A DNA stretch of 64,000 nucleotides from Neptunicoccus cionae. Its GTDB lineage: Bacteria > Pseudomonadota > Alphaproteobacteria > Rhodobacterales > Rhodobacteraceae. The translations under genes and the position numbers were made by a program. Shown in pieces: positions 1-64,000 of this stretch. The stretch lies in NCBI RefSeq assembly GCF_002860325.1, contig NZ_PKOJ01000001.1, forward strand, positions 1,116,001 to 1,180,000, given 5' to 3'. The notes under the pieces are model-generated. The model saw only the letters and a program-made list of their open reading frames with translations. It searched no databases and was not told the DNA's origin. Within the stretch, counting starts at the first letter, position 1; every line of letters starts with the position of its first letter.

Positions 1-314
1 CCGTAAAAGACCCAGAACAACATCGGTAGCAATGGAATCGAACGTACAAATTCTACATAGATGCGGTTAACAATTCGAAGCCAACGCCGATGGGACAGGG
101 CGGGCAGAGCCACCAGCAGCCCGAGCGCAATGGAAAAAAACGCGGCAATCAGAGAGATCAGGATGGTGTTTCCCATCCCGTTTATCAGGAATTTGATATT
201 GATCCAGCCGGATTTCGTAGTGGGATCAATAACATACCAGCCCCACACATCAGATGAGGCACAGCCGGAAAGTGTGAGCAGGATGAGGAAGGCTGAAAGG
301 AGTTTCAAAGGCAC
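1..314 (-). CDS. Polar amino acid ABC transporter permease, N-terminal part (cut by window edge)
   Basis: Membrane permease of the HisM/GlnP type that would pass amino acids through the inner membrane with the ATPase encoded just downstream. On the minus strand the frame opens with GTG at 314 after a G-rich Shine-Dalgarno-like stretch and stays open to base 1. The translation has a hydrophobic N-terminus, the stretch MGNTILISLIAAFFSIALG (first transport helix of the BPD_transp_1 domain) and VEFVRSIPLLPMLFW, the conserved family block. A TTG at 308 is an alternative start. The rest of the gene lies outside the window. The family is clear; the substrate is not visible. Confidence 0.8.
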   Translation of the reverse strand, partial: MPLKLLSAFLILLTLSGCASSDVWGWYVIDPTTKSGWINIKFLINGMGNTILISLIAAFFSIALGLLVALPALSHRRWLRIVNRIYVEFVRSIPLLPMLFWVFY

Positions 315-317
315 CCC

Positions 318-1058
318 CTAGTGCTGAAGTATCTGAGAGAGGAACTTTTGACAGCGCCCTGATTTAGGAGCAGTGAAAAACGGTTCGGGTGGACCGGCCT
401 CTACAATTTCACCGCTGTCCATAAAGATCATCTGATCGGCAACCTTACGTGCAAAGCCCATTTCGTGCGTTACAACGATCATGGTCATTCCGTCCTGTGC
501 CAGCGAAACCATTACGTCCAGCACTTCGGAGATCATCTCGGGATCAAGGGCCGAAGTGGGTTCGTCAAACAACATGACCTTTGGCTCCATTGTCAGACTG
601 CGCGCGATCGCGACCCGTTGTTGCTGCCCCCCCGAAAGCTGTGAGGGGCGCTTGTCTGCCTGTTCGGGAATGCGCACCCGCTCCAGATAGTGCATTGCTC
701 GATCGGTGGCTTCTGTACGGGACAGGCCACGGGCTTTCATTGGGCCAAGGATCAGATTGTCGAGCACGCTGAGATGGGGAAACAGATTGAATTGCTGGAA
801 CACCATACCCACTTCGGAGCGGATGGTGGCGATGGCAGCTTTGTCATTGGTTAACTCTATGCCATCCACGCGGATGATGCCGCTTTGATGCTCCTCAAGC
901 CGGTTGATGCATCGCACTACAGTGGATTTACCGGAACCCGACGGCCCGCAAATCACAACACGCTCCCCGGATTTAACGGTCAGATTGATGTCTTTAAGCA
1001 CATGAAAGTCGCCAAACCACTTGTTCACGCCGATCATTTCGATCTTGTTGTCAGACAT
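318..1058 (-). CDS. Polar amino acid ABC transporter ATP-binding protein (GlnQ/HisP type)
   Basis: Cytoplasmic ATPase of 246 residues that powers the permease encoded 3 bp downstream on the same strand. Walker A is GPSGSGKST near residue 38, the Q-loop is [11 protein letters not shown], the ABC signature is LSGGQQQR near 142 and Walker B is [13 protein letters not shown]. Length and motifs are those of the HisP/GlnQ/AotP family. The matching solute-binding gene is divergent (starts 1197), so the 138-bp gap at 1059-1196 must hold promoters for both directions. The substrate is inferred only as a polar amino acid or amino-acid-like compound. Confidence 0.92.
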
Positions 1059-1196
1059 TGTGTCTCGTCATTCCCTGATTGGGGGTTACTTCCCCGAGGG
1101 GACGAATTCACTTGAGTTTAACGGGGGATTATTCCCTTATTCAACGATGAAACGCAGCCCGTCACAAAATGGTGCGGGGATGACATAAGGAAATTC

Positions 1197-1970
1197 ATGA
1201 TGAAGTTATGGAAAATCGGGATCACCGCAGCCCTCTTGAGCCTTGGAGCGGCCTTCGGTGCTTCAGCGCAATCCGCGTTGAATGAAATACTGGATAGCGG
1301 CACGTTGAAAGTTGGTACAACGGGGGATTGGAACCCGATGACGCTGAAAGATCCGGCAACAAACAGCTACAAAGGATATGATATTGATATCATGACCGAG
1401 CTGGCCAAAGATCTGGGTGTGGAGGTGGAATTCGTCCCCACAGATTGGAAAACGCTTGTGAATGGTGTGGTCGCGGGCAAATACCACCTGACGGGCTCGG
1501 CTTCTATTTCTGCCGCGCGCATGAAGGTTGCCGGATTTTCCGACAGCTATATCGCGGTAGAAATCGTGCCCTTCACTACGAAGGACAAAGCGGACCGGTT
1601 TGATGGGACGGACAGCATCAACAAGGCGGATGTGAAGGTTGCGACCACTCTTGGTACGTCGTTTGAAAAGATGGTGCGTGACTGGTATCCGGACGCAGAC
1701 ATCAAAGTCGTTGAGGCACCTGCGCGGGGGTTTCAGGAGGTTATCGCCGGTCGCGCGGATGTGTTCATCACTTCGAACATCGAAGGGTCCACGCTGGAAG
1801 CCAAGTTTCCGGTGACACGGGTCAAGAATGTGGAAGCTCCGTCGAGCACGCCGATTGCAATGATCATGCCGCAAGCGGATCAGGTCTGGATCAACTATGT
1901 GAATAACTGGATCGAATTGAAAAAAGGCGAAGGCTTTTTTGAAGCGACGCGGGAAAAATGGGGTCTTTGA
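1197..1970 (+). CDS. Periplasmic solute-binding protein, family 3 (PheC-like)
   Basis: Secreted binding protein (257 aa) of the SBP_bac_3 family, probably serving the divergent permease/ATPase pair. A signal peptide is visible (MMKLWKIGITAALL... ending GASA-Q near residue 25). The mature start ILDSGTLKVGTTGDWNPM is the family's first strand. The lobe signature GYDIDIMTELAKDLG follows, and ARGFQEVIAGRADVFITS is the hinge/second-lobe motif. It resembles cyclohexadienyl dehydratase (PheC), a catalytic offshoot of this fold, but transporter context favours a binding protein. AAGGA lies 5 bp before the ATG at 1197; the next codon is also ATG. A strong terminator follows. Confidence 0.85.
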   Translation: MMKLWKIGITAALLSLGAAFGASAQSALNEILDSGTLKVGTTGDWNPMTLKDPATNSYKGYDIDIMTELAKDLGVEVEFVPTDWKTLVNGVVAGKYHLTGSASISAARMKVAGFSDSYIAVEIVPFTTKDKADRFDGTDSINKADVKVATTLGTSFEKMVRDWYPDADIKVVEAPARGFQEVIAGRADVFITSNIEGSTLEAKFPVTRVKNVEAPSSTPIAMIMPQADQVWINYVNNWIELKKGEGFFEATREKWGL

Positions 1971-1990
1971 ACCACCCTCAAAGACGCGCG

Positions 1991-2018
1991 AAAGGGCTGC
2001 CATCGGGCAGCCCTTTTT
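1991..2018 (+). terminator. Rho-independent terminator after the solute-binding gene
   Basis: An 11-bp stem (AAAGGGCTGCC at 1991-2001 with GGCAGCCCTTT at 2006-2016), a four-base loop and a run of T. It starts 20 bp after the stop codon at 1970 and separates this gene from the catabolic operon that begins at 2102. Confidence 0.9.
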
Positions 2019-2059
2019 CGTTGCGGTTTATTGGTTGACAGACTCAGGGATTGGGTTGT

Positions 2060-2081
2060 TTATTAGTGTACAAACGAATAA
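2060..2081 (+). promoter_or_regulatory. Operator-like inverted repeat before the N-heterocycle catabolic operon
   Basis: TTATTAGTGT and AAACGAATAA form an imperfect inverted repeat (8 of 10 positions) around a central AC, ending 20 bp before the ATG at 2102. Its core TTAGTGTACA (2063-2072) recurs exactly upstream of the convergent transporter/enamidase operon (16675-16684, minus strand). Size and symmetry fit a MarR-family site and a marR gene is in this operon; the assignment is an inference. Confidence 0.5.
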
Positions 2082-2101
2082 CCGCCGAGAGGTGCTGCCC
2101 C

Positions 2102-2923
2102 ATGTACTTCCAACCGACAACGCTGGATCAGGCTGTGCAGGATGCGCAGACAGAAGGTCTGCGAATTCTGGCGGGTGGCACGGATTTTTTCCCGATGAAC
2201 GGCGACCGTCTGCCCGAAGGCCCGATTTTGGACGTGACGCGGATAAAGGGTATGACCGGAATCACCCGAACGCCGGAAGGGTGGCGCATTGGTGGTGCGA
2301 CCTGCTGGAGCGATATTCTGAAAGCAGAACTTCCGCTGGCGTTTGACGGGTTGAAAGCCGCCGCCAGAGAGGTCGGCTCGATCCAGATACAGAATGCCGG
2401 AACCATCGCGGGAAACCTGTGCAATGCGTCTCCGGCAGCGGATAGTGTTCCACCGTTGCTAACGCTTGGGGCGAAGGTCGAATTGACCTCTGCTTCCGGT
2501 AGGCGGTTGTTACACTTGGAAGATTTTATTCTTGGTGTGCGCAAAACAACCCTGCAAGCCGGAGAGATTCTGACAGCAGTACATATTGCCGATGCTGGGC
2601 AGGCGCGCAGCGCCTTCAGCAAGTTGGGCAGCCGCAAATATCTGGTAATTTCCATTGCGATGGTCGCTGTGCTCATTGAAATTCAAGATGGTGCAATCGC
2701 CCGCGCGCGGGTGGCGGTGGGGGCGTGTTCTCCAGTGGCACAGCGCCTGCCGGAACTGGAGGCAGAACTGCAAGGATGCAGGCAGGTTGCGGGCCTGGTC
2801 ACGCCGGACCACCTCTCTGTGCTGTCCCCGATTGATGATGTGCGCGGGTCAGCAGAATACCGTCTGGAGGTCGTCGCGCCGATGATAGAGGAAGCCATCG
2901 AAAGATGTCTGGAGAGCACATGA
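2102..2923 (+). CDS. Molybdenum hydroxylase FAD-binding subunit (CoxM/XdhB-like)
   Basis: FAD subunit (273 aa) that would pass electrons from the [2Fe-2S]/Mo subunit encoded next to an acceptor. It begins MYFQPTTLDQAVQ, typical of the FAD_binding_5 domain. It carries ILAGGTDFFP (AGGTD flavin motif) and IQIQNAGTIAGNLCNASPAAD (TIGGN-type second flavin motif), followed by the CO_deh_flav_C domain with KLGSRKYLVISIAMVAV. I chose the ATG at 2102, preceded by GAGAGGTG; an in-frame ATG at 2051 would add a non-homologous extension running through the operator. It overlaps the next gene at an ATGA. Context (Hnr, enamidase) suggests a nicotinate-hydroxylase-like enzyme. Confidence 0.88.
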   Translation: MYFQPTTLDQAVQDAQTEGLRILAGGTDFFPMNGDRLPEGPILDVTRIKGMTGITRTPEGWRIGGATCWSDILKAELPLAFDGLKAAAREVGSIQIQNAGTIAGNLCNASPAADSVPPLLTLGAKVELTSASGRRLLHLEDFILGVRKTTLQAGEILTAVHIADAGQARSAFSKLGSRKYLVISIAMVAVLIEIQDGAIARARVAVGACSPVAQRLPELEAELQGCRQVAGLVTPDHLSVLSPIDDVRGSAEYRLEVVAPMIEEAIERCLEST

Positions 2924-5658
2924 AAGATGCTGCCCCCGAAGGGATCGCCTTCACCCTGAACAACAAACCCGTTCGGTCCAGCCCTGCAGCTGGCGAACGG
3001 CTTTCTGCAACTTTGCGCGAAAGTCTTGGGGAGCGGGATGTGAAAATCGGCTGTAACGCAGGGGATTGCGGCGCCTGTACCGTGCTGGTGGACGGTGCGC
3101 CGGTGTGCGCCTGTCTCATGTCCACAGCGCAGGCTGACGGGTGCCATGTGGAAACCCTGTCCGGTCTGGTTCAGTACGACCAAGACACCCGGGCACTGGC
3201 AGAGGCCTTTCAAAATCACGGCGCCGCCCAATGCGGTATATGTACACCGGGTATGATGGTGTCTGCGACTGCGTATTTACGAAATAAAAACAGCAGTGTG
3301 GAAGATGCGCTTGGCGGCGTGTTGTGTCGCTGCACAGGCTATCGCAAGATACTTGACGCTGTGGCCGAGGCGGCGGCAGGCGGAGCGGGGCCTTTGCCTG
3401 TGTCCGGTGGGATGGGTAAATCAATCCGGCGGCTCGACGGTGTGGCAAAGGTAGAGGGGCGCGAAGCCTTCGGGGACGATGTCGCGCCCGCAGACACACC
3501 GGTAATAAAGGTGATCCGCTCTCCCTATCCACGGGCGCGTTTTGAATTTGGCGATCTCGAAGGGTTTCGCACCCACACAGAGGGCGTGCTGGCAGTGCTG
3601 AGCGCGAAAGACATTAAAGGGCGTAACTGTTTCGGGGTGATCCCGCCTTTTGCGGACCAGCCGGTGTTTGCCGTAGCTGAAACCCGTTTTCGAGGTGAAG
3701 CCGTGGCCGCGGTTGTTGGCACACCGGAACTGATGGCACGGTTCGATCCGGCAGATTTTCCCGTCACATGGCAGGAGTTACCCGCCGTAATGGACTGTGG
3801 TCCTGCAATGGAAGCGGATGCGCCACAGCTTCATTCGGGCCGCAGTGGCAATGTTATGACCGGCGGATTTGTCCAATGCGGCGATGCGGATCGTGCTTTA
3901 AACGGGGCGGCGCAGCGCGTGTCGGGCCGCTTCAGCACAGGCTTTGTGGAACACGCCTATATCGAACCGGAAGCGGGGTTCGCCACAGTGACAGACGGGC
4001 GGGTGGAAATCCACGGCTGCACCCAAGCGCCGGTTATGGATCTGGATTCTATGGAAGAAATTCTTGGAATTGATCGTGACAGGATCAGGATTGTTCCCAC
4101 GGCTGTGGGCGGCGGGTTCGGCTCCAAGCTGGATATTTCGATGCAACCTTACCTCGCGCTGGCCGCGTTGAAAATCAACGGTCCGGTGCGCATGGCCTAT
4201 TCCCGCGCGGAATCCATGCAATCCACGACAAAACGCCATCCATCTGACATCGAGTTGACCATTGGTGTGGATTCTACGGGGCGCGTGCAAGGTTTCCGCT
4301 TTGACGGTCTGTTCAATACGGGCGCCTATGCAAGCTGGGGGCCGACGGTTGCCAACCGCGTACCGGTCCATGCCTCCGGTCCCTATCGCATTGCCGATTA
4401 CCGCGCCGAGGCAAAGGGTATACATACCCATTGCCCGCCTTCGGGTGCTTTTCGCGGCTTTGGCGTGCCACAAGCTGCCATTGCGCAGGAGGTTCTGTTC
4501 GACGAACTCGCTGCCAAACTGGACATGGACCCGCTGGAGTTTCGCGAGCTGAACGCGCTGGAAAATGGTGCGCCAACGGTCTGCGGGCAAGTGTTTGAGC
4601 AGGGGGTCGGGATCAAGGCCTGTTTCAAAGCGCTGCGCGAACCTTGGGCCAAGGCCAAGGCAGAAGCGGCGGCGTTCAATGCAAAGGGCGGGCCCTTACG
4701 CCGCGGCGTCGGGATCGCGGCGGGCTGGTACGGTTGCGGGAATACCTCTTTGCCGAACCCTTCGACGATCAAGTCGGGCGTGCGCAGCGACGGCACGATA
4801 GTGTTGCATCAGGGGGCAATGGACATCGGGCAGGGCGCAAATACCGTTATTTCCCAGATATTTGCAGAGGCGCTCGGGGTGGATGTGAAGCACTTGCACC
4901 TGACCGGTGCGGACACGGATGTGACGCCGGACGCAGGCAAAACCAGTGCTTCGCGACAGACGTTCGTGTCCGGAAATGCGGCACGCCTCTCCGGTCTGGC
5001 GCTTCGCGCGGAAATCCTGCGCCGGTGCAATGTTGACAGCGCAGCGGCGGTAATTGAACCGTCTGAAGGTGCGCTGATCGTGCGGGACGGGTCCGCGCGG
5101 CACGAAGTTGCCCTTGGCGGTCTGGCAAGCGACTCGGAAGGCTATGTCCTGCGGGCCGAAGAAACCTATGATCCACCGACCAAACCGCTTGATAAAGACG
5201 GACAGGGCGTGCCTTACGCGCAATTCGGTTACGCCGCCCATCTGGCGGTTGTAGATGTGGATATGCGCTATGGCACTGTGCATCCGGTGCGCTTTGTGGC
5301 GGCCCATGATGTAGGTCATGCGGTGAACCCGATGTTGGTAGAAGGGCAGGTCCACGGCGGGATTGCGCAAGGGTTGGGCATGGCGCTGATGGAAGAGTTT
5401 ATCCCGGGACGTACCGAAAACCTGCACGACTATCTGATCCCGACGATCGGAGACATTCCGCCAATCGAAACCCTGATTATCGAAGAACCGGACGCCCATG
5501 GTCCTTATGGGGCCAAGGGGCTTGGAGAGCATGTGTTAATTCCCACCGCACCTGCCTTGATCAACGCAATTAATCGCGCGGCAGGGGTGCAATTGCGACA
5601 GGTTCCGGTTACGCCCTCCCGTCTGAAAGCCGCAATGAAGGAGGCGCGTCATGACTGA
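2920..5658 (+). CDS. Fused [2Fe-2S] and molybdopterin subunit of a molybdenum hydroxylase (nicotinate dehydrogenase-like)
   Basis: A 912-residue fusion of two normally separate subunits. Residues ~1-160 are the ferredoxin-like part: first cluster GCNAGDCGACTV plus the PVCACL cysteine, second cluster QCGICTPGM and LCRCTGYRKI. The rest is the xanthine-dehydrogenase-type Mo domain: AVGGGFGSKLD, GAFRGFGVPQA, GQGANTVISQ, and GAKGLGEHV with the catalytic glutamate. The ATG at 2920 overlaps the upstream stop as ATGA after GGAGAG; ATG 2905 is the alternative. Such enzymes hydroxylate N-heterocycles next to the ring nitrogen. Next to 6-hydroxynicotinate reductase and enamidase homologues, nicotinate to 6-hydroxynicotinate is the likely reaction. 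The substrate is inferred. Confidence 0.85.
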   Translation: MKDAAPEGIAFTLNNKPVRSSPAAGERLSATLRESLGERDVKIGCNAGDCGACTVLVDGAPVCACLMSTAQADGCHVETLSGLVQYDQDTRALAEAFQNHGAAQCGICTPGMMVSATAYLRNKNSSVEDALGGVLCRCTGYRKILDAVAEAAAGGAGPLPVSGGMGKSIRRLDGVAKVEGREAFGDDVAPADTPVIKVIRSPYPRARFEFGDLEGFRTHTEGVLAVLSAKDIKGRNCFGVIPPFADQPVFAVAETRFRGEAVAAVVGTPELMARFDPADFPVTWQELPAVMDCGPAMEADAPQLHSGRSGNVMTGGFVQCGDADRALNGAAQRVSGRFSTGFVEHAYIEPEAGFATVTDGRVEIHGCTQAPVMDLDSMEEILGIDRDRIRIVPTAVGGGFGSKLDISMQPYLALAALKINGPVRMAYSRAESMQSTTKRHPSDIELTIGVDSTGRVQGFRFDGLFNTGAYASWGPTVANRVPVHASGPYRIADYRAEAKGIHTHCPPSGAFRGFGVPQAAIAQEVLFDELAAKLDMDPLEFRELNALENGAPTVCGQVFEQGVGIKACFKALREPWAKAKAEAAAFNAKGGPLRRGVGIAAGWYGCGNTSLPNPSTIKSGVRSDGTIVLHQGAMDIGQGANTVISQIFAEALGVDVKHLHLTGADTDVTPDAGKTSASRQTFVSGNAARLSGLALRAEILRRCNVDSAAAVIEPSEGALIVRDGSARHEVALGGLASDSEGYVLRAEETYDPPTKPLDKDGQGVPYAQFGYAAHLAVVDVDMRYGTVHPVRFVAAHDVGHAVNPMLVEGQVHGGIAQGLGMALMEEFIPGRTENLHDYLIPTIGDIPPIETLIIEEPDAHGPYGAKGLGEHVLIPTAPALINAINRAAGVQLRQVPVTPSRLKAAMKEARHD

Positions 5659-7072
5659 ACGGGCTGCTGTTGAGAAGATCCGCTGCGATGCCTGTCCGGT
5701 GTTGTGCTACATCGCCGAAGGCCGTTCCGGTGCCTGTGACCGTTATGCAAATCATGACGGCGAACTGGTGAGGCTTGATCCGTTGACTGTGATTGAAAAC
5801 GGCGGTCCGGCTGTGCCGTTCCTGCAAGGGGCCGAATGGGACGGGGACATTGTGCAAGGTTCGCGTCCGTTTGTGACGGCTATTGGTGCGGGCACTACCT
5901 ATCCTGATTACAAGCCTGCGCCGTTTATCGTCTCGGCGGAAACGCGGGGCGTGGACATGGTGACGGTCGTGACAGAAGGCATCTTCAGCTATTGCGGCGT
6001 GAAGGTGAAAATCGACACAGACCGCCACATAGGAGAGGAACGGGCCATCGTGCGCGTGGACGGAGAGCCCATCGGTCATGTGATGACGAGCGAATATGGC
6101 AGTAAGATGCTGTCCCTTGGCGGGGTGGACCACCTGACCGGAGGGTCGAAGAAGGAAGGCCGCGTCACTTGCGATGCTTTGTTGGCTTTGTGCAATTGTG
6201 AGCCCGTCGAGATGGAGATTGATGATGGTTCTGTTGTAATTGTACAAGCAGGTAAGGCGCCGATCATCAACGGAGAGCAGGAAAGACTGATGCGGGTGGG
6301 CTGTGGTTCCGCCGCAATCGGCATGTTTGCGGCCCAGTGGAAGGGGCATGCAGACGAGGTGATTGTGGTGGACGATCATATCACCGGTGTACTGTCCGAA
6401 CATCAGGCCGGCGTCCTGCTGGACATCCCGCCGAGCGGCATCCGCGTGGTCGGTCGCCGCTCTACTCCGGGGCGGTATTTTCAGGTGGCCGAACCGGGCA
6501 CGGGATGGGGCGGCACCGATATTTCCGATCCGCTGAAAGTAATCAAAAACGTGAACCCCAAAGTGGCATGGCCCGGATTGCGGTTGTTTATGATCTCGAC
6601 GACTGGCGAACAATGGGCCTATTTCGAGCTGGATAAGGATCTGGTGCCCCAACCTGCGGAAGCACCCGCCGCGTTGCGGGCCAGTGCGGAAAGGGTGGCC
6701 GAGAATTGCGAGCCTTCCGTCTGTTCGGTGCTGTTCATGGGCGGCGCAGGGGGATCCCTGCGGGCGGGGGTCACGGAAAATCCGGTAAAGTTGACCCGAT
6801 CCGTGCGCGATACGCTGACACAAGTGACGATAGGCGGCGCCGAGGCCTATCTCTGGCCGGGTGGGGGCATCACCGTGATGGCCGATGTGACTCAAATGCC
6901 ATCTAACGCCTTTGGCTATGTGCCGACGCCCGCTCTTGTCGCGCCGATCGAATTTACCATGCGTCGCAGCGATTATATTGCTTTGGGCGGGTATGAAGCC
7001 GAGATTCGCAAGGTTGACGAGGTGCTGGACGGCAAGGAACGCCGCATTGGTGGCGCAGAGGCGGCAGAATGA
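5651..7072 (+). CDS. hnr: 6-hydroxynicotinate reductase homologue (Fe-S flavoprotein)
   Basis: A 473-residue homologue of Hnr from the Eubacterium barkeri nicotinate fermentation, which reduces 6-hydroxynicotinate to 1,4,5,6-tetrahydro-6-oxonicotinate. The N-terminal IRCDACPVLCYIAEG plus GACDRY gives a C-x2-C-x3-C-x8-C array suited to a [4Fe-4S] cluster. Later blocks include SYCGVKVKID, LSLGGVDHLTGGSKKEG and SVLFMGGAGGSLRAGV. It overlaps the Mo subunit by 8 bp and the UPF0280 gene by 4 bp, so the set is translationally coupled. The assignment rests on remembered family features and on a second hallmark gene (enamidase) in the same cluster. Confidence 0.75.
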   Translation: MTERAAVEKIRCDACPVLCYIAEGRSGACDRYANHDGELVRLDPLTVIENGGPAVPFLQGAEWDGDIVQGSRPFVTAIGAGTTYPDYKPAPFIVSAETRGVDMVTVVTEGIFSYCGVKVKIDTDRHIGEERAIVRVDGEPIGHVMTSEYGSKMLSLGGVDHLTGGSKKEGRVTCDALLALCNCEPVEMEIDDGSVVIVQAGKAPIINGEQERLMRVGCGSAAIGMFAAQWKGHADEVIVVDDHITGVLSEHQAGVLLDIPPSGIRVVGRRSTPGRYFQVAEPGTGWGGTDISDPLKVIKNVNPKVAWPGLRLFMISTTGEQWAYFELDKDLVPQPAEAPAALRASAERVAENCEPSVCSVLFMGGAGGSLRAGVTENPVKLTRSVRDTLTQVTIGGAEAYLWPGGGITVMADVTQMPSNAFGYVPTPALVAPIEFTMRRSDYIALGGYEAEIRKVDEVLDGKERRIGGAEAAE

Positions 7073-7884
7073 TCGCAGCACGGATTTCCGCCGACAGGTT
7101 GCACCTGCAGCACGGGCCGATTGATCTGATCATCGGCGTTGACGGTGACCGTGAAGCCGCGTTTGCCGCCGCTGAAGCACGTTTTTCCACGATCCTTGAA
7201 GAACTTGTCGCGGAACTCCCCCTGTTGCGCAAGCCGATGCCGGTGGCGCCGCGCGGGCATGTGGCACAACGTATGGCGCGGGCGGCGGCGGGATATCGGG
7301 ATTTCGTCACGCCCATGGCTGCGGTGGCAGGGGCTGTTGCAGATGAAGTTTTAACCGCGATCCGGACGCAAACACGCCCTGAACGGGCATATGTGAACAA
7401 CGGCGGTGACATCGCGGTGTTTTTGGCCAAAGGACAAACGTTTAACGTGGGTATTGCCGGACTGGATGCAGCGGCGCTGGGCAATGTGACACTGCGCTCG
7501 GGTGACGGGATTGGCGGGATTGCCACCAGCGGGCAGGGCGGGCGTAGCCTGTCCCTTGGGATCGCCCAAAGCGTGACGGTTCTGGCTGACTGCGCGGCGG
7601 TGGCGGATGCCGCAGCGACACTGATTGCCAACAGGGTTGATTTGCCGGACCATCCCGCTATCACGCGGGAGAGGGCAGACCGGCTGGACCCTGACAGCGA
7701 TCTGGGCGACCGGATGGTTGTTACGGGATGCGGCCCTTTGGGGGCGAAGGACAAAAGGCGCGCCTTGGAAAATGGCGCGCGACTTGCGCAGGATTTACAG
7801 GCGCAAGGACGCATAAAAGCGGCTTACCTGCTGTTGCAGGGGGAAAGCCGTGTGATCGGGATAGAGGAGCTGGCACATGCCTGA
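7069..7884 (+). CDS. UPF0280 family protein (ApbE-like)
   Basis: A 271-residue protein of the UPF0280 family, related to the ApbE/FMN transferase fold but of unknown function. Visible family blocks are HLQHGPIDLIIGVDG, RAYVNNGGDIAVFL, GIGGIATSGQGGRSLSLG and a DLPDHPA-like stretch. There is no signal peptide, so it should be cytoplasmic, unlike most ApbE proteins. The ATG overlaps the hnr stop as ATGA and its own end overlaps the next gene by 8 bp. Since ApbE relatives attach or hydrolyse flavins and the operon has at least two flavoproteins, a flavin-related maturation role is possible. That is inference only. Confidence 0.8.
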   Translation: MIAARISADRLHLQHGPIDLIIGVDGDREAAFAAAEARFSTILEELVAELPLLRKPMPVAPRGHVAQRMARAAAGYRDFVTPMAAVAGAVADEVLTAIRTQTRPERAYVNNGGDIAVFLAKGQTFNVGIAGLDAAALGNVTLRSGDGIGGIATSGQGGRSLSLGIAQSVTVLADCAAVADAAATLIANRVDLPDHPAITRERADRLDPDSDLGDRMVVTGCGPLGAKDKRRALENGARLAQDLQAQGRIKAAYLLLQGESRVIGIEELAHA

Positions 7885-8461
7885 CGTAGTGGTTCGCAAG
7901 ATTATGACAACGATGGAGGAAATCCATCACGAATTCGGCCCCGAGCCGGAGGTGCCCCTGCGCCGTGTCGCGGCTGTAGCGGTGATTAAAAATCCGTTTG
8001 CGGGAAGTTATGTTGCTGATATCGCAGGATTTATGGAAAATCTGAAGCCTTTGGGGCTGGAGATGGCGCAAAAGGCGCTGGCGCTTTTGGGCGGGGATGC
8101 TTCAGTTGTTGAAGGCTATGGCAAGGGCTCTATCGTGGGCACCGCCGGAGAGTTGGAACACGGTGCGCTCTGGCATGCGCCGGGGGGCTATGCCATGCGC
8201 GAACTGCTTGGAGATGCGGCGGCGATTGTGCCATCGACGAAAAAGGTCGGTGCGGCGGGGACACGGCTGGACGTGCCGATCACCCATATCAACGCTTCCT
8301 ACGTGCGCAGCCATTTTGACGCGATGGAAATCGGTATGAATGATGCGCCCCGCGCCGACGAGTTGGCCTTCATTCTGGTGATGAGCACAGGCGCGCGCAT
8401 TCATGCGCGGGTCGGTGGTTTGGCCGCAGACGAGATTACAGGGAAGGACGGGTTGAGATGA
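7877..8461 (+). CDS. AA_synth (DUF1185) family protein, copy 1
   Basis: A 194-residue member of the 'amino acid synthesis' family (PF06684), named from structure and context, with no firm function that I know of. Conserved elements: VRKIMTTMEEIHHEFG, AVAVIKNPFAGSYVAD, GKGSIVGTAGELEHGA, a STKKVG turn and YVRSHFDAMEIGMNDAPRAD. It overlaps the UPF0280 gene by 8 bp and its own paralogue by 4 bp (ATGA). The two paralogues share the whole architecture, so a heteromeric complex or two related reactions are plausible. Its place between a ring reductase and the regulator suggests a step in the ring-cleavage pathway. Confidence 0.85.
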   Translation: MPDVVVRKIMTTMEEIHHEFGPEPEVPLRRVAAVAVIKNPFAGSYVADIAGFMENLKPLGLEMAQKALALLGGDASVVEGYGKGSIVGTAGELEHGALWHAPGGYAMRELLGDAAAIVPSTKKVGAAGTRLDVPITHINASYVRSHFDAMEIGMNDAPRADELAFILVMSTGARIHARVGGLAADEITGKDGLR

Positions 8462-9042
8462 GCGCGAAAATCAGAAAAACCGCTGTTTGGGTGGAAGAAA
8501 CCCATCTGGAAATGGGCCGCGAGATTTCGCCACCCACGCGCAAGGCGGTGGCTGTTGCCGTGATCGAAAATCCCTTCGCGGGCAGTTATACCGAAGACCT
8601 GACGCCGCTGATGGACATTGGCGCTGAACTGGGTGGACTGCTGGGAGAGCGCTGCGTTCAGGCGCTTGGGATCACACCGGAGCAGGCGGAAAGCTATGGA
8701 AAGTCCGCGATGGTGGGCGAAAACGGTGAACTGGAACACGCCGCTGCGATCCTGCACCCCAAACTGGGTGCACCGCTTCGCAAGGCGGTTGAGAAAGGGG
8801 CGGCTCTGGTGCCTTCGTCGAAAAAAATGGGGGGTCCGGGGCAGGATCTGGACGTGCCGCTGGGCCATAAGGATGCGGCTTACGTGCGCAGCCATTTCGA
8901 CGGGGTAGAGGTGCGGATGAATGATGCACCCCGCGCCAATGAAATCCTTGTGGCTGTGGCGGTGACGGACAGCGGGCGCCCGCTGCCGCGCGTTGGCGGG
9001 CTTACCCACGAACAGGCAGAAGGCAAGGACGGGTTGCGCTGA
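8458..9042 (+). CDS. AA_synth (DUF1185) family protein, copy 2
   Basis: Also 194 residues and clearly paralogous to the preceding gene: VAVIENPFAGSYTEDL, GKSAMVGENGELEHAA, SSKKMGGPGQDLDVP and YVRSHFDGVEVRMNDAPRAN align with no visible gaps. Divergence is highest in the first 30 residues and in the helix after the NPFAGSY block, so the copies are old rather than a recent duplication. The start ATG overlaps the copy-1 stop. The stop at 9042 abuts the marR start at 9043. The role is unknown; tandem pairing implies that the two products act together. Confidence 0.85.
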   Translation: MSAKIRKTAVWVEETHLEMGREISPPTRKAVAVAVIENPFAGSYTEDLTPLMDIGAELGGLLGERCVQALGITPEQAESYGKSAMVGENGELEHAAAILHPKLGAPLRKAVEKGAALVPSSKKMGGPGQDLDVPLGHKDAAYVRSHFDGVEVRMNDAPRANEILVAVAVTDSGRPLPRVGGLTHEQAEGKDGLR

Positions 9043-9453
9043 ATGGCGTATCGTCTGGACGAACAGATAGGCTATATCCTGCGGCTGGCAAACCAGCGGC
9101 ATGCACTGATCTTTAACAAACACTCCGATCTCGGGCTGACCCCGACCCAATTTGCAGCCCTTGTGCGGATCGGGGAAATGGGGGCCTGTTCGCAGAACCT
9201 GTTGGGGCGACGCACGGCGATGGATGTGGCCACGATCAAGGGCGTTGTGACGCGGTTGAAAGCCAAAGGGTTCATCCAACTCAGCCCTGATCCCGGTGAC
9301 AAAAGGCGCACGGTTGTGTCGCTCAGCGCGCAGGGGCAGGATGTAATTGACCAGCTTCACGCCTTTGGTGAAAAAGTAACAGAGGAAACTCTGGCGCCCC
9401 TGAGCGATACGGAACGCAAGGTTTTTCTGGACATGTTGAAGCGTCTGACGTGA
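9043..9453 (+). CDS. MarR family transcriptional regulator
   Basis: A 136-residue winged-helix regulator: LGLTPTQFAALVRIGEMG (helices 2-3), NLLGRRTAMDVATIKGVVTRL (recognition helix) and the wing LSPDPGDKRRTVVSLSAQG are textbook MarR. The ATG directly follows the stop of the preceding gene, so it is translated within the catabolic operon. MarR proteins usually repress until a small aromatic ligand binds, which fits an N-heterocycle pathway. The likely targets are the similar inverted repeats at 2060-2081 and 16675-16697, which share the core TTAGTGTACA. That link is inferred. Confidence 0.9.
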   Translation: MAYRLDEQIGYILRLANQRHALIFNKHSDLGLTPTQFAALVRIGEMGACSQNLLGRRTAMDVATIKGVVTRLKAKGFIQLSPDPGDKRRTVVSLSAQGQDVIDQLHAFGEKVTEETLAPLSDTERKVFLDMLKRLT

Positions 9454-9513
9454 TCTGGACGGGGAGGGGCTGCAACCAGAGCGGTTGTTGTGCCCGCTAG
9501 TCGGGAGGACGTC

Positions 9514-10455
9514 ATGACACCGGGTCGTGCATATCTGAGTACAGAGGAAATCCGCAGCTTTAATGGCCGTTCCGATCTTTGGGGCGCGTGGCTGGTGTTG
9601 CATTGCTGGGGCGTTATTGCACTGGCGCTGGCGTTGTTTGCGCTCTGGCCCAATGTTCTGACCTTTGTGCTGGCGGTTATGCTGATCGGTTCGCGCCAAT
9701 TGGGGCTGGCAATCCTGATGCATGAAGCGGCCCATGTGGCCCTGTTCAAGACGCGGAAGTATAACGAATTTGCGGGGGAGTGGCTTTGCGGGCGGCCGAT
9801 CCTTGCAGATATGTTCGAATACCGCCGCTATCATCTGAAGCACCACCAGCACACCCAGACCGAAGAAGACCCGGACCTGAACCTGTCGCGCGCCTTTCCG
9901 ACGACCAAGGCCAGTCTGCGGCGCAAGCTGTTGCGGGATATTACGGGGCAGACCGGATTTCGCCAGCGCAGCCAGCAGATCATGATGGCTTTCAAACTGG
10001 CAGGCGAAGCGGAGGGCATGTCCCGTCAGGATCTCGCACAGGCGTTTTCCGGACCGGTGCTGGGGCGTGCGCTGATCGCCAATGGCGTGATTTTTTCGGT
10101 GATGTGGGCGGTTGGCGCGTGGTGGTGGTGGTTTGCCTTTTGGGCGCTGCCGCTGCTGACTTGGTTTCAACTGGTGCTGCGGGTGCGCAATATTGCCGAA
10201 CATGGCGTGGTTGAGTTTTCAGACGATCCCCTGCGCAATGTGCGCACCACCAAGGCGGGACCGCTGATGCGGCTGTTTCTGGCGCCGTATTGGGTGAATT
10301 ACCATCTGGAGCATCACCTGATCATGCATGTGCCCTGTCGGCATCTGCCACGGTTGCACCGGCTGATGCTGGAAAAGGGCTATGGCGATAAGATGCGGAT
10401 CGGGCGGAATTACTGGGACGTGCTGAAACTGGCGGCATCCCGTCCGGCGGGGTGA
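9514..10455 (+). CDS. Membrane fatty-acid-desaturase-family di-iron enzyme
   Basis: A 313-residue integral membrane protein with the histidine boxes of the desaturase/hydroxylase superfamily: HEAAH near residue 76, HLKHHQHT near 108 and HLEHHLIMHVP near 265. Hydrophobic pairs lie before box 1 and between boxes 2 and 3. Start ATG 9514 has a strong GGGAGGA four bases upstream; a GTG at 9490 lacks this. It is the last gene of the plus operon, 60 bp after marR. The substrate is unknown. Genes of this family desaturate or hydroxylate lipids and other hydrophobic compounds, and its link to ring catabolism is by position only. Confidence 0.8.
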   Translation: MTPGRAYLSTEEIRSFNGRSDLWGAWLVLHCWGVIALALALFALWPNVLTFVLAVMLIGSRQLGLAILMHEAAHVALFKTRKYNEFAGEWLCGRPILADMFEYRRYHLKHHQHTQTEEDPDLNLSRAFPTTKASLRRKLLRDITGQTGFRQRSQQIMMAFKLAGEAEGMSRQDLAQAFSGPVLGRALIANGVIFSVMWAVGAWWWWFAFWALPLLTWFQLVLRVRNIAEHGVVEFSDDPLRNVRTTKAGPLMRLFLAPYWVNYHLEHHLIMHVPCRHLPRLHRLMLEKGYGDKMRIGRNYWDVLKLAASRPAG

Positions 10456-10516
10456 AGGGCTGGCGTGAAGCCAGTTAGCAGGATTTCTTAACAGAGGGTT
10501 AATTATGACCCTGCAA

Positions 10517-10544
10517 ATATGAAGCTTCATATATGACGCGTCAT
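10517..10544. repeat. Two abutting perfect palindromes between the convergent operons
   Basis: ATATGAAGCTTCATAT (10517-10532) is immediately followed by ATGACGCGTCAT (10533-10544). Both are perfect palindromes. They lie 62 bp after the desaturase stop and 56 bp before the enamidase stop. No T-tract follows on either strand, so this is not a classical terminator. It could bind a dimeric protein or form tandem hairpins in either transcript. Confidence 0.6.
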
Positions 10545-10599
10545 GGGGGCAGGGTGATCGGGCGGTCAGCGGCGTCCGCGTCCCCGACTGCACGGATTT

Positions 10600-11763
10600 T
10601 CAGCTTATAACCTCTGGCAACCTGTTCGCAGGCGGGGTGTTGCGGGACCGTCCCGAGGTCACCTTGCCGTCAATGATCGTCATCCCGACACCGGGCAGAT
10701 TGCCCAGTTCAATGCTTTCCAGAATATGCTTGCCGGGCGCATGTTGCGCCTGATCCATCAGCACGAAATCCGCAGCCTTGCCCACTTCGATCAGGCCGGT
10801 GTCCAGCTCCCGCCGCCGCCCCGTGTTGCCATTGGCAAAACAGAAGGCGGTTTCTGCCTTCACATTCCCGAGCGAGGACAGCATTGCCACCATCCGCATG
10901 ATACCAAGGGGTTGCACCCCCGATCCTGCGGGCCCGTCCGTGCCAAGGATCACCTGATCCAGCTTGCCCAACTCACGCGCGGTGTTCAGCGTCAGCAGAG
11001 CCGCCCGTTCATTGCCGTTATGCACGATCTCCAGTGCGGCGGTGCAGTTTTCGCACAGGCAGACGATCTGGTCGTCGGGCAGGGCGGAATGCCCCCCGTT
11101 GATATGGCCGACAACATCCGTGCCGGTTTCCAGCACCATATCGGCATCTATCAGACCGGAACCCGGAATAGACGGCCCGCCGGTGTGGATAGTGGACTGT
11201 ATCCCGTATTTGCGCGCCCAACTCACCATCTGCTGCGCGGTCTTGCCATCCTTCACGGTGCCAAGCCCCACTTCGCCCAGCAGTTTGACACCGGCGCTGG
11301 CCAGTTCCTTGAAATCCTCTTCCACCATACCGTGTTCGATCACAGGCGCACCGGCGTGGACTTTCATACCGGAGGGACGAAAGTTTTCGTACCAGCGCTG
11401 GGCGGCGATCGCCATCGCCTTCAACCCCACCACATCTTTGGGGCGCCCCGGCATATGCACTTCGCCCGCCGAAATCAGCGTGGTGACACCGCCGTGCAGG
11501 GTGCTGTCGATCCAGTGCAACTGCTGCTGACGCGGGGTATAATCCCCGACAACGGGGTGGATATGGCTGTCAATCAAACCGGGGGCGAGCGTGACGCCAT
11601 TGGCATCCACCATCGTGTCGGCCTGTTCTATGTCCATTTCCGCACCGCGGCCGATTTCGCTGATCTTGCCGTCGATGGCGATGATGCAATCCGCGTCCAG
11701 AATCGGCTCTTCGATCCGGCCGGAGAGCATTAATCCGATGTTCTTGATCACTGTCTTTTCCAT
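10600..11763 (-). CDS. ena: Enamidase homologue (amidohydrolase)
   Basis: A 387-residue amidohydrolase closely resembling enamidase of Eubacterium barkeri, which opens 1,4,5,6-tetrahydro-6-oxonicotinate to 2-formylglutarate and ammonia. Metal-site motifs are in order: DSHIHP, GEVGLGT, the IHTGG histidine, GHINGG and the aspartate in LGTDGPAGSG. Family-specific blocks include HGGVTTLISAG, PGRPKDVVG, IPGSGLIDAD and the C-terminal SRNTPPANR. A clear GAGGAGAG precedes the ATG. It is the last gene of the minus operon, 12 bp after the LivF-type ATPase, so the ring-opening enzyme is co-expressed with the uptake system rather than with the other enzymes. Confidence 0.8.
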   Translation of the reverse strand: MEKTVIKNIGLMLSGRIEEPILDADCIIAIDGKISEIGRGAEMDIEQADTMVDANGVTLAPGLIDSHIHPVVGDYTPRQQQLHWIDSTLHGGVTTLISAGEVHMPGRPKDVVGLKAMAIAAQRWYENFRPSGMKVHAGAPVIEHGMVEEDFKELASAGVKLLGEVGLGTVKDGKTAQQMVSWARKYGIQSTIHTGGPSIPGSGLIDADMVLETGTDVVGHINGGHSALPDDQIVCLCENCTAALEIVHNGNERAALLTLNTARELGKLDQVILGTDGPAGSGVQPLGIMRMVAMLSSLGNVKAETAFCFANGNTGRRRELDTGLIEVGKAADFVLMDQAQHAPGKHILESIELGNLPGVGMTIIDGKVTSGRSRNTPPANRLPEVIS

Positions 11764-11775
11764 GGGCTCTCTCCT

Positions 11776-12471
11776 CTATACGCCAAGGTAGTGGTGTAGT
11801 TTTTCGGGGTTTTCGCGCAGCGCACCCGTGTCTGTCGTCTCCAGCGAGCGGCCGTTTTCCACGAACACCACCTGATCGGCAATGTTCAGAACCGCATCAA
11901 TGCGCTGCTCCACCAGAACAACCGCCAGATTGCGGGATTTCATCTGCAAGACCACGTCACGGATCAAATCAATCATGGAGGGTTGCAGCCCTTCTGTCGG
12001 CTCGTCCAGCAGCAGGACTTTGGGGCGCAAACACAGCGCACGCCCCATGGCAAGCATCTGCTGTTCGCCCCCCGAAAGCGTATCCGCCTGTTGTTTCAAC
12101 CGCTCGCGCAGGCGGGGGAACAAATCCAGCACTTCTTCACGTGTGGCAGCTTTGTCTTTGGTGTGGAGCAACCCCACCTCCAGATTTTGCGCCACGGTCA
12201 GTTCGGAAAACAGCCGCCGGCCTTGGGGAACATAGGCGATTCCGGATTTTGGTACGTCATGGGGTGGCAGGTCGGACAGGTTCACACCGTCCAGCGTCAC
12301 AGAACCCGCTGTAAGGGGCAACATTCCCATGATCGCCTTCAACGTGGTGGTCTTGCCCGCTCCGTTGCGGCCCATAATGCAGGTGATTTCCCCCGCTTTC
12401 GCGCTGAGGGAGACATCAAACAGCACCTGCACACGGCCATAGCCCGACTGGATATGTGTAAGTTCAAGCAT
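11776..12471 (-). CDS. LivF-type ABC transporter ATPase
   Basis: A 231-residue ATPase of the branched-chain amino acid/urea (HAAT) importer class. Walker A GRNGAGKTT, PQGRRLFSELTV (LivF-type Q-loop region), signature LSGGEQQM and Walker B KVLLLDEPTEGLQP are all present. Start ATG 12471 (MLELTHIQSGYG) overlaps the LivG-type gene by 8 bp; a longer frame from 12534 would run deep into that gene. It pairs with the LivG-type ATPase to energise the permeases. With ena cotranscribed, the cargo is probably the heterocycle or a derivative, not necessarily an amino acid. Confidence 0.88.
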   Translation of the reverse strand: MLELTHIQSGYGRVQVLFDVSLSAKAGEITCIMGRNGAGKTTTLKAIMGMLPLTAGSVTLDGVNLSDLPPHDVPKSGIAYVPQGRRLFSELTVAQNLEVGLLHTKDKAATREEVLDLFPRLRERLKQQADTLSGGEQQMLAMGRALCLRPKVLLLDEPTEGLQPSMIDLIRDVVLQMKSRNLAVVLVEQRIDAVLNIADQVVFVENGRSLETTDTGALRENPEKLHHYLGV

Positions 12472-13180
12472 GACCGCTCCCAAGATAGGCTTCCTGTACG
12501 GCGGCATTGGCACGGATTTCCTGTGGCGTGCCATTGGCCAGAACCATTCCCTGATCCAGCACAGTGATGTACTCCGCCACCTCCATCACCACGTTCATAT
12601 TGTGTTCGATCAACAGGATTGTGGTTTCCGCATCCAGCGTTTTGATCAGCGTGTTGAAATCCTCAACTTCGGATTCCGCCAGCCCTTGGGTGGGTTCATC
12701 CAGGATGAACAGGCGTGGTTCCTGTGCCAGCCCCATGCCGATCTCCAGAATGCGCTGGTGGCCATAAGATAAATCGCCAGCCATCTGGTCGGCGCGGTCG
12801 CTTATGTTGAGGCGGCTCAGAACCTCATCGGTTTTATTCCGGACCGCAGCCTTGTTCCGGCCCAGCCCGCGCCGCGCGGCCAGTGCAACATTCTCGCGCA
12901 CCGGAAGCCCCGGAAACACCGAAGTGATCTGGAAAGTATAGGCCATGCCCCGCTCGATCCGCTTGTGGGCGGGCAGGGTGGTCACATCCTGCCCGTCAAA
13001 CGTCACCGTGCCACGAGTGGCCGGAATGCGCCCGCAAATCATGCCAACAAAGGTGGATTTCCCCGCCCCGTTCGGCCCGATGATAGCGCGGGTCTGGCCC
13101 GCGGGCAGATCGAAATCCACATCCGTATTGGCCTTCACACCGGCATAGGCTTTTGTCAGTCCGCGTGTCGTCAGGATCAT
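12464..13180 (-). CDS. LivG-type ABC transporter ATPase
   Basis: A 238-residue ATPase: Walker A GPNGAGKST, AYTFQITSVFPGLPVREN (LivG Q-loop), signature DLSYGHQRILEIGMGLA and Walker B LFILDEPTQGLAESE. The C-terminal end NAAVQEAYLG is the usual LivG tail. The ATG at 13180 overlaps the LivM stop (ATGA) and has GAGGTGG upstream; a GTG at 13189 is the less likely alternative. The signature LSYGHQR departs slightly from LSxGQQR, as often seen in this subfamily. Confidence 0.88.
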   Translation of the reverse strand: MILTTRGLTKAYAGVKANTDVDFDLPAGQTRAIIGPNGAGKSTFVGMICGRIPATRGTVTFDGQDVTTLPAHKRIERGMAYTFQITSVFPGLPVRENVALAARRGLGRNKAAVRNKTDEVLSRLNISDRADQMAGDLSYGHQRILEIGMGLAQEPRLFILDEPTQGLAESEVEDFNTLIKTLDAETTILLIEHNMNVVMEVAEYITVLDQGMVLANGTPQEIRANAAVQEAYLGSGHA

Positions 13181-14121
13181 GGCAGCCACCTCAGGAATCG
13201 GGTTCGGATCGTGCCCACAATACCATGGGGCAGAAACAGTGTGACCAGCACCAGCGTAACACCAACCACCAGCAGATAAGCCTCGGTTTTGCCAGAGGCA
13301 TAGTCGATCAGATAGAACATGAACAAGGCGCCCACAAAGGGGCCGACAGTTGTGCCCGCCCCGCCGACCAGCACCCAGAGCAGGGGGAAAATCGAATATT
13401 GTACGGTGGCAAATGTGGCCCCCGCATAGCCGAACAGCAGCGCGTAGGTCGCGCCCGAAGCGCCCGAAACAACACCCGACACAATCACCGCCTTCAGCTT
13501 GATCGCGGTGACGTTATAGCCCAGCATCCGCGCACGTTCCTCGTTTTCGCGAATGGCCACCAATGTCCGCCCGAATGGCGCGCGGATAATATAGGCCAGC
13601 CCCAGAAGCGTGACAGAGAACAGCACCAATGCACAGTAATAACGCACGCCCGGATCGGTCAGATCATAGCCCGCAATCTGGCGGCTCGCCTGTTGCAGAG
13701 CAAAGCCTTCGTCTCCACGGGTGTATTTGCCAAAGTAGAGGATCGTCAGATAACCCGCCTGCGCGAACATCAGTGTTACGATCATAAAGGCAACGCCTGT
13801 GGTGCGCAGGATCAGAAACCCGATCACGGCAGAAACCACAAGGGCGGCGATCAGACCGGCGGCAAAGGCAGGCAGCGGCGTCCAGTCCGCCAGATGCATC
13901 ATCAGCCCGAGCCCGTAGAGTCCGGCAGAAAAGAACAGCGCATGGCCAAGGGAGAGCAGACCTGTGTAGCCGAAAAGCAGGTTGTATCCCATCGCGTAGA
14001 TGGCGATGACCATGACACTGGCCAGATTGCCCGAATGATAGGCGGGCAGCACAAAATAGGCCAGCGCAAGTACGCAAATCAGCCCCAGATGCAAGCCGTG
14101 AGATTTACTTGTATCGCTCAT
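13177..14121 (-). CDS. LivM-type ABC transporter permease
   Basis: A 314-residue, roughly ten-helix permease. LLFGYTGLLSLGHALFF is the conserved LivM block (G-x-LSLGHA), and GRTLVAIRENEERARMLGYN is the cytoplasmic EAA-like loop that contacts the ATPases. GPFVGALFMFYLIDY and the LPHGIVGT end are typical too. It overlaps both flanking genes by 4 bp (ATGA), so LivH, LivM and LivG products should be made in fixed ratio. It forms the membrane pore with the LivH-type subunit. Confidence 0.88.
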   Translation of the reverse strand: MSDTSKSHGLHLGLICVLALAYFVLPAYHSGNLASVMVIAIYAMGYNLLFGYTGLLSLGHALFFSAGLYGLGLMMHLADWTPLPAFAAGLIAALVVSAVIGFLILRTTGVAFMIVTLMFAQAGYLTILYFGKYTRGDEGFALQQASRQIAGYDLTDPGVRYYCALVLFSVTLLGLAYIIRAPFGRTLVAIRENEERARMLGYNVTAIKLKAVIVSGVVSGASGATYALLFGYAGATFATVQYSIFPLLWVLVGGAGTTVGPFVGALFMFYLIDYASGKTEAYLLVVGVTLVLVTLFLPHGIVGTIRTRFLRWLP

Positions 14122-15044
14122 GATGTGGACTTCCCGAGCAGACCTTTGGGACGGAACACCAGCACCATGGCAACCACCAGAGTAGCGAAGATCTTGGCGA
14201 GTGTCGGCGTGAAGAAGACAGAAATAATCCCGTCCGCCATCCCGATCAGAATGGCCGCGATGATGGTACCGGGCAGGGAACCAAGCCCACCGATAATCAC
14301 AACAATAAAGGACAGCAGCAGCGGATCATGTCCCATCAGGTAATAGGCCTGCTGGATCGGCACCACCAGAACCGCGCCGATAGCTGCCAGTCCCGCACCC
14401 AGCCCGAAGACGGCCGAATAGACGGTTTTGACAGGGATACCAAAGGCTTGGGCCATATCACTGTCCTGTTGTGTGGCGCGCATCACCAGCCCTGCCTTGG
14501 TGCGGGTGATGGCCAGCCACAGGGTAATCAGGATCACAACGGCGGCTGCAATCACGAACAGCTTGTAAGATGTGGTCGACAGCCCCCACGGAAAGTAAAA
14601 TTCAAATCCGTTCTCGCCCCATTCAAACCACGGCAACGCGATGCGGGAATTGAACGGCGGCTCCACTGGGCGGGCATCCGGCCCGAATGTCATCAGCGTT
14701 GTTTGTTGCAGGATATACAACGTGCCGATGGTGGCAACGATGGTGCGTTCCGGATCATAGTTGATATGGCGCAGGATCAGCCTGTCTACCCCCGCTGCAA
14801 GAAAGCCTACCAGCAGGGGCGCAATCAGAAGCGCCGCTACAAAGCCGAGTGCTGGGTGTGCCCCGACGCTTGTGGCGATGAACCATGCGAGCACGGCACC
14901 AACCATGTAAAACTCTCCGTGAGCGACGTTCACCACCCGCATCACCCCGAAAACGATGCTCAGCCCCATGGCTGTCAACGCCAGCACGGCGGCAGTGGTT
15001 GCGCCCTCAAGCGAGGCGAGAAGGAGGTGGGGACCAAATTCCAT
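14118..15044 (-). CDS. LivH-type ABC transporter permease
   Basis: A 308-residue permease with about eight transmembrane helices. The N-terminal block ALTAMGLSIVFGVMRVVNVAH (LivH signature ending VNxAHG), the loop TQQDSDMAQAFGIPV and GGLGSLPGTIIAAILIGM are visible. It is the first permease gene, 293 bp after the binding-protein stop; that gap contains a very stable hairpin. The start at 15044 is the first ATG of the frame with a hydrophobic helix directly after it. It acts with the LivM, LivG and LivF-type subunits. Confidence 0.88.
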   Translation of the reverse strand: MEFGPHLLLASLEGATTAAVLALTAMGLSIVFGVMRVVNVAHGEFYMVGAVLAWFIATSVGAHPALGFVAALLIAPLLVGFLAAGVDRLILRHINYDPERTIVATIGTLYILQQTTLMTFGPDARPVEPPFNSRIALPWFEWGENGFEFYFPWGLSTTSYKLFVIAAAVVILITLWLAITRTKAGLVMRATQQDSDMAQAFGIPVKTVYSAVFGLGAGLAAIGAVLVVPIQQAYYLMGHDPLLLSFIVVIIGGLGSLPGTIIAAILIGMADGIISVFFTPTLAKIFATLVVAMVLVFRPKGLLGKSTS

Positions 15045-15282
15045 CGGCTAGGTCCCCGTGCAGGTGGTGATTGGTGGGGCGACAGGTTTGCAAAACAGTG
15101 CGGTATTGCACAGATTCTGAAACCCGCGGATTGTATGAATAGTGAATGAAACTGGGGGCATTAGCGGCTTTCGGCACAAGCGGTGATCGTCTTTGGCTAA
15201 GGGCGGCACAGTATATGCCCCGTCCCGAATGCAAGTGTTAAGGCACGCCACTGAGCGGTTATGTGGCGGTTATGCCTTGGGG

Positions 15283-15310
15283 GCCACCCTGCATGAAAAT
15301 GCAGGGTGGC
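15283..15310 (-). promoter_or_regulatory. Intercistronic stem-loop after the binding-protein gene
   Basis: A 12-bp perfect stem (GCCACCCTGCAT with ATGCAGGGTGGC) with a 4-base loop starts 27 bp after the binding-protein stop. No U-tract follows on the transcribed (minus) strand, so it is more likely a 3'-end stabilising or partial-termination structure that gives more binding protein than permease, as known for other binding-protein operons. The rest of the 293-bp gap shows nothing I recognise. Confidence 0.6.
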
Positions 15311-15337
15311 TTACCAATTTCCGACTGCTCCGGTGGA

Positions 15338-16621
15338 TCAGAAGCTTTGTGTGGTGTAATCCACCTCGTCCTCGTAAAGCGTATCTTCAATCGAAGATGT
15401 ATGCGCCAGAACGAGTTTTCCGCTGTCCACTTTGGAAATATACTGGTGGCCGAATGTCTGGTGGGTTTTGCCATTAAAGCGTTTCGCACCCTGCGGATGA
15501 TCATCCGACAATGGCATATCGGACATCTCCTCAATTGCCTCGATCAGCTTGGACCGGTCGGCTGTGCTCTTGTAATCGGCAGCCTCCATCCCGCGTTTCA
15601 CGATGTTGAGAGTCTCCCAGCAGCCGAACATATGGGAATAGGTCGCAACATCCTTGGGATCGGACACGGACGCACCGTTTTCATCCACGCCCACAGCTTC
15701 GCGGTACATTTTGTCATGGCTGGACTGGTCCGCTTGCGCATAGCGGGGATGACCTTCCCAGAAATAAGTGCCTTCAAGGAACTCCAAGCCGGGGGAGTTG
15801 ATATCCACGGCCTCAAGGCTGTCGAGGAAGCCGAAGATTTCCGGTTTCGACGGGCCAAAGAACTCGCCCATTTCCTTCACAAAGGTCAGAACAGCGGGGC
15901 CGATCATTACGTGGTAGATAACTTCGGTATCCCGTGGGATTTTCGGGAAATATTTGGTGAAGGAGGTCTCGCTCGGCGGGATGGCGATCTTGGCTACAAC
16001 TTCGCCACCCTGTTTTTCGATCGCTTCAGAGAAATAATCACGGTGATCATGACCGAAGGCGAAATCCGGATAGATCATGGTAACTTTTTTGCCCAGATTG
16101 TCGGCCACAAATGGTGCCATCGCCTGAACCTGTGATTTCACATCTGTGATCGCAGGTTGCATGGTCCAGCGGTTCAACGCCCCAGAGGCAACATGGTGTC
16201 CTTCGGAAACTACGAAATACGGCAGTTTCAATTCGCCGGCACGCGGGGCGGAACCGTAAACTACGTGGGAGAACAGCGTCCCGAACCCGATATCGCAATT
16301 GTGTTGGGTGGCAAATTTTTCAACCACTTCGGCGCCCCGTTTCGGGTCGGTGCCATCGTCTTCAGCAACGATCTCTACAGGGCGGCCGTTGATCCCGCCC
16401 ATATCATTGATCCGCTTCACGGCGGCGGTGGTGGTACGGTCATACCAGCGCCCGTAGGATGCGCCGATGCCGGTGCGGTGCACCTGAAAACCGATGCGAA
16501 TAGGCTCTGAACTTTGCGCTTGGGCATAGCGGCCCAGCAGCGGGGTGGCGGCCGCTGCGGCTGCTGTTCCGAGCAGGGTGCGGCGCGTCAACGTAGGGGT
16601 AGGCTTAATCAATTTACTCAT
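15338..16621 (-). CDS. Periplasmic substrate-binding protein of a HAAT-type ABC importer
   Basis: A 427-residue Peripla_BP_6 protein and the first gene of the minus operon. The N-terminus TLTRRTLLGTAAAAAATPLL looks like a twin-arginine-style signal peptide with cleavage near YAQA. Then come PIRIGFQVHRTG, the RINDMGGINGRPVEIVAEDD block typical of LivK/urea-type binding proteins, and FATQHNCDIGFGTLFSHV. Twin-arginine export would imply folding in the cytoplasm. The upstream region holds an operator-like repeat shared with the catabolic operon. The ligand is inferred to be the pyridine substrate or a close analogue. Confidence 0.85.
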   Translation of the reverse strand: MSKLIKPTPTLTRRTLLGTAAAAAATPLLGRYAQAQSSEPIRIGFQVHRTGIGASYGRWYDRTTTAAVKRINDMGGINGRPVEIVAEDDGTDPKRGAEVVEKFATQHNCDIGFGTLFSHVVYGSAPRAGELKLPYFVVSEGHHVASGALNRWTMQPAITDVKSQVQAMAPFVADNLGKKVTMIYPDFAFGHDHRDYFSEAIEKQGGEVVAKIAIPPSETSFTKYFPKIPRDTEVIYHVMIGPAVLTFVKEMGEFFGPSKPEIFGFLDSLEAVDINSPGLEFLEGTYFWEGHPRYAQADQSSHDKMYREAVGVDENGASVSDPKDVATYSHMFGCWETLNIVKRGMEAADYKSTADRSKLIEAIEEMSDMPLSDDHPQGAKRFNGKTHQTFGHQYISKVDSGKLVLAHTSSIEDTLYEDEVDYTTQSF

Positions 16622-16674
16622 TGGAACCTCCGAGTCGTCTGTTGGTGGGTTAGTCTTTTTTCTTCAAGTCTGTA

Positions 16675-16697
16675 TGTACACTAACAATTTGTCTACA
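16675..16697 (-). promoter_or_regulatory. Operator-like inverted repeat before the transporter/enamidase operon
   Basis: Arms TGTACACTAA (16675-16684) and TTTGTCTACA (16688-16697) match 8 of 10 positions as an inverted repeat around CAA. On the transcribed strand the first arm reads TTAGTGTACA, identical to 2063-2072 before the plus operon. It sits 54 bp upstream of the binding-protein ATG. Confidence 0.5.
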
Positions 16698-16703
16698 TTT
16701 TTT

Positions 16704-18068
16704 TTACGCTCCCTTCGCGGTGGCCAGCAGCCATAGCCCCAAAATCGTGTAGCCGACCATAAAGGTGGACAGGGGAAGCTGGCTGATCAGAATGGCGCGT
16801 CTCGTCGCAAAATAGTTGCTTGCAACGCGGTGGGACAGAAGTATGGCTAGCACATGGCCAATCACAATTGCTGCTGCTTGGGACAGAAAAATAACCCGCA
16901 CAGTGGCCGTTGTGTTGAAAAAGCCGGTGGTCACAAAAAACGGGCCGAGATTAAGGTAATCCGCCCCTTTGCCCAGCGGGTTGGACAGCGCAACCAGCGT
17001 GTGCTGCGCGTCCACCAGAAAGCCGGGTAAAAAATGGGCAAAGTGATAGGCCAGCGCAATCGGCAGGATGGTCAATGCTTGCTGGCGAAACAGATTTCCG
17101 GTTTGCCCCTTTGGCGCCGTCATCCGCACGCAGAGATAAAAAAGCAGACAAAGACAGAGATTTGTGATGATTAACCCGCTAAGGGTTTCTTTTACAATGG
17201 CCGATCTGCCCGGAAATTCCAGCGGGTTTACGCCAAGTTGGACCAGCCAAAAGAAGGTCTCGTTCAAACCGTCAAAAGTTCCGGTGCCAAGCAGGAGCAG
17301 CGCGAAAATTGCATGTGAGAGACTTGGGGTAGCGGCCGTTGTGATACGCCAGCCGGGTGTGCCGATGTAAAGCGCGGAGTCTCTTTTGAAGGGCGAGATT
17401 TTGGCGATCAATCCTATAAATACAGTCAGAAACTCCCCACGCTGTAACCAGTTTTGTGCGCCAAAGAGCATCATCATCACGAAGGTAAACATCCAGTAAA
17501 GGCTGGCAAGAATTGCCAGAACCCGCGGATCAGTGGCGTTTACACTGGCGATGCCAAACCCGTTGAATGCCATCAGCAACAGAACCGCAGGCCAGCATCC
17601 TAACCGGTCTGGCAGTTTGAATGGCGGAGTCGGATCAGGACCGGAGAGCAGGCGAAAAAGCCCACTCCACGGGTTCAACCAAGCCCAAAGATTGCCGAAC
17701 AGGCCGCAAAGGACCACCAGTGCAATCCAGACAACAGTCCAAAGCCCCAATGTCATCAGATTGTCGAGCGGATCGTAAGGCCCGAACAATCCGAGCCAGA
17801 CAAAGGCGAAAAACATCCCAGTAGAGATCAGGCTCGGACCCGCAAACCATGGGGCAGGCACTGCGAAAAGGCGACGGGCGCGGAACAGGCGGTGCAAGCT
17901 GTCATGTTCCATCAACGCTGCGAGTCCCACGGTTGCCGCAACCACCAAGCCACCGGAAACGATATAGATTTCAGTGGGCAACAGCAGCACCAGACCCTGC
18001 TGGCCAGCGTGGGCAAAGGCGGCGGCGGGCGCCAACAAAAGGACAAATGACAGCCAGGTCTTGTGCAT
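16704..18068 (-). CDS. Polytopic membrane protein of unknown function
   Basis: A 454-residue protein with a cleavable-looking N-terminus (LLLAPAAAFAHAG) followed by about ten hydrophobic segments. Tryptophan-rich loops such as LWAWLNPWSGLFRL and FGAQNWLQRGEF stand out, as do several conserved-looking histidines (AYHFAHFLPGF). The overall plan (AHA-ending signal, N-out, repeated W/G-rich helices) recalls the poorly characterised membrane proteins sometimes annotated 'fenitrothion hydrolase', but I cannot confirm homology. It is divergent from the FAD oxidoreductase gene and ends just beyond the operator of the transporter operon. No function is assigned. Confidence 0.65.
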   Translation of the reverse strand: MHKTWLSFVLLLAPAAAFAHAGQQGLVLLLPTEIYIVSGGLVVAATVGLAALMEHDSLHRLFRARRLFAVPAPWFAGPSLISTGMFFAFVWLGLFGPYDPLDNLMTLGLWTVVWIALVVLCGLFGNLWAWLNPWSGLFRLLSGPDPTPPFKLPDRLGCWPAVLLLMAFNGFGIASVNATDPRVLAILASLYWMFTFVMMMLFGAQNWLQRGEFLTVFIGLIAKISPFKRDSALYIGTPGWRITTAATPSLSHAIFALLLLGTGTFDGLNETFFWLVQLGVNPLEFPGRSAIVKETLSGLIITNLCLCLLFYLCVRMTAPKGQTGNLFRQQALTILPIALAYHFAHFLPGFLVDAQHTLVALSNPLGKGADYLNLGPFFVTTGFFNTTATVRVIFLSQAAAIVIGHVLAILLSHRVASNYFATRRAILISQLPLSTFMVGYTILGLWLLATAKGA

Positions 18069-18176
18069 GTGGGGACGTTAGAAAACTATTTCGGGTTTGA
18101 ACAGCTATAGTCTGGGCTTGTGTCACTGCCAGCCCCAAGCTACGCCTTTGTAATCGGAACAGGGAAGGGAACTGGC

Positions 18177-19403
18177 ATGGCTGCGGGCATCTATCCGAAA
18201 ACTCCAAAATACGATTCTTACGATGTGGTCATTGTAGGCGGCGCGATCTACGGCGCTTCTATTTCATGGTGGCTGACAGAAATGTCAGGATTTGACGGGC
18301 GTATTCTGGTGGTAGAGCGGGATGCGAGCTATGAGTTTTGTTCGACTGTTCACACAAACAGCTGTATGCGGCAGCAATTCAGTCGCGCCATAAATATTCA
18401 CGTATCACAGTTTGGTGCGGAATTTGTGAATAATTTCAATGCATTCATGGGCGGTGATGATCGTGTGCCTGATCTGGTGCTGCAAAATTTCGGGTATCTT
18501 TACCTTGCCGATACGCCGGAATTTGCACAGACATTGCAAGATGTACAACGTCTTCAAGCCCAAGAGGGCGCGGGAACGCGGCATATGTCTGTGGCGGAAC
18601 TGGCGGCAGAATATCCGTTTTACCAACTCGACGATATCATTGCCGCGAACCATAACAGACTGAACGAAGGCTATTTCGACGGCGGCACAATGTTTGACTG
18701 GTGGAAGAAATCCGGTCGCGAGCGGGGCGTCGAATACATCGAAAACGAGGTGGTCGCGTTGGGCTGTTCTGTCGCAGGGGATCGTGTGGAATCCGTGACC
18801 CTGAAGTCGGGGGAGGTCGTGTCCTGCGGAACCGTTGTGAACGCATCCGGCCCGCGCGCAGCGCAGACGGCGGCAATGGCGGGCATTGACCTTCCGGTAG
18901 AGCCGCGCAAACGCTACACTTACATCTTTGCCGCAGAACAACCGCTTGATCGCGATCTGCCGCTCACGATTGATCCCAGCGGCGTGCATTTCCGCACCGA
19001 CGGGAAATACTATATGGCCGGGTGCCCGCCGGAACCCGAAGATGACATTGCTGTCGCGCCGGATGACTTTATTGCTGATCACGGTTTGTGGGAAAACAAG
19101 GTCTGGCCTGCTATTGCCAACCGCGTTCCCCAGTTCGAGGCGATCAAACTGGTGAACAGTTGGGTGGGGCATTACGCCTATAACACGCTGGACCAGAATG
19201 CAGTGGTCGGGCGGCACCCCCGCGTCGGGAATTTTGTATTTGCCAACGGATTTTCCGGCCATGGTTTGCAACAATCCCCCGCACTCGGGCGGGGCGTGGC
19301 CGAACTGATTACCTACGGGGAATACCGCTCGCTCGATCTGTCACATTTCGGGTTTGACCGGATTGAAAACAATGAAAGCTTTGACGAAAAAGCGGTGATT
19401 TAA
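18177..19403 (+). CDS. FAD-dependent oxidoreductase (DAO/glycine-sarcosine oxidase family)
   Basis: A 408-residue flavoenzyme. The Rossmann motif YDVVIVGGAIYGASISWWL lies near residue 14 and ILVVERD ends the second strand. HTNSCMRQQFS lies where this family binds FAD, and VGNFVFANGFSGHGLQQSP is the C-terminal FAD-contact block. ATG 18177 follows AGGGA at a good distance; a GTG at 18120 would add 19 unconserved residues. It probably oxidises an amino acid or other amine in the cytoplasm. It is followed 75 bp later by a uronate-dehydrogenase-like gene on the same strand. The substrate cannot be read from sequence. Confidence 0.8.
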   Translation: MAAGIYPKTPKYDSYDVVIVGGAIYGASISWWLTEMSGFDGRILVVERDASYEFCSTVHTNSCMRQQFSRAINIHVSQFGAEFVNNFNAFMGGDDRVPDLVLQNFGYLYLADTPEFAQTLQDVQRLQAQEGAGTRHMSVAELAAEYPFYQLDDIIAANHNRLNEGYFDGGTMFDWWKKSGRERGVEYIENEVVALGCSVAGDRVESVTLKSGEVVSCGTVVNASGPRAAQTAAMAGIDLPVEPRKRYTYIFAAEQPLDRDLPLTIDPSGVHFRTDGKYYMAGCPPEPEDDIAVAPDDFIADHGLWENKVWPAIANRVPQFEAIKLVNSWVGHYAYNTLDQNAVVGRHPRVGNFVFANGFSGHGLQQSPALGRGVAELITYGEYRSLDLSHFGFDRIENNESFDEKAVI

Positions 19404-19478
19404 ACCGCTGACGCCGCAACGCGACTCGCCCGTTGTGGCGAATGAGCCGACTAAAAGAATGAAAGTTACGAGGATAAC

Positions 19479-20318
19479 ATGCTGAAAAAACTGGTTTTAA
19501 CGGGTGCTGCGGGACGGCTCGGGTCTTATCTGCGAGAGCCGCTGTCAAAGATGTGCGAAGAACTGGTGTCTACGGACATCGCTGAAGGTGTGGGCAATCT
19601 TTATGGCAACGAGCGGTTTGTTCGTGCTGATATTTCCAAATTTGAAGACGTGGAACCGCTGATGGAAGGGGCCGATATGGTCATCCATTTCGGCGCCATT
19701 GTGGATGAAGTTCCCTTTGAGGAGATTTGGGGGCCGAATTTTGTGGGTTCTTACAACGTTTGGGAGGCCGGCTACCGGCACGGTGTGCGCCGCATCGTAT
19801 ATGCAAGTTCGATCCACGCGGTCGGGATGCATCATTCCCGCGACAATATTGGCGTGGATGCGCCTCATCGTCCTGACACTTTTTACGGTCTGGCCAAATG
19901 CTTTACCGAAGATCTGGGGCGGATGTATTGGGAAAAACGCCAGATGGAATCGGTTCACCTGCGGATTCTTTCGGCGGCACAAGTCACCGGCGCACGGGCG
20001 TTGGGCACTTGGTTGTCTTATGACGATCTGATCCAACTCGTCACCCGCGCCATTGAGACACCGGTTGTGGAGTGGAGCGTGATCTACGGCGTGTCAAACA
20101 ATGACCGTGCACCTGTGGACAACACAAAGGCGCGGCATTTGGGGTATAAGCCGAAGGATAATGCGGAAGTGTTTGCGGAAGAAATCCTCAAAGATGCACC
20201 GCCAATGGATCCAACCGATGTGGGCCATTCCAGATTGGGCGGGCCTTTTGCATCGGTTGAGCTGGGGCAAAGCGGCTTGGCGAGTATGGACATTGTAGAC
20301 GACAAAAAGATCACCTGA
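19479..20318 (+). CDS. NAD-dependent epimerase/dehydratase family protein, uronate dehydrogenase-like
   Basis: A 279-residue short-chain dehydrogenase of the extended type. It has LVLTGAAGRLGSYLRE (NAD site), VYASSIHAVG (catalytic serine strand), TFYGLAKCFTEDLGRMYWEK (YxxxK active site) and WSVIYGVSNNDRAPVDN. Length and pattern match bacterial uronate dehydrogenases (Udh), which oxidise galacturonate or glucuronate to lactones, including the GYKPKDNAE stretch. Other sugar-acid epimerases are not excluded. AGGA lies before the ATG, and a strong terminator follows the stop. Confidence 0.72.
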   Translation: MLKKLVLTGAAGRLGSYLREPLSKMCEELVSTDIAEGVGNLYGNERFVRADISKFEDVEPLMEGADMVIHFGAIVDEVPFEEIWGPNFVGSYNVWEAGYRHGVRRIVYASSIHAVGMHHSRDNIGVDAPHRPDTFYGLAKCFTEDLGRMYWEKRQMESVHLRILSAAQVTGARALGTWLSYDDLIQLVTRAIETPVVEWSVIYGVSNNDRAPVDNTKARHLGYKPKDNAEVFAEEILKDAPPMDPTDVGHSRLGGPFASVELGQSGLASMDIVDDKKIT

Positions 20319-20357
20319 TCAGCACAGATCCGCAATTCATATTAAATTGATCAGTAA

Positions 20358-20387
20358 GGGCGGTGCCATTGGCGCCGCCCTGTTTTT
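20358..20387. terminator. Rho-independent terminator after the Udh-like gene
   Basis: GGGCGGTGCC (20358-20367), an ATT loop and GGCGCCGCCC (20371-20380) form a 10-bp stem with one G-U pair, followed by TGTTTTT. It ends transcription of the Udh-like gene and lies before the convergent lectin-domain gene. Confidence 0.85.
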
Positions 20388-20439
20388 CCGAGCAGATTAA
20401 TCACCCTGATTATTTTGCGGCATCGCATCAAGCGCCTTA

Positions 20440-20889
20440 TCAACCAGCGCCAAGAGCCTGCCAGCGGATCGTACAGCGCGCTATTTTTGTATCCCCCCAA
20501 GTGTGGATCGCGATGCGAAAGCCTTGTTGGCCGGCTCTGTCCACCTCCAGCCGGTAACGCAAATTCTGTGCCTTGGAACAATCAAAACTGCTCAGGCTGC
20601 ATGAAACCCCCGGTGTGCCGCAAAAAGGGTGCTGAAACACGATCATTCTGGAAACCGATCGCTCTCCGTGGCCCGTCCACATGAAATCGTTGGGATCTAC
20701 GTGGTTGAAAAGTTCCTGTTCGCCAGAAACCAGAACCATACCAGCGGGCAGGTGCAAAACCGTTTGGCGATAGGATTGTTTGAAAACATCAAACTGATGC
20801 GCTTCCTCGCAGATGGGGTCGCGCTTATTTTTGACCGGTGAAGCCACAAGTGAAGGCGGTTCTACAATCTGGTCGCTCTCAAAAAGCAT
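20440..20889 (-). CDS. H-type lectin domain protein
   Basis: A 149-residue protein whose last ~70 residues fit the H-type lectin domain (PF09458): a RMIVFQHPFCGTPGVSCSLS strand pair, the RYRLEVDRAGQQGFRIAIHT core and TWGDTKIARCTIRWQALG at the C-terminus. The first 40 residues are charged with no signal peptide, so the protein is either cytoplasmic or exported by another route. ATG 20889 follows GAGAGG; a TTG at 20904 is less likely. The domain is known from snail agglutinins and discoidins and binds sugars such as GalNAc. The role in this bacterium is unknown. Confidence 0.65.
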   Translation of the reverse strand: MLFESDQIVEPPSLVASPVKNKRDPICEEAHQFDVFKQSYRQTVLHLPAGMVLVSGEQELFNHVDPNDFMWTGHGERSVSRMIVFQHPFCGTPGVSCSLSSFDCSKAQNLRYRLEVDRAGQQGFRIAIHTWGDTKIARCTIRWQALGAG

Positions 20890-21070
20890 GGTTCCTCTCG
20901 CCAAACAGGGTTGAACATGCGGGCATCGGTCCGCAGCGGTTAAGAGGAGGTTAGACGCGCGATTACTAACAAACGTTTACTGCTACAGAACCGGCAGAAC
21001 GAAAGCGCGTGCAATTTGAACCAATTCGTCAGGGTTTCAGGTTTGCACTGTCGGTTATTAAGAAAAAAGG

Positions 21071-21156
21071 TGGTGCGGGCGGGGGGACTCGAACCCCCAC
21101 GGCACAAAGGCCCACAGATTTTAAGTCTGTTATGTCTACCATTCCATCACGCCCGC
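21071..21156 (-). tRNA. tRNA-Leu (TAA anticodon)
   Basis: On the minus strand the 7-bp acceptor GCGGGCG/CGCCCGC closes an 86-nt class II tRNA with a long variable arm, the anticodon loop ACTTAAAAT (anticodon TAA), a GGTTCGAGTCC T-loop and an encoded CCA (complement at 21071-21073). Confidence 0.95.
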
Positions 21157-21224
21157 AACCGGCTGACTGGAGGCGCACAATTGCGGTTTGAGCCGCGATT
21201 GTAAAGCGCCTCCGTTCGCGGTTT

Positions 21225-22151
21225 TCAGAAAAAATTGTTTCCCATGCGGGGACGCAGGCGGGAGGCCATCTCGGCCCCGATCTCTGCGGCTTCGGTACGC
21301 GCACCAGAGAGGGTCTCTGTCAGGCTTTCGCTGCCGTCGGGACGCAATACCTCACCGCGCAGGGTAATCCGGTCGCCGTCGAGCAGGGCCAGCCCCGCAA
21401 TCGGCGTCTGGCAGGATCCGTCGAGCCCGCGCAGCAAGGCACGTTCCGCGAACAGGCGGGTTTGTGTGTCGGCATCATTGATCAGGGCCAGCGCAGCGGC
21501 GGCGGACTCGTCATCCTTGCGCCGTTCGATCCCGATGGCACCCTGCGCGATGGCGGGCAGCATGTCGTCGGGTGAAATCGGTGTGGCGGTGTCTGCTGGC
21601 ATGTCCAGCCGTTTCAATCCGGCCATTGCCAGAAAGGTTGCCTGCGCCACCCCTTCGGAAAGTTTCCGCAGCCGTGTTTGCACGTTGCCACGAAATTCAA
21701 CCACTTGAAGGTCGGGCCTGCGGTGTTGCAATTGCGCGCGCCGCCGCAAGGACGATGTGCCGACAACCGCACCGTGTGGCAGTTCTGCGATCCCTGTCAC
21801 ACTGGGGGACAGGAATCCGTCCCGCACATCTTCACGGGGCAGGATACAGTCGATCACCAGACCGTCAGGCAGGTCGACAGGCATATCCTTCATGGAATGC
21901 ACTGCGATGTCGATTGTACCGTCCAGCATCGCTTCTTCGATTTCCTTTGTAAACAAACCCTTGCCGCCGATCTCGCTCAGGGCGCGATCCTGTACGCGGT
22001 CGCCCGTGGTTTTGATCGCATGAATCCTGAAAGCAGATTCGGGAAGGTCCAGCGCGGCCATCAGCCTGTCGCGGGTTTCATAGGCTTGCGCCAGCGCCAG
22101 AGGAGAGCCTCTGGTGCCAATGTTCATCGGTGTATCAGCAGAATAGGTCAT
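21225..22151 (-). CDS. hemC: Porphobilinogen deaminase (hydroxymethylbilane synthase)
   Basis: Cytoplasmic enzyme (308 aa) that joins four porphobilinogen units in haem and cobalamin synthesis. It has [14 protein letters not shown] at the N-terminus, [25 protein letters not shown], the [15 protein letters not shown] stretch and the cofactor cysteine in [13 protein letters not shown] use the ATG at 22151; ATG 22127 is possible and the frame upstream to 22283 belongs to the divergent hemE. It shares a 115-bp divergent promoter region with hemE, so the two tetrapyrrole genes may be co-regulated. Confidence 0.95.
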
Positions 22152-22266
22152 AGGTTGCGGTTTAAGGCCGCGATCCCCTATAAGCAAACGGGAAAATGTC
22201 GCGGACGGGTTCCCCCGAAGGCGGTGGCGGGATATAGCGGGCCGAGTTTGCACGAAAGGCTGCGCG

Positions 22267-23307
22267 ATGAAAACCGAAGACAAGCTGCTGTTGCGCGCAT
22301 TGCGCGGAGAAACCCTGCCAGTGCCCCCGATCTGGATGATGCGTCAGGCGGGCCGCTACCTGCCCGAATACAAGGCCACACGCGCCGAAGCGGGTGATTT
22401 CCTGTCCCTGTGTTACAATCCTGATCTGGCCACAGAAGTGACCCTGCAACCGATCCGCCGGTTCGGGTTCGATGCTGCAATCCTGTTCGCCGATATTCTG
22501 CTGGTGCCGCAGGCGCTGGGGGCGGATTTGTGGTTTGTCACTGGTGAAGGTCCGCGTCTGTCGACTGTCACAACGAAAGCCGATTTCGCCAAGCTGGGTC
22601 CGGCAGAGGATATTCACGAAACCCTGTCGCCGATCTATCAAACCATCCGCAACCTGCGTGAGAGCCTGCCAGCAGAGGTTCCGCTGATCGGTTTTGCAGG
22701 TTCGCCCTGGACCGTAGCAACCTATATGACTGCAGGGCAGGGCACGCCCGATCAGGGACCGGCCCATGCGCTGATGAAAGAAGATACAGCCTTGTTTGAA
22801 AAGCTGATTGATCGGATCACCGAAGCCACGATCCACTACCTGTCCAAACAGGTTGAGGCCGGCGCGGAAGTGGTGAAGCTGTTTGACAGCTGGGCCGGAT
22901 CGCTCGACGGGTTGTCTTATGCGAAATATTGCATCCGCCCCACGGCCAAAATCGTTTCCCGCCTGCGTGAACGCTGGCCCGATCTGGCCATCATCGGTTT
23001 CCCGCGCGGAGCGACACCGGACGGTTACGCCGCTTATGCGAAACACACAGAGGTAGACGGTCTGGCTATCGGCAGCGAAACAGACGCCGCTTGGGCGGTA
23101 GAAAACCTGCAACCCTTTGTTTGTGTTCAGGGCAATCTGGATCAGGGGCTTCTTGTGGAAGGCGGCCCGCGTCTGGTCTCCGAAACCAAGCGGATCGTCA
23201 AAGCTTTCTCTGGTGGGCCCCATATCTTCAACCTTGGTCACGGGATCACACCGGACGCAGATCCGGACAACGTCAAACGCATGATTGATGCGGTCCGCGA
23301 AGGCTGA
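22267..23307 (+). CDS. hemE: Uroporphyrinogen decarboxylase
   Basis: A 346-residue enzyme that removes four carboxyl groups from uroporphyrinogen III to give coproporphyrinogen III. The signature [16 protein letters not shown] lies near residue 20. Also seen are [19 protein letters not shown] with the active-site aspartate, [24 protein letters not shown] and [15 protein letters not shown] at the C-terminus. Length is normal. It is divergent from hemC. Confidence 0.96.
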
Positions 23308-23319
23308 AACCGTTAAATT

Positions 23320-23353
23320 CCCCTTGCCGGACGCCTAATCGGTCGGCAGGGGG
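23320..23353 (+). terminator. Stem-loop after hemE
   Basis: CCCCTTGCCG (23320-23329) pairs with CGGCAGGGGG (23344-23353) with one G-U pair. It begins 13 bp after the stop, but no T-run follows, so intrinsic termination is uncertain. Confidence 0.4.
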
Positions 23354-23496
23354 TGCCCGAATGAGGGCAGAACTGCCGCAACACAGGGCAAAGCCTGTCT
23401 GCCGGATCAGTTTGATCTTTCCAGCCCCTTCTGCGTCACTATGCTTTCAAGGTAAGAAGCCACGTAAGTGCAGAGTGTTGATCAAGGCCGGAGCGG

Positions 23497-25245
23497 ATGG
23501 ACCACAAAGAAATTTTCCAGAACAAACTGAATACCTTCATCCACCAGATTTATCCTGCCGCTGACAGTGAAGTGCTGGCGCAGGAAATTATCGCAGCCTT
23601 CTGGCCGCAGGGATCCACACAACGGCCCGAGGGCCGCGCTCCGAGCAATGACCTGTGGACAGAGCAGGATGCCCTGTTGATCACCTATGGCAACTCCATT
23701 GTGGACGGTGCGCACAAGCCGCTGGACCTGCTATATGATTTCTTATTGCGCAGGATGAAAGGCGTGCTGAACGGCGTCCATATCCTGCCGTTCTTTCCCT
23801 ATACGTCTGACGACGGTTTTGCTGTGTCCGATTTTCGCGCGGTGAACCCGCAACTCGGGGACTGGGCTGACATTAACCGCATCGGAGAGAGCTTCTCTCT
23901 GATGTCCGATCTTGTTTTGAACCATGTGTCCAGTCAGGGCCAGTGGTTCAACAGTTACCGTCAAGGGCAGGCGCCATATGACCGCTACTTCTTTGAAGCA
24001 AGCCCCGAAGATGACCTGAGCACTGTTGTGCGGCCCCGAACCACACCATTGTTGCAGGAAATCGAAACCGTCAATGGTCCGCGTCACGTCTGGTGCACCT
24101 TCAGCCACGACCAGATCGATCTGGATTTCCGTAATCCGGAAGTTCTGCTGGAATTCCTTCGGATCATCCGATTGCATGTGGACAATGGCGTGCAGATCAT
24201 CCGGCTCGATGCGGTGGCTTTCCTGTGGAAAGAGGCAGGAAGCGCCTCCATCCATCTGCCCCAGACTCATGCCATTATCAAACTGATGCGGTTGCTGTGT
24301 GATTATGCAGAAGAAACAATTATTCTACTGACCGAAACCAATGTGCCCAAAGCCGAAAACCTCAGCTATTTCGGCAACCACGACGAAGCCCACGCGATCT
24401 ACAACTTTCCTTTGCCGCCGTTGATCCTGCACGCAGTCATGTCCGGTTCTGCCCATTATCTGCGCCGCTGGCAAAGCGGTATGCCCCCTGCGCCGATGGG
24501 CTGTGCCTATCTGAATTTCACGGCCAGTCACGACGGTATTGGCATGCGTCCTGCCGAAGGGATTCTGCCAGACGAAGAACAGGCGCGCATGATTGACACG
24601 ATCAGGGACATCGGTGGCCTTATATCCATGCGCTCTCTGCCCGATGGAGGAGAGGCCCCGTATGAGATCAACACCACCTACTATGAAGCCACATCGCAAA
24701 CCTTTGAGGGCAAGGACGACTACCACTTCGATCGTTTCATCTGCACCCAGACAATTCCGATGTCGCTGGAAGGCATTCCTGCGTTTTACATCCATTCGAT
24801 GCTGGCAACACCGAATGACCATAAACAGGTTGCGCACCGCGGGATGAACCGAGCGATCAACCGCCATCGTTGGGGCTATCCCGAATTGAACGCCCGTCTT
24901 GACGATCCCAGTTCGGCGCAGTCCCGCGTGCTGACAGCCTTGTCAGAGCGGCTGCGCATTCGCGCAAAGCAGCCGGCATTCCATCCCAATGCGACCCAGT
25001 TCACCATGCCGCTCGGCGATCACGTGTTCGGCGTGTGGCGCCAGAGCCTTGACCGCCGCCAGTCGATTTTCGCGCTGCATAACGTCAGCAATAAAACCGT
25101 GTCCTTGTCCCATCTTTCGATGAACCTGATTGAGGATGTCGAGTGGGTCGACCTGTTGAGCGGTGAAACGGTCGATATGGATCAGGAAAACGTCACGCTT
25201 GCGCCGTACCAGTGCCGGTGGATCACAAACTACACAGCCGTCTGA
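23497..25245 (+). CDS. GH13_18 glycoside phosphorylase, likely glucosylglycerate phosphorylase
   Basis: A 582-residue (beta/alpha)8 enzyme of the sucrose-phosphorylase subfamily. Catalytic residues are visible: IIRLDAVAFLW (nucleophile Asp), ILLTETNVPKAENLSYF (acid/base Glu) and LNFTASHDGIGMRP (transition-state Asp). The early block LLYDFLLRRMKGVLNGVHIL and FFPYTSDDGFAVSDF are typical. It faces the gpgS/phosphatase pair across a 27-bp gap. That context points to phosphorolysis of glucosylglycerate (GGA) to glucose-1-phosphate and glycerate, as known for some GH13_18 members. Sucrose phosphorylase is the alternative. Confidence 0.78.
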   Translation: MDHKEIFQNKLNTFIHQIYPAADSEVLAQEIIAAFWPQGSTQRPEGRAPSNDLWTEQDALLITYGNSIVDGAHKPLDLLYDFLLRRMKGVLNGVHILPFFPYTSDDGFAVSDFRAVNPQLGDWADINRIGESFSLMSDLVLNHVSSQGQWFNSYRQGQAPYDRYFFEASPEDDLSTVVRPRTTPLLQEIETVNGPRHVWCTFSHDQIDLDFRNPEVLLEFLRIIRLHVDNGVQIIRLDAVAFLWKEAGSASIHLPQTHAIIKLMRLLCDYAEETIILLTETNVPKAENLSYFGNHDEAHAIYNFPLPPLILHAVMSGSAHYLRRWQSGMPPAPMGCAYLNFTASHDGIGMRPAEGILPDEEQARMIDTIRDIGGLISMRSLPDGGEAPYEINTTYYEATSQTFEGKDDYHFDRFICTQTIPMSLEGIPAFYIHSMLATPNDHKQVAHRGMNRAINRHRWGYPELNARLDDPSSAQSRVLTALSERLRIRAKQPAFHPNATQFTMPLGDHVFGVWRQSLDRRQSIFALHNVSNKTVSLSHLSMNLIEDVEWVDLLSGETVDMDQENVTLAPYQCRWITNYTAV

Positions 25246-25272
25246 CGGGTTCTAGCCGCTAGACGGGCGGGA

Positions 25273-26490
25273 TTAATACTCCGCCTCGTCTGCCTTGGCT
25301 GCTGCGTGCATATCCGCAAGAAAGCTCGGGTCTGCTGCATGGACACGGTTCCATGTCGGGATGAAAGGGGTTTCATGGGGATTGTCCAGAAACACCTGTC
25401 CCGCCCGCATGATGTTTTCGGCAAACATTTCGATCGACCGCTCTTCGGAGTGACGGTCAATATCAAGTCCGTTCATCTTGGCTTCGCTGCAATAGCCGTC
25501 CAGCAAATCCAGCGCCGAACGGTAATAGGTCGCTTTTAACGTGCGGAACACGTTCGGGGTAAAGACTGTTCCATCTGCGGCCAGCTTGCGAAAGATCGCC
25601 TTGCAGATATCCGTCGACATGCGGTTCAGCCCTGCGCCTGCCTCATCAGGGCTGAGGTCCTGATGTTTGTGATCATACGCGTCGGAAATTTCTACCTGAC
25701 AGACGGCTTTGGGGGCCAGATTGCGCCAGGCTTCGGATAAAACGCCGATTTCCAGACCCCAGTCCGACGGGATACGCAAGTCCGGAAGGATCGCCGTACG
25801 CATCGCGAATTCGCCGGACAGCGGATACCGGAAGCTGCGCAGGTAATCGATGTAATCCCGCGATCCGATCACACGGTTCAACGCAATCAGGAGCGGGCTG
25901 ACCAGCAGGCGGGAGACACGTCCGTTCAGCTTGCCGCCACCGATCCGCGCGTAATAGCCTTTGGCGACCTGATAGGGGAAAGAAGGGTTCGCAACCGGAT
26001 AGACCAGACGGGCCAGCATTTCCCTGTCATAGGTCAGAATATCGCAATCGTGAATCGCCATCACCGCACTGTCAGAACAACTGATCAGATAGCCGAGCGA
26101 AGACCACACATTCTTGCCCTTGCCCTGTTCGCTTGGTGCAAGTCCCAATTCCTTCAGCCGTTCCCCCAGCGCCAGCATACGGGGGCTGTCATTCCAGATG
26201 ACGATATGGTTCTGGTTTAATCCGCGGAAAAACTCTTTGGCATGGCGGAACTGCGCCTCGTTCGCGGCATCCAAACCGATGATTATGCGATGGAGGTAGT
26301 TTACTTTGGATAACTCCTCAAGAATGTGAGGCATCGCATCCCCCTCAAGCTCCGAGTAAAGGCAGGGCAGGATCAGTGCAATCTTGCGGGTTGTGGCAAA
26401 GGCGTTCAGCTCTGCTTCCATTTCACGGATCTCGCGGACGCGAAGATTGTGCAGTGTCGTGATGTTTCCGTTCTGATGGAAGTCGGACAT
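25273..26490 (-). CDS. gpgS: Glucosyl-3-phosphoglycerate synthase (GT81)
   Basis: A 405-residue retaining glycosyltransferase that would make glucosyl-3-phosphoglycerate from NDP-glucose and 3-phosphoglycerate, the first step to the osmolyte glucosylglycerate. Visible elements are IALILPCLYSELEG, IGLDAANEAQF, GKGKNVWSSLGYL, the metal-binding DCDILTYDREML (DxD-type) and the FRYPLSGEFAMR acceptor-site block. DWGLEIGVLSEAW and AYDHKHQDLS with its histidine match GpgS. The phosphatase gene lies 10 bp upstream on the same strand. Mannosyl-3-phosphoglycerate synthase is less similar. Confidence 0.8.
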   Translation of the reverse strand: MSDFHQNGNITTLHNLRVREIREMEAELNAFATTRKIALILPCLYSELEGDAMPHILEELSKVNYLHRIIIGLDAANEAQFRHAKEFFRGLNQNHIVIWNDSPRMLALGERLKELGLAPSEQGKGKNVWSSLGYLISCSDSAVMAIHDCDILTYDREMLARLVYPVANPSFPYQVAKGYYARIGGGKLNGRVSRLLVSPLLIALNRVIGSRDYIDYLRSFRYPLSGEFAMRTAILPDLRIPSDWGLEIGVLSEAWRNLAPKAVCQVEISDAYDHKHQDLSPDEAGAGLNRMSTDICKAIFRKLAADGTVFTPNVFRTLKATYYRSALDLLDGYCSEAKMNGLDIDRHSEERSIEMFAENIMRAGQVFLDNPHETPFIPTWNRVHAADPSFLADMHAAAKADEAEY

Positions 26491-26500
26491 GTTTACTTTC

Positions 26501-27286
26501 CTATTTTATTCCAAGCTGCGTAATCAGGTCGAGCACTGCTGTATTCCAGCCAGCCGGCCCTGCCTCTAGGGTGCGCGTAATCCGCCCCGAAGCCTCGGGT
26601 TCAAGCTCGGGCAAGGGCGGGCGCGAGGGGTTTGCAATAATAACCCCGTGGTCTGCATGTTCCAGCATTGCAATATCGTTCGGAGCATCCCCAAGCGCAA
26701 TTGTATGGGCGGGCCGGTATGTTTCATTGATCTTTGCCATTTGATCTACTTTGTTCGTGCCAAACGACAAGGTTAAAAATCGCCCGCCTTGTTGGGCAGA
26801 GACCCCGTGCTCTGCCAGGGCTGCAAGAAAGCGATCCAGTTCCACAGCGCTACCGCTCCACAATCCGGGTTCGGAAAAGCTGCGCGTCTGCGCAAGTGCG
26901 GCCGCTTCTGGTGATAGGCCGGTCATTTCCACAATCTCCGCGGTGCTGACATCCCCGAAGCCACGGAAACAGCTGCGCAATTGAGCGGGCAGGGCAGCCA
27001 GAATATTCCTGATGGACCGGTAATCCCCGTCATCCGGCACCGCATCCACAAAAGGGGGAAGTACGCCGGCCCCGTTCTCCACAATTGCCGGCCAGTCCTC
27101 ACAGCCGATCTCGGCCCGCAAGCGCGATATCTCCGGCGCAGTCTTGCTGCTTGCCAGCACAAGTCCGGCCGAAACGGCCTTAATCCTGGCAATAGCCGGC
27201 AGAGCGGCCGTAAACCTGTAACTGTGATGATCAATCAAAGTGCCATCGAGATCGGTGAACACAATCAAATTACATTGGGAATTCAT
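26501..27286 (-). CDS. HAD-IIB phosphatase, mannosyl/glucosyl-3-phosphoglycerate phosphatase type
   Basis: A 261-residue HAD hydrolase that probably dephosphorylates the GpgS product to glucosylglycerate. Motif I is FTDLDGTLIDHHSY, motif II LVLASSKTAPEI, motif III the lysine in FGTNKVDQM and motif IV IALGDAPNDIAMLEHAD. The cap stretch RLRAEIGCEDWPAIVENGAGV is as in MpgP/YedP. I use ATG 27286 (MNSQCNLIVFTD). The frame upstream to 27439 would run into the tRNA-Cys att repeat and is not conserved. No strong Shine-Dalgarno is seen. Confidence 0.78.
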   Translation of the reverse strand: MNSQCNLIVFTDLDGTLIDHHSYRFTAALPAIARIKAVSAGLVLASSKTAPEISRLRAEIGCEDWPAIVENGAGVLPPFVDAVPDDGDYRSIRNILAALPAQLRSCFRGFGDVSTAEIVEMTGLSPEAAALAQTRSFSEPGLWSGSAVELDRFLAALAEHGVSAQQGGRFLTLSFGTNKVDQMAKINETYRPAHTIALGDAPNDIAMLEHADHGVIIANPSRPPLPELEPEASGRITRTLEAGPAGWNTAVLDLITQLGIK

Positions 27287-27392
27287 AATTTTATACTGAA
27301 CGAGTTCCCAAACAGGCACAAGAGCCACAAAGCGCCAGACTGCAGTAAATAGCCGGGGCGATGACAGGTTCGTGGAGTTGGCGGGGGGAAGT

Positions 27393-27439
27393 AAATGGAG
27401 GCGAGTACCGGAATCGAACCGGTGTACACGGATTTGCAA
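27393..27439 (-). repeat. Left attachment site: duplicated 3' half of tRNA-Cys
   Basis: Forty-seven bases identical to 32756-32802, covering the tRNA-Cys 3' end from anticodon GCA through T-arm, acceptor and CCA plus AAA. Identity stops abruptly at the anticodon (27440), which places the crossover in or near the anticodon loop, a usual site for tyrosine integrases. It is not a functional tRNA. Confidence 0.9.
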
Positions 27440-27771
27440 GACTAGGCATGTATTTGATCCAAAGCGTTTTTTTGCCTAGATATGGTAGAAATTTGATTGG
27501 AACATATCAAGAATGTTTAGGAGATTTCGTTGATTAAAAGTTACCATTAGAGGTAAGGTCTAGAGCATTTTTGCTTAACTGTTTTGATTGAGTTTTAGTC
27601 AGTGGTCGATTTTCGATAGACTGAACAATTGAGGCTTCTTAAGGTATCGATATTGTCTTTGCGTATGCGGTTCGAAGTTAGTTTCCTCAAATTGCCTAGG
27701 GATAATTAGCTTTCCACAAGGCTAAGATATCGGTAGTTCCAAATTTAATTTCATTACAATAAAGGTATTTG
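27440..27771 (+). other. AT-rich leader between attL and the RT-nitrilase gene
   Basis: 332 bp without a convincing ORF. It contains short inverted repeats (CTAGGCA at 27442-27448 with TGCCTAG near 27473-27479; TTACC/GGTAA near 27542-27556). It must hold the promoter of the RT gene. Because several defence RTs use an adjacent non-coding RNA, this stretch is a candidate place for one, but nothing proves it. Confidence 0.4.
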
Positions 27772-30756
27772 ATGATTTCCCTTGAACGAATTGAACATCT
27801 CGGTCTGGCCTTTCGTAAGGCCAAGGTTGATCTCTACTATTCTACCCACTCAGACTTAGAACTTATAGCTGATTACGAGGATGCGCTTAACCAAAATCTT
27901 CGTGAATTGTACACTTTGATCAATGGTGACAACGAGGAGTGGGTGAAGCATAGAGAGTTTGTTGGTTCATGGATGCTTGTGCCCAAAGCAATTAAACTTC
28001 CGCAGGAAAAAGAAGAAGATCACTCTGACAGTCTCTATTTTTCTTCACCATCAGACAAGTGGAAGAATCGTTTTCACCAAACAAGTGGTGTGGAAAAGCC
28101 AACCGCTGAGTTTCGATTGATGTCGAAGTGCAGCATGAATTTTCACATCCTATCTTCACTGTGGATGATCGAAGTAGGCCATTTATTTGATCAAAAGTTG
28201 ACAGTGTGCGCATATGGAAACCGCCTTCGGAGGTCAACAGATGGGCAAGAAATTAACGAGCTTTCCTTAGGTTCTTTCGAACCTTATTTGAAACCCTTTC
28301 GGGATTGGCGTGATACTGGCATTGATACCATACGGGACGCGCTTGATGCTGAAAAAAACGTTGTTGCAGTTACAGCGGATGTGAATTCTTTTTACCATGA
28401 ACTGGATGCCAGTTTCATGTTGAGTACTCGTTTTACTGAAAAGATATTGGGGGTACAGTTAGATGAATGGCAAACGAAGTTAAACCGACTATTTGTTTCC
28501 GCCTTAAAAGCTTGGGCAGACGCAACGCCATTAAAGAAGGGTCTCCCAGTAGGGCTTCCTGCCTCAGCTGTTATTGCAAACGTTGCCTTGTTTGAGTTGG
28601 ATCGAGCAATGGAAACTGAGGTTGTGCCATTGTATTATGGACGCTACGTCGATGACATAATGCTGGTTATGGAAAAAGGCGCCAATTTTCAATCCAGCTC
28701 TGATGTATGGGAGTGGTTATTCCATAAGAGTCGGGGTCTTCTTAAATGGGGTGGCGAGAAAAATAGAGATGTAACTTATTGCCCACCTTATTTGGAGGTT
28801 TTGAATTGTAGGGTATGTTTTTCAAACTCGAAAAATAAGATATTTTTACTTTCAGGCGATGAGGGTAGAGCCCTTTTAGGTTCGATTGCTCAGCAAATTC
28901 AAGAAAGAGCAAGTGAGTGGCGCTCAATGCCTCATATACCTCGTTCGGCAAGCGACGTAGGGGCAAACTTGCTTTCCGCCGCACAGCTTACTGGAGAGGC
29001 TACTGACGGGCTTAGGACAGTCGATTCACTGGCGATACGCCGTGCGGAATTTGCTATGAGATTGCGCGATATGGAGGCCTTTGAACGTGATCTACTTCCA
29101 GATTCATGGAGAGAACACCGTGAGGCGTTCTTGGGCGCATTTATTCAGCATGTTTTGGTTCTCCCCCAATTTTTTGATTTAGCTATATATCTTCCTCGTG
29201 TTGTAGCTTTGGCTACTTCATGTGAAGACTTTGATTTATTGAAAAAAATGTTGATCACTATCGATCAAATTTGTGATTTGATTGCTAGTACCTGTGAAAT
29301 TTCAATCAAGGCATGTCCTGATGTTTCTGCGGTTACAGATCAAATCTCAGTAGTTTTTGGGTGGCCACAGCAATTAAAAGAATCCTTTTGGTCTAGTGTG
29401 AAAGCTGCATTCCCTTCGCAATTGTCACGAAGAGCTGAAAAAAAATGGATTGAACTATTCCAATCGGAACCTAATTTGACAGTTCAAGATATGAAAACGG
29501 CCCAACAACGACTCTTTTCCTATGACTTGGCTCACATGCCTTTCCGTTTTGCTTCACTTCCCAATGAGGTATTAGCGATACGAAGTCTACCTGTGGTGGA
29601 AAATATCCATCCTATCGAAGATACTCTGCCTTTTCTTCCAAGCTCAGTGATTGACGGACTAACTATTTTATCTACAAAATGGCTCAAATTCGAGGCAATT
29701 CCAAATGGATTTTTGTTTGCAACAAGACCGTTCAGTCTCGCAGAGCTCTCTTTATTAAGGCGGGAACTTTATTCGGGTGAAGAACTTGAAGATTTGAATA
29801 AAGTTGTACTTTCATTGCGTGGTTTTACTGTAACTGACCGAATGCCGTATTTTGATGATGAAGGTGTACTACAAGTATCTGATAGCTCACTTACAATGAA
29901 ATGCCGCATTGGGGTATCTAGCTGGAAAACTAGTATCGATAGTTGGGTCAAAGCTGTGGTTAATAAGACTGGCGATGACTTTGATCGTTACACTCGACTC
30001 AATAATTTCATTGATCACTTGTTATCCGAACCATCTGATTGCCGCTATCTCATTCTGCCCGAACTGTCATTGCCAGCAAACTGGTTTTTGCGGATTGCAC
30101 GCAAGCTGCATGGTAGGCGTATTTCACTATTATCTGGTGTCGAATATTTGCACGCTGGTAAAGGAATTGTGCGCAATCAAGTATGGGCGGCACTATCTCA
30201 CGACGGATTAGGCTTTCCTTCGTTTATGATCTACCGCCAAGACAAGCAGCGGCCCGCATTCCATGAGGAACAAGAACTACAGAGAATAGCTGGCTTAAGG
30301 CTATCCCCTGAAACGGAGTGGGAAACGCCCCCCATCATTCAGCATGGCAAATTTCGTTTTGCCATATTAGTTTGTAGTGAGTTAACAAATATATCTCATC
30401 GTGCTGAATTGTCGGGTAACATTGATGCTCTATTTGTTCCCGAGTGGAATCAGGATACTGAGACATTTAATGCACTCGTTGAATCTGCCGCGTTAGACCT
30501 CCCAGCCTATATTATTCAATGTAACGATCGTCAGTATGGTGATAGCCGCATTCGCGCTCCCTACAAAGATAACTGGAAAAGAGATCTGTTGAGGGTGAAA
30601 GGTGGCGTTTCTGACTACTGTGTCATCGGCGAAATTGATGTTGAAAGTCTCCGTCAATTTCAAAGTAGCCACAGATCACCGAACCTTCCGTACAAGCCAG
30701 TACCTGATGGGTTTGAGATAAGTCCAAGCCGAAAGACGCTACCTAAAGCTGAATAA
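27772..30756 (+). CDS. Defence-associated reverse transcriptase fused to a nitrilase domain (DRT type 1 / UG1-like)
   Basis: A 994-residue two-domain protein. The RT part spans roughly residues 110-400: VTADVNSFYHELD (first catalytic Asp ~203), KKGLPVGLPASAVIANVAL, and GRYVDDIMLVME with the YVDD box at ~292-295. The last ~250 residues are a carbon-nitrogen hydrolase: LILPELSLP (Glu 764), IYRQDKQRP (Lys 825) and FAILVCSELT (Cys 868), giving an intact Glu-Lys-Cys triad with normal spacing. RT plus nitrilase is the known architecture of the anti-phage DRT type 1 (UG1) family. ATG 27772 follows AAAGG. The gene is AT-rich, with codon use unlike its neighbours, and is the main cargo of the element. 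Confidence 0.85.
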   Translation: MISLERIEHLGLAFRKAKVDLYYSTHSDLELIADYEDALNQNLRELYTLINGDNEEWVKHREFVGSWMLVPKAIKLPQEKEEDHSDSLYFSSPSDKWKNRFHQTSGVEKPTAEFRLMSKCSMNFHILSSLWMIEVGHLFDQKLTVCAYGNRLRRSTDGQEINELSLGSFEPYLKPFRDWRDTGIDTIRDALDAEKNVVAVTADVNSFYHELDASFMLSTRFTEKILGVQLDEWQTKLNRLFVSALKAWADATPLKKGLPVGLPASAVIANVALFELDRAMETEVVPLYYGRYVDDIMLVMEKGANFQSSSDVWEWLFHKSRGLLKWGGEKNRDVTYCPPYLEVLNCRVCFSNSKNKIFLLSGDEGRALLGSIAQQIQERASEWRSMPHIPRSASDVGANLLSAAQLTGEATDGLRTVDSLAIRRAEFAMRLRDMEAFERDLLPDSWREHREAFLGAFIQHVLVLPQFFDLAIYLPRVVALATSCEDFDLLKKMLITIDQICDLIASTCEISIKACPDVSAVTDQISVVFGWPQQLKESFWSSVKAAFPSQLSRRAEKKWIELFQSEPNLTVQDMKTAQQRLFSYDLAHMPFRFASLPNEVLAIRSLPVVENIHPIEDTLPFLPSSVIDGLTILSTKWLKFEAIPNGFLFATRPFSLAELSLLRRELYSGEELEDLNKVVLSLRGFTVTDRMPYFDDEGVLQVSDSSLTMKCRIGVSSWKTSIDSWVKAVVNKTGDDFDRYTRLNNFIDHLLSEPSDCRYLILPELSLPANWFLRIARKLHGRRISLLSGVEYLHAGKGIVRNQVWAALSHDGLGFPSFMIYRQDKQRPAFHEEQELQRIAGLRLSPETEWETPPIIQHGKFRFAILVCSELTNISHRAELSGNIDALFVPEWNQDTETFNALVESAALDLPAYIIQCNDRQYGDSRIRAPYKDNWKRDLLRVKGGVSDYCVIGEIDVESLRQFQSSHRSPNLPYKPVPDGFEISPSRKTLPKAE

Positions 30757-31150
30757 ATCTTGAGTATTCATTAATGGCTAATGTATGTCCGCCAAACATC
30801 AAAAATGAAAATTCGCATAGTTCATTCAAACAAAAGCATCATGCCCCCGTAGACGCAAGGATCGGAGGGGGCAGGAGGCGGCCCCACCATACCCACTATC
30901 CTAGTCAGTCTATTGCACTTTGTGACACTCTGTTGATTTTAAAATAGAAAAAGCGACTTTAGTATCATCAGAGGGAATGGAGACCACTTAAACAGTGAAT
31001 TCTGGCTCTGGTCGATGAACCTCAAAGTACTATTCGTAACAGATTATCTAAGCGTTAAAAAGAAGGCCGCCTTTGATGATTTGGATAAACAATTGTCACC
31101 AAGTGCTAAAAAAACGGTAACGAATTATTTCAATTGTTACAGTTTGGTAT

Positions 31151-31273
31151 ATGCGTTTAGTGACACCGCCCGTGATCGGCGGATTTGCAACCATAGCTCC
31201 TCCTGTCCTAACTTCGCCCCTAGAACCGTTTGCATGGGTTTTCCCATTCGTCCCACTGGACGCGCAAACTTAA
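31151..31273 (+). CDS. Possible 40-residue hydrophobic, proline-rich peptide
   Basis: The frame opens at ATG 31151 and starts MRLVTPPVIGGFATIAPPVL; it ends at TAA 31271-31273. The composition (P, V, F-rich) looks more protein-like than random, but no Shine-Dalgarno is clear. The same bases form the nested stems described for 31190-31295, so it may be non-coding. Confidence 0.2.
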   Translation: MRLVTPPVIGGFATIAPPVLTSPLEPFAWVFPFVPLDAQT

Positions 31274-31295
31274 CGTGAAAGGGGCTGGTTATGGT
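31190..31295. ncRNA. Candidate structured RNA with a three-way junction
   Basis: Nested perfect stems: ACCATA (31190-31195)/TATGGT (31290-31295); GCCCCT (31216-31221)/AGGGGC (31280-31285); GTTTGC (31228-31233)/GCAAAC (31264-31269). The last encloses two tetraloop hairpins, ATGGG-TTTT-CCCAT (31234-31247) and CGTCC-CACT-GGACG (31249-31262). A separate CCGCC/GGCGG hairpin precedes it at 31166-31182. The strand is not determined. It matches no RNA family I recognise. Confidence 0.35.
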
Positions 31296-31524
31296 ATTGG
31301 ACAGATTAATCGCTTTGCTAGGGCAAGCCGCTAAAATCACGCGGTTTCCTTCTCGGCAATTGAATGGTTTCATTCCGGTAAAAGTTTACCGATCCATCAT
31401 CAATCCAAACCTCGGGGTGAATAGCACCAGCAAGCCGCTTTTGCGGCGTATCACCTCCTCTTTTCCGCCCTGTGAATGTCCTACCTGCTGCAATTCACAG
31501 TCGCAGATCATGTTTGGGTGCTGA
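31291..31524 (+). CDS. Possible 77-residue protein of unknown function
   Basis: ATG 31291 follows GAAAGGGGCTGGTT, an acceptable Shine-Dalgarno. The product starts MVLDRLIALLGQAAKI, is basic in the middle and ends with a cysteine cluster CECPTCC. The stop at 31524 is 3 bp before the next small ORF, which is an operon-like spacing. No family is recognised and the evidence is only the ribosome site and spacing. Confidence 0.3.
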   Translation: MVLDRLIALLGQAAKITRFPSRQLNGFIPVKVYRSIINPNLGVNSTSKPLLRRITSSFPPCECPTCCNSQSQIMFGC

Positions 31525-31526
31525 AA

Positions 31527-31700
31527 ATGTCAGTTTCAAATATCGAACAACGTGCGCTAAGCTTACTTAACTTATTTGAGAAAGAAGGAAAAACAGTCAG
31601 TCGTGTCACTATAGAGGGCAGAAAGATTGAACTGGTGCTTTCCAAAGAGCAAGAATTTGACGAGTTCGAGGGGATTGATATGCGCCATGGCAAAACGTGA
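31527..31700 (+). CDS. Small protein coupled to the integrase (possible recombination directionality factor)
   Basis: A 57-residue acidic protein (MSVSNIEQRALSLLNLFEK at the start). It overlaps the integrase gene by 14 bp, so translation of the two is linked. It begins with a helix and continues with two strands, IEGRKIELVL. Small ORFs directly upstream of integrases are often excisionases or integrase regulators, but I see no helix-turn-helix. ATG 31527 is chosen because the longer frame from 31476 lacks a ribosome site. Confidence 0.6.
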   Translation: MSVSNIEQRALSLLNLFEKEGKTVSRVTIEGRKIELVLSKEQEFDEFEGIDMRHGKT

Positions 31701-32697
31701 GCTTCCGAAACATATATACAAACAGAAAAACGGTCTCTATTTCCAAAGACGCGGCTGGCCGTCAGTGAAGCTTGCGAATGAGTTTGGTACGCCGGAATTC
31801 TGGATGGAATATGCCGACATACTTACGGGCAAGGAAAAGCCTAAACGGGTTACTTCCCGCAACTTTGCGGCGTTAGTTTCTGATTATCGAAAGTCGCCCC
31901 GTTACCGAAAGCTTAAGCCTCGTACGGCGCTCGATTATGACAAGTACCTCGAATTCTTCCTTTCAATCATGGGCGATGCAAATCCGGCCAATATGAAGCG
32001 CAAGGATGTTATCCGTTTACGGGATACCAACGCAGAAAAGATATACTTTGCTAATTACTCTTTGCGTGTCCTGCGCGTTCTAATGGAGCACTGCGTCGAT
32101 TTAGGTTGGCGTGAGACAAACCCAGCAAAGGGTGTTCAGGAATTTAAGACTGAGAAAGCAGAGCGCGAACCTTGGCCCTATGAGCTTCTTGAGGTCTATC
32201 GGGCTACATGCGCCCTAGGGACTAGAGAACGCCTTGTGATGGAGCTTTGCGTGGGTACTGGCCAAAGGATCGGCGACGTATTGGAAATGCGCTGGTCTGA
32301 TATTCAGGAAGGCGGCTTTGTCGTAAAGCAAAATAAAACGAGTAAGGAGCTTTGGGTTCCTATTCTTCCAGAGCTTCAGGCGGCGCTCAACGCGGCTAGC
32401 CGTCATTCTGTCTTTATCCTGACCAATGAGCGCGGAACGAACCGTTGGTCCTATCGTGGGGCTTCTCAGGCCGTCAGAAAGGTCAGAGAGGCGATTGGTG
32501 CCCTTAAGTATGATATTCATAGTTGGCGCTATAACGCTGCTTGTGAACTTGTTGAGGCTGGCTGCGGCGACGACTTGGTTGCATCTGTCACGGGGCAAAG
32601 TCCGGCCATGGTGCAACATTATACAAAGAAGGTTCGCCAAAAGATCAGAGCGATTCAAGCGCAGCAAAAACGAACAGAACAAAAACAGAATGTTTAG
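31687..32697 (+). CDS. Tyrosine recombinase / phage-type integrase
   Basis: A 336-residue integrase that would catalyse site-specific recombination at tRNA-Cys. Residues 1-55 are an arm-binding-like region (HIYKQKNGLYFQRRGWP) and 60-160 the core-binding SAM-like domain. The catalytic part contains GTGQRIGDVLEMRW (Arg 194), Lys in the KTSKELWVP hairpin (~217-220), DIHSWRYN (His 278, Arg 281) and VQHYTKK (Tyr 312). The usual LGH before the tyrosine is TGQ here, so the second histidine position is replaced, as sometimes seen in rhizobial and rhodobacterial integrases. ATG 31687 is inside the preceding ORF; the gene ends 58 bp before attR. Confidence 0.92.
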   Translation: MAKRELPKHIYKQKNGLYFQRRGWPSVKLANEFGTPEFWMEYADILTGKEKPKRVTSRNFAALVSDYRKSPRYRKLKPRTALDYDKYLEFFLSIMGDANPANMKRKDVIRLRDTNAEKIYFANYSLRVLRVLMEHCVDLGWRETNPAKGVQEFKTEKAEREPWPYELLEVYRATCALGTRERLVMELCVGTGQRIGDVLEMRWSDIQEGGFVVKQNKTSKELWVPILPELQAALNAASRHSVFILTNERGTNRWSYRGASQAVRKVREAIGALKYDIHSWRYNAACELVEAGCGDDLVASVTGQSPAMVQHYTKKVRQKIRAIQAQQKRTEQKQNV

Positions 32698-32711
32698 ACA
32701 TTTGTTTAGAC
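32691..32711 (+). repeat. Tandem TGTTTAGAC, possible integrase arm sites
   Basis: TGTTTAGAC occurs at 32691-32699 and 32703-32711, twelve bases apart, between the integrase 3' end and attR. A shorter match, TGTTTAG, lies near attL (27514-27520). Spacing close to one helical turn suits protein arm sites. Confidence 0.4.
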
Positions 32712-32755
32712 TTTGATTCTCGTGCTAGCGAGAAATCCTCTAAGTCATTGAAAAC

Positions 32756-32802
32756 AAATGGAGGCGAGTACCGGAATCGAACCGGTGTACACGGATTTGC
32801 AA
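32756..32802 (-). repeat. Right attachment site within tRNA-Cys
   Basis: The copy of the 47-bp repeat that is part of the intact tRNA gene. The element lies 3' of the tRNA and the integrase reads toward this end. Confidence 0.9.
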
Positions 32803-32832
32803 TCCGCTGCGTCACCACTCCGCCAACTCGCC
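32759..32832 (-). tRNA. tRNA-Cys (GCA anticodon)
   Basis: On the minus strand GGCGAGT pairs with ACTCGCC as acceptor stem. The D-arm is GCGGAGTGGTGACGC, the anticodon loop TTGCAAA gives GCA, the T-arm is ACCGGTTCGATTCCGGT, and CCA is encoded (complement at 32759-32761). It is intact despite serving as integration target. Confidence 0.96.
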
Positions 32833-33330
32833 TTAGGAACGGGGCAAGTGTGTGGTGTGTTCACCTGCCTTTATCTTCGTTCAGGGGCCTTATTGCGGTT
32901 TTTTGGGGGGTTGTCCAGTCCGGTTTTGTGATTGAAGGACAGCTTTGTAACGTGGTTTTGAAACATGCTGTAAGTTTGGATCAAAGCGGTGCGGCACCGG
33001 CCTTGGAAATGGTGGATTTACCCCGGGTCTGTTAAAATCCGGCTGTCGTGAGGGATCAATTGCGGCAGGAATGAGGGAGCGCGCGTTGAATGTGTCCGAA
33101 ACACGGTGCCGGGTTGGACGCATTTCCTTTTTCTTGACGCCCCTTGAACAAACCTGTGCCAAAACTACAGGCAATACCTTTTACAATCTGTTATTAATCC
33201 CACATGAGGGCTGTTTGCGGGACTGCCGTGCTCCGGTTCGGGCGGCGGTGCCTTGTGTGTTTTGACAGATCAAGAAACGCTTCGGGTGCGTTGCAGGTGT
33301 TCGCCTGTGACGATGACAATAGGGTGAGCA
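32833..33330. other. Gene-free interval upstream of cobQ
   Basis: About 500 bp with no supported ORF. TTGACG near 33134 could be a -35 box for cobQ but lacks a good -10 partner. I looked for the conserved cobalamin-riboswitch core and did not find it. Confidence 0.4.
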
Positions 33331-34794
33331 ATGGCGAAGTCCATTATGATCCAGGGGGCTGGATCAAACGTCGGTAAGTCCATGATCGTGGCCGGTTTGT
33401 GCCGCGCTTTTGTGCGGCGCGGTTTGAAGGTGTTGCCTTTCAAGCCCCAAAACATGAGCAACAATGCCGCTGTCACTATGGACGGCGGAGAGATCGGCCG
33501 TGCGCAGGCGTTGCAGGCGCGGGCATGTAATGTGCAGCCCCACACCGATATGAATCCCGTCCTTCTGAAGCCCGAAACCGAAACCGGTGCGCAGGTCGTG
33601 GTTCAGGGCAAGCGTGTCGCCACTTTAAAGGCCAGAGATTACGGAAAGATGAAGGCGCAATTAATGCCCAAGGTGCTGGAGAGCTTTCACCGGCTTTGCG
33701 CCCATGCGGATCTTGTTCTGGTGGAAGGGGCGGGCAGTCCGGCGGAGGTTAACCTGCGCAAGGGGGACATCGCCAACATGGGGTTCGCGCGGGCCGCAGA
33801 TGTTCCCGTGATCCTGACCGGTGACATTGATCGGGGCGGGGTACTGGCACAATTGGTGGGCACCCATGTGCTGTTGGATGCAGAGGATAATGCCTTGATA
33901 AAGGGCTTTTTGATCAATAAATTCCGCGGCGATCCGACTTTGTTTGACGAAGGCTTGCAAATCGCGGTGGATCATACGGGGTGGCACGGACTCGGGGTGT
34001 TGCCGTGGTTCAAGGACGCAGGGAAGCTGCCGGCCGAGGATGCTGCGGATATTGATAGTGGCGGAGAGGGCGCGTTCAAAATTGCCGTTCCGAAGCTTTC
34101 GAGGATCGCCAATTTCGATGATCTCGATCCGCTGAAGCTGGAACCGGGTGTTTCTGTCGTGATCGTGGAGCCGGGCCAGAGACTGCCTCGGGATGCGGAT
34201 CTTGTTCTGATACCGGGAAGCAAGTCCACCATCGGAGATCTGGCCTTCCTGCGTGAACAGGGCTGGGACGCCGATTTGATGAGCCACGTCGAGAGAGGCA
34301 AGCAAGTGCTGGGCATTTGTGGCGGCTATCAGATGCTGGGGCGCACGATCATGGATCCCGACGGCATCGAAGGTCCGGCAGGGCAGGTTCAGGGGCTGGG
34401 ATTGCTGAACGTGTCTACCTTGATGACCCAGCACAAGCGGCTAGCCTCGGTGGTTGGCAGTGATATCGGATCAGGGTCGGGCGTTTCCGGCTATGAAATC
34501 CACATCGGAGAGACATCAGGGCCGGACTGCGGCCGCCCCTGGCTTGAAATCGACGGACGGGAAGAAGGGGCAACTTCGGCGGACGGGTTGGTTCGGGGCT
34601 GTTACGTGCACGGGTTGTTCATCGCGGATGAATTCCGGCGCGGTTATCTCGCGACGATGGGGGTGACGCCGGGCAATCTGGTCTATGAGGATGTGGTGGA
34701 ACAAACGCTGGACGCGCTGGCGGACCATATAGAGGCCCATCTGGATGTGGAGATGATCTGGATGCTGGCGGCAGATATCGCAGAGCCGGATTAG
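33331..34794 (+). CDS. cobQ: Cobyric acid synthase
   Basis: A 487-residue enzyme that amidates four side chains of adenosylcobyrinic a,c-diamide in cobalamin synthesis. The ATP-binding N-half has [18 protein letters not shown] and [28 protein letters not shown] leads to the glutaminase half, where [13 protein letters not shown] carries the nucleophilic cysteine and [10 protein letters not shown] the catalytic histidine. Length is normal. No other cob gene is nearby, so the pathway is scattered. Confidence 0.95.
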
Positions 34795-34809
34795 CCCGCC
34801 GTTAGGGCA

Positions 34810-34847
34810 GGGGGCCAAGGCAAAAGGGCCCCCGTGCCTTTGGTTTT
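34810..34847 (+). terminator. Likely terminator between cobQ and the PopZ-like gene
   Basis: GGGGGCC (34810-34816) can pair with GGCCCCC (34827-34833). Alternatively CCAAGGC pairs with GCCTTTGG before TTTTATT. It begins 15 bp after the cobQ stop and reaches the end of the convergent gene. Confidence 0.45.
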
Positions 34848-35943
34848 ATTCGAACTCGCGTGAGGCAAGAGCGCGGTGGATTTCACGCCGGACCAGTTTG
34901 CGGACATTCCGGGTGATACGATCGCCCAATTCGCCTTGCAACTCGGAGCGGACCATATCCGAGACCATTTCCCGCAGCGCTTCCTCGTCAAGGAAACCGT
35001 CTTCCCCTTCGGTATAGTCGACAGGTTCGTCAAACAGGGCGCTGTCCGCATGGGGACGGCTTGGCGCAGCATCGCGCCCGGCAACCTGTTCAGGCGCTGG
35101 TTCGGCGCGGTCTACGATTGTCTCTGCCTTTACGGGTTCATCCGGCATTGCGCTCTTTGCCGCAAAAGCGGAACCGGTCGGGAAATTGGCCTGCTGGTCC
35201 GGCATGTCGTCTGATTGCGTAGCGACATCGGAATCAAATCTGTCCAGATCGTCCTCTTCACCGGCTTCGGCTTCAACAAAATCAAAGCTGACCAGTCCCT
35301 CCATCATTTCGCTGACGGGGGCATTCTCTGGTTCTTCGGTAGAGGTCTGGGGCCGCAGCGGGGCGGGTTGTTCGGCTGCGGGTTCATCCGCGGGTGCCTG
35401 TCGCGGTGCTTCGGCAAGATTGGCCGAAAGCGGCGGTTCCTTGCGGGTATGGTCCCGTCTGGGCAAATCTAGCCGTTCCATCGCGTTGTCGGCGGCAGCT
35501 TCCAGTGCAGCTTTGTCTCTGGATTGCGGGACAGTTTGCGGGCGTTGCGGGGCCGCGCCGACCAGCTCTGCCATCTGGGCCGCCGGATCGTCGTGGTAAT
35601 CGTCGTTATCGTCCATGTCCTGCACTTCTACGGCACGGGCGATCTCTTCTTTTGAGGATTCCACAGCTTCGGCCATCACAAGGGATTCAATATCCGCGAT
35701 GCGCTGTTCGATTTCCGCTGCAACAGGTGTCGGGGAAAGGGCCTCGCTCACCCGTAGAGAAGGAGTCAGGACCAGCTTGTCAGGCCCTTTCGGGGCATTG
35801 TCCTGTCGCGTTTCTGCAACGGTTGGTTCATGGGATGCCGCAGGTTTTTTCGTGTCCGGAGCGCTGCGCGCCTCTTCTGATACGAGCCTGCGGATAGACG
35901 ACAGGACGTCTTCGACGTCCATCTTTCTGCCTGTTTCGGACAT
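34846..35943 (-). CDS. PopZ-like polar organising protein
   Basis: A 365-residue, very acidic protein. A short N-terminal helix KMDVEDVLSSIRRLVSEEAR resembles the PopZ start (MEEILASIRRII type). A ~280-residue low-complexity Asp/Glu/Pro/Ala-rich linker follows. The C-terminal ~50 residues, DEEALREMVSDMVRSELQGE then ITRNVRKLVRREI, match the helical oligomerisation end of the DUF2497/PopZ family. PopZ forms polar condensates that anchor the chromosome centromere. The neighbours tolC and pcm are those seen beside popZ in Caulobacter, which supports orthology. The linker is longer than in PopZ. Confidence 0.6.
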   Translation of the reverse strand: MSETGRKMDVEDVLSSIRRLVSEEARSAPDTKKPAASHEPTVAETRQDNAPKGPDKLVLTPSLRVSEALSPTPVAAEIEQRIADIESLVMAEAVESSKEEIARAVEVQDMDDNDDYHDDPAAQMAELVGAAPQRPQTVPQSRDKAALEAAADNAMERLDLPRRDHTRKEPPLSANLAEAPRQAPADEPAAEQPAPLRPQTSTEEPENAPVSEMMEGLVSFDFVEAEAGEEDDLDRFDSDVATQSDDMPDQQANFPTGSAFAAKSAMPDEPVKAETIVDRAEPAPEQVAGRDAAPSRPHADSALFDEPVDYTEGEDGFLDEEALREMVSDMVRSELQGELGDRITRNVRKLVRREIHRALASREFE

Positions 35944-36013
35944 TTATCCACTCCTTTTGCCTCGGCACGGAGTTTACTGGCGAACGCGGATTCGGGCAAC
36001 TGCTGACTAACTG

Positions 36014-37429
36014 TCAGTCGCCCTTTCTTTTTTTCAGCTTTTCAAGAAGTTTGATGCGCTTGTCACCCAGAATGCCCAGTTGCTGGTGATTGGATGCAGC
36101 GGTGTTCACATCCGGATTGTAGATCGGAACGCCAAGTCCGAGATGTTCTGCGGTGAGCAATCCCATCTCGGCGAGAACCTGATATTGGGCCACATACTGG
36201 TCGCGAATTGCGGTCACGAGTTGGGAGCGCGCGGAAAGCAGTTCCTGCTCTGCGTCCAGCGCATCCAGCGTGGTGCGGGCGCCGAGTTTTGCTTCTTCGC
36301 GGACACCGTCAAATGCCACTTGGGCGGCGCGCACCTGTTCACGGTTGGACTGGATCGAAGCGCTGGCAACCTGCCAGTTGGTGTAAGCATCCCGCAGGCC
36401 CTGACGGGTCAGATAGCCGGACTGCTGCACATTTGAAAGCGCTTGCTGTAGCAGCGCCACATCACGCCGACGGTTACTGTCCAGACGGCCACCCTGATAC
36501 AGGGTCCATTGTCCGACAATGCTTGCGCTCAGTTCGTCTGTGCTCAGTTCGTTCCCGCCGGCCCTTGCACCGAAATCATAGTCCAGCTGGCCGCTGATTG
36601 TAGGATGGCGGTTCTTGGTGGTGGCTTGTGCGGTCAGTTCTGCGGCTTTGGCGTTGAACTGGGCTTGCATGATGCGGGGATGTTTGCGCAGGGCCACAGC
36701 TTCGGCCTTGTCCGCAGAATTTGGCAATACAGGCGCCGGCGGCGGGTTGCGCAAGTCGCGGGGCGGTGTGCCGACCACTGCGGTATAAGCACTTTCAGAG
36801 AAACGCAGGTTCCCCAGATTGGTTTCAAGCTGGGAACGGGCGGCTGCAAGGCGGGCCTCGGCCTGTGCCACATCGGTACGGGTCACTTCGCCCACCGCAA
36901 AACGGTCCTTGGCGGCACGCACCTGTTCACCGAGCACGCGCACGTTATTGCGGGCGAGTCGCACGAACTGCTGGTCGCGGCGCACATTCATGAAAGCCTG
37001 CACGGTATTGAACAGAATAACCTGTTCCAGTTCTCGCAGGGCCTGCCGTCCGGCCAGCACTGTCATACGGGCAGCTTCGACCCCAAGACGGTCAGCGCCG
37101 CCGTCAAACAGCTGAATGGTCAGTTGGGTGTTGTGGTTCCAGAAGGTCGTCGGGTTGCGAGATGGCAATAGAGGGGACGGTGACACCTTGGGTGTGTTGT
37201 AGTCGGTGGTACGATTGACAGTCAGCGTCTGGGACAGGGTGGGCAGCAGATTTGCCCTTGCCGAAATAACACCTTCATCTGTCGCCCTGAGCGCTGCCTG
37301 TTGAGCGAGCAACTGGGGATTGGTCTGATAGGCCTGTGCCAGCGCGTCAGCGAGGGTCGTCGCATGGGAGGGAAGGGCCGAGAGACTGATCGCAACAGCG
37401 ATACCGGTACGTTTTAGGCGTCCAAACAT
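36014..37429 (-). CDS. tolC: TolC family outer-membrane efflux/secretion channel
   Basis: A 471-residue outer-membrane protein. The signal peptide MFGRLKRTGIAVAISLSALP ends at SHA, and the first helix is TLADALAQAYQTNPQLLAQQ. The two-fold repeat of OEP domains is visible: VRAAKDRFAVGEVTRTDVAQ in the first and VRAAQVAFDGVREEAKLGAR in the second, each with the typical LDALDAEQELL-type helix after it. ATG 37429 follows AGGAC; the long upstream frame is not conserved. It provides the exit duct for type I secretion or RND efflux. It lies between pcm and the PopZ-like gene. Confidence 0.93.
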   Translation of the reverse strand: MFGRLKRTGIAVAISLSALPSHATTLADALAQAYQTNPQLLAQQAALRATDEGVISARANLLPTLSQTLTVNRTTDYNTPKVSPSPLLPSRNPTTFWNHNTQLTIQLFDGGADRLGVEAARMTVLAGRQALRELEQVILFNTVQAFMNVRRDQQFVRLARNNVRVLGEQVRAAKDRFAVGEVTRTDVAQAEARLAAARSQLETNLGNLRFSESAYTAVVGTPPRDLRNPPPAPVLPNSADKAEAVALRKHPRIMQAQFNAKAAELTAQATTKNRHPTISGQLDYDFGARAGGNELSTDELSASIVGQWTLYQGGRLDSNRRRDVALLQQALSNVQQSGYLTRQGLRDAYTNWQVASASIQSNREQVRAAQVAFDGVREEAKLGARTTLDALDAEQELLSARSQLVTAIRDQYVAQYQVLAEMGLLTAEHLGLGVPIYNPDVNTAASNHQQLGILGDKRIKLLEKLKKRKGD

Positions 37430-37475
37430 GCTTTGTCCTGTGTTTCTGGCGTCTGCTACGCAGATGCCCCTCCAC

Positions 37476-38132
37476 CTAACCGAAGGTGAATTCTTGCTCT
37501 TTGTTGAACCCTGGAAGGACCGGAGCCGTTGCGTCAAACGCATTGCGCCAGTCGATACCGTGGTCGTGTTTATGTCCGATCTTGCAGTGACCGGTGTTGC
37601 CCGACTGGCGGATCGCAATGATCCGGCCACCCGGTTTGAGTTGGTCGGTGATGGCCGCGGGGATCTGTTCGGCAGCGCCTTGCAGCATGATCACGCAATA
37701 AGGACCATGTTTCGGCGCACCTTCGGTCAGTTCGCCCTGTTCCACCATGACGTTATCCACGCCGCTGCCTGACAGCAGTTCGGCAGCTTCGGAGGCCATT
37801 TTCTCGTCCGGCTCAACCGCGACGACAGCTTCTGCCATGCGTGCGATCACTGCGCTGGAGTAGCCATAGCCGCAGCCCAGATCGAGAACCAGCTCGTTGG
37901 GCTGGATGTTCGCTACGTCCAGCATTTTTGCAAAAGTACGTGGGTCCAGCAGAACACGATTCGGCGCAAGTTCGATATGCTCGCCCATATAGGCGATGCC
38001 CCGTTTTGCTGTAGGCACGAATTCCTCGCGCTCGACCGTCAGAAGTGCATCAATGATCGGATATTTCGTCACATCGGACGGGCGGACCTGACAGTCCACC
38101 ATTGTGGTGCGGGCTGCTGAGAAATCGGTCAT
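37476..38132 (-). CDS. pcm: Protein-L-isoaspartate O-methyltransferase family protein
   Basis: A 218-residue SAM-dependent methyltransferase. It has MVDCQVRPSDVTKYPIIDAL at the N-terminus, REEFVPTAKRGIAYMGEHIE, the SAM loop VLDLGCGYGYSSAVIARMA, the acidic strand VVAVEPDEKMA and a GGRIIAIR strand. In E. coli Pcm repairs isoaspartyl residues. The alphaproteobacterial form next to tolC is shorter at the N-terminus and may have another substrate. ATG 38132 is chosen; the upstream frame belongs to the neighbouring gene. Confidence 0.85.
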   Translation of the reverse strand: MTDFSAARTTMVDCQVRPSDVTKYPIIDALLTVEREEFVPTAKRGIAYMGEHIELAPNRVLLDPRTFAKMLDVANIQPNELVLDLGCGYGYSSAVIARMAEAVVAVEPDEKMASEAAELLSGSGVDNVMVEQGELTEGAPKHGPYCVIMLQGAAEQIPAAITDQLKPGGRIIAIRQSGNTGHCKIGHKHDHGIDWRNAFDATAPVLPGFNKEQEFTFG

Positions 38133-38223
38133 GGCAAAGCCTTCATGCTGGAATTGCGTACAGTTGAATCGTGTAGTGCCACAATCGTCAAGGGGCTGCA
38201 ACGCAGACATTGCGAAAATCGGG

Positions 38224-39321
38224 TCAAGCACCGTTGGCTGTTGCGGCTTCACTATAGGGCGAGAGGGGGCGTGCCGATCCGGTAGAGATATGCATCGACT
38301 CGCCTGGTTTCTTGCCCAGTTCGCGGGGCGCGCGGAGCAGGAAGAACTTGCCGATGCCCGCGCGTGCGCCCATTGCCTGTGCGTTGCGATCGGTCGGGAA
38401 GCGGGTTCTCCACCCTTCAGGCAGGGTGAGTCCGTGGTCTTCGGTTTTCTCACACATCCACACCAGCGGAATATTGGCCAGCGGTCGCGCGTAAGGATAG
38501 CGGTACACGTGCCCGCCCACATCTCCGTGTGCCCCGCGAAACCAGACCTGTTCCAGATGGCCCGACCATCCCGGTTCGGTGTCCCACATCACAGGGGCAT
38601 AGGCGCGGCGGTCTTCGTCCAGTGCCAGTGCGTGATACCCCGCCTTGACCGAACCGCCGATCGTCGTGGTGTGAAATTCGGTCGCCATGGGGGCAAGATA
38701 GGTTAACAGGGGGTACTGGATTCCAAGCGCCTTGACCGTATCCCAGACTCCGATCATCTCGATGGGGGTGTCCGGATGGCAATGGATGGATTTAAAGGCG
38801 GCGCGGGCCTGTCTGGTTGACTGGGATTCATACAGGCGAAAGGCAAAGCGCAGGTTGGCCTTGTTGACATTGGTTTGCCGCACCAGCCCCACGCGTCCGA
38901 TCATCCCTGCAATAGAACGTACCGCATAGGCCCCGCGGGAGTAGCCGAACAGGTATATCCGGTCACCGGGCTGATAGTGCGCGGCCAGTTGGGCGTAGCC
39001 GTCAAAAATCAGCTGGTTAATCCCCCAGCCCGAAGCAATCGTGACCCAGTTACGGAAACCGTGACCCTGAATGCCCGGATGATACCACAGGGTGGATGTA
39101 TGCGGATCATGGGTTTCCTTTAACAGCTTGTAGAGCAGTCCCGCATTGGTTTCCTCGCCGTCGTGAAGGCGGCTTTGGGTGCCGTCGATAATCAAGATAT
39201 GGGATTTCGGCTTGCGCAGAGGAGCGGCAGGCATCGCATCGCTGCGGGGGAAACGCAGCGTGGATTTCAGCCGCGCGACCAGCTTGCCCCAAAGGCCTTC
39301 TGTGCCGTTGTCGCCTCTCAT
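38224..39321 (-). CDS. DUF2235 alpha/beta hydrolase (Tle1-like catalytic domain)
   Basis: A 365-residue predicted serine hydrolase. HILIIDGTQSRLHDGEETN opens the domain, LFGYSRGAYAVRSIAGMIGR holds the GxSxG nucleophile elbow, and MIGVWDTVKALGIQYPL and WFRGAHGDVGGHVYRYP supply candidate acid and histidine residues. DUF2235 includes the catalytic part of type VI phospholipase effectors, but no type VI gene, PAAR or immunity-like gene is nearby and no signal peptide is seen. A housekeeping lipase or esterase role is more likely. Confidence 0.75.
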   Translation of the reverse strand: MRGDNGTEGLWGKLVARLKSTLRFPRSDAMPAAPLRKPKSHILIIDGTQSRLHDGEETNAGLLYKLLKETHDPHTSTLWYHPGIQGHGFRNWVTIASGWGINQLIFDGYAQLAAHYQPGDRIYLFGYSRGAYAVRSIAGMIGRVGLVRQTNVNKANLRFAFRLYESQSTRQARAAFKSIHCHPDTPIEMIGVWDTVKALGIQYPLLTYLAPMATEFHTTTIGGSVKAGYHALALDEDRRAYAPVMWDTEPGWSGHLEQVWFRGAHGDVGGHVYRYPYARPLANIPLVWMCEKTEDHGLTLPEGWRTRFPTDRNAQAMGARAGIGKFFLLRAPRELGKKPGESMHISTGSARPLSPYSEAATANGA

Positions 39322-39383
39322 TCGTTGTTTGCCTCTGCCTTTTTCAATCCGGCTCTTTCCTTATATTCCGAGGCTCCGTCAGC

Positions 39384-41678
39384 CTACTTCGCCTGTTGCA
39401 GCCATTCCCACATTCGCAGGGGGGTAACGGGCATATCCACCTGCCTGATGCCGCGATCCCACAGGGCATCCTGCACTGCGTTCATTACAGCGGCCATTGC
39501 GCCAACTGTTCCGGCCTCTCCGCAGCCTTTCATACCGATTTCATTGGCGGTGGAGGGTACCAGCTCGGTGTGAAATGCCATCGGCGGAATATCACGGGCA
39601 CGGGGCATGCCGTAATCCATGAAACTGCCCGTCAGCAACTGTCCGGTCTCATCATAAATCGCATGTTCGGATATGGCCTGTCCGATGCCCTGTACGACGC
39701 CGCCATGGACCTGTCCTTCCGCCAGCATGGGATTGATCAGCAGACCGAAGTCATCGACAATTGTGTATTTCACCACTTCTGTCAGGCCGGTCTGGGGGTC
39801 GATCTCCACTTCGCAGAAATGCGCGCCATTGGGATAGCTGCGGGCGGGCAGATCGTATTCGATGGAGTGGTCCAGAAGGTCCCGCTGTCCGGTCTCGCGC
39901 GCCTTTTCCACCACTTCGGGGAGGGTGATGCGACGGTCAGTGCCAATAATTGTGAACGCGCCTTTTTCGAACGCCACATCCTGCGGGTGGACTTCCAGTT
40001 CGTCACTGGCCAGCGGTTTCAGCCGGTCGATCATCAGATCAGAGGTTTTGTAGATGGAATTGCCCTGCATCGTGACAGAGCGTGATCCACCCGTTCCACC
40101 GCCTGTCGGAATGGCATCGCTGTCGCCCTGAATGATGCGCACCTTTGCCGGATCCCATCCGGTCTTTTCGCACAGCAGTTGCGTATAAGCCGTTTCGTGA
40201 CCCTGACCGTTGCTTTGAGTGCCCACATAAAGGTTCAGCCGCCCGTCATCGGCAAATTCGATCCGCGTGGTTTCCTGCGGCGCGCCAAGGATGCTTTCGA
40301 TGTAAAAACACAGCCCCAGCCCGCGCAATTTACCCTCTGCCGCGCTGGCCTGCTGGCGGGCGCTAAATCCCGCAACATCCGCTTCTGCTTCGGCCCGTGT
40401 CAGGACGCGGTCAAAATCGCCTACGTCGTATAATTCTCCGGCAGCTGTCTTATAGGGCATCTGCTCTGCACGGATAAAGTTCCGGCGGCGCAGGTCGGAG
40501 GGATCCAGCCCGAAGCTGCGTGCGGCATGGTCGAACAACCGTTCGAGCACGTAAATCGCCTCTGGCCGTCCGGCGCCGCGATAGGCATCAACGGGCGTGG
40601 TGTTGGTGTAAATTCCGCGCACCCCGAAATAGGCGGTTTGCACGTCGTAAACACCAGGGAAGACTTTCAGTGCCAGTTCCGACTGGATATTCTGCCCGAA
40701 ACCGGAGCTATACGCGCCGAGATTGGACACAGCATTCACCCGCAATGCCACCAGTTTGTAGTTTTCGTCAAAGGCCGCTTCCGCATCGGAATAAAGATCG
40801 CGGCAGGCGTTGTCCGTCAGCATGGATTCGCTGCGATCGGGCATCCAGCGGACCGGCTGGCCCAGCGTTTTGGCTGCGAAAGCCGCCAGCAAATATTCGG
40901 GATAGGCGTGAACCTTCATCCCGAAACCGCCCCCCACATCAGGGTTGGTGACGCGGATTTCTTCCGGGGCCATCTTGAAAGAACCCGCCAGATGACGTTT
41001 CACCCCCCAGACCCCCTGACCGGAGAAACACACGTGCAGGCGGTCGCCTTCCATTTCCGCGTAACAGGCGCGGGGCTCCATCGAATTGGCAATCACACGG
41101 TTCGAATGGACCCGCAGCTTTACCCGATGGGTCGCAGATTGGAAGGCAGCTTCGGTGGCCTCCGCATCGCCGTGGGCCCAGTCATAGGCAAGGTTTTCCG
41201 GCGCTTCGGGGTGGATTTCGGGGCCGCCGAATTCCAGTTCGGTGGTGGCGGGCAGATCGTCATAGTCCACAAGGATCGTTTCCGCCGCATCACGGGCCTG
41301 TTGTAGGGTGTCCGCCACAACCACGGCGACGGCTTCCCCGACAAAGCGCACGCGATCAATGGCAAGGGCAGGGCGGTGTGGCACTGCAGCCGTACTGCCA
41401 TCGCGGTTCTTGACCGGAATAGCGTTCATGGAATTTTCCATCACGCCTTCCAGATCACTGGCCACAAAGACCCCACGCACGCCGGGGGCGGATTTTGCCT
41501 CTGCCGTGTCAATGCCGGACAGGTTGGCGTGGGCCATCTGTGCGCGCAGCACATACATATGCAGCGCCCCTTCGGGTGCAATGTCATCGGTATAGCGTCC
41601 GTGACCTGTCAGCAGGCGGATGTCTTCAACGCGGGTGGCAGATTGTGAAATGCCGAACTTTGAAATCGGAGTGTTCAT
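39384..41678 (-). CDS. Orphan xanthine-dehydrogenase/CoxL-family molybdopterin subunit (form II-like)
   Basis: A 764-residue large subunit of a molybdenum hydroxylase. Seen are RVEDIRLLTGHGRYTDDI, NPDVGGGFGMKVHAYPEYL, DAYRGAGRPEA (the AYRGAGR active-site loop of form II CoxL-like proteins, not the CSFR of true CO dehydrogenase), GTQSNGQGHETAYTQLL and GMKGCGEAGTVGAMAAVMNA with the catalytic Glu. No small [2Fe-2S] or FAD subunit gene is adjacent, so it must borrow partners or be encoded apart from them. It is likely an aldehyde or heterocycle oxidoreductase; the substrate is unknown. Confidence 0.85.
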   Translation of the reverse strand: MNTPISKFGISQSATRVEDIRLLTGHGRYTDDIAPEGALHMYVLRAQMAHANLSGIDTAEAKSAPGVRGVFVASDLEGVMENSMNAIPVKNRDGSTAAVPHRPALAIDRVRFVGEAVAVVVADTLQQARDAAETILVDYDDLPATTELEFGGPEIHPEAPENLAYDWAHGDAEATEAAFQSATHRVKLRVHSNRVIANSMEPRACYAEMEGDRLHVCFSGQGVWGVKRHLAGSFKMAPEEIRVTNPDVGGGFGMKVHAYPEYLLAAFAAKTLGQPVRWMPDRSESMLTDNACRDLYSDAEAAFDENYKLVALRVNAVSNLGAYSSGFGQNIQSELALKVFPGVYDVQTAYFGVRGIYTNTTPVDAYRGAGRPEAIYVLERLFDHAARSFGLDPSDLRRRNFIRAEQMPYKTAAGELYDVGDFDRVLTRAEAEADVAGFSARQQASAAEGKLRGLGLCFYIESILGAPQETTRIEFADDGRLNLYVGTQSNGQGHETAYTQLLCEKTGWDPAKVRIIQGDSDAIPTGGGTGGSRSVTMQGNSIYKTSDLMIDRLKPLASDELEVHPQDVAFEKGAFTIIGTDRRITLPEVVEKARETGQRDLLDHSIEYDLPARSYPNGAHFCEVEIDPQTGLTEVVKYTIVDDFGLLINPMLAEGQVHGGVVQGIGQAISEHAIYDETGQLLTGSFMDYGMPRARDIPPMAFHTELVPSTANEIGMKGCGEAGTVGAMAAVMNAVQDALWDRGIRQVDMPVTPLRMWEWLQQAK

Positions 41679-41838
41679 GGAATACTTGCCTTTGCAGGAA
41701 CAGTGTTACCCCAAGGGTATTGCTTCTGACGGGCAGGTCTAGGGCAAAGGCGCAGGAACGTAGCGGTTTTTCCTTTAAATGCGGCATCGCACAGGTGTTG
41801 CGCGATGCCGTTCCGCTTTGGTTATGTGCCAGCCGGGT

Positions 41839-43038
41839 TCAGACAGCACTGTGATTGGCAAGAACCGTGCTTGCCGCGTCCAGTGCGCCGCTGCCATGGG
41901 CAATGCCCAGGGCCTTCAGGCCGGTGTCCATGGTCCCGAGGGCTCCCATCAGCATGACCGGATTGAGATGCCCCATGTGGGCGACGCGCAAAACCTGTTC
42001 CCAAACCGGCTGGCCTTTTTCCGCAAAGCCGAGCCCGATCCCCAATGTCAGCCCGCCCTGATGTTCGCACCAGTGGCGCAGGCGCCCGCATTCATCCCCT
42101 TGGGACCGTACAGTTGTTACGGCACGAGATCGTCTGGAAGGATCCGCGATGTTCAGTTGCAGACAGCCCCAGGTTTCAACAGCGGCCCAAACGGCACGGG
42201 CGCTGGTGTCGTGCCGCTTCCATGCCTGTTCGATGCCTTCTTCATGCACAAGCATAGTCAGAGCCTCGCGCAATCCGAAAAGGTGATGGGTCGGGGCGGT
42301 GCCCCCGAACTGCTGGTAAAACTGTTTGGGATTGGCACGGGGATGCCAGTCCCAGTAGTTAGTCACCAGATCCGCATGTTCCTGAGCGGCAGCGGCTTTG
42401 TCGTTGAAAAAAACGAAAGACATGCCTGCGGGAGTCATCAAACCTTTCTGGCAGGCCGTTACCATCACATCAACGCCCCAGTCGTCCATTTCGTGCCGGT
42501 CGCACCCGAGAGAGGCGATGCAATCCACATAAAACAGAGCCGGATGTCCCGCGTCGTCAATGGCTTTGCGGATCGCGGGGATATCGTTCTGCACGGATGA
42601 AGCCGTGTCGGTCTGTACTGTTAGGATGCCCTTGATTTCGTGAGTGTTGTCCGCCTTCAACCGGTCGCAAAGACGTTGCGGATCAACCGCGTCCTGCATC
42701 CCGAAATCCATCGTTTCCACTTCGATGCCGGTACGACCTGCCACATCTGCCCAGCCCTGACCGAACCGACCTGTGACCAGTACAAGTATCTTGTCCCCCC
42801 GTGAACAGGTGTTTGCCAGTGCAGCTTCCCATGCGCCATGCCCGTTGGCGATATAGATCGCAGCGTGGTGTTTCGTGCGCGCAACGGCTTTGAGATCCGG
42901 GTAAAGGCTGGCGGTGATGTCGATCAGCTCCCCTTCGTAAATATTGGGGGAGGCGCGGTGCATCGCGTTCAGCACTCGGTCGGGGATGACGGAAGGACCG
43001 GGAATGGAGAGTTGGGCGCGGCCGAAATTGAGCGACAT
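41839..43038 (-). CDS. Class V aminotransferase (serine/alanine-glyoxylate type)
   Basis: A 399-residue PLP enzyme. The N-terminus LSIPGPSVIPDRVLNAMHR, IANGHGAWEAALANTCSRGD (cofactor phosphate loop), LTVQTDTASSVQNDIPAIR, ALFYVDCIASLGCDRHEMD and TACQKGLMTPAG with the PLP lysine define the AGXT/SgaA group. It probably transfers an amino group to glyoxylate from serine, alanine or a similar donor. ATG 43038 is used; the frame above it is not conserved. Confidence 0.85.
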   Translation of the reverse strand: MSLNFGRAQLSIPGPSVIPDRVLNAMHRASPNIYEGELIDITASLYPDLKAVARTKHHAAIYIANGHGAWEAALANTCSRGDKILVLVTGRFGQGWADVAGRTGIEVETMDFGMQDAVDPQRLCDRLKADNTHEIKGILTVQTDTASSVQNDIPAIRKAIDDAGHPALFYVDCIASLGCDRHEMDDWGVDVMVTACQKGLMTPAGMSFVFFNDKAAAAQEHADLVTNYWDWHPRANPKQFYQQFGGTAPTHHLFGLREALTMLVHEEGIEQAWKRHDTSARAVWAAVETWGCLQLNIADPSRRSRAVTTVRSQGDECGRLRHWCEHQGGLTLGIGLGFAEKGQPVWEQVLRVAHMGHLNPVMLMGALGTMDTGLKALGIAHGSGALDAASTVLANHSAV

Positions 43039-43222
43039 ATAGAGAGCTTTCCATTGGAGTATTCGGCACAAGGCGTACTCCTGCCTTCGGGAAAGGTCAA
43101 AAGCAAATTGCCCCCAGCCAAGCGCGCTACAATCGGGCAATGCAAGCAGGGCATGGACAGCAGGGGTGTAGATGGTACAAGGTCGGCCCGCAGGCCAGTG
43201 GCCGCAACATGCAAAGGTCTCT

Positions 43223-45094
43223 ATGAGCGAAACTGATACACCGCAGTTGAATGCACGTGCCGCCTATGGCCGCCTCTGGCGGGAGTGGCTGGCGCCCCAC
43301 TGGCCCAAAATGCTTTTGGCGACGTTTTTCATGCTGATCGTTGCGCTGGCAACAGCGGGCTATGCAAAATTTATGGAATGGGTCATTTCCGCGCTCGAGG
43401 TAAAGGATGCCTCGGTGATCTGGTGGGGGCCTGCAGGGATTGTCGCGCTCACGCTGAGCAAGGGCATCGCCCATTACCTGCAACAAGTCGTGCAAAACCG
43501 TGTGCTAAGCCGCGTACAGGCGGAAATGCAGAAATTCATGTATGACCGGCTGGTTTACATGGATCTGGCCTATCTGCTGGCCGAGGCGCCGGCGGCACTG
43601 GCGGCACGTTTTTCGGCGGACATCGAACTGGTGCGGCAGGCTTCGATCACGGTTTTTGGGTCGGTGCGGGATGTGCTGACCCTGATTGCAGCAATCATCG
43701 TCATGCTGTCCATTGACTGGGCTATGGCCATCGGGCTGGTGCTGGTCTTTGCACTGGCTTTCGGACCCATTGGCATCGCCGGTGCACGCATCCGGCGTAT
43801 TTCGGCAAGCACCCAGAGCGAAATTGCGCATATGACCGAAGCGGTTAACGAAGGGTTGACCGGTATTCGCATGGTGCGGACCTACCAGTTGGAGGAATCG
43901 CTGAAGAAAACCTCGAACCATGTGTTCGACAAGCTGGTGGGTTTGCGGATTTCACTGGTAAAATGGCAGGCCCTGATTACGCCAATGATTGAGGTCCTGG
44001 CCGGTATTGCTATTGCTGTGCTGTTGTTTCTGGTGGCCTGGCGTATGCAATCGGGTGCGATTGATCTTGCCGGTTTCATCGGGTTGATCACTGCGCTGGG
44101 CGTTGCAACAAATCCGGCTCGCAAACTGGGCGGCGCCTATGCGGTAGGTCTGCAGGGCATGGCTGCACTGGAGCGTGTCTACGCTTTGTTTGACACCAAG
44201 AATGATATTTCGGACGGAGATTTCACTTATCCGGAAGGCAGCAAGCCCGAAGGCCATATCGAATTCCGGAATGTCGGTTTCACCTATCCTGACGGCTATG
44301 CAGCATTGCATGACATCAATCTGGACATCGAGGCAGGTAAGACGTTTGCATTCGTCGGGCGTTCAGGTGCCGGTAAATCAACTATTTTCAATCTGTTGCC
44401 GCGCCTTTTCGACGCGAGCGAAGGCCATATCCTGATCGACGGGCATGACCTGACAGAACATCAGATCACATCCCTGCGCAACCAGATTTCAGTCGTCAGT
44501 CAGGACAGTGTGCTGTTGTCCGGCACAGTTCTGGAAAACATCGGTTTCGGGCGGGAAGGCGCGACACGGGAGGCCTGTATCCAAGCCGCCAAAGCCGCCG
44601 CTGCGGATGAATTCATCAGCGCGTTGCCACAGGGCTATGACACGCGGATCGACCCGTCCAAATCCAGTTTTTCCGGAGGCGAGCGCCAGCGCCTGTCCAT
44701 TGCGCGTGCCATGTTGCGGGATGCACCGATCCTGCTGCTGGACGAACCGACCTCTGCGCTGGATGCGGAATCCGAGGCTGCGATCCGCAAGGGGCTTGAT
44801 GCCCTGTCCAAAGGCCGAACCACGCTGGTGATTGCGCATCGTCTGGCCACAATCCTTGATGCGGACCAGATTGTTGTAATGGATCAGGGGCGCATCGTGG
44901 ATCAGGGTACCCATGAGGAATTGTTGAAACGGGGCGGTATCTACGCCGATCTGTTCAACCTTCAATTCGATATGAAAGCCGAAGGGGGCAAGCGTAAGCG
45001 GCCCCGCTCTTTTGCTGCCCGCAAGCGCAAGCGGGGGCTGATGGAAATGGTCAGCCGCTTTGTCGGGATGGGCAACCAGAACAACCCGCTTTAG
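43223..45094 (+). CDS. ABC exporter, fused permease-ATPase (MsbA-like)
   Basis: A 623-residue half-transporter. Six transmembrane helices fall within ~30-320 (for example MLLATFFMLIVALATAGYA and ILVMLSIDWAM-like stretches). The nucleotide-binding domain then has FVGRSGAGKSTIFNLLPRL, QDSVLLSGTVLENIGFG, signature FSGGERQRLSIARAML and [11 protein letters not shown]. The last 35 residues are strongly basic (KRKRPRSFAARKRKRG). Works as a dimer exporting lipid or drug-like molecules. ATG 43223 follows AAAGG; an in-frame ATG at 43172 is possible. Followed by a G/C hairpin (45104-45118). Confidence 0.9.
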   Translation: MSETDTPQLNARAAYGRLWREWLAPHWPKMLLATFFMLIVALATAGYAKFMEWVISALEVKDASVIWWGPAGIVALTLSKGIAHYLQQVVQNRVLSRVQAEMQKFMYDRLVYMDLAYLLAEAPAALAARFSADIELVRQASITVFGSVRDVLTLIAAIIVMLSIDWAMAIGLVLVFALAFGPIGIAGARIRRISASTQSEIAHMTEAVNEGLTGIRMVRTYQLEESLKKTSNHVFDKLVGLRISLVKWQALITPMIEVLAGIAIAVLLFLVAWRMQSGAIDLAGFIGLITALGVATNPARKLGGAYAVGLQGMAALERVYALFDTKNDISDGDFTYPEGSKPEGHIEFRNVGFTYPDGYAALHDINLDIEAGKTFAFVGRSGAGKSTIFNLLPRLFDASEGHILIDGHDLTEHQITSLRNQISVVSQDSVLLSGTVLENIGFGREGATREACIQAAKAAAADEFISALPQGYDTRIDPSKSSFSGGERQRLSIARAMLRDAPILLLDEPTSALDAESEAAIRKGLDALSKGRTTLVIAHRLATILDADQIVVMDQGRIVDQGTHEELLKRGGIYADLFNLQFDMKAEGGKRKRPRSFAARKRKRGLMEMVSRFVGMGNQNNPL

Positions 45095-45103
45095 GTGCGG
45101 AGC

Positions 45104-45163
45104 GGGGGCGCTGCCCCCCTGCGCTGCGCGCAGTCCCCCCGGGATATTTCGGGCCAGAAGAAG
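45104..45163 (+). repeat. 3'-end hairpin plus GGGATATTT-type intergenic repeat
   Basis: GGGGGC-GCT-GCCCCC (45104-45118) is followed by CCCCCCGGGATATTTCGGGC and CAGAAGAAGG (to 45163). It lies between the ends of two convergent genes and resembles segments at 54382, 57664, 62380 and 62439. Confidence 0.5.
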
Positions 45164-45169
45164 GTACGG

Positions 45170-45853
45170 TCAGCGGCGCGCGTAGCGCTGTGCCAGTTTT
45201 TCAGGTGCCATGCCCAGAAAATAGAGCGCAAGGGTGGTCAGGTTGCGCGTGCCCCGTTTCAGCCAGCCTTGTTCGCGGTATTTCACGGCACTTGTCGTTG
45301 CCGTAGCATCAAGTGCGGATAACTGGCCGCGTAATTTTCGGGCGAGCGCGACATCTTCCATAAGCGGGATCTCGGGGAAGCCGCCGGTCTTGCTGTAAAG
45401 GCTGGCGGGCAGCAGCAAACCCTGATCGCCATAGGGCAGTCCGAACAGGCTTGCGCGCAGATTCGCCCAGGCGGCTACCAGTGTTGCGGCAGGGCCGCTA
45501 CTGTCAAAGCGCAGTCGGAAGTATGCGGCACCGGTGCGGGATTCCACATGGGAGCGGACTGCGGATGTCCAGTCTTCGCTTAACACCGTGTCACTGTGCA
45601 GGAACAAAAGCCACTGGGTTGTGGCGGTACGCGCAGCACCCGCCATCTGGATGCCACGGCCTGGGGCAGAAGGGTGGAAGTCGACACCGGTCTCTTCCGC
45701 GATGTGATCAGTCCCGTCCGTGGACCCGCCGTCCGCAAAGATGACCTGATGCACGAGCCCTGCGGCCACCCCGTCAAAGAGGCTCGCCAGTGTCGGGCCC
45801 AGTGTATGGGCGGAATTCAGGGTCGGGATGATAACGGTAATCGGTGCAGTCAT
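45170..45853 (-). CDS. Family 2 glycosyltransferase (TIGR04283-like)
   Basis: A 227-residue GT-A glycosyltransferase. ITVIIPTLNSAHTLGPTLAS and QVIFADGGSTDGT form the nucleotide-sugar site, WLLFLHSDTVLSEDW holds the DxD-type metal motif (HSD), and YGDQGLLLPASLYSKTGGFP with LMEDVALARKLR gives the ED catalytic region. Short length and pattern match the TIGR04283 group of small GT2 enzymes. The acceptor is unknown. Confidence 0.85.
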   Translation of the reverse strand: MTAPITVIIPTLNSAHTLGPTLASLFDGVAAGLVHQVIFADGGSTDGTDHIAEETGVDFHPSAPGRGIQMAGAARTATTQWLLFLHSDTVLSEDWTSAVRSHVESRTGAAYFRLRFDSSGPAATLVAAWANLRASLFGLPYGDQGLLLPASLYSKTGGFPEIPLMEDVALARKLRGQLSALDATATTSAVKYREQGWLKRGTRNLTTLALYFLGMAPEKLAQRYARR

Positions 45854-45946
45854 GGTGTGTCGGAATGGTTCTGGTCACGGTCGGGTTCGCAGGCTACATA
45901 AACTGTTAACCGCCAAAGGGCGAATAAAATTGAAGGATGTGATGCC

Positions 45947-46699
45947 ATGAGTGAGGAAACACGCCGCGTATTGCGTATTACCGGGGCCGACCGGTCGCGA
46001 TTCCTGAATGATCTGGTGACGAATGACTTGAAGGGCCTAGAGAGTGGTCTTGTCTATGCCGCATTGCTGACGCCGCAGGGGAAATACCTGTTTGATTTCT
46101 TTCTGGCCGCAGACGGCGAAAGCATCCTGCTGGATGTGGACGCGGGGCGTGCTGACGGGTTGGTGCAGCGGTTGAGCATGTACAAGCTGCGGGCAGATGT
46201 AGGGATCGCGGATGCCGGTCTTTTCGTGCATCGCGGGATCGGCGAGCTCCCAGACGGTGCAATGGCGGACCCGCGCCACCCAGCCCTTGGCTGGCGCATG
46301 TATTCAGAAACACCACAAGAAGCGGACACCGTGGATTGGGACGCTCTGCGTGTGGCCCATTGCGTACCGGAAACAGATGTTGAACTGATTGCGGATGGGT
46401 CATTCATTCTGGAATGCGGTTTTGAGCGGCTTAACGGTGTCGATTTCCGCAAGGGGTGCTATGTGGGGCAGGAAGTGACTGCGCGGATGAAGCACAAAAC
46501 CGAGCTGCGTAAGGGGCTGGCCACGGTAAATGTGGACGGCTCGGCGCCTGTCGGGACTGACCTGTACATTGATGGCAAGGCGGCTGGCACGCTTTACACC
46601 CAAAGCGGCGGACAGGGCATTGCCTATCTGCGGTTTGATCGGGTGAAGGGCGAAATGCAAGCGGGTGACGCGATTGTCACCCTGCCGGAAGCGGGGTAA
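45947..46699 (+). CDS. ygfZ: YgfZ/CAF17-type folate-binding Fe-S assembly protein
   Basis: A 250-residue relative of the glycine-cleavage T-protein that acts in repair or assembly of some Fe-S enzymes. Key evidence is the signature DFRKGCYVGQEVTARMKHK (K-G-C-Y-x-G-Q-E) near residue 170. The N-terminal RVLRITGADRSRFLNDLVTN and LLTPQGKYLFDFFLA are typical too. Normal length. Divergent from the GT2 gene. Confidence 0.9.
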   Translation: MSEETRRVLRITGADRSRFLNDLVTNDLKGLESGLVYAALLTPQGKYLFDFFLAADGESILLDVDAGRADGLVQRLSMYKLRADVGIADAGLFVHRGIGELPDGAMADPRHPALGWRMYSETPQEADTVDWDALRVAHCVPETDVELIADGSFILECGFERLNGVDFRKGCYVGQEVTARMKHKTELRKGLATVNVDGSAPVGTDLYIDGKAAGTLYTQSGGQGIAYLRFDRVKGEMQAGDAIVTLPEAG

Positions 46700-46714
46700 T
46701 CCCCGCTTCGCATC

Positions 46715-47509
46715 TTATTTGTTGTTGCGTACCAGTTTGGCGAAACGGTCGAACACCTGATCGTTGGCGGCGATGATAGAACCATCCGTTACGGGGTTGG
46801 CCTCGGGATTGATGCTTTGCACGAAGCCACCGGCCTCTTTCACCAACAGTATGCCTGCGGCTACATCCCATGCGTTCAGGCGGCGTTCCCAGAAGCCGTC
46901 GTAACGTCCGGCTGCCACATAAGCGAGGTCAAGCGCAGCTGCACCCCAGCGACGGACACCGGCACATCCGGGAAGGATGCGGGCCAGATCCTGCAATGTA
47001 TCCGGCAGGTCCGGACGGCCACCGAAGGGCAGGCCGGTGGCGAAAATCATTTCGATCATCTCGCGGCGGCCAGACACACGCAGGCGACGGTCATTGAGCC
47101 ATGCACCGGCCCCTTTTTCTGCCGCGAACAGTTCTTCGCCCGCAGGATTGAAAATAACCGCAGCGACGATTTCACCCTTATGTTCCAGTGCGATGGAGAT
47201 CGCCCAGTGCGGCAGGCCGTGCAGGAAGTTGGTGGTGCCGTCCAGCGGATCAACGATCCAGCGGCGGGTCGGATCCTCACCGGCGATTACCTTGCTTTCC
47301 TCGGCCATCCAGCCATAGTTCGGGCGGGCCTCGGTCAGCTCTTCCTTTAGGATTTCTTCTGCCTTTAGATCGGCGCGGGACACAAAGTCTCCGGGACCTT
47401 TGGCGCTGACTTGAAGATGTTCCACCTCGCCGAAATCGCGCATCAGGGACCGGCCGGCCCGGCGGGCGGCTTTGATCATAATGTTCATATTGGCAGACAT
47501 TTGCGACAT
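46715..47509 (-). CDS. suhB: Inositol-1-monophosphatase family protein
   Basis: A 264-residue Mg-dependent phosphatase. DFVSRADLKAEEILKEEL, the metal motif WIVDPLDGTTNFLHGLPHW, and LNAWDVAAGILLVKEAGG are the three IMPase signatures, with GAAALDLAYVAAGRYDGFWE in between. ATG 47509 has AAGGA eight bases upstream; ATGs at 47518 and 47500 are alternatives. The gene ends 16 bp from the convergent ygfZ stop. In related bacteria SuhB also affects rRNA antitermination, but this is not shown here. Confidence 0.88.
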   Translation of the reverse strand: MSQMSANMNIMIKAARRAGRSLMRDFGEVEHLQVSAKGPGDFVSRADLKAEEILKEELTEARPNYGWMAEESKVIAGEDPTRRWIVDPLDGTTNFLHGLPHWAISIALEHKGEIVAAVIFNPAGEELFAAEKGAGAWLNDRRLRVSGRREMIEMIFATGLPFGGRPDLPDTLQDLARILPGCAGVRRWGAAALDLAYVAAGRYDGFWERRLNAWDVAAGILLVKEAGGFVQSINPEANPVTDGSIIAANDQVFDRFAKLVRNNK

Positions 47510-47584
47510 GGGGTGCATCCTTGGTGGTGGAATTTTGCTGTTTAGGCGCTGGTTTCCTTATTGCCAAGGGGATTCGGACGTTTT

Positions 47585-48499
47585 TCAGGCCACTTGCGTA
47601 TTATTGGCATCGGCCTGCCTGTCCCGCGTGATCATCACGAAATCCCGCATATAGGCGTTGTCCACCTCGCTGGTGCGGATTGCCGCATAAAGCCTGCGGT
47701 TCAACCCGTGCTCTGTTATCGGGCGGGCGACAAAGTCATGTCCGTATTTTTCCTCGGCAATAACCCAGTCAGGCAACACGCTGACACCGCGTCCCGAAGC
47801 GACCAGCAACATGATTACCGCAGTCAGTTCCACCTGCCGGATGGAGCGGGGTTCAACCCGCGCCGGTGTCAGCAGTTGGGTAAAGGCATCAAGGCGGGAT
47901 TTGTCCACCGGATAGGTGATCAGAACCTCTTCGCGGAAATCCTCGGCCTCTATAAACGGCTTGGCAGCCAGCGGGTGTGAGCGCGCACAGACAAAAGTGG
48001 GCGCATAGTCAAACAGGGGAATAAACTCAACGCCGTCAATAGTTTCCGGATCTGCTGAAACCACAAGATCGACTTCTTCCCGTTGCAGGGCAGGCAGGGC
48101 ATCAAACGCCAGACCGGGACGGATATCCACGTCTACGTTGGGCCAGCTTTTGCGGAAATCTTCCAGAACCGGAAACAGCCATTCAAAACAGGCGTGGCAT
48201 TCAATCGCGATGTGCATCCGCCCCGATTTTCCCGTGATCAGTTCTGCAAAATCCTGTTCCAGCGCGTCAATCTGGGGCAGAACCTTATCCGCGAGTTGCA
48301 GCAGCTTGTGCCCGGCCTTGGACAGTTTCAGCGGTTTGGACCGGCGCAGGAACAGCTCCATCCCGACCTGTTCTTCCAGCGCCTTGATTTGATGGGAAAG
48401 GGCGGATTGGGTAACGTTCAGCACCTCCGCTGCACGGGCGAGCCCGCCTTGTTGGTGAATGGCGCGGATAGAACGGAGATGGCGAAATTCGAGGTACAT
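47585..48499 (-). CDS. metR: LysR-type regulator MetR
   Basis: A 304-residue LysR regulator divergent from metF. The HTH is HLRSIRAIHQQGGLARAAEV followed by LNVTQSALSHQIKALE. The co-inducer domain includes HIAIECHACFEWLFPVLEDF, a stretch characteristic of MetR, which senses homocysteine. Its expected operator TGAA-N5-TTCA is perfectly present in the 88-bp gap to metF. The gene uses ATG 48499. Confidence 0.88.
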   Translation of the reverse strand: MYLEFRHLRSIRAIHQQGGLARAAEVLNVTQSALSHQIKALEEQVGMELFLRRSKPLKLSKAGHKLLQLADKVLPQIDALEQDFAELITGKSGRMHIAIECHACFEWLFPVLEDFRKSWPNVDVDIRPGLAFDALPALQREEVDLVVSADPETIDGVEFIPLFDYAPTFVCARSHPLAAKPFIEAEDFREEVLITYPVDKSRLDAFTQLLTPARVEPRSIRQVELTAVIMLLVASGRGVSVLPDWVIAEEKYGHDFVARPITEHGLNRRLYAAIRTSEVDNAYMRDFVMITRDRQADANNTQVA

Positions 48500-48541
48500 G
48501 ACAGCCTACATGAATGATCCGCGTTATTATTATTAGAAATA

Positions 48542-48554
48542 TGAATTTGCTTCA
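48542..48554. promoter_or_regulatory. MetR binding site
   Basis: TGAATTTGCTTCA matches the MetR consensus TGAA-N5-TTCA at all eight fixed positions. It lies 33 bp before the metF ATG and 42 bp before the metR ATG, so it can serve activation of metF and autoregulation. A near-ideal TAAGGAGG precedes metF. Confidence 0.8.
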
Positions 48555-48587
48555 AGTTGCAAACTCCTATCTTAAGGAGGAACACAA

Positions 48588-49475
48588 ATGAAAGCACCTG
48601 TGATGACCAAAGAATTCGATCTCTCCTTTGAATTTTTCCCGCCAAAATCTCTGGCGGCCAGTTTTCGGCTGTGGTCTGCAGTGGAAACCCTGCAAGTTTT
48701 CGACCCCGATTTCGTGTCCATTACGTATGGCGCCGGTGGTTCGACACGGGATCTCACCTGCTCTGCGGCGGGCGTGATTGCCCAGAACTACGGTATGCCC
48801 GTTGCGGGGCACCTGACCTGTGTGGATGCCACCCGTGAAGAAACCCTGTCCGTGGCCCGCGGCTATGCCGCCAAAGGCGTGCGCCGCGTGGTCGCCCTGC
48901 GCGGGGATGCCTCTGATCCCGAAGCAGGTTTCCAGCCTGTAAAAGACGGGTTTTCCGGATCAGTCGAACTGGTGAAGGCGCTTGCCGATCTGGGCGGATT
49001 TGACATTGCGGTCGGGGCCTACCCGAACCGCCACCCTGACGCCACCAGCGACACTTCCGATGTGGACCATCTTAAAGCTAAATTCGACGCGGGTGCCGAT
49101 CGTGCTATCACGCAGTTCTTTTTCGAGGTTGAAGATTTCCTGCGCTTCCGTGACCGTTGCGTGGCAGCAGGCATTACCAAGCCGATCATTCCGGGGGTTC
49201 TGCCGATTGAAAACTGGGCGAAAACCAAAAAGTTTGCGGCGCCTTGCGCGATCCCGATCCCTTACTGGATGGAGGAAGGCTTCCGCCATGCAGCCGCAGC
49301 AGACACAGAACGCCTGTTCGCAACCGCCATCTGCACCGAGGCTTGCGATACCTTGCTGCGGGAGGGTGTGGACGGATTGCACTTCTACACGTTGAATGAC
49401 CCGACCCTGACAGCAGATGTCTGCCGCGCCATCGGAAGAACGCCACGTCATTTGGAACTGCAAGCCTCTGCCTGA
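48588..49475 (+). CDS. metF: 5,10-methylenetetrahydrofolate reductase
   Basis: A 295-residue FAD enzyme that makes 5-methyl-THF for methionine synthesis. FDLSFEFFPPKSLAASF carries the catalytic glutamate region. SITYGAGGSTRDLT, HLTCVDATREETL, GVRRVVALRGDASDPE, GAYPNRHPDA and DRAITQFFFEVEDFLRFRD follow the MetF order. Strong Shine-Dalgarno and an upstream MetR box indicate control by MetR with homocysteine. Confidence 0.95.
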   Translation: MKAPVMTKEFDLSFEFFPPKSLAASFRLWSAVETLQVFDPDFVSITYGAGGSTRDLTCSAAGVIAQNYGMPVAGHLTCVDATREETLSVARGYAAKGVRRVVALRGDASDPEAGFQPVKDGFSGSVELVKALADLGGFDIAVGAYPNRHPDATSDTSDVDHLKAKFDAGADRAITQFFFEVEDFLRFRDRCVAAGITKPIIPGVLPIENWAKTKKFAAPCAIPIPYWMEEGFRHAAAADTERLFATAICTEACDTLLREGVDGLHFYTLNDPTLTADVCRAIGRTPRHLELQASA

Positions 49476-49548
49476 GCGGTTGAACGCTTGAAGCACTGGT
49501 TCTCAAGGCTCTACGGTTTGATCACAATCAACCGGAGAGCCTTTTGCC

Positions 49549-50031
49549 ATGCGCGATTTGAAATATGCGAAAACCCCTGACGATCTGCCCGGACCGGAGC
49601 AACTGGAATGGACGGGGCTGGAATACCTGCAAAAGACACTGGCGGGCGAGGTCGCAGCACCGCCAATCGCCGGATTGATGAATTTCCGGCTGGAAGCTGT
49701 CGAATTCGGGCGTGCTGTGTTTCGTGGTATTCCGCAATACGCCGCGTTTAATCCCGGTGGCACGACCCACGGCGGCTGGTACGGCGCAATCCTAGACAGT
49801 GCTATGGCCTGTGCGATCATGTCCAAAACGGGGAAGGGCGAGCTTTACACCACGTTGGAATATAAGGTGAATATCATCCGCCCCGTGCCCGAAGGCATGG
49901 AGGTTGAAGCGGTCAGCGTGGCGAGCCACGTCGGCCGGGCCACAGGGGTGGCTGATGCGGAATTGCGCGGCGTGGAAAATGGAAAACTTTATGCAACAGG
50001 CTCAACCACCTGTCTGCGGGTGGGCAGCTAA
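49549..50031 (+). CDS. PaaI-family hotdog thioesterase
   Basis: A 160-residue single-hotdog protein. NPGGTTHGGWYGAILDSAMA carries the HGG-x-x-x-x-x-x-D pattern of PaaI-like acyl-CoA thioesterases, followed by TTLEYKVNIIRPVPEG and ADAELRGVENGKLYATGSTT. It would hydrolyse an acyl-CoA in the cytoplasm; which one is unknown. GGAGAG precedes the ATG. Confidence 0.85.
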   Translation: MRDLKYAKTPDDLPGPEQLEWTGLEYLQKTLAGEVAAPPIAGLMNFRLEAVEFGRAVFRGIPQYAAFNPGGTTHGGWYGAILDSAMACAIMSKTGKGELYTTLEYKVNIIRPVPEGMEVEAVSVASHVGRATGVADAELRGVENGKLYATGSTTCLRVGS

Positions 50032-50763
50032 TCAGGCGGCGTGAGCGCCGAGTTCTTGCAAACTCTCTGACAGGATTTCCTGCAATTCCGGCGCGATCTT
50101 GGGGCTGCACACATAGGGCAGCCCTTTGCGCGCCTGCGTCCAGCCGATCACATGAACCTGTTTCGCGGCAGGTTCGCAGCTTTGCAACATGGCCCAACTG
50201 CGGCAGTCTATTGCGGCAATATCGGCCTTGCCCTCCGCCACCATCTGCACGGAATGGCGGTGGCTGCCGGAGTGTTCGCCGTGGCTGTAAAACGCCTTGC
50301 GCTGGCCGGTGGCAGCGGTCATGTCCGCAGTGATCGACAAATAGCCCGATAGGGAGGCGCGATCGTTGAATGCCAGTCGTTTGCCTCCAAGCGCTTCAAC
50401 CGGCAGTGCTGCCTTGCGATCCTCGGGCGGAGAGGCGTCTGTGCCTTGTCCGGTCGCTATCACAGCAGAACGGTAAAATGGCCCCTGTCCACCGGTGCAA
50501 TCGGAATAATCCGGCTGGGCAAGGATATGCAGATCCGGCGCAACCCCACAGGAGATCGGTCCCCAGCAGGTCTGGGACAGTAGCAGGCGGGGATGGGCCA
50601 GCAATTCATCCGCGTCGTGATCCGTGCCGGGACGGTAGAAATCCACCAACAGATCCGCACCCCGTTTGTGAAGCCCCGCCAGCAGGTTCTGCCAGAGCGC
50701 ATCCGTTTCCGCCCTGAATTCAGGCAGATCGTACATTGGTAGGGCTGCGCGGTATCGGGTCAC
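50032..50763 (-). CDS. PhnD-like phosphate/phosphonate-type binding protein without signal peptide
   Basis: A 243-residue protein of the PhnD/PBP-like II fold: YDLPEFRAETDALWQNLLAG, LLLSQTCWGPI, GKRLAFNDRASLSGYLSITA and VAEGKADIAAIDCRSWAML. Unlike transport binding proteins it has no signal peptide. The start is GTG 50763, with AAGGAGG upstream, overlapping the desaturase stop as GTGA. Alternative ATG: the MYDLPEF methionine. It converges on the thioesterase gene with no gap. A cytoplasmic sensor or enzyme-like role is possible. Confidence 0.75.
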   Translation of the reverse strand: MTRYRAALPMYDLPEFRAETDALWQNLLAGLHKRGADLLVDFYRPGTDHDADELLAHPRLLLSQTCWGPISCGVAPDLHILAQPDYSDCTGGQGPFYRSAVIATGQGTDASPPEDRKAALPVEALGGKRLAFNDRASLSGYLSITADMTAATGQRKAFYSHGEHSGSHRHSVQMVAEGKADIAAIDCRSWAMLQSCEPAAKQVHVIGWTQARKGLPYVCSPKIAPELQEILSESLQELGAHAA

Positions 50764-51683
50764 TCTGCCTCCTTGCTCCGGTGCCAGGCGGGATGGACGA
50801 CGGGTTCTTTGGCTATCAGAGCATAGGTTCGGAATAATTTCCAGTAATTTGGAAAGACATACCCGTGGTTCAGTTGGTTCCAGCGCGCCTTGTCCTGCGC
50901 ATAAAGTGCAGGCAACTGATACCATGGTGCCGTCGGGTGTTTGTGGTGTACAAGATGCAGGTTGTTGTTCAGAAACAAAAAACTGAACGGAGATCTCTCT
51001 ACGATGATGGTGCGCCCTTCGGGCGTTTCATGCCATTGGTGCTCTGCAAAGGTGCGCAGGGAAATAAGCGCCGCACCGCCCCAGCAGGCTGTCACAAGAT
51101 ACAGCCACAACGGAATCTGAAAAACGAAGTGTAGGCAGAACAGGACGGGGATCAGTCCGAGCCCGTGTAAAACCCACGCTTTTGCCACGCCATTTTCTTT
51201 TTCCCGCAGCGCCTTGAGATCACCTGCGATCAGGGCAAAGGCAGACATAGGCGGCCCGAAGATCAATCGCCCGAGTAATGTGTTGGACCAGCCCAAGACG
51301 CGCTGCACCCATCGGGGCAAACCTGCGTAGTATCCTTGTGCGCGATAGTAGCTTTCGGGATCATCGAACGGATCGGTCAACCGCTCGTCCGCGTGATGGC
51401 GCAGGTGCATGGTGCGATACCGGCGGTAGGGCCAGATCAGTCCGGGGTTCACTGTCACCAGCAGTTCGTTCACAATGCGGCTTCGGGTCGGGTGGCCGTG
51501 CAGTGCCTCATGCACCACAGACGAATGCAGTGCATTAAGAATTGCGAGCAAAAACAGCGCAGTAGCCGGGTAAAGCGGGTAGACTGTTGCGCCGATAAAC
51601 AGCCATAGACCGTAGGTGAGCAGGATCAGGCAAAGCGTTTGCCATTCTATTCGGGCGTTATGTCGGGAAGATTTGGTGGGCAT
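50760..51683 (-). CDS. Membrane fatty acid desaturase
   Basis: A 307-residue membrane enzyme with histidine boxes HEALHGHP near 73, HLRHHADE near 102 and HLVHHKHP near 255, and hydrophobic helices at ~15-60 and ~180-225. EHQWHETPEGRTIIVERSPFS is another conserved block. It differs strongly in sequence from the desaturase at 9514. ATG 51683 follows AGAGG; the upstream frame crosses the divergent promoter. Coupled to the PhnD-like gene by a 4-bp overlap. Confidence 0.82.
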   Translation of the reverse strand: MPTKSSRHNARIEWQTLCLILLTYGLWLFIGATVYPLYPATALFLLAILNALHSSVVHEALHGHPTRSRIVNELLVTVNPGLIWPYRRYRTMHLRHHADERLTDPFDDPESYYRAQGYYAGLPRWVQRVLGWSNTLLGRLIFGPPMSAFALIAGDLKALREKENGVAKAWVLHGLGLIPVLFCLHFVFQIPLWLYLVTACWGGAALISLRTFAEHQWHETPEGRTIIVERSPFSFLFLNNNLHLVHHKHPTAPWYQLPALYAQDKARWNQLNHGYVFPNYWKLFRTYALIAKEPVVHPAWHRSKEAE

Positions 51684-51771
51684 CTGAAACCTCTTGTTTT
51701 TGCCCCATTTAAATCGGAGCCGAGGAAGCGGGCAACGCGAGAATGGTAACAAAGAAAGAGTTTTGTTGTAT

Positions 51772-51783
51772 TTTGTAAACAAA
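51772..51783. promoter_or_regulatory. Palindrome in the desaturase/XRE divergent promoter
   Basis: TTTGT-AA-ACAAA lies 17 bp upstream of the XRE regulator ATG (51800) in the 116-bp divergent gap. It is a plausible autoregulatory site, by position and symmetry only. Confidence 0.35.
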
Positions 51784-51799
51784 CCTGTTGAATGTAATC

Positions 51800-52633
51800 A
51801 TGGACCGCAGGGAAACATCAGACATATTCCGCGCACGGCTTGGCGAACTCCAGCGCCAGAGCGGATTGCGCCAGTCTGCCTTTGCAGCAGAGCTCGGGAT
51901 CGACCGGTCGGCGCTGTCGCAACTGCTCGGCGGGGCAGGGGCGCGGTTGCCCCGTGCGGACACGCTGGTCGCGCTGGCGCGCACTCATCAGGTTTCGGTG
52001 GACTGGCTTCTGGGGCTGTCCGAAGATCGCGGGGTCACATCTGAAACCCGTGACATGCTCGAGATCGCTGGCGGCGCCGATAGTCTCGACCGATCCCCTT
52101 TGGTGAAGTGGCACGAGGAGGCGCGGGGCACCAAAATCCGCTATGTTCCGGCGGGGCTGCCGGACTTGCTGCGTGATGGTCCGATTGCACAATACGAACA
52201 TCGCGCCACTGTGGTGCAGGAAGCCACGCAAGAGCTGCAGGACGGTTATCGCCGCGACTATGCCCGCTTGCCGGAAACTGACATGGAAGTCGCCATGCCG
52301 TTGCAAACCCTTCAAAGTTTTGCAGCAGGTCACGGCATCTGGTCGGGGTTGGCGCGAGACCAACGGCAAGGCCAGCTTGACCATATGGAACAATTACTGC
52401 GGGAACTTTATCCGGGTTTCCGTTTGTACCTGTTTGACGGTAGTGCGCGATTTTCCATGCCCTACACCATCTTCGGCTATCAGCGCGTGGCGATCTACGC
52501 CGGAGAAATCTACCTGCTGCTGAACGCCACCCACACCATCACCACGATGGTCGGGCATTTCGACAATCTCGTCCGCGCAGCCGAAGTTCACGCCCATGAA
52601 GTAGCTGATTTCGTATCCAATCTTGCGCGGTGA
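51800..52633 (+). CDS. XRE-family transcriptional regulator
   Basis: A 277-residue regulator. The Cro/CI-type HTH is near residues 10-65 (RQSAFAAELGIDRSALSQLL is the core; VSVDWLLGLSEDRG ends it). The ~200-residue C-terminal part (FRLYLFDGSARFSMPYTIFG, AGEIYLLLNATHTITTMVGH) is a possible ligand-sensing domain that I do not recognise by name. ATG 51800 chosen; a TTG at 51788 is in frame. Divergent from the desaturase, which it probably controls. Confidence 0.82.
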   Translation: MDRRETSDIFRARLGELQRQSGLRQSAFAAELGIDRSALSQLLGGAGARLPRADTLVALARTHQVSVDWLLGLSEDRGVTSETRDMLEIAGGADSLDRSPLVKWHEEARGTKIRYVPAGLPDLLRDGPIAQYEHRATVVQEATQELQDGYRRDYARLPETDMEVAMPLQTLQSFAAGHGIWSGLARDQRQGQLDHMEQLLRELYPGFRLYLFDGSARFSMPYTIFGYQRVAIYAGEIYLLLNATHTITTMVGHFDNLVRAAEVHAHEVADFVSNLAR

Positions 52634-52888
52634 TAGGTGTAAACATTCCTTTGGTGATCCACGGTTGCCTAAACGCCGCCCGCTCGAATTCGCCCGCCAA
52701 CTGGTTTGGTCTGGAAACAGTCAGGCGACTGCACTAAAGGCAAGGAATACCCCGATTCAAATTAATCTCGTTTCCGATTGGTAAATGTATGTTAATGCAC
52801 ACTTGTACCCTCGGGGGGAACGTAGAGTGCGTATCGTTAACTCGGGTTGTTCAATCCCCTTACAGTCAGCTTGCTGGCCGTCATCCAG

Positions 52889-53890
52889 TTACTCGGCGGC
52901 TTGGAGCCAGTTCTGCGGTTCGGGGTTCTGTCCGTTAAAATCGCTTTTGCCCAGCTGGTACTCTGTCAGATGCGGACTGGCGCCCTGTTCCGCCGGTTGC
53001 TGAGAGCGCAGGATGCGGTGATTGTCCAGCAACACGCCTTCCCCCGGTTGCAAGGTGATCTCAACTGCAAAATCCGGGCGTGCTGCCAGATCAAGGAATT
53101 GCCGGTAAGCGGTGTAAAAAGGAAGGAGTCTCGGGAACGGAACGTCCACCACCGGAGCGATGTGGCGACTGTCATAGCGGATGGAACGGAGCTGCCCGTC
53201 CGGTGCGATCCGCAACAGCGGGCCCGATGCACCGTGTGTTTGCTCTTGCTCTCCGCGATAGCGCAGCGGATATTTGGTTAACAGATTGAACCCTGAAAGG
53301 GATTTGTCCCGCTGCATTTCGGCCAGACGGAATCCATCCACAAGCCGGAGGGTTGCCGGTTTTGTCGCGGTTTCAGGCAGGTGAACCACACTGTAGCGCG
53401 GCGGGCTGGCGAGATAGGGTTGCGCGGTATAAGGCACAGTTCCAGGCGCGGCCGAAGGCAGATCATCGGTTGAGCCGTTCCAGCCGTCTTGCACAAAAGC
53501 TACGCCCAAATGCTTCAGGCGGATTGCTCTTTCCCTGTCGGACAGTTGCGCATGGCGATGCAAATCGGTGGATGATTTATCCCATGTGAAAACCTCTTCC
53601 GGCAGGTGGAATCCGGTTCCCTGATCGGCATCGTAAGCATAACGCTTTAACCAGAGAACAGAATAGGTTGCGGAATGACCGTCCGGTGCAAAGTCAATTC
53701 TTACTTCTCCGTCCAGCGCTCTGGCTGACTGGATGCGCACATCAACCGGAACATCGCAAAGGCTTTGCTGGCTCGCAGAGTCCGGAATATGGTCACGAAG
53801 CCACACTGCGTGAAAACGATGCTGCGCCCCATCCGGAAAGCGGAGCGTCAGGTGATCCCCTGTTGCCGATACTGTTACAATGCCGTCCAT
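52889..53890 (-). CDS. GBBH/TauD-like protein lacking the iron-binding triad
   Basis: A 333-residue protein related to gamma-butyrobetaine hydroxylase. The N-terminal DUF971-like part shows HAVWLRDHIPDSASQQSL, SVLWLKRYAYD and the linker to the TauD-like part. In active enzymes the first ligands are in HTDxPY; here the stretch reads GTVPYTAQPYLASPPRY, so His and Asp are Tyr and Ala. The distal His (usual pattern DNRRVLHGR) is replaced in LLDNHRILRSQQ. The segment before it is also shortened. LRLVDGFRLAEMQ and the C-terminal HLTEYQL remain. ATG 53890 follows GGAG. Probably not a 2-oxoglutarate dioxygenase any more. Confidence 0.75.
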   Translation of the reverse strand: MDGIVTVSATGDHLTLRFPDGAQHRFHAVWLRDHIPDSASQQSLCDVPVDVRIQSARALDGEVRIDFAPDGHSATYSVLWLKRYAYDADQGTGFHLPEEVFTWDKSSTDLHRHAQLSDRERAIRLKHLGVAFVQDGWNGSTDDLPSAAPGTVPYTAQPYLASPPRYSVVHLPETATKPATLRLVDGFRLAEMQRDKSLSGFNLLTKYPLRYRGEQEQTHGASGPLLRIAPDGQLRSIRYDSRHIAPVVDVPFPRLLPFYTAYRQFLDLAARPDFAVEITLQPGEGVLLDNHRILRSQQPAEQGASPHLTEYQLGKSDFNGQNPEPQNWLQAAE

Positions 53891-54130
53891 CTCCGGCCTC
53901 CTCTTGAAACTGAGACTTTCACAAATCCTGCCTCGTTCGATCTGTGGCGACTTCGGCCGCCTTGCGATCAAAACTGCCCCCCTTGTAGCGCAGTTACATC
54001 GCAGGAGTGTGACAGACAGGCTGCATTTCAATGGCAAATTGCAGAGTCCTACCGTACTCGCGCCCCTGTCGGGGTTGACCGGCACGTCCGCTTTACGCTC
54101 TATGTCGGAAAAACGGACAGGACAGACAAG

Positions 54131-54319
54131 ATGATCAATTTGACGCTGGAAAACGGCAAAACAATCATGGTCGGTGTGACCAGCCTGCAGGCGGCAATCA
54201 CAGGCGCGACGGGTACCGGAGCACTGATCGTTCTGGGTGGAGGGATTACTTACGATGTACGTGAAAGCCCTGCGGAAATCGCTGCGCTGCTGGACGAGTA
54301 CAAGGCAAAGAACAAGTAA
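54131..54319 (+). CDS. Small FlbD-like protein
   Basis: A 62-residue protein. MINLTLENGKTIMVGVTSLQ, then GALIVLGGGITYDVRESPAE followed by IAALLDEYKAKNK, follows the beta-sandwich-plus-helix pattern of FlbD (MIxLTRLNG..., ...VxESxxE). It lacks the basic residues usual in FlbD, and no flagellar gene is near. Divergent from the GBBH-like gene by 240 bp. The longer frame from 53765 has no conserved sequence. Function unknown. Confidence 0.55.
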   Translation: MINLTLENGKTIMVGVTSLQAAITGATGTGALIVLGGGITYDVRESPAEIAALLDEYKAKNK

Positions 54320-54381
54320 TCGCTCCCCTGTCGAGCCGGTTGAAAACGGGAAAGCGCCGCAGGATTGCAAGGGTTTCGAGG

Positions 54382-54430
54382 TGCCGGAGGGTCCGATGCC
54401 TCCGGCGGGGATATTTCGCCAAAAAGAGCA
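54382..54430 (+). repeat. GCCTCCGGCGGGGATATTT-type intergenic repeat
   Basis: A hairpin (GCCGGAGG 54383-54390 with CCTCCGGC 54399-54406) runs into GGGGATATTTCGCC and AAAAAGAGCAG. It ends at the stop of the convergent dehydrogenase gene; similar segments at 45137, 57664, 62380 and 62439. Confidence 0.55.
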
Positions 54431-54431
54431 G

Positions 54432-56843
54432 TCAGGAGCGTGGCAGGGTGTTTTCGGGATCGTAAAGGCAGGCGGAAACGATAGTTGCGCCGACCGGTTT
54501 GCCAATCACCTCCACTTCCAGCGCGCCGGTAAGATCCGGTTTAATAAACGCCATCGCGATGTTCTTGCCGGTCCGGTGCCCCCAATCCGCTGAGGTCACG
54601 GTACCGACGACCTTGCCACCCTGCATCACACTATCGCCGGGTTGCGCAGGGGCATCGGTGCAATCCAGCGTCAGGGTAACGAATTTCCGGCGCGGGCCGG
54701 TTGCTGTACGTGCCTCTACCGCAGCTTTTCCGATGAAGTCTTCTTTCTTCAGATTTACGAAGCGTTCCAGTGCAGATTCAATCGGGTCGAACTCGGTGAT
54801 CAGGTCGGCTTTCCAGTGGCGATACCCTTTCTCCATCCGCATACTGTCCACCGCTCGGGCGCCAAACAGGGTAAGCCCGTGTTGTTCACCCGCTTTGCGC
54901 AGCGCAAGATAGGCGGCGTAAAGCTGGGCGTTCGGAACGTGAATTTCATAGGCCAGTTCGCCGGAAAAGCTGACAGACATCACCACTGCGGGGGCAAAAC
55001 CGATAAAAGCGCTGCGCACTGACAGCCATGGGAAGGCTTCGGCTGACCAGTCGCCGCGGGACACATCGCCAAGCACATCCCGTGCTTTGGGACCTGCAAG
55101 AACGAGTATAGTGTGCTCGTTGGTCAGGCTGCGGATCTGAACATCTTCTCCCTCGGCAATGTTCTGGGTCAGCCAGTCCATATCGTGATATTCGGAGGCG
55201 GCGGCAGAGCCGTACCAAACCCGTTCGTCCGGCAGGTTTGCAATGGTTGCCTCGCCCTTCACATTGCCTTGATGGTCAAGCAGATAGCCGAGCCCGACGC
55301 GCCCAGCCTTCGCAGTGATCCTGCCGCAGAACATCCGGTCCAGAAACGCCCGCAAATCATTGCCCGAAAGCTCGAACCGGTTGAATCCGTTGACTTCCGT
55401 CAGGCCAACGCTGGTTTGTACGGCTTTGACTTCGGCGGCGACTACATCAAAAGTTTCATTGAAATGATAGCCGTGGGTCTCTTTGAAATCCGGTGTTGGC
55501 TTTACATAGTCCATCCGCTCCCATCCGTTCACCACTGTAAACTCCGCGCCTTCGCTGGCGAGGATCGGGGTCAGCGGCGTAGTCTTTGCAGGACGGCCGG
55601 CGGGGCGGTGTTCATGGGGGAAATGGAAGCGGAACTCGTTCTGGTAATCCTCAATTGCTTTCAATGCAGTCAGTTCCACATTTGCATGGCCGGTAAAGCG
55701 GCGCGGGTCGATGCACCATGTGTCATAGCAGGCCGCACCATGCACGATCTGCTGGGCGAGCAGCCAGCCGTGGCCGCCGCCCTCGCCAATACCGGCCCGC
55801 AGGCCGATAATGCAAAATGCGTTGCGCTTGTCCGGGATCGGCCCCACTAGCGGCGCACCGTCGATCGTATAGGTGATCGGCCCGTTCACGACCGTGTGGA
55901 TTCCGGTTTCCATCAGCGCTGGCATCCGAGCAAATGCGCCTTCCAGCACATCTGTCACGCGGTCCAGATCATCCGGACACAGCGCATTGACGAATTTCGG
56001 GTCGATCCCCTCCATACCCCATGTCTTGCAGTCCTGTTCGTAAAAGCCGACCAGCAGCCCGTTCTTTTCCTGACGGCAGTAGTAATCGCTGATCGGACAG
56101 CGCAGCAGCGGCATCCTGTGGCCGGCCTCTTTGATCGCGGGGATTTCCTCGGTCAGGAAATACTGGTGCTCCATCGAGGTCACGGGATGCTGCACCCCCA
56201 TCATGGACGCCACTTCGTTCACGCGATACCCGCAGGCGTTCACCACGATTTCGCAATCGATATCGCCTTTCTCGGTGTGCACGGTCCAACTGTGATCCTT
56301 GTGCTGGGTCAACCCTGTCACCGGCGTGTTGCGATAGACCTCGGCACCGGCCTTGCGCGCCCGTCGCGCCAGCGCCTGACAGAGTTGTGCCGGATCAATG
56401 TCCCCGTCCATCGGATCCCACAGCCCGCCGAGCAGGTTGTCAGTGGAAATCAGCGGATGACGGCGGGCGCACTCTTCTGCGTCGATGATCTCGAAGTCCA
56501 CGCCCATGCCTTTGGCAACACTCCGGAAATGGGCGTAGCCGTCCATCTGCGCCTGAGTATTGGCAAGGCGGATACCACCATCCCCGTGATGGTAGTTGAT
56601 TGGATAATCCGGATCATTGGCCAATTCCTGATACAGCGCGATGGAGTGGCTTTTCAGCCCGATCATGGTCTGGTTCATGCCAAAGTTCGTCACTTGCGCC
56701 GCCGAATGCCATGTGGTGCCGGATGTCAGTTCATCCCGCTCTACCAGAACGACATCGCTCCAGCCTTCTTGGGTCAGGTGATAAAGAGTCGAACAACCGG
56801 CAATGCCGCCGCCGATTACAACAACGCGGGTGGTGGATTTCAT
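54432..56843 (-). CDS. Sarcosine/dimethylglycine dehydrogenase-like flavoprotein fused to a GcvT domain
   Basis: An 803-residue two-domain enzyme. The N-terminal half is a DAO-type flavoprotein: RVVVIGGGIAGCSTLYHL, TSGTTWHSAAQVTNFG (the His corresponds to the covalent FAD site of this family) and GIGEGGGHGWLLAQQIVHG. Residues ~430-800 are a folate-binding GcvT domain: VGLTEVNGFNRFELSGND, SFSGELAYEIHVPNAQLY and DSMRMEKGYRHWKADL. It would oxidise an N-methylated glycine-like compound and pass the methylene group to tetrahydrofolate. ATG 56843 follows GAAGAGG. The substrate cannot be fixed from sequence. Confidence 0.85.
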   Translation of the reverse strand: MKSTTRVVVIGGGIAGCSTLYHLTQEGWSDVVLVERDELTSGTTWHSAAQVTNFGMNQTMIGLKSHSIALYQELANDPDYPINYHHGDGGIRLANTQAQMDGYAHFRSVAKGMGVDFEIIDAEECARRHPLISTDNLLGGLWDPMDGDIDPAQLCQALARRARKAGAEVYRNTPVTGLTQHKDHSWTVHTEKGDIDCEIVVNACGYRVNEVASMMGVQHPVTSMEHQYFLTEEIPAIKEAGHRMPLLRCPISDYYCRQEKNGLLVGFYEQDCKTWGMEGIDPKFVNALCPDDLDRVTDVLEGAFARMPALMETGIHTVVNGPITYTIDGAPLVGPIPDKRNAFCIIGLRAGIGEGGGHGWLLAQQIVHGAACYDTWCIDPRRFTGHANVELTALKAIEDYQNEFRFHFPHEHRPAGRPAKTTPLTPILASEGAEFTVVNGWERMDYVKPTPDFKETHGYHFNETFDVVAAEVKAVQTSVGLTEVNGFNRFELSGNDLRAFLDRMFCGRITAKAGRVGLGYLLDHQGNVKGEATIANLPDERVWYGSAAASEYHDMDWLTQNIAEGEDVQIRSLTNEHTILVLAGPKARDVLGDVSRGDWSAEAFPWLSVRSAFIGFAPAVVMSVSFSGELAYEIHVPNAQLYAAYLALRKAGEQHGLTLFGARAVDSMRMEKGYRHWKADLITEFDPIESALERFVNLKKEDFIGKAAVEARTATGPRRKFVTLTLDCTDAPAQPGDSVMQGGKVVGTVTSADWGHRTGKNIAMAFIKPDLTGALEVEVIGKPVGATIVSACLYDPENTLPRS

Positions 56844-57001
56844 GGGAACCTCTTCCGTCTCAACTTTTTTGTAGATAGGCCAAAGCGTGTCGTCTGCGTC
56901 AACGTCCACTGACAGTTTTCGATTTTCCGATGGATGCGGTTTTTGTTTGTGAAACTTTGCGCAGAATGGGAAAAGGGGGCAAATCGCGAAAGGCAGCTGT
57001 C

Positions 57002-57631
57002 ATGAACCACCTCACCATTGTCGACCACCCCCTTGTTCAACACAAACTTTCGGTGATGCGCCGCGCGTCTACGCCTTCCAACCAGTTCCGGCAATTGTTG
57101 CGTGAAATCAGCCACTTGCTGGCCTATGAGGTAACACGTGACCTGCCTATGACATCCGAGCGTATCGAGACGCCGGTTTGTGCGATGGACGCGCCGATGC
57201 TGGACGGCAAGAAGCTAGCTCTGGTTTCGATTCTGCGCGCGGGCAACGGTCTGCTGGACGGGGTTCTGGAACTGATCCCTTCGGCCCGCGTCGGCTTTGT
57301 CGGGCTTTACCGCGATGAAGAAACACTGGAGCCGGTTCAGTACTATTTTAAAGTACCAGAAGGTATGGACGAGCGTATGGTTATCGCCGTGGACCCGATG
57401 CTCGCCACTGGCAATTCCTCTGCGGCAGCGATTGACCTGTTGAAAGAATCCGGCGCGAAAAACATCAAATTTCTCTGCCTTCTGGCGGCACCTGAAGGTG
57501 TTGCCCGGATGAAAGAAGCCCACCCCGACGTGCAAATTGTGACTGCTTCGCTGGACGAGCGGCTGGACGAGAAGGGCTACATCGTTCCGGGCCTCGGCGA
57601 CGCCGGAGACCGGATGTTCGGCACAAAGTAA
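57002..57631 (+). CDS. upp: Uracil phosphoribosyltransferase
   Basis: A 209-residue salvage enzyme making UMP from uracil and [59 protein letters not shown], the PRPP loop [17 protein letters not shown] and [17 protein letters not shown] all match. ATG 57002 follows AAAGG. It is divergent from the dehydrogenase gene and ends before a strong bidirectional terminator. Confidence 0.95.
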
Positions 57632-57663
57632 AAGGCCGGGGGGAATACCCCCCCCCCCTCAAT

Positions 57664-57695
57664 GTTCCCGAAATACTCCTGCCGGAGGCACCTTC
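57664..57695 (-). repeat. Inverted copy of the ATATTT-type intergenic repeat
   Basis: Read on the minus strand: GGTGCCTCCGGCAGGAGTAT followed by TTCGGGAAC. Same plan as the copy at 54382, in opposite orientation, between upp and the terminator. Confidence 0.5.
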
Positions 57696-57704
57696 CATAA
57701 AAAA

Positions 57705-57735
57705 AGCCCCGCAATAGTGTGCGGGGCTTTTTCTT
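57705..57735. terminator. Bidirectional terminator between upp and mdh
   Basis: AGCCCCGC (57705-57712), loop AATAGTGT, GCGGGGCT (57721-57728), T-run on the plus strand and A-run before it (T-run on minus). Serves both convergent genes. Confidence 0.92.
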
Positions 57736-57750
57736 TAGTGTTCGCAGAAC

Positions 57751-58716
<966 letters not shown>

Positions 58717-58942
58717 TCAAACTCCCGTGTGATGTGAAACTCGACCGTGTGCTACCGCCAATGGGGGGGCAGAGCAAGGCACATTTGGGCTGCTTCGACG
58801 GGGTTATCCTTAACGTAGATGGGTAAGGTGTTGATCTACAAGGGACATTCTGTAAATGCAGGGCTAGGGTGCTTGCGGCTGTTGGGGGAGTGTCCTGCAT
58901 GCCGTTGTATACATTTGATTCGAAATTAGGCAATTCCAGCCG

Positions 58943-58977
58943 GCAGAGCCGTCCGGCGCCGGCCGGAGTGGCTCTGC
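58943..58977 (-). terminator. Large hairpin after the small secreted-protein gene
   Basis: GCAGAGCC (58943-58950) pairs with GGCTCTGC (58970-58977); inside, TCCGG pairs with CCGGA. It lies 12 bp beyond the stop of the minus-strand gene at 58990. Only a weak T content follows, so termination is probable but unproven. Confidence 0.55.
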
Positions 58978-58989
58978 GTCATGCACCTG

Positions 58990-59301
58990 TCAGGCTTTTT
59001 CGCCATCAGGGGCAGCGTCACTTATTGCTTCATAGGATTCGCCGGCTGCGACCAGACAGGTCATGCCGTTTGGCAGGGTGATTATGATCGTCCAGCTGCC
59101 GCTTCGCTCACTGGCAAAGACCTCTACGATGCCGCTGTTGGAAGCCAGCCCGACCGAGCGGCGCGTTTCACCATATTTGGTTTCAAGCCGTTCCACCACC
59201 TGCGGGCGTTGTGCGCAACTGGCCGGTTGGGAATGAGCTGCGCTATGGGCCAGAATGACACCGAGGAACCCCAGCGACAGTGCGAAAAGGATCTTTTGCA
59301 T
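58990..59301 (-). CDS. Small secreted protein of unknown function
   Basis: A 103-residue protein with a signal peptide (MQKILFALSLGFLGVILAHS, cleavage near AHS-QPA). The mature part has two cysteines (SCAQRP and MTCLVA) that could form a disulphide. SGSWTIIITLPNGMTCLVAA is a conserved-looking strand pair ending AAGESYE. ATG 59301 follows GGAGAACA. It stands alone between mdh and the mcl2-like gene. No function assigned. Confidence 0.7.
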   Translation of the reverse strand: MQKILFALSLGFLGVILAHSAAHSQPASCAQRPQVVERLETKYGETRRSVGLASNSGIVEVFASERSGSWTIIITLPNGMTCLVAAGESYEAISDAAPDGEKA

Positions 59302-59652
59302 ATGTGTTCTCCGTTCTTTCAACGGGGTGGCGAAACCGGCCTTGTTCTTGTTGATCCACGCCGACGACCCGAAAATGGTCAGATGTGATCACAGGGCTGC
59401 TTCCGGTCCGTTATCCGGCGGCCAACCGGCCAGCCCGTACCCCTGTGAAGATGTGCAAACAGTCTGCCAGCCAAAGAGAGAATTAATGGTTAACGTGCCG
59501 GTCTTTCGATAATGCTAAAGGTGGGCGCGAAAGAATGCTGCGTAACAATGGCGCATTCGGGTATTATTATTGCGCAAGCCGTTGCGCCAGACGGTCAACT
59601 GTGCTTGATCCTGATGCGGAAAACGACGCAACATCTGACCGGAGCTGCCCAA
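59302..59652. other. 351-bp divergent intergenic region
   Basis: Lies between the small secreted protein and the mcl2-like gene. The only marked sequence is TGTGATCACA at 59384-59393, also found before sdhC. The frame upstream of 59653 (from 59512) is open but shows no conserved protein. Confidence 0.5.
59384..59393. promoter_or_regulatory. TGTGATCACA palindrome upstream of the mcl2-like gene
   Basis: A perfect 10-bp palindrome in the divergent region. Its 9-base core TGTGATCAC occurs twice more before sdhC (62502-62510 and 62522-62530). Regulator unknown. Confidence 0.4.
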
Positions 59653-60525
59653 ATGGATCCATTAAACCGCCCGTACCGTTCTGTTCTTTATATTCCGGGC
59701 TCCAAAACCCGTGCCCTTGAGAAAGCCCAGACCCTGCCAACAGACGGCATTATCTTTGATCTCGAAGATGCAGTCGCGCCAGAAGCCAAGGCCGAAGCGC
59801 GGGGCCATGTGGCGGACGCCCTGCGGGATCTGGATTACGGTAACCGCGCCTTGTTGGTGCGTATCAACGGGTTTGAAACCGAATGGGCGATGGATGATCT
59901 GGATGCGGTCCTGCCTGCCGGTCCCGAAGCGATCCTGCTGCCCAAAGTCTACAGCGCGGCTGACATCGAGAAACTGGCGAAAATTCTGGACGGGGCAGAG
60001 AACTGCGCCCACACAAAGATCTGGGCGATGATGGAAACACCCCTGTCCATGCTGAACGCGCGCGAAATTGCCGCCGCGCCGCGTATGGCGGGAATGGTGC
60101 TTGGGTCCAACGATCTGATAAAGGATCTGGGCGCGCAGACCGATCCGGCGCGCACGGCGCTTGCGGCATCTATCGGTCTGTGTTTGCTGGCCGCGCGGGC
60201 CTACGGGCTGATCTGTATAGATGGAGTCTATAACGCCTTCCGCGATGTTGAAGGCTTGCAGGTCGAGCTCGACCACGGTCGCTTGATGGGGTTTGACGGA
60301 AAATCGCTCCTGCACCCGGACCAGCTTGCCCCTACAAACACGGCCTACCGTCCCTCCGAAGCAGAGATCGAACTGGCGAAACGCCAGATGGCGGCCTTCA
60401 AGGAAGCGGAAGAAAGCGGAAAAGGCATTGCGGTGCTGGACGGCAAGATAGTAGAGAATCTGCATATCGTAACCGCACGCGCGCTGTTGGCCAAAGCGGA
60501 TGCCATCGCAGCCAGTGAAACCTGA
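59653..60525 (+). CDS. HpcH/HpaI (CitE-like) family protein, likely (3S)-malyl-CoA thioesterase
   Basis: A 290-residue TIM-barrel enzyme of the citrate-lyase-beta family. NRPYRSVLYIPGSKTRALEK, DGIIFDLEDAVAPEAKAEA with the metal-binding Glu-Asp, LLVRINGFETEW and KIWAMMETPLSMLNAREIA are visible. Its position between mdh and mch/sdh matches Mcl2 of Rhodobacter sphaeroides, which hydrolyses (3S)-malyl-CoA to malate in the ethylmalonyl-CoA pathway. A malyl-CoA lyase or citramalyl-CoA lyase role is the alternative. ATG 59653 follows GGAG. Confidence 0.78.
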   Translation: MDPLNRPYRSVLYIPGSKTRALEKAQTLPTDGIIFDLEDAVAPEAKAEARGHVADALRDLDYGNRALLVRINGFETEWAMDDLDAVLPAGPEAILLPKVYSAADIEKLAKILDGAENCAHTKIWAMMETPLSMLNAREIAAAPRMAGMVLGSNDLIKDLGAQTDPARTALAASIGLCLLAARAYGLICIDGVYNAFRDVEGLQVELDHGRLMGFDGKSLLHPDQLAPTNTAYRPSEAEIELAKRQMAAFKEAEESGKGIAVLDGKIVENLHIVTARALLAKADAIAASET

Positions 60526-60537
60526 GGGACACCCGCA

Positions 60538-61110
60538 ATGACGCTTCTTTACCTTGGCATCGCCATCTGGATTCTGGTTCATTTTTTCAAGCGGATCGCA
60601 CCGGAGGCACGTTCGGGGATGGACCGCGCCATGGGGCAGGGGCCTGCGAAAGGGGTAATTGCTGTTCTGCTGGTTATTTCCATTGCGTTGATGGTAATCG
60701 GCTATCGCGCCGAACCCTATGATCCGGTTTATGCACCGATTGCAGGTATGGGCCATCTGAATAATCTGCTGATGATTGCGGCCGTGATGCTACTGGGGGC
60801 CGGATCTTCCAAAGGAAAAATGCGCAGCTGGTTCAGGCATCCGATGCTGCTGGGCGTGATCGTCTGGTCCTTTGCCCACCTTCTGGTGAATGGCGATTAC
60901 GCCTCTGTAGTGCTGTTCGGGTCTATGGCGCTTTGGGCTGTGGCCGAAATCATACTCATCAACCGCGCTGAACCGACCTGGTCCCGGCCTGAACCCGGAC
61001 CGATCAAGGGCGACATCCGCCTGTTTGTCATCTCGCTCGTGCTTTATGCCATCATTGCCGGCATTCACATTGCACTGGGCCACAATCCGTTTCTGGGAAC
61101 TTACGCATGA
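60538..61110 (+). CDS. NnrU family membrane protein
   Basis: A 190-residue protein with about six transmembrane helices: ILVHFFKRIAP, VIAVLLVISIALMVIGYR, GHLNNLLMIAAVMLLGAG, HPMLLGVIVWSFAHLLVNGD (conserved NnrU His and Asn block) and LVLYAIIAGIHIALGHNPF. NnrU was named for a link to denitrification regulation, but it occurs widely, and here it sits in a central-carbon operon. It overlaps the next gene by 4 bp. Confidence 0.85.
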   Translation: MTLLYLGIAIWILVHFFKRIAPEARSGMDRAMGQGPAKGVIAVLLVISIALMVIGYRAEPYDPVYAPIAGMGHLNNLLMIAAVMLLGAGSSKGKMRSWFRHPMLLGVIVWSFAHLLVNGDYASVVLFGSMALWAVAEIILINRAEPTWSRPEPGPIKGDIRLFVISLVLYAIIAGIHIALGHNPFLGTYA

Positions 61111-61310
61111 TTGTTTACCGTCTGATCACCGAGGATGACACCTCGCAATTCTGCCACCGCGTGACCGAGGCCCTGTCCAAAGGCTGGTCGCTACATGGCT
61201 CTCCCTCCTATGCGTTTGACGGCGCAAATGGCGTGATGCGCTGTGCGCAGGCCGTCACAAAAGAAAGCGATCAGGAATACTCGCCGGACATGAAACTGGG
61301 GCAGGCGTAA
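61107..61310 (+). CDS. DUF1737 small protein
   Basis: A 67-residue protein. MIVYRLITEDDTSQFCHRVT, ALSKGWSLHGSPSYAFDG and RCAQAVTKE match the DUF1737 family. It overlaps nnrU by an ATGA and ends 1 bp before the mch gene, so it is part of the same message. Function unknown. Confidence 0.82.
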   Translation: MIVYRLITEDDTSQFCHRVTEALSKGWSLHGSPSYAFDGANGVMRCAQAVTKESDQEYSPDMKLGQA

Positions 61311-61311
61311 G

Positions 61312-62346
61312 ATGGTGAAGACAAACGCAGGCCGCTTTTTTGAAGATTACACTGTCGGGGAAACCATCCGGCACGCTGTGCCCCGCACGATTTCTGGGGG
61401 GGAACGCGCACTGTATCACGCGCTCTATCCGGCCCGCCATGCGCTTTATTCTTCGGATGAATTTGCCCGCGCCAGCGGTCTGCCCGCTGCGCCGCTGGAC
61501 GATCTGGCAGCCTTCCACGTTGTTTTTGGCAAAACCGTGCCGGATGTGTCCCTGAATGCGCTGGCCAATCTTGGCTATGCAGAGGGGCATTTCCTGAAGC
61601 CGGTCTATGCTGGCGACACACTGCGCACAACATCCGAGGTGATCGGGCTCAAGCAGAATTCCAACGGCAAAAGCGGTGTTGTCTGGGTCCATTCCAAAGG
61701 CTTTAACCAGCGCGACGAGGTTGTAATCGACTACAAACGTTGGGTGATGGTGCGCAAACGGGATCTGGATGCCGCAGCGCCCGAAACCGTCCTGCCTGAA
61801 CTGAGCAGTGTCATTGATGCGGACGATCTGACCATTCCGGAGGGGCTGGATTTCAGCGCTTACGATTATGCCCTTGCGGGGGAACCCCACCGCGCTGCGG
61901 ATTATAAGGTGGGCGAGAAGATCAACCATGTGGATGGCGTCACGATCGAGGAAGCCGAACATATGATCGCAACGCGCCTGTGGCAAAACACGGCCAAGGT
62001 GCATTTCGATACATCGGCCCGACCGGATGGTACGCGGCTGATCTATGGCGGTCACGTGATTTCCATGGCCCGCGCCCTTTCGTTCAACGGTCTGGCCAAT
62101 GCGCAGATGATCGCCGGGATCAACGCAGGCGCCCATGCCAACCCCTGTCTGTCAGGGGATACAATCCGTGCATGGTCCGAGGTGCTGGATAAATCCGAAA
62201 CCTCTGCAAAAGGGGCCAGCGCAATCCGCCTGCGGTTGGTTGCTACCAAAGGCGACAGCGCGGATATGGAACTTCGCGACACAGATGGAAAGTACCGTCC
62301 CGACGTGCTGCTTGATCTGGATTATTGGGCGCTGATGCCATCCTGA
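61312..62346 (+). CDS. mch: Mesaconyl-CoA hydratase (beta-methylmalyl-CoA dehydratase)
   Basis: A 344-residue double-hotdog MaoC-type hydratase that interconverts mesaconyl-CoA and beta-methylmalyl-CoA in the ethylmalonyl-CoA pathway. It has GRFFEDYTVGETIRHAVPRT, VFGKTVPDVSLNALANLGYA with FLKPVYAGDT, and the second hotdog FDTSARPDGTRLIYGGHVIS. Neighbouring mcl2-like and sdh genes match the Rhodobacter arrangement. A terminator follows at 62407. Confidence 0.8.
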   Translation: MVKTNAGRFFEDYTVGETIRHAVPRTISGGERALYHALYPARHALYSSDEFARASGLPAAPLDDLAAFHVVFGKTVPDVSLNALANLGYAEGHFLKPVYAGDTLRTTSEVIGLKQNSNGKSGVVWVHSKGFNQRDEVVIDYKRWVMVRKRDLDAAAPETVLPELSSVIDADDLTIPEGLDFSAYDYALAGEPHRAADYKVGEKINHVDGVTIEEAEHMIATRLWQNTAKVHFDTSARPDGTRLIYGGHVISMARALSFNGLANAQMIAGINAGAHANPCLSGDTIRAWSEVLDKSETSAKGASAIRLRLVATKGDSADMELRDTDGKYRPDVLLDLDYWALMPS

Positions 62347-62379
62347 AGACCCGCACCGGCTCTGCACGGGGTACGGTCG

Positions 62380-62472
62380 GGATTTGGATATTTTCCCCAA
62401 AAAGAGCCCTGCCGGTCGTAACAGAGTCGGCAGGGTTCCATTTTCTTCAAATATCCTCGCCGAAGGCGCATG
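62380..62472. repeat. Two inverted intergenic repeats flanking a terminator
   Basis: GGGATTTGGATATTTTCCCC plus AAAAAGAG (62380-62406) and, on the minus strand, GCGCCTTCGGCGAGGATATT then TGAAGAAAATGG (62439-62472) resemble each other and the repeats at 45137, 54382 and 57664. The terminator stem lies exactly between them. Confidence 0.5.
62407..62445 (+). terminator. Terminator after mch
   Basis: CCCTGCCG (62407-62414) pairs with CGGCAGGG (62428-62435), then TTCCATTTTCTT. It closes the mcl2-mch operon 60 bp after the mch stop. Confidence 0.8.
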
Positions 62473-62501
62473 CGCGACCGTGCGGCACAGGGAGTCGGGT
62501 T

Positions 62502-62530
62502 TGTGATCACGAAAATATTGCTGTGATCAC
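62502..62530. promoter_or_regulatory. Paired TGTGATCAC boxes before sdhC
   Basis: TGTGATCAC at 62502-62510 and again at 62522-62530, 20 bp start to start (two helical turns). With flanks they form TTGTGATCAC...GTGATCACAA. They lie 130-160 bp before the sdhC ATG in the 313-bp gap 62347-62659, which otherwise holds only repeats and the mch terminator. Confidence 0.5.
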
Positions 62531-62659
62531 AAAAACGCGAAAACCGTGGCAAAAGGTCAAAAAACCGCACGGCACAAGCGCAAATAATTGCGCGCTTCCC
62601 TATGACTCTGCAGAATTCTTTGCTAACAAAGCCCCAGCAAGCTGATCAAGAGGTGCCTC

Positions 62660-63046
62660 ATGGCAGACGTGAACCGTGGCAATCGCCCGCTATCCCCACA
62701 TCTATCCATCTATCGTCTAAGCATTACCATGTTCGTGTCCATTGCGAACCGGATTACAGGGGCAGGCATGGTGCTGGCCGCTATTCTGGTTGTGTGGTGG
62801 CTGATGGCCGCGGCCTCGGGCCCCGAATATTACGAGATGGCTAACGGGTTCCTGACCTCTTGGTTGGGGCTGTTGATTCTCGTGGGGTCTCTCTGGGCAC
62901 TTTGGTTCCACTTCCTTGGCGGGTTGCGCCATCTGGTGATGGATTTCGGCATCGGATACGAGCTGAAAACCGTCAATTCCACCGGATGGGGCGTTGTGAT
63001 TGGCAGCTTTGTGCTGACCGTCATCAGCCTGTTCTGTTTCATCTAA
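62660..63046 (+). CDS. sdhC: Succinate dehydrogenase cytochrome b556 subunit
   Basis: A 128-residue membrane anchor. NRPLSPHLSIYRLSITMFVS is the SdhC signature (P-HL-x-Y), with three helices (ITGAGMVLAAILVVWWLMAA and two more). WFHFLGGLRHLVMDFGIGYE carries the haem-ligand histidine. AGAGG before the ATG. First gene of sdhCDA. Confidence 0.95.
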   Translation: MADVNRGNRPLSPHLSIYRLSITMFVSIANRITGAGMVLAAILVVWWLMAAASGPEYYEMANGFLTSWLGLLILVGSLWALWFHFLGGLRHLVMDFGIGYELKTVNSTGWGVVIGSFVLTVISLFCFI

Positions 63047-63058
63047 GGGGCGCACGAT

Positions 63059-63439
63059 ATGTCATACAAAACTGATCTTGGCCGTGTTATCGGTCTCGGG
63101 GCCGCCAATGAGGGCGTGCACGAATGGTTTTCCGGCCGCGTTCTGTCTGTTGCTCTTGTACCGCTGACGCTTCTGTTTCTTTGGGTTGTCGGTCCGCTGA
63201 TCGGCGAGGACCACAGTGCCGTGGTTGCGGCTTTCCAAAACCCGTTCAAGGCGATCGTCGTGATCCTGTTCCTGCTGGTGGTGTTCAAACACCTTGCTGA
63301 CGGGCTGAAGGAAATCCTGCTCGACTATGTCCACGGTAAGGCGACACTTACAATCTCTTTGGTTGCAACCCGCCTGATCTGTTACTTCTTTGGGGCCGCT
63401 GGTGCCTTTGCTGTTGCCAAAATCGCCTTTGCCGGCTGA
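63059..63439 (+). CDS. sdhD: Succinate dehydrogenase membrane anchor subunit
   Basis: A 126-residue protein with three helices (VALVPLTLLFLWVVG, AIVVILFLLVVFKHLADGL, TRLICYFFGAAGAFAVAKI). VFKHLADGLKEILLDYVHGK holds the haem- and quinone-region His and DY motif. Twelve bp after sdhC; part of complex II. Confidence 0.93.
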   Translation: MSYKTDLGRVIGLGAANEGVHEWFSGRVLSVALVPLTLLFLWVVGPLIGEDHSAVVAAFQNPFKAIVVILFLLVVFKHLADGLKEILLDYVHGKATLTISLVATRLICYFFGAAGAFAVAKIAFAG

Positions 63440-63454
63440 TCGGAGACCGAATTT

Positions 63455-64000
63455 ATGTCCGCTTATGAATATGTAGACCACACTTATGATGTCGTAGTTG
63501 TCGGCGCTGGCGGCGCAGGCCTGCGTGCCACGCTTGGCATGGCTGAACAGGGTTTGAAGACAGCCTGTGTTACCAAAGTATTTCCGACCCGTTCCCACAC
63601 GGTTGCAGCGCAGGGCGGCATTGCAGCCTCCTTGTCCAACATGGGGCCGGACAACTGGCAGTGGCATCTTTATGATACTGTTAAGGGCTCTGACTGGCTG
63701 GGTGATACGGATGCGATGGAATACCTCGCCCGTGAAGCCCCCAAGGCGGTGTACGAACTGGACCACTACGGTGTGCCGTTTTCCCGTACCGAAGAGGGTA
63801 AAATCTATCAGCGCCCCTTCGGCGGCCACACTACCGAATTTGGCGAAGGCCCGCCGGTGCAACGCACCTGTGCTGCGGCTGACCGCACCGGCCACGCCAT
63901 CCTTCATACGCTTTACGGCCAGTCGCTGAAGAACAATGCGGAATTCTTTATCGAATATTTCGCGCTGGATCTGATCATGGCTGAAGACGGTTCCTGTCAG
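63455..64000 (+). CDS. sdhA: Succinate dehydrogenase flavoprotein subunit (N-terminal part, cut by window edge)
   Basis: The frame opens at ATG 63455, 15 bp after sdhD with GGAGACCG upstream, and remains open to 64000 (182 codons). [20 protein letters not shown] is the FAD-binding fold, [18 protein letters not shown] contains the histidine that binds FAD covalently, and [20 protein letters not shown] is the substrate-side block. The first 182 of an expected ~600 residues. Confidence 0.95.

Follow-up and report, generated by a model that had tools for sequence, protein, structure and literature searches.

Gene and protein

The stretch of DNA analysed here (the window, 64,000 nucleotides) carries at 27772..30756 on its forward strand a gene for a protein of 994 amino acids, in which the open reading frame, profile matches and the predicted fold point to a reverse transcriptase (RT), a helical region and a C-terminal nitrilase. 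The frame spans 27769-30756 with an ATG at 27772 and no internal stop, and the gene is single-copy in its genome. Pfam places RVT_1 at residues 188-305 (E 3.9e-9), and the YVDD box of the RT lies at residues 292-295 (28645..28656, + strand). Pfam gave no nitrilase match in the protein up to E 1; the PADLOC profile RTasNitrilase matched residues 717-982 (1.1e-40), and the predicted fold, from a model of moderate quality (mean pLDDT 63, pTM 0.40), resembles nitrilase-superfamily amidases (best E 6.4e-8). An earlier note on this DNA had described an RT-nitrilase fusion with both active sites intact. The fusion is borne out by the agreement of RVT_1, the nitrilase profile and the fold match, and the active sites by YVDD and by Glu764-Lys825-Cys868, exactly the residues it had named, to which E832 can be added (nitrilase stretch 30061..30375, + strand). 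All of these residues are invariant in an alignment of six full-length UG5-nitrilases.

The same note had placed the protein in DRT type 1 (UG1-like), an assignment that had to be given up. The full-length match is to RT_UG5-nitrilase of PADLOC (987.8 bits, residues 6-993), followed by a second UG5-nitrilase model (154.9 bits) and by Drt1a (91.1 bits); by these profile scores the RT falls outside UG1, and the UG1/DRT1 assignment is rejected. UG5-nitrilases have been described as RTs of "unknown class 5" fused to a nitrilase (PMC8934634), and they have the same domains and active sites as the window protein. Class-3 defence-associated RTs (DRTs) are defined by an RT plus a nitrilase or phosphohydrolase domain in one protein (PMC13275509), as found here, and are said there to include DRT1, DRT5S and DRT5L, the last of which is, at a guess, UG5-nitrilase. 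Judged by its sequence, the protein is a UG5-nitrilase, that is, a class-3 DRT, and adds one member to a known family.

Comparison with DRT1

DRT1 (UG1; PDB 9YFD), the mechanism of which was solved in 2026 (PMC13275509), is the best solved sequence match to the window protein (profile E 1.8e-16). The view that the mechanism and the nitrilase substrate of this architecture are both unresolved is thus outdated for the mechanism; for the substrate it holds. The two proteins have in common the RT, the helical region, the nitrilase, the catalytic residues and a C-terminal Lys-x-x-Pro tail, which was present in 9/9 UG5-nitrilases and 4/4 Drt1a proteins compared. They differ in length (1229 aa for DRT1, 994 aa here), and the Drt1a model reaches only 91 bits. 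In DRT1, changing K1219 or A1223 of the tail abolishes defence, and the priming serine S402 is reportedly not conserved beyond DRT1 (PMC13275509). The alignment of the window protein to 9YFD leaves the S402 region uncovered. Between the YVDD box and residue 473, S381 is the sole Ser, Thr or Tyr invariant in six UG5 proteins and is a candidate priming residue.

DRT1, with its RT and nitrilase effector, is the best model for the mechanism of UG5-nitrilase. By analogy, the protein would prime untemplated DNA on itself and would then assemble as an inactive oligomer. Phage infection would release the C-terminal nitrilase/amidase, and the released enzyme would deplete an essential amide or amine metabolite, aborting the infection. 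The conserved residues and the example of DRT1 make self-priming, an oligomer, nitrilase release and abortive infection the most likely course of events.

Mobile element and its family

The gene lies within an element of 5,363 bp between 47-bp tRNA-Cys repeats. The left repeat, attL (27393..27439, +), is a copy of the 3' part of tRNA-Cys and is 100% identical to the attR copy (32756..32802, +), which overlaps the intact tRNA-Cys gene (gca; 32759..32832, - strand), the integration target. A tyrosine integrase is encoded at 31687..32697 (+; Pfam Phage_integrase 7.5e-17, phrog_1 1.8e-33). Its start is overlapped by a family-conserved ORF of 57 aa (31527..31700, +), for which tblastn found matches of 45-74% identity adjoining an integrase in 11 distinct places. 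A 40-bp box at the integrase end and attR (32672..32711, +) is 95-97.5% identical in L077, L078, L080 and L083 and 84-90% identical in other loci, and is presumed to be an integrase arm site. The GC content is 43.1% for the gene, 43.9% for the element and 57.4% for the remainder of the window. The gene had been called AT-rich and the cargo of a mobile element; both descriptions fit these values and the perfect repeat and integrase that enclose it. A search of the left flank (25273-27392) in four genus mates, run without a positive control, gave no match.

Seven complete elements of the family have lengths of 5240, 5299, 5301, 5363, 5705, 5763 and 5877 bp. Each has one slot with differing cargo, including retron I-C, Dsr1, SIR2-HerA, type IIG R-M and others, and 7 of 10 scanned cargoes match defence models. 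L171 is 90.7% identical to the window element over a core of 1,645 nt, yet its cargo is SIR2-HerA. On such comparisons the UG5-nitrilase gene is cargo that can be exchanged, and the 5.36-kb integrative element that carries it sits at tRNA-Cys. The window UG5-nitrilase is the sole cargo of its tRNA-Cys element; the relative L002 is part of a BREX locus, flanked there by pglX and pglZ, and L012 has an adjoining pglX-like gene. Not every family member is intact, as the integrase is split over two frames in L084, L086 and L089; L090 and L092 are 2-kb remnants. Repeat copies of loci (L001/L013, L021, L051, L081 within L087, L100 within L171) were counted once. The window element has two of the general features of a phage satellite, the integrase with att sites and the lack of a microvirus capsid gene. 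No match to microvirus rep or capsid was found in 11 family loci, the window and three other loci, nor when a larger collection of loci was searched with the proteins of CRPss-151/251.

Microvirus-type origin and Y-box

Origins of the microvirus type were sought with a model (R1) of 11 microvirus origins from IMG/VR, from which element sequences were excluded. The 62 microvirus origin segments were reduced to 12 by removal of near-duplicates at 0.87 similarity, and 11 of the 12 entered the training alignment, trimmed to 100 bases; L128, which has another layout, was omitted. L137 and L147 were excluded from the origin set despite an 18-base site, and in a later search neither showed a microvirus gene. 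Of the viral contigs with this site, 57/60 encode microvirus rep and/or capsid protein, and 54 of 63 sites lie 10-31 nt ahead of a rep-like start. Several elements have two copies of it.

In 38 sources (524,588 bases), R1 matched eight family elements, in their non-coding core, at E 6.1e-12 to 0.0035 (about 4e-3), and the first match outside the family had E 3.8. L080 scored 62.9 bits, L086 59.6 bits and L171, at the place homologous to the first segment of the window, 51.6 bits. For comparison, the cultured microvirus CRPss-251, which is distant and unlike any training sequence, scored 59.9 bits, and CRPss-151/152/155, which are close to the training member L112, scored 86-95 bits. In 295 genomes R1 gave seven matches at E <= 0.01, five in family elements and two on contigs with plasmid initiator genes. 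The contig L189 (5,857 bases, 78-base terminal repeat) carries a Rep3 plasmid initiator together with an element-type origin. The L086 origin, compared by blastn with 50,697 phage records, gave four matches (E 8e-3), all upstream of rep in roseobacter microviruses. In cultured roseobacter microviruses the origin has the layout seen in the elements, and their size is 5.4-5.8 kb; CRPss phage lengths are 5409-5828, against 5240-5877 bp for the seven complete elements. Against plasmids, the best 20 of 43 records for the L171 origin were all at E 3 and were dismissed as chance. The CRPss-152 origin matched six plasmid records, among them a Rhodovulum plasmid with 41 bp of the same hairpin (E 6e-10); the other five were at E 4.

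The window element has two origin-like segments. The first (30831..30933, +; 14.7 bits) has a stem-loop and a diverged nick-site-like end, and the second (31087..31171, +; 17.8 bits) has the near-consensus TATGCGTTTAGTGACACC without a strong hairpin. The E values were 0.028 for the second and 0.14 for the first when the 64-kb window alone was searched, and 0.23 and 1.2 in the search of 524,588 bases. R1 gave no match at E <= 0.01 over the genome of the window, and blastn of the whole non-coding segment against phages found no microvirus origin; its two capsid-gene matches (E 0.8) were at chance level. The origin copy in this element may be worn. Among genomes with a close integrase, 5/15 pass R1 at E 0.01, and several others are worn or cut by contig ends.

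A three-way structure of two hairpins on one stem, the Y-box, is conserved at 31228..31269 (+). Covariation supports it in an alignment of 10 sequences, from which L082, with a diverged box, was omitted. This DNA structure is common to most origin-bearing family members; a pattern search did not find it in L080 and L172, both of which have an origin. The Y-box suggests itself as a candidate signal for packaging or for strand conversion. The non-coding DNA downstream of the gene goes with the mobile element and not with the RT system. Rfam found two tRNAs in the window and nothing else, and a dedicated non-coding RNA of the RT was rejected since the conserved boxes travel with the integrase, not with the cargo.

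Possible satellites of microviruses

The microvirus-like origin in relatives suggests that these elements travel inside microviruses, which are tiny phages with single-stranded DNA, and so spread anti-phage defences between bacteria. We put at about 0.55 the probability of the joint reading that UG5-nitrilase works in the manner of DRT1 and that its element belongs to a family of Microviridae satellites. The fuller proposal, that tRNA-integrating satellites borrow origin and capsid from Microviridae, are held by the capsid to 5.2-5.9 kb and carry one swappable defence at a time, stands at even odds. What comparison shows is the likeness of the origins, the att sites and the integrase, the range of sizes and the exchange of cargo, and no rep or capsid gene was found. 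The integrase, perhaps with the 57-aa ORF, would insert the element into tRNA-Cys and excise it again. Upon infection by a microvirus, the phage Rep would recognise the element's copy of the microvirus origin and produce circular single strands of the element by rolling circle. These would be packed in microvirus capsids, the capacity of which would hold the elements at 5.2-5.9 kb. Excision, recognition by Rep, packaging and transfer are here inferred. The cargo so shuttled would comprise UG5-nitrilase, CBASS, retron, Dsr1, SIR2-HerA and type IIG R-M, with roseobacter-kind alphaproteobacteria as hosts.

A cloned phiX174 origin is what permits packaging of a plasmid in the phiX174 coat. Single strands of plasmids with a phiX174 origin were reportedly packaged in phiX174 coats by van der Ende in 1982. 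Those plasmids are laboratory constructs, whereas the window family consists of natural elements. PICMIs, satellites of marine Vibrio, are likewise small and integrase-borne, without capsid-remodelling genes, and likewise have a slot for defence cargo, retrons and DRTs included (PMC10803314). According to the same report they have a tailed virulent phage as helper, concatemer packaging, a site beside fis and a prim gene; the window family, by contrast, has a microvirus-type origin, and its elements yielded no replication gene. Inovirus satellites (plasmid pDolos, RS1) use a filamentous phage as helper, and the review that covers them contains no word of the form microvir* (PMC11389934). The available open-licence literature yielded no published microvirus satellite. 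Temperate microviruses and microvirus prophages are further examples of microvirus-derived DNA resident in bacteria, roseobacters included (PMC8224337; PMC3091885), but these keep capsid and replication genes, none of which were found in the elements. Charybdis elements, which measure about 4.6 kb, have a structural module and belong to marine group II archaea (PMC12324425), were also considered, and membership was rejected on the grounds of host (a bacterial chromosome), size (5.2-5.9 kb) and an integrase with defence cargo.

The strongest rival, which we regard as a one-in-four proposition in everyday terms, is an ordinary defence islet at tRNA-Cys without a helper phage, its origin-like DNA being an inherited microvirus fragment with no present use. 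The weak origin copies of the window fit such an islet, as does the decay seen in the 2-kb remnants and frame-split integrases. Among the viral contigs with the integrase (IMG/VR; 3 and then 10 loci) none was a free circle of 5-6 kb, which also fits, although this negative is weak because IMG/VR is probably biased towards contigs that have viral hallmark genes. Against an islet, the origin and the Y-box have been retained by elements whose cargoes are unrelated, the elements vary in size about as little as the phages do, and a useless fragment would not be expected to go on scoring like a genuine microvirus (62.9 and 59.6 vs 59.9 bits).

A decoy is rather unlikely. In this reading the cell would be protected from microviruses because their Rep is titrated or led astray by the copy of the origin, and the element would move by another route. 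The R1 origin evidence fits a decoy too, and the paired sites in several elements and the frequency of defence cargo agree with it; however, a decoy needs neither the narrow size nor the Y-box, and the site also occurs on two plasmid-type contigs. The decoy and satellite readings are compatible with each other. Still less probable is that the element is a temperate microvirus, now defective, in which defence genes have taken the place of the structural ones and which owes its present mobility to the rolling-circle machinery of plasmids. L189, with its plasmid initiator beside an element-type origin, and the microvirus prophages reported in roseobacters (PMC8224337) speak for it, but microvirus genes were not found in the elements and the blastn matches of element origins at E < 1 were all to phages and none to plasmids (best 20 of 43 plasmid records). 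That the UG5 protein, considered as cargo only, copies a non-coding RNA of its own into DNA in the manner of class-2 DRTs is very improbable: the window has no evident gene in the 331 nt upstream or the ~770 nt downstream, but the downstream boxes belong to the element, a same-strand ORF <=34 nt upstream in 5/7 relatives leaves no room there for such an RNA, and purified class-3 DRTs are reported to be active with RNase A present (PMC13275509).

Implications

If the family does consist of microvirus satellites, the vehicle would matter more than the RT-nitrilase, itself one more member of a known family. The covarying Y-box is a conserved and unexplained structure. Roseobacter microviruses exist (CRPss series, Roseobacter hosts), so the satellite question could be put to the test right away. 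Aquatic ecosystems have been described as very rich in microviruses (PMC11195240). Should the satellite reading be true, it would account for the passage of defence systems, one at a time, from bacterium to bacterium in packets the size of a microvirus, and microviruses would gain a role in spreading immunity.

RT-nitrilase protein and family assignment

The gene at 27772–30756 is complete, is present in one copy in its own genome and encodes a 994-aa product with a Pfam reverse transcriptase (RT) domain (RVT_1) at residues 188–305 (E 3.9e-9). The Pfam search did not report a nitrilase in this protein; the PADLOC RTasNitrilase profile covers residues 717–982. The earlier note described an RT-nitrilase with both active sites kept, and this description holds. 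YVDD (292–295), E764, K825, C868 and E832 are all present and do not vary in an alignment of six full-length relatives. A Foldseek search with an AlphaFold2 model built from a 6-row alignment (mean pLDDT 63, pTM 0.40) retrieved nitrilase-superfamily amidases, with a best E of 6.4e-8 and, for 3p8k, a TM of 0.71 normalized to target length; DRT4, UG15, DRT9 and DRT6 were weaker matches. The DRT1 structure 9YFD was absent among the 50 matches listed. The same note had labeled the gene UG1/DRT1, and this identity was rejected by profile comparison rather than by a tree, as the UG5-nitrilase profile scored 987.8 bits over residues 6–993 and Drt1a, the DRT1/UG1 model, 91.1 bits. The product is almost certainly a UG5-nitrilase. 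RTs of "unknown class 5" with a nitrilase fusion have already been published (PMC8934634).

The distribution of UG5-nitrilase is patchy. In the phylum sample, 5 of 398 genomes, its own among them, carried a full-length match, one of which (locus L010) has an in-frame stop; four further genomes had a C-terminal match alone, and the three tested were all Drt1a. Its own genome was the only one with a full-length match among 385 in the class sample and with the whole protein among 295 in the family sample, where six others held short stretches. Half of the 10 matches in plasmid records had at least 80% coverage (S. meliloti, 56% identity; E. coli, 29%), and phage records gave none. An alignment search of viral contigs gave 116 loci, of which 80 were kept; the three tested (L190–L192) are full-length UG5-nitrilases, and most remaining loci match in the RT stretch alone. 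A single-protein scan of genome contigs found one relative, at L002 (5980–8998), which is frameshifted and sits in a BREX locus between pglX and pglZ. Other defense neighbors of relatives include a pglX-like gene beside the L012 copy and a PDC-S02 gene beside the L010 copy.

Predicted mechanism

DRT1 is a sister architecture published in June 2026 (PMC13275509). That study reports that DRT1 makes DNA without a template, primed on S402, that DNA drives filament formation and that RT and nitrilase are both required. The C-terminal tail is a lid on the nitrilase pocket; "DRT5S" and "DRT5L" were also purified. UG5-nitrilase resembles DRT1 in a Lys-x-x-Pro C-terminal tail, found in 9/9 UG5 and 4/4 Drt1a proteins compared, which fits the same lid. 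The alignment with 9YFD leaves the S402 region uncovered. From YVDD to residue 473, S381 is the sole invariant Ser/Thr/Tyr in six UG5 proteins, and it sits 86 residues past the second Asp of YVDD, against a D325–S402 distance of 77 in DRT1; S381 is therefore a candidate priming residue. By analogy, a DRT1-like mechanism is fairly probable.

The tRNA-Cys element and its cargo

A perfect 47-bp repeat of the 3' part of tRNA-Cys lies at 27393–27439 and 32756–32802, a distance of 5,363 bp. At E 1e-30 the element integrase has matches in 64 of the 295 family genomes; in 15 of them, including its own, identity is at least 68%, in places over partial length. The surroundings of these 15 and of genus mates were examined; viral-contig scans added 10 integrase loci (L171–L180), of which L171–L174 were read in detail. 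Both ends were found in seven elements of 5240–5877 bp, namely L171 (5240 bp), L082 (5299 bp), L073 (5301 bp, right copy at the contig end), the window element (5363 bp), L087 (5705 bp), L077 (5763 bp) and L086 (5877 bp). The integrase is split between frames in L084, L086 and L089. Two elements, L087 and L084, have the integrase module reversed relative to tRNA-Cys with the 40-bp attR box in place, as if the segment had flipped.

Viral contigs of 31–48 kb (L175–L179) carry a 68–71% identical integrase and the same attR-side box, most with tRNA-Cys sequence. The element integrase may derive from, or have passed to, larger prophages. In these bacteria tRNA-Cys serves as a general hotspot for integration (L074, L075, L079, L071, L072), with non-family islands of 2.5, 2.7, 9.9, 11.3 and 17.6 kb; two remnants measure 2.0 kb each. 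The left flank of the window element (23497–27439) contains glycoside-hydrolase-like and glycosyltransferase-like genes, both named by reading, and a HAD phosphatase gene. No match to this flank was found in four genus mates, and it may be accessory DNA in its own right.

The claim that the gene is cargo of a mobile element is borne out by the repeats and integrase, and by a single slot whose cargo differs among sister elements. These cargoes include type IIG R-M of MmeI type (L077), a CBASS comprising patatin, cyclase and E2 (L080, whose right end is lost at the contig end), Dsr1 (L086), a retron type I-C RT-Toprim (L087), SIR2-HerA (L171), candidate PDC-S73 (L172, element cut), a NACHT-like protein slightly below the Pfam cut-off with pentapeptide repeats (L073), unclassified genes with a nuclease domain (L082) and a single unclassified ORF (L084). 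With a library of defense models alone, 7 of 10 scanned family elements, the window's included, had cargo with a strong match; of the two remnants, L090 gave a weak nuclease match and L092 none. L171 and the window are 90.7% identical across 1,645 nt of core and carry unrelated cargo, which is direct evidence of cargo exchange.

Non-coding core and microvirus origins

Three boxes are common to the elements between the cargo and a 57-aa ORF. The Y-box is a three-way structure with 96.2% of cells paired in 10 sequences, 14 two-sided changes versus 4.5 (sd 1.7) in shuffles, and covariation of 0.285 versus 0.144 (0/500 shuffles as high); a one-column slide reduced pairing to 36–37%. The pattern occurs once in each of 6 of 295 family genomes, always at these elements, and in two viral contigs next to this integrase; a pattern search did not find it in L080 or L172. 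The 18-base box TATGCANTTAGTGACACC was found by scan in 60 viral contigs, of which 57 encode microvirus Rep and/or capsid protein and one other is sister element L171/L100. Most sites (54/63) lie 10–31 nt upstream of a rep-like start, and among named sequences one such Rep is nearest to those of cultured roseobacter microviruses (65% identity). Origins of these cultured phages have the same layout of a strong hairpin, about 30 nt including CTTGTT, and the 18-base box. Two microvirus contigs, L138 and L105, have three and two origin copies about 5.4–5.5 kb apart and are joined or chimaeric genomes.

A profile (R1) trained on 11 microvirus origins and no element sequences was searched against 38 sources (524,588 bases) comprising the window, elements, other islands and larger contigs of prophage type that carry a sister integrase. 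The top eight matches were all in the family at the expected segment: L080 (6.1e-12), L086 (3.7e-11), L171 (2.7e-9), L087 (8.4e-9), L078 (3.1e-7), L077 (5.3e-5), L073 (8.2e-4) and L172 (3.5e-3). Weaker family matches followed in L084 (0.081), L089 (0.12), the second copy of L086 (0.21), the window (0.23 and 1.2), L082 (0.31) and the second copy of L078 (2.9). The first non-family match was L074 (E 3.8) and the final one lay in L092 outside the remnant (E 5.9); non-family tRNA-Cys islands gave no origin match at E 1. The window alone had exactly two matches up to E 10, both in the expected segment, at 31087–31171 (E 0.028) and 30831–30933 (E 0.14), and its origin copy may be less competent than sister copies. 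CRPss-251, a distant cultured microvirus with no likeness to the training set, scored 59.9 bits, not above L080. When the L086 origin was compared independently by blastn with the whole set of phage records, four matched, exclusively roseobacter microviruses. Judging by phage hosts and genome relatedness, the bacterium that carries the window is probably a roseobacter-like alphaproteobacterium.

In 295 genomes under stricter filters, R1 gave seven matches at E 0.01: five elements, L188 and L189. L188 (G248:C48, 7411–7444) is a contig with an RPA plasmid initiator, matched only in the model part with the site. L189 (G048:C2, 5,857 bases) has a Rep3 plasmid initiator, an element-type stem-loop and a microvirus nick-like site; because of its 78-base terminal repeat it is probably circular, at about 5.8 kb, and possibly a plasmid also carried in microviruses. 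In Rhodovulum sulfidophilum plasmid AP014801.1, positions 80089–80129 match the CRPss-152 origin hairpin over 41 bp with 97.6% identity.

Relation to known satellites

Inovirus satellites are known (PMC11389934) and microvirus prophages have been reported in roseobacters (PMC8224337). PICMIs (PMC10803314) are nearest in style to the elements, although their helpers are tailed phages, and Charybdis elements (PMC12324425) differ in size and host. A literature search found no published microvirus satellite, an absence that is weak since open-licence papers only were covered.

No Rep or capsid gene was found in the elements. Together with a shared origin, microvirus size, att sites with integrase and swapped defense cargo, this is the expected look of a Microviridae satellite. 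Plasmid strands were reportedly packaged in phiX174 coats in a 1982 study, known by its title, which would be a precedent. On sequence grounds, it is about an even bet or slightly better that the elements are satellites of Microviridae with swapped defense cargo, which would travel by excision, cutting by Rep, packaging and transfer. The combined account, in which a UG5-nitrilase acting in a DRT1-like way is the cargo of such a satellite vehicle, has a probability of roughly 0.55.
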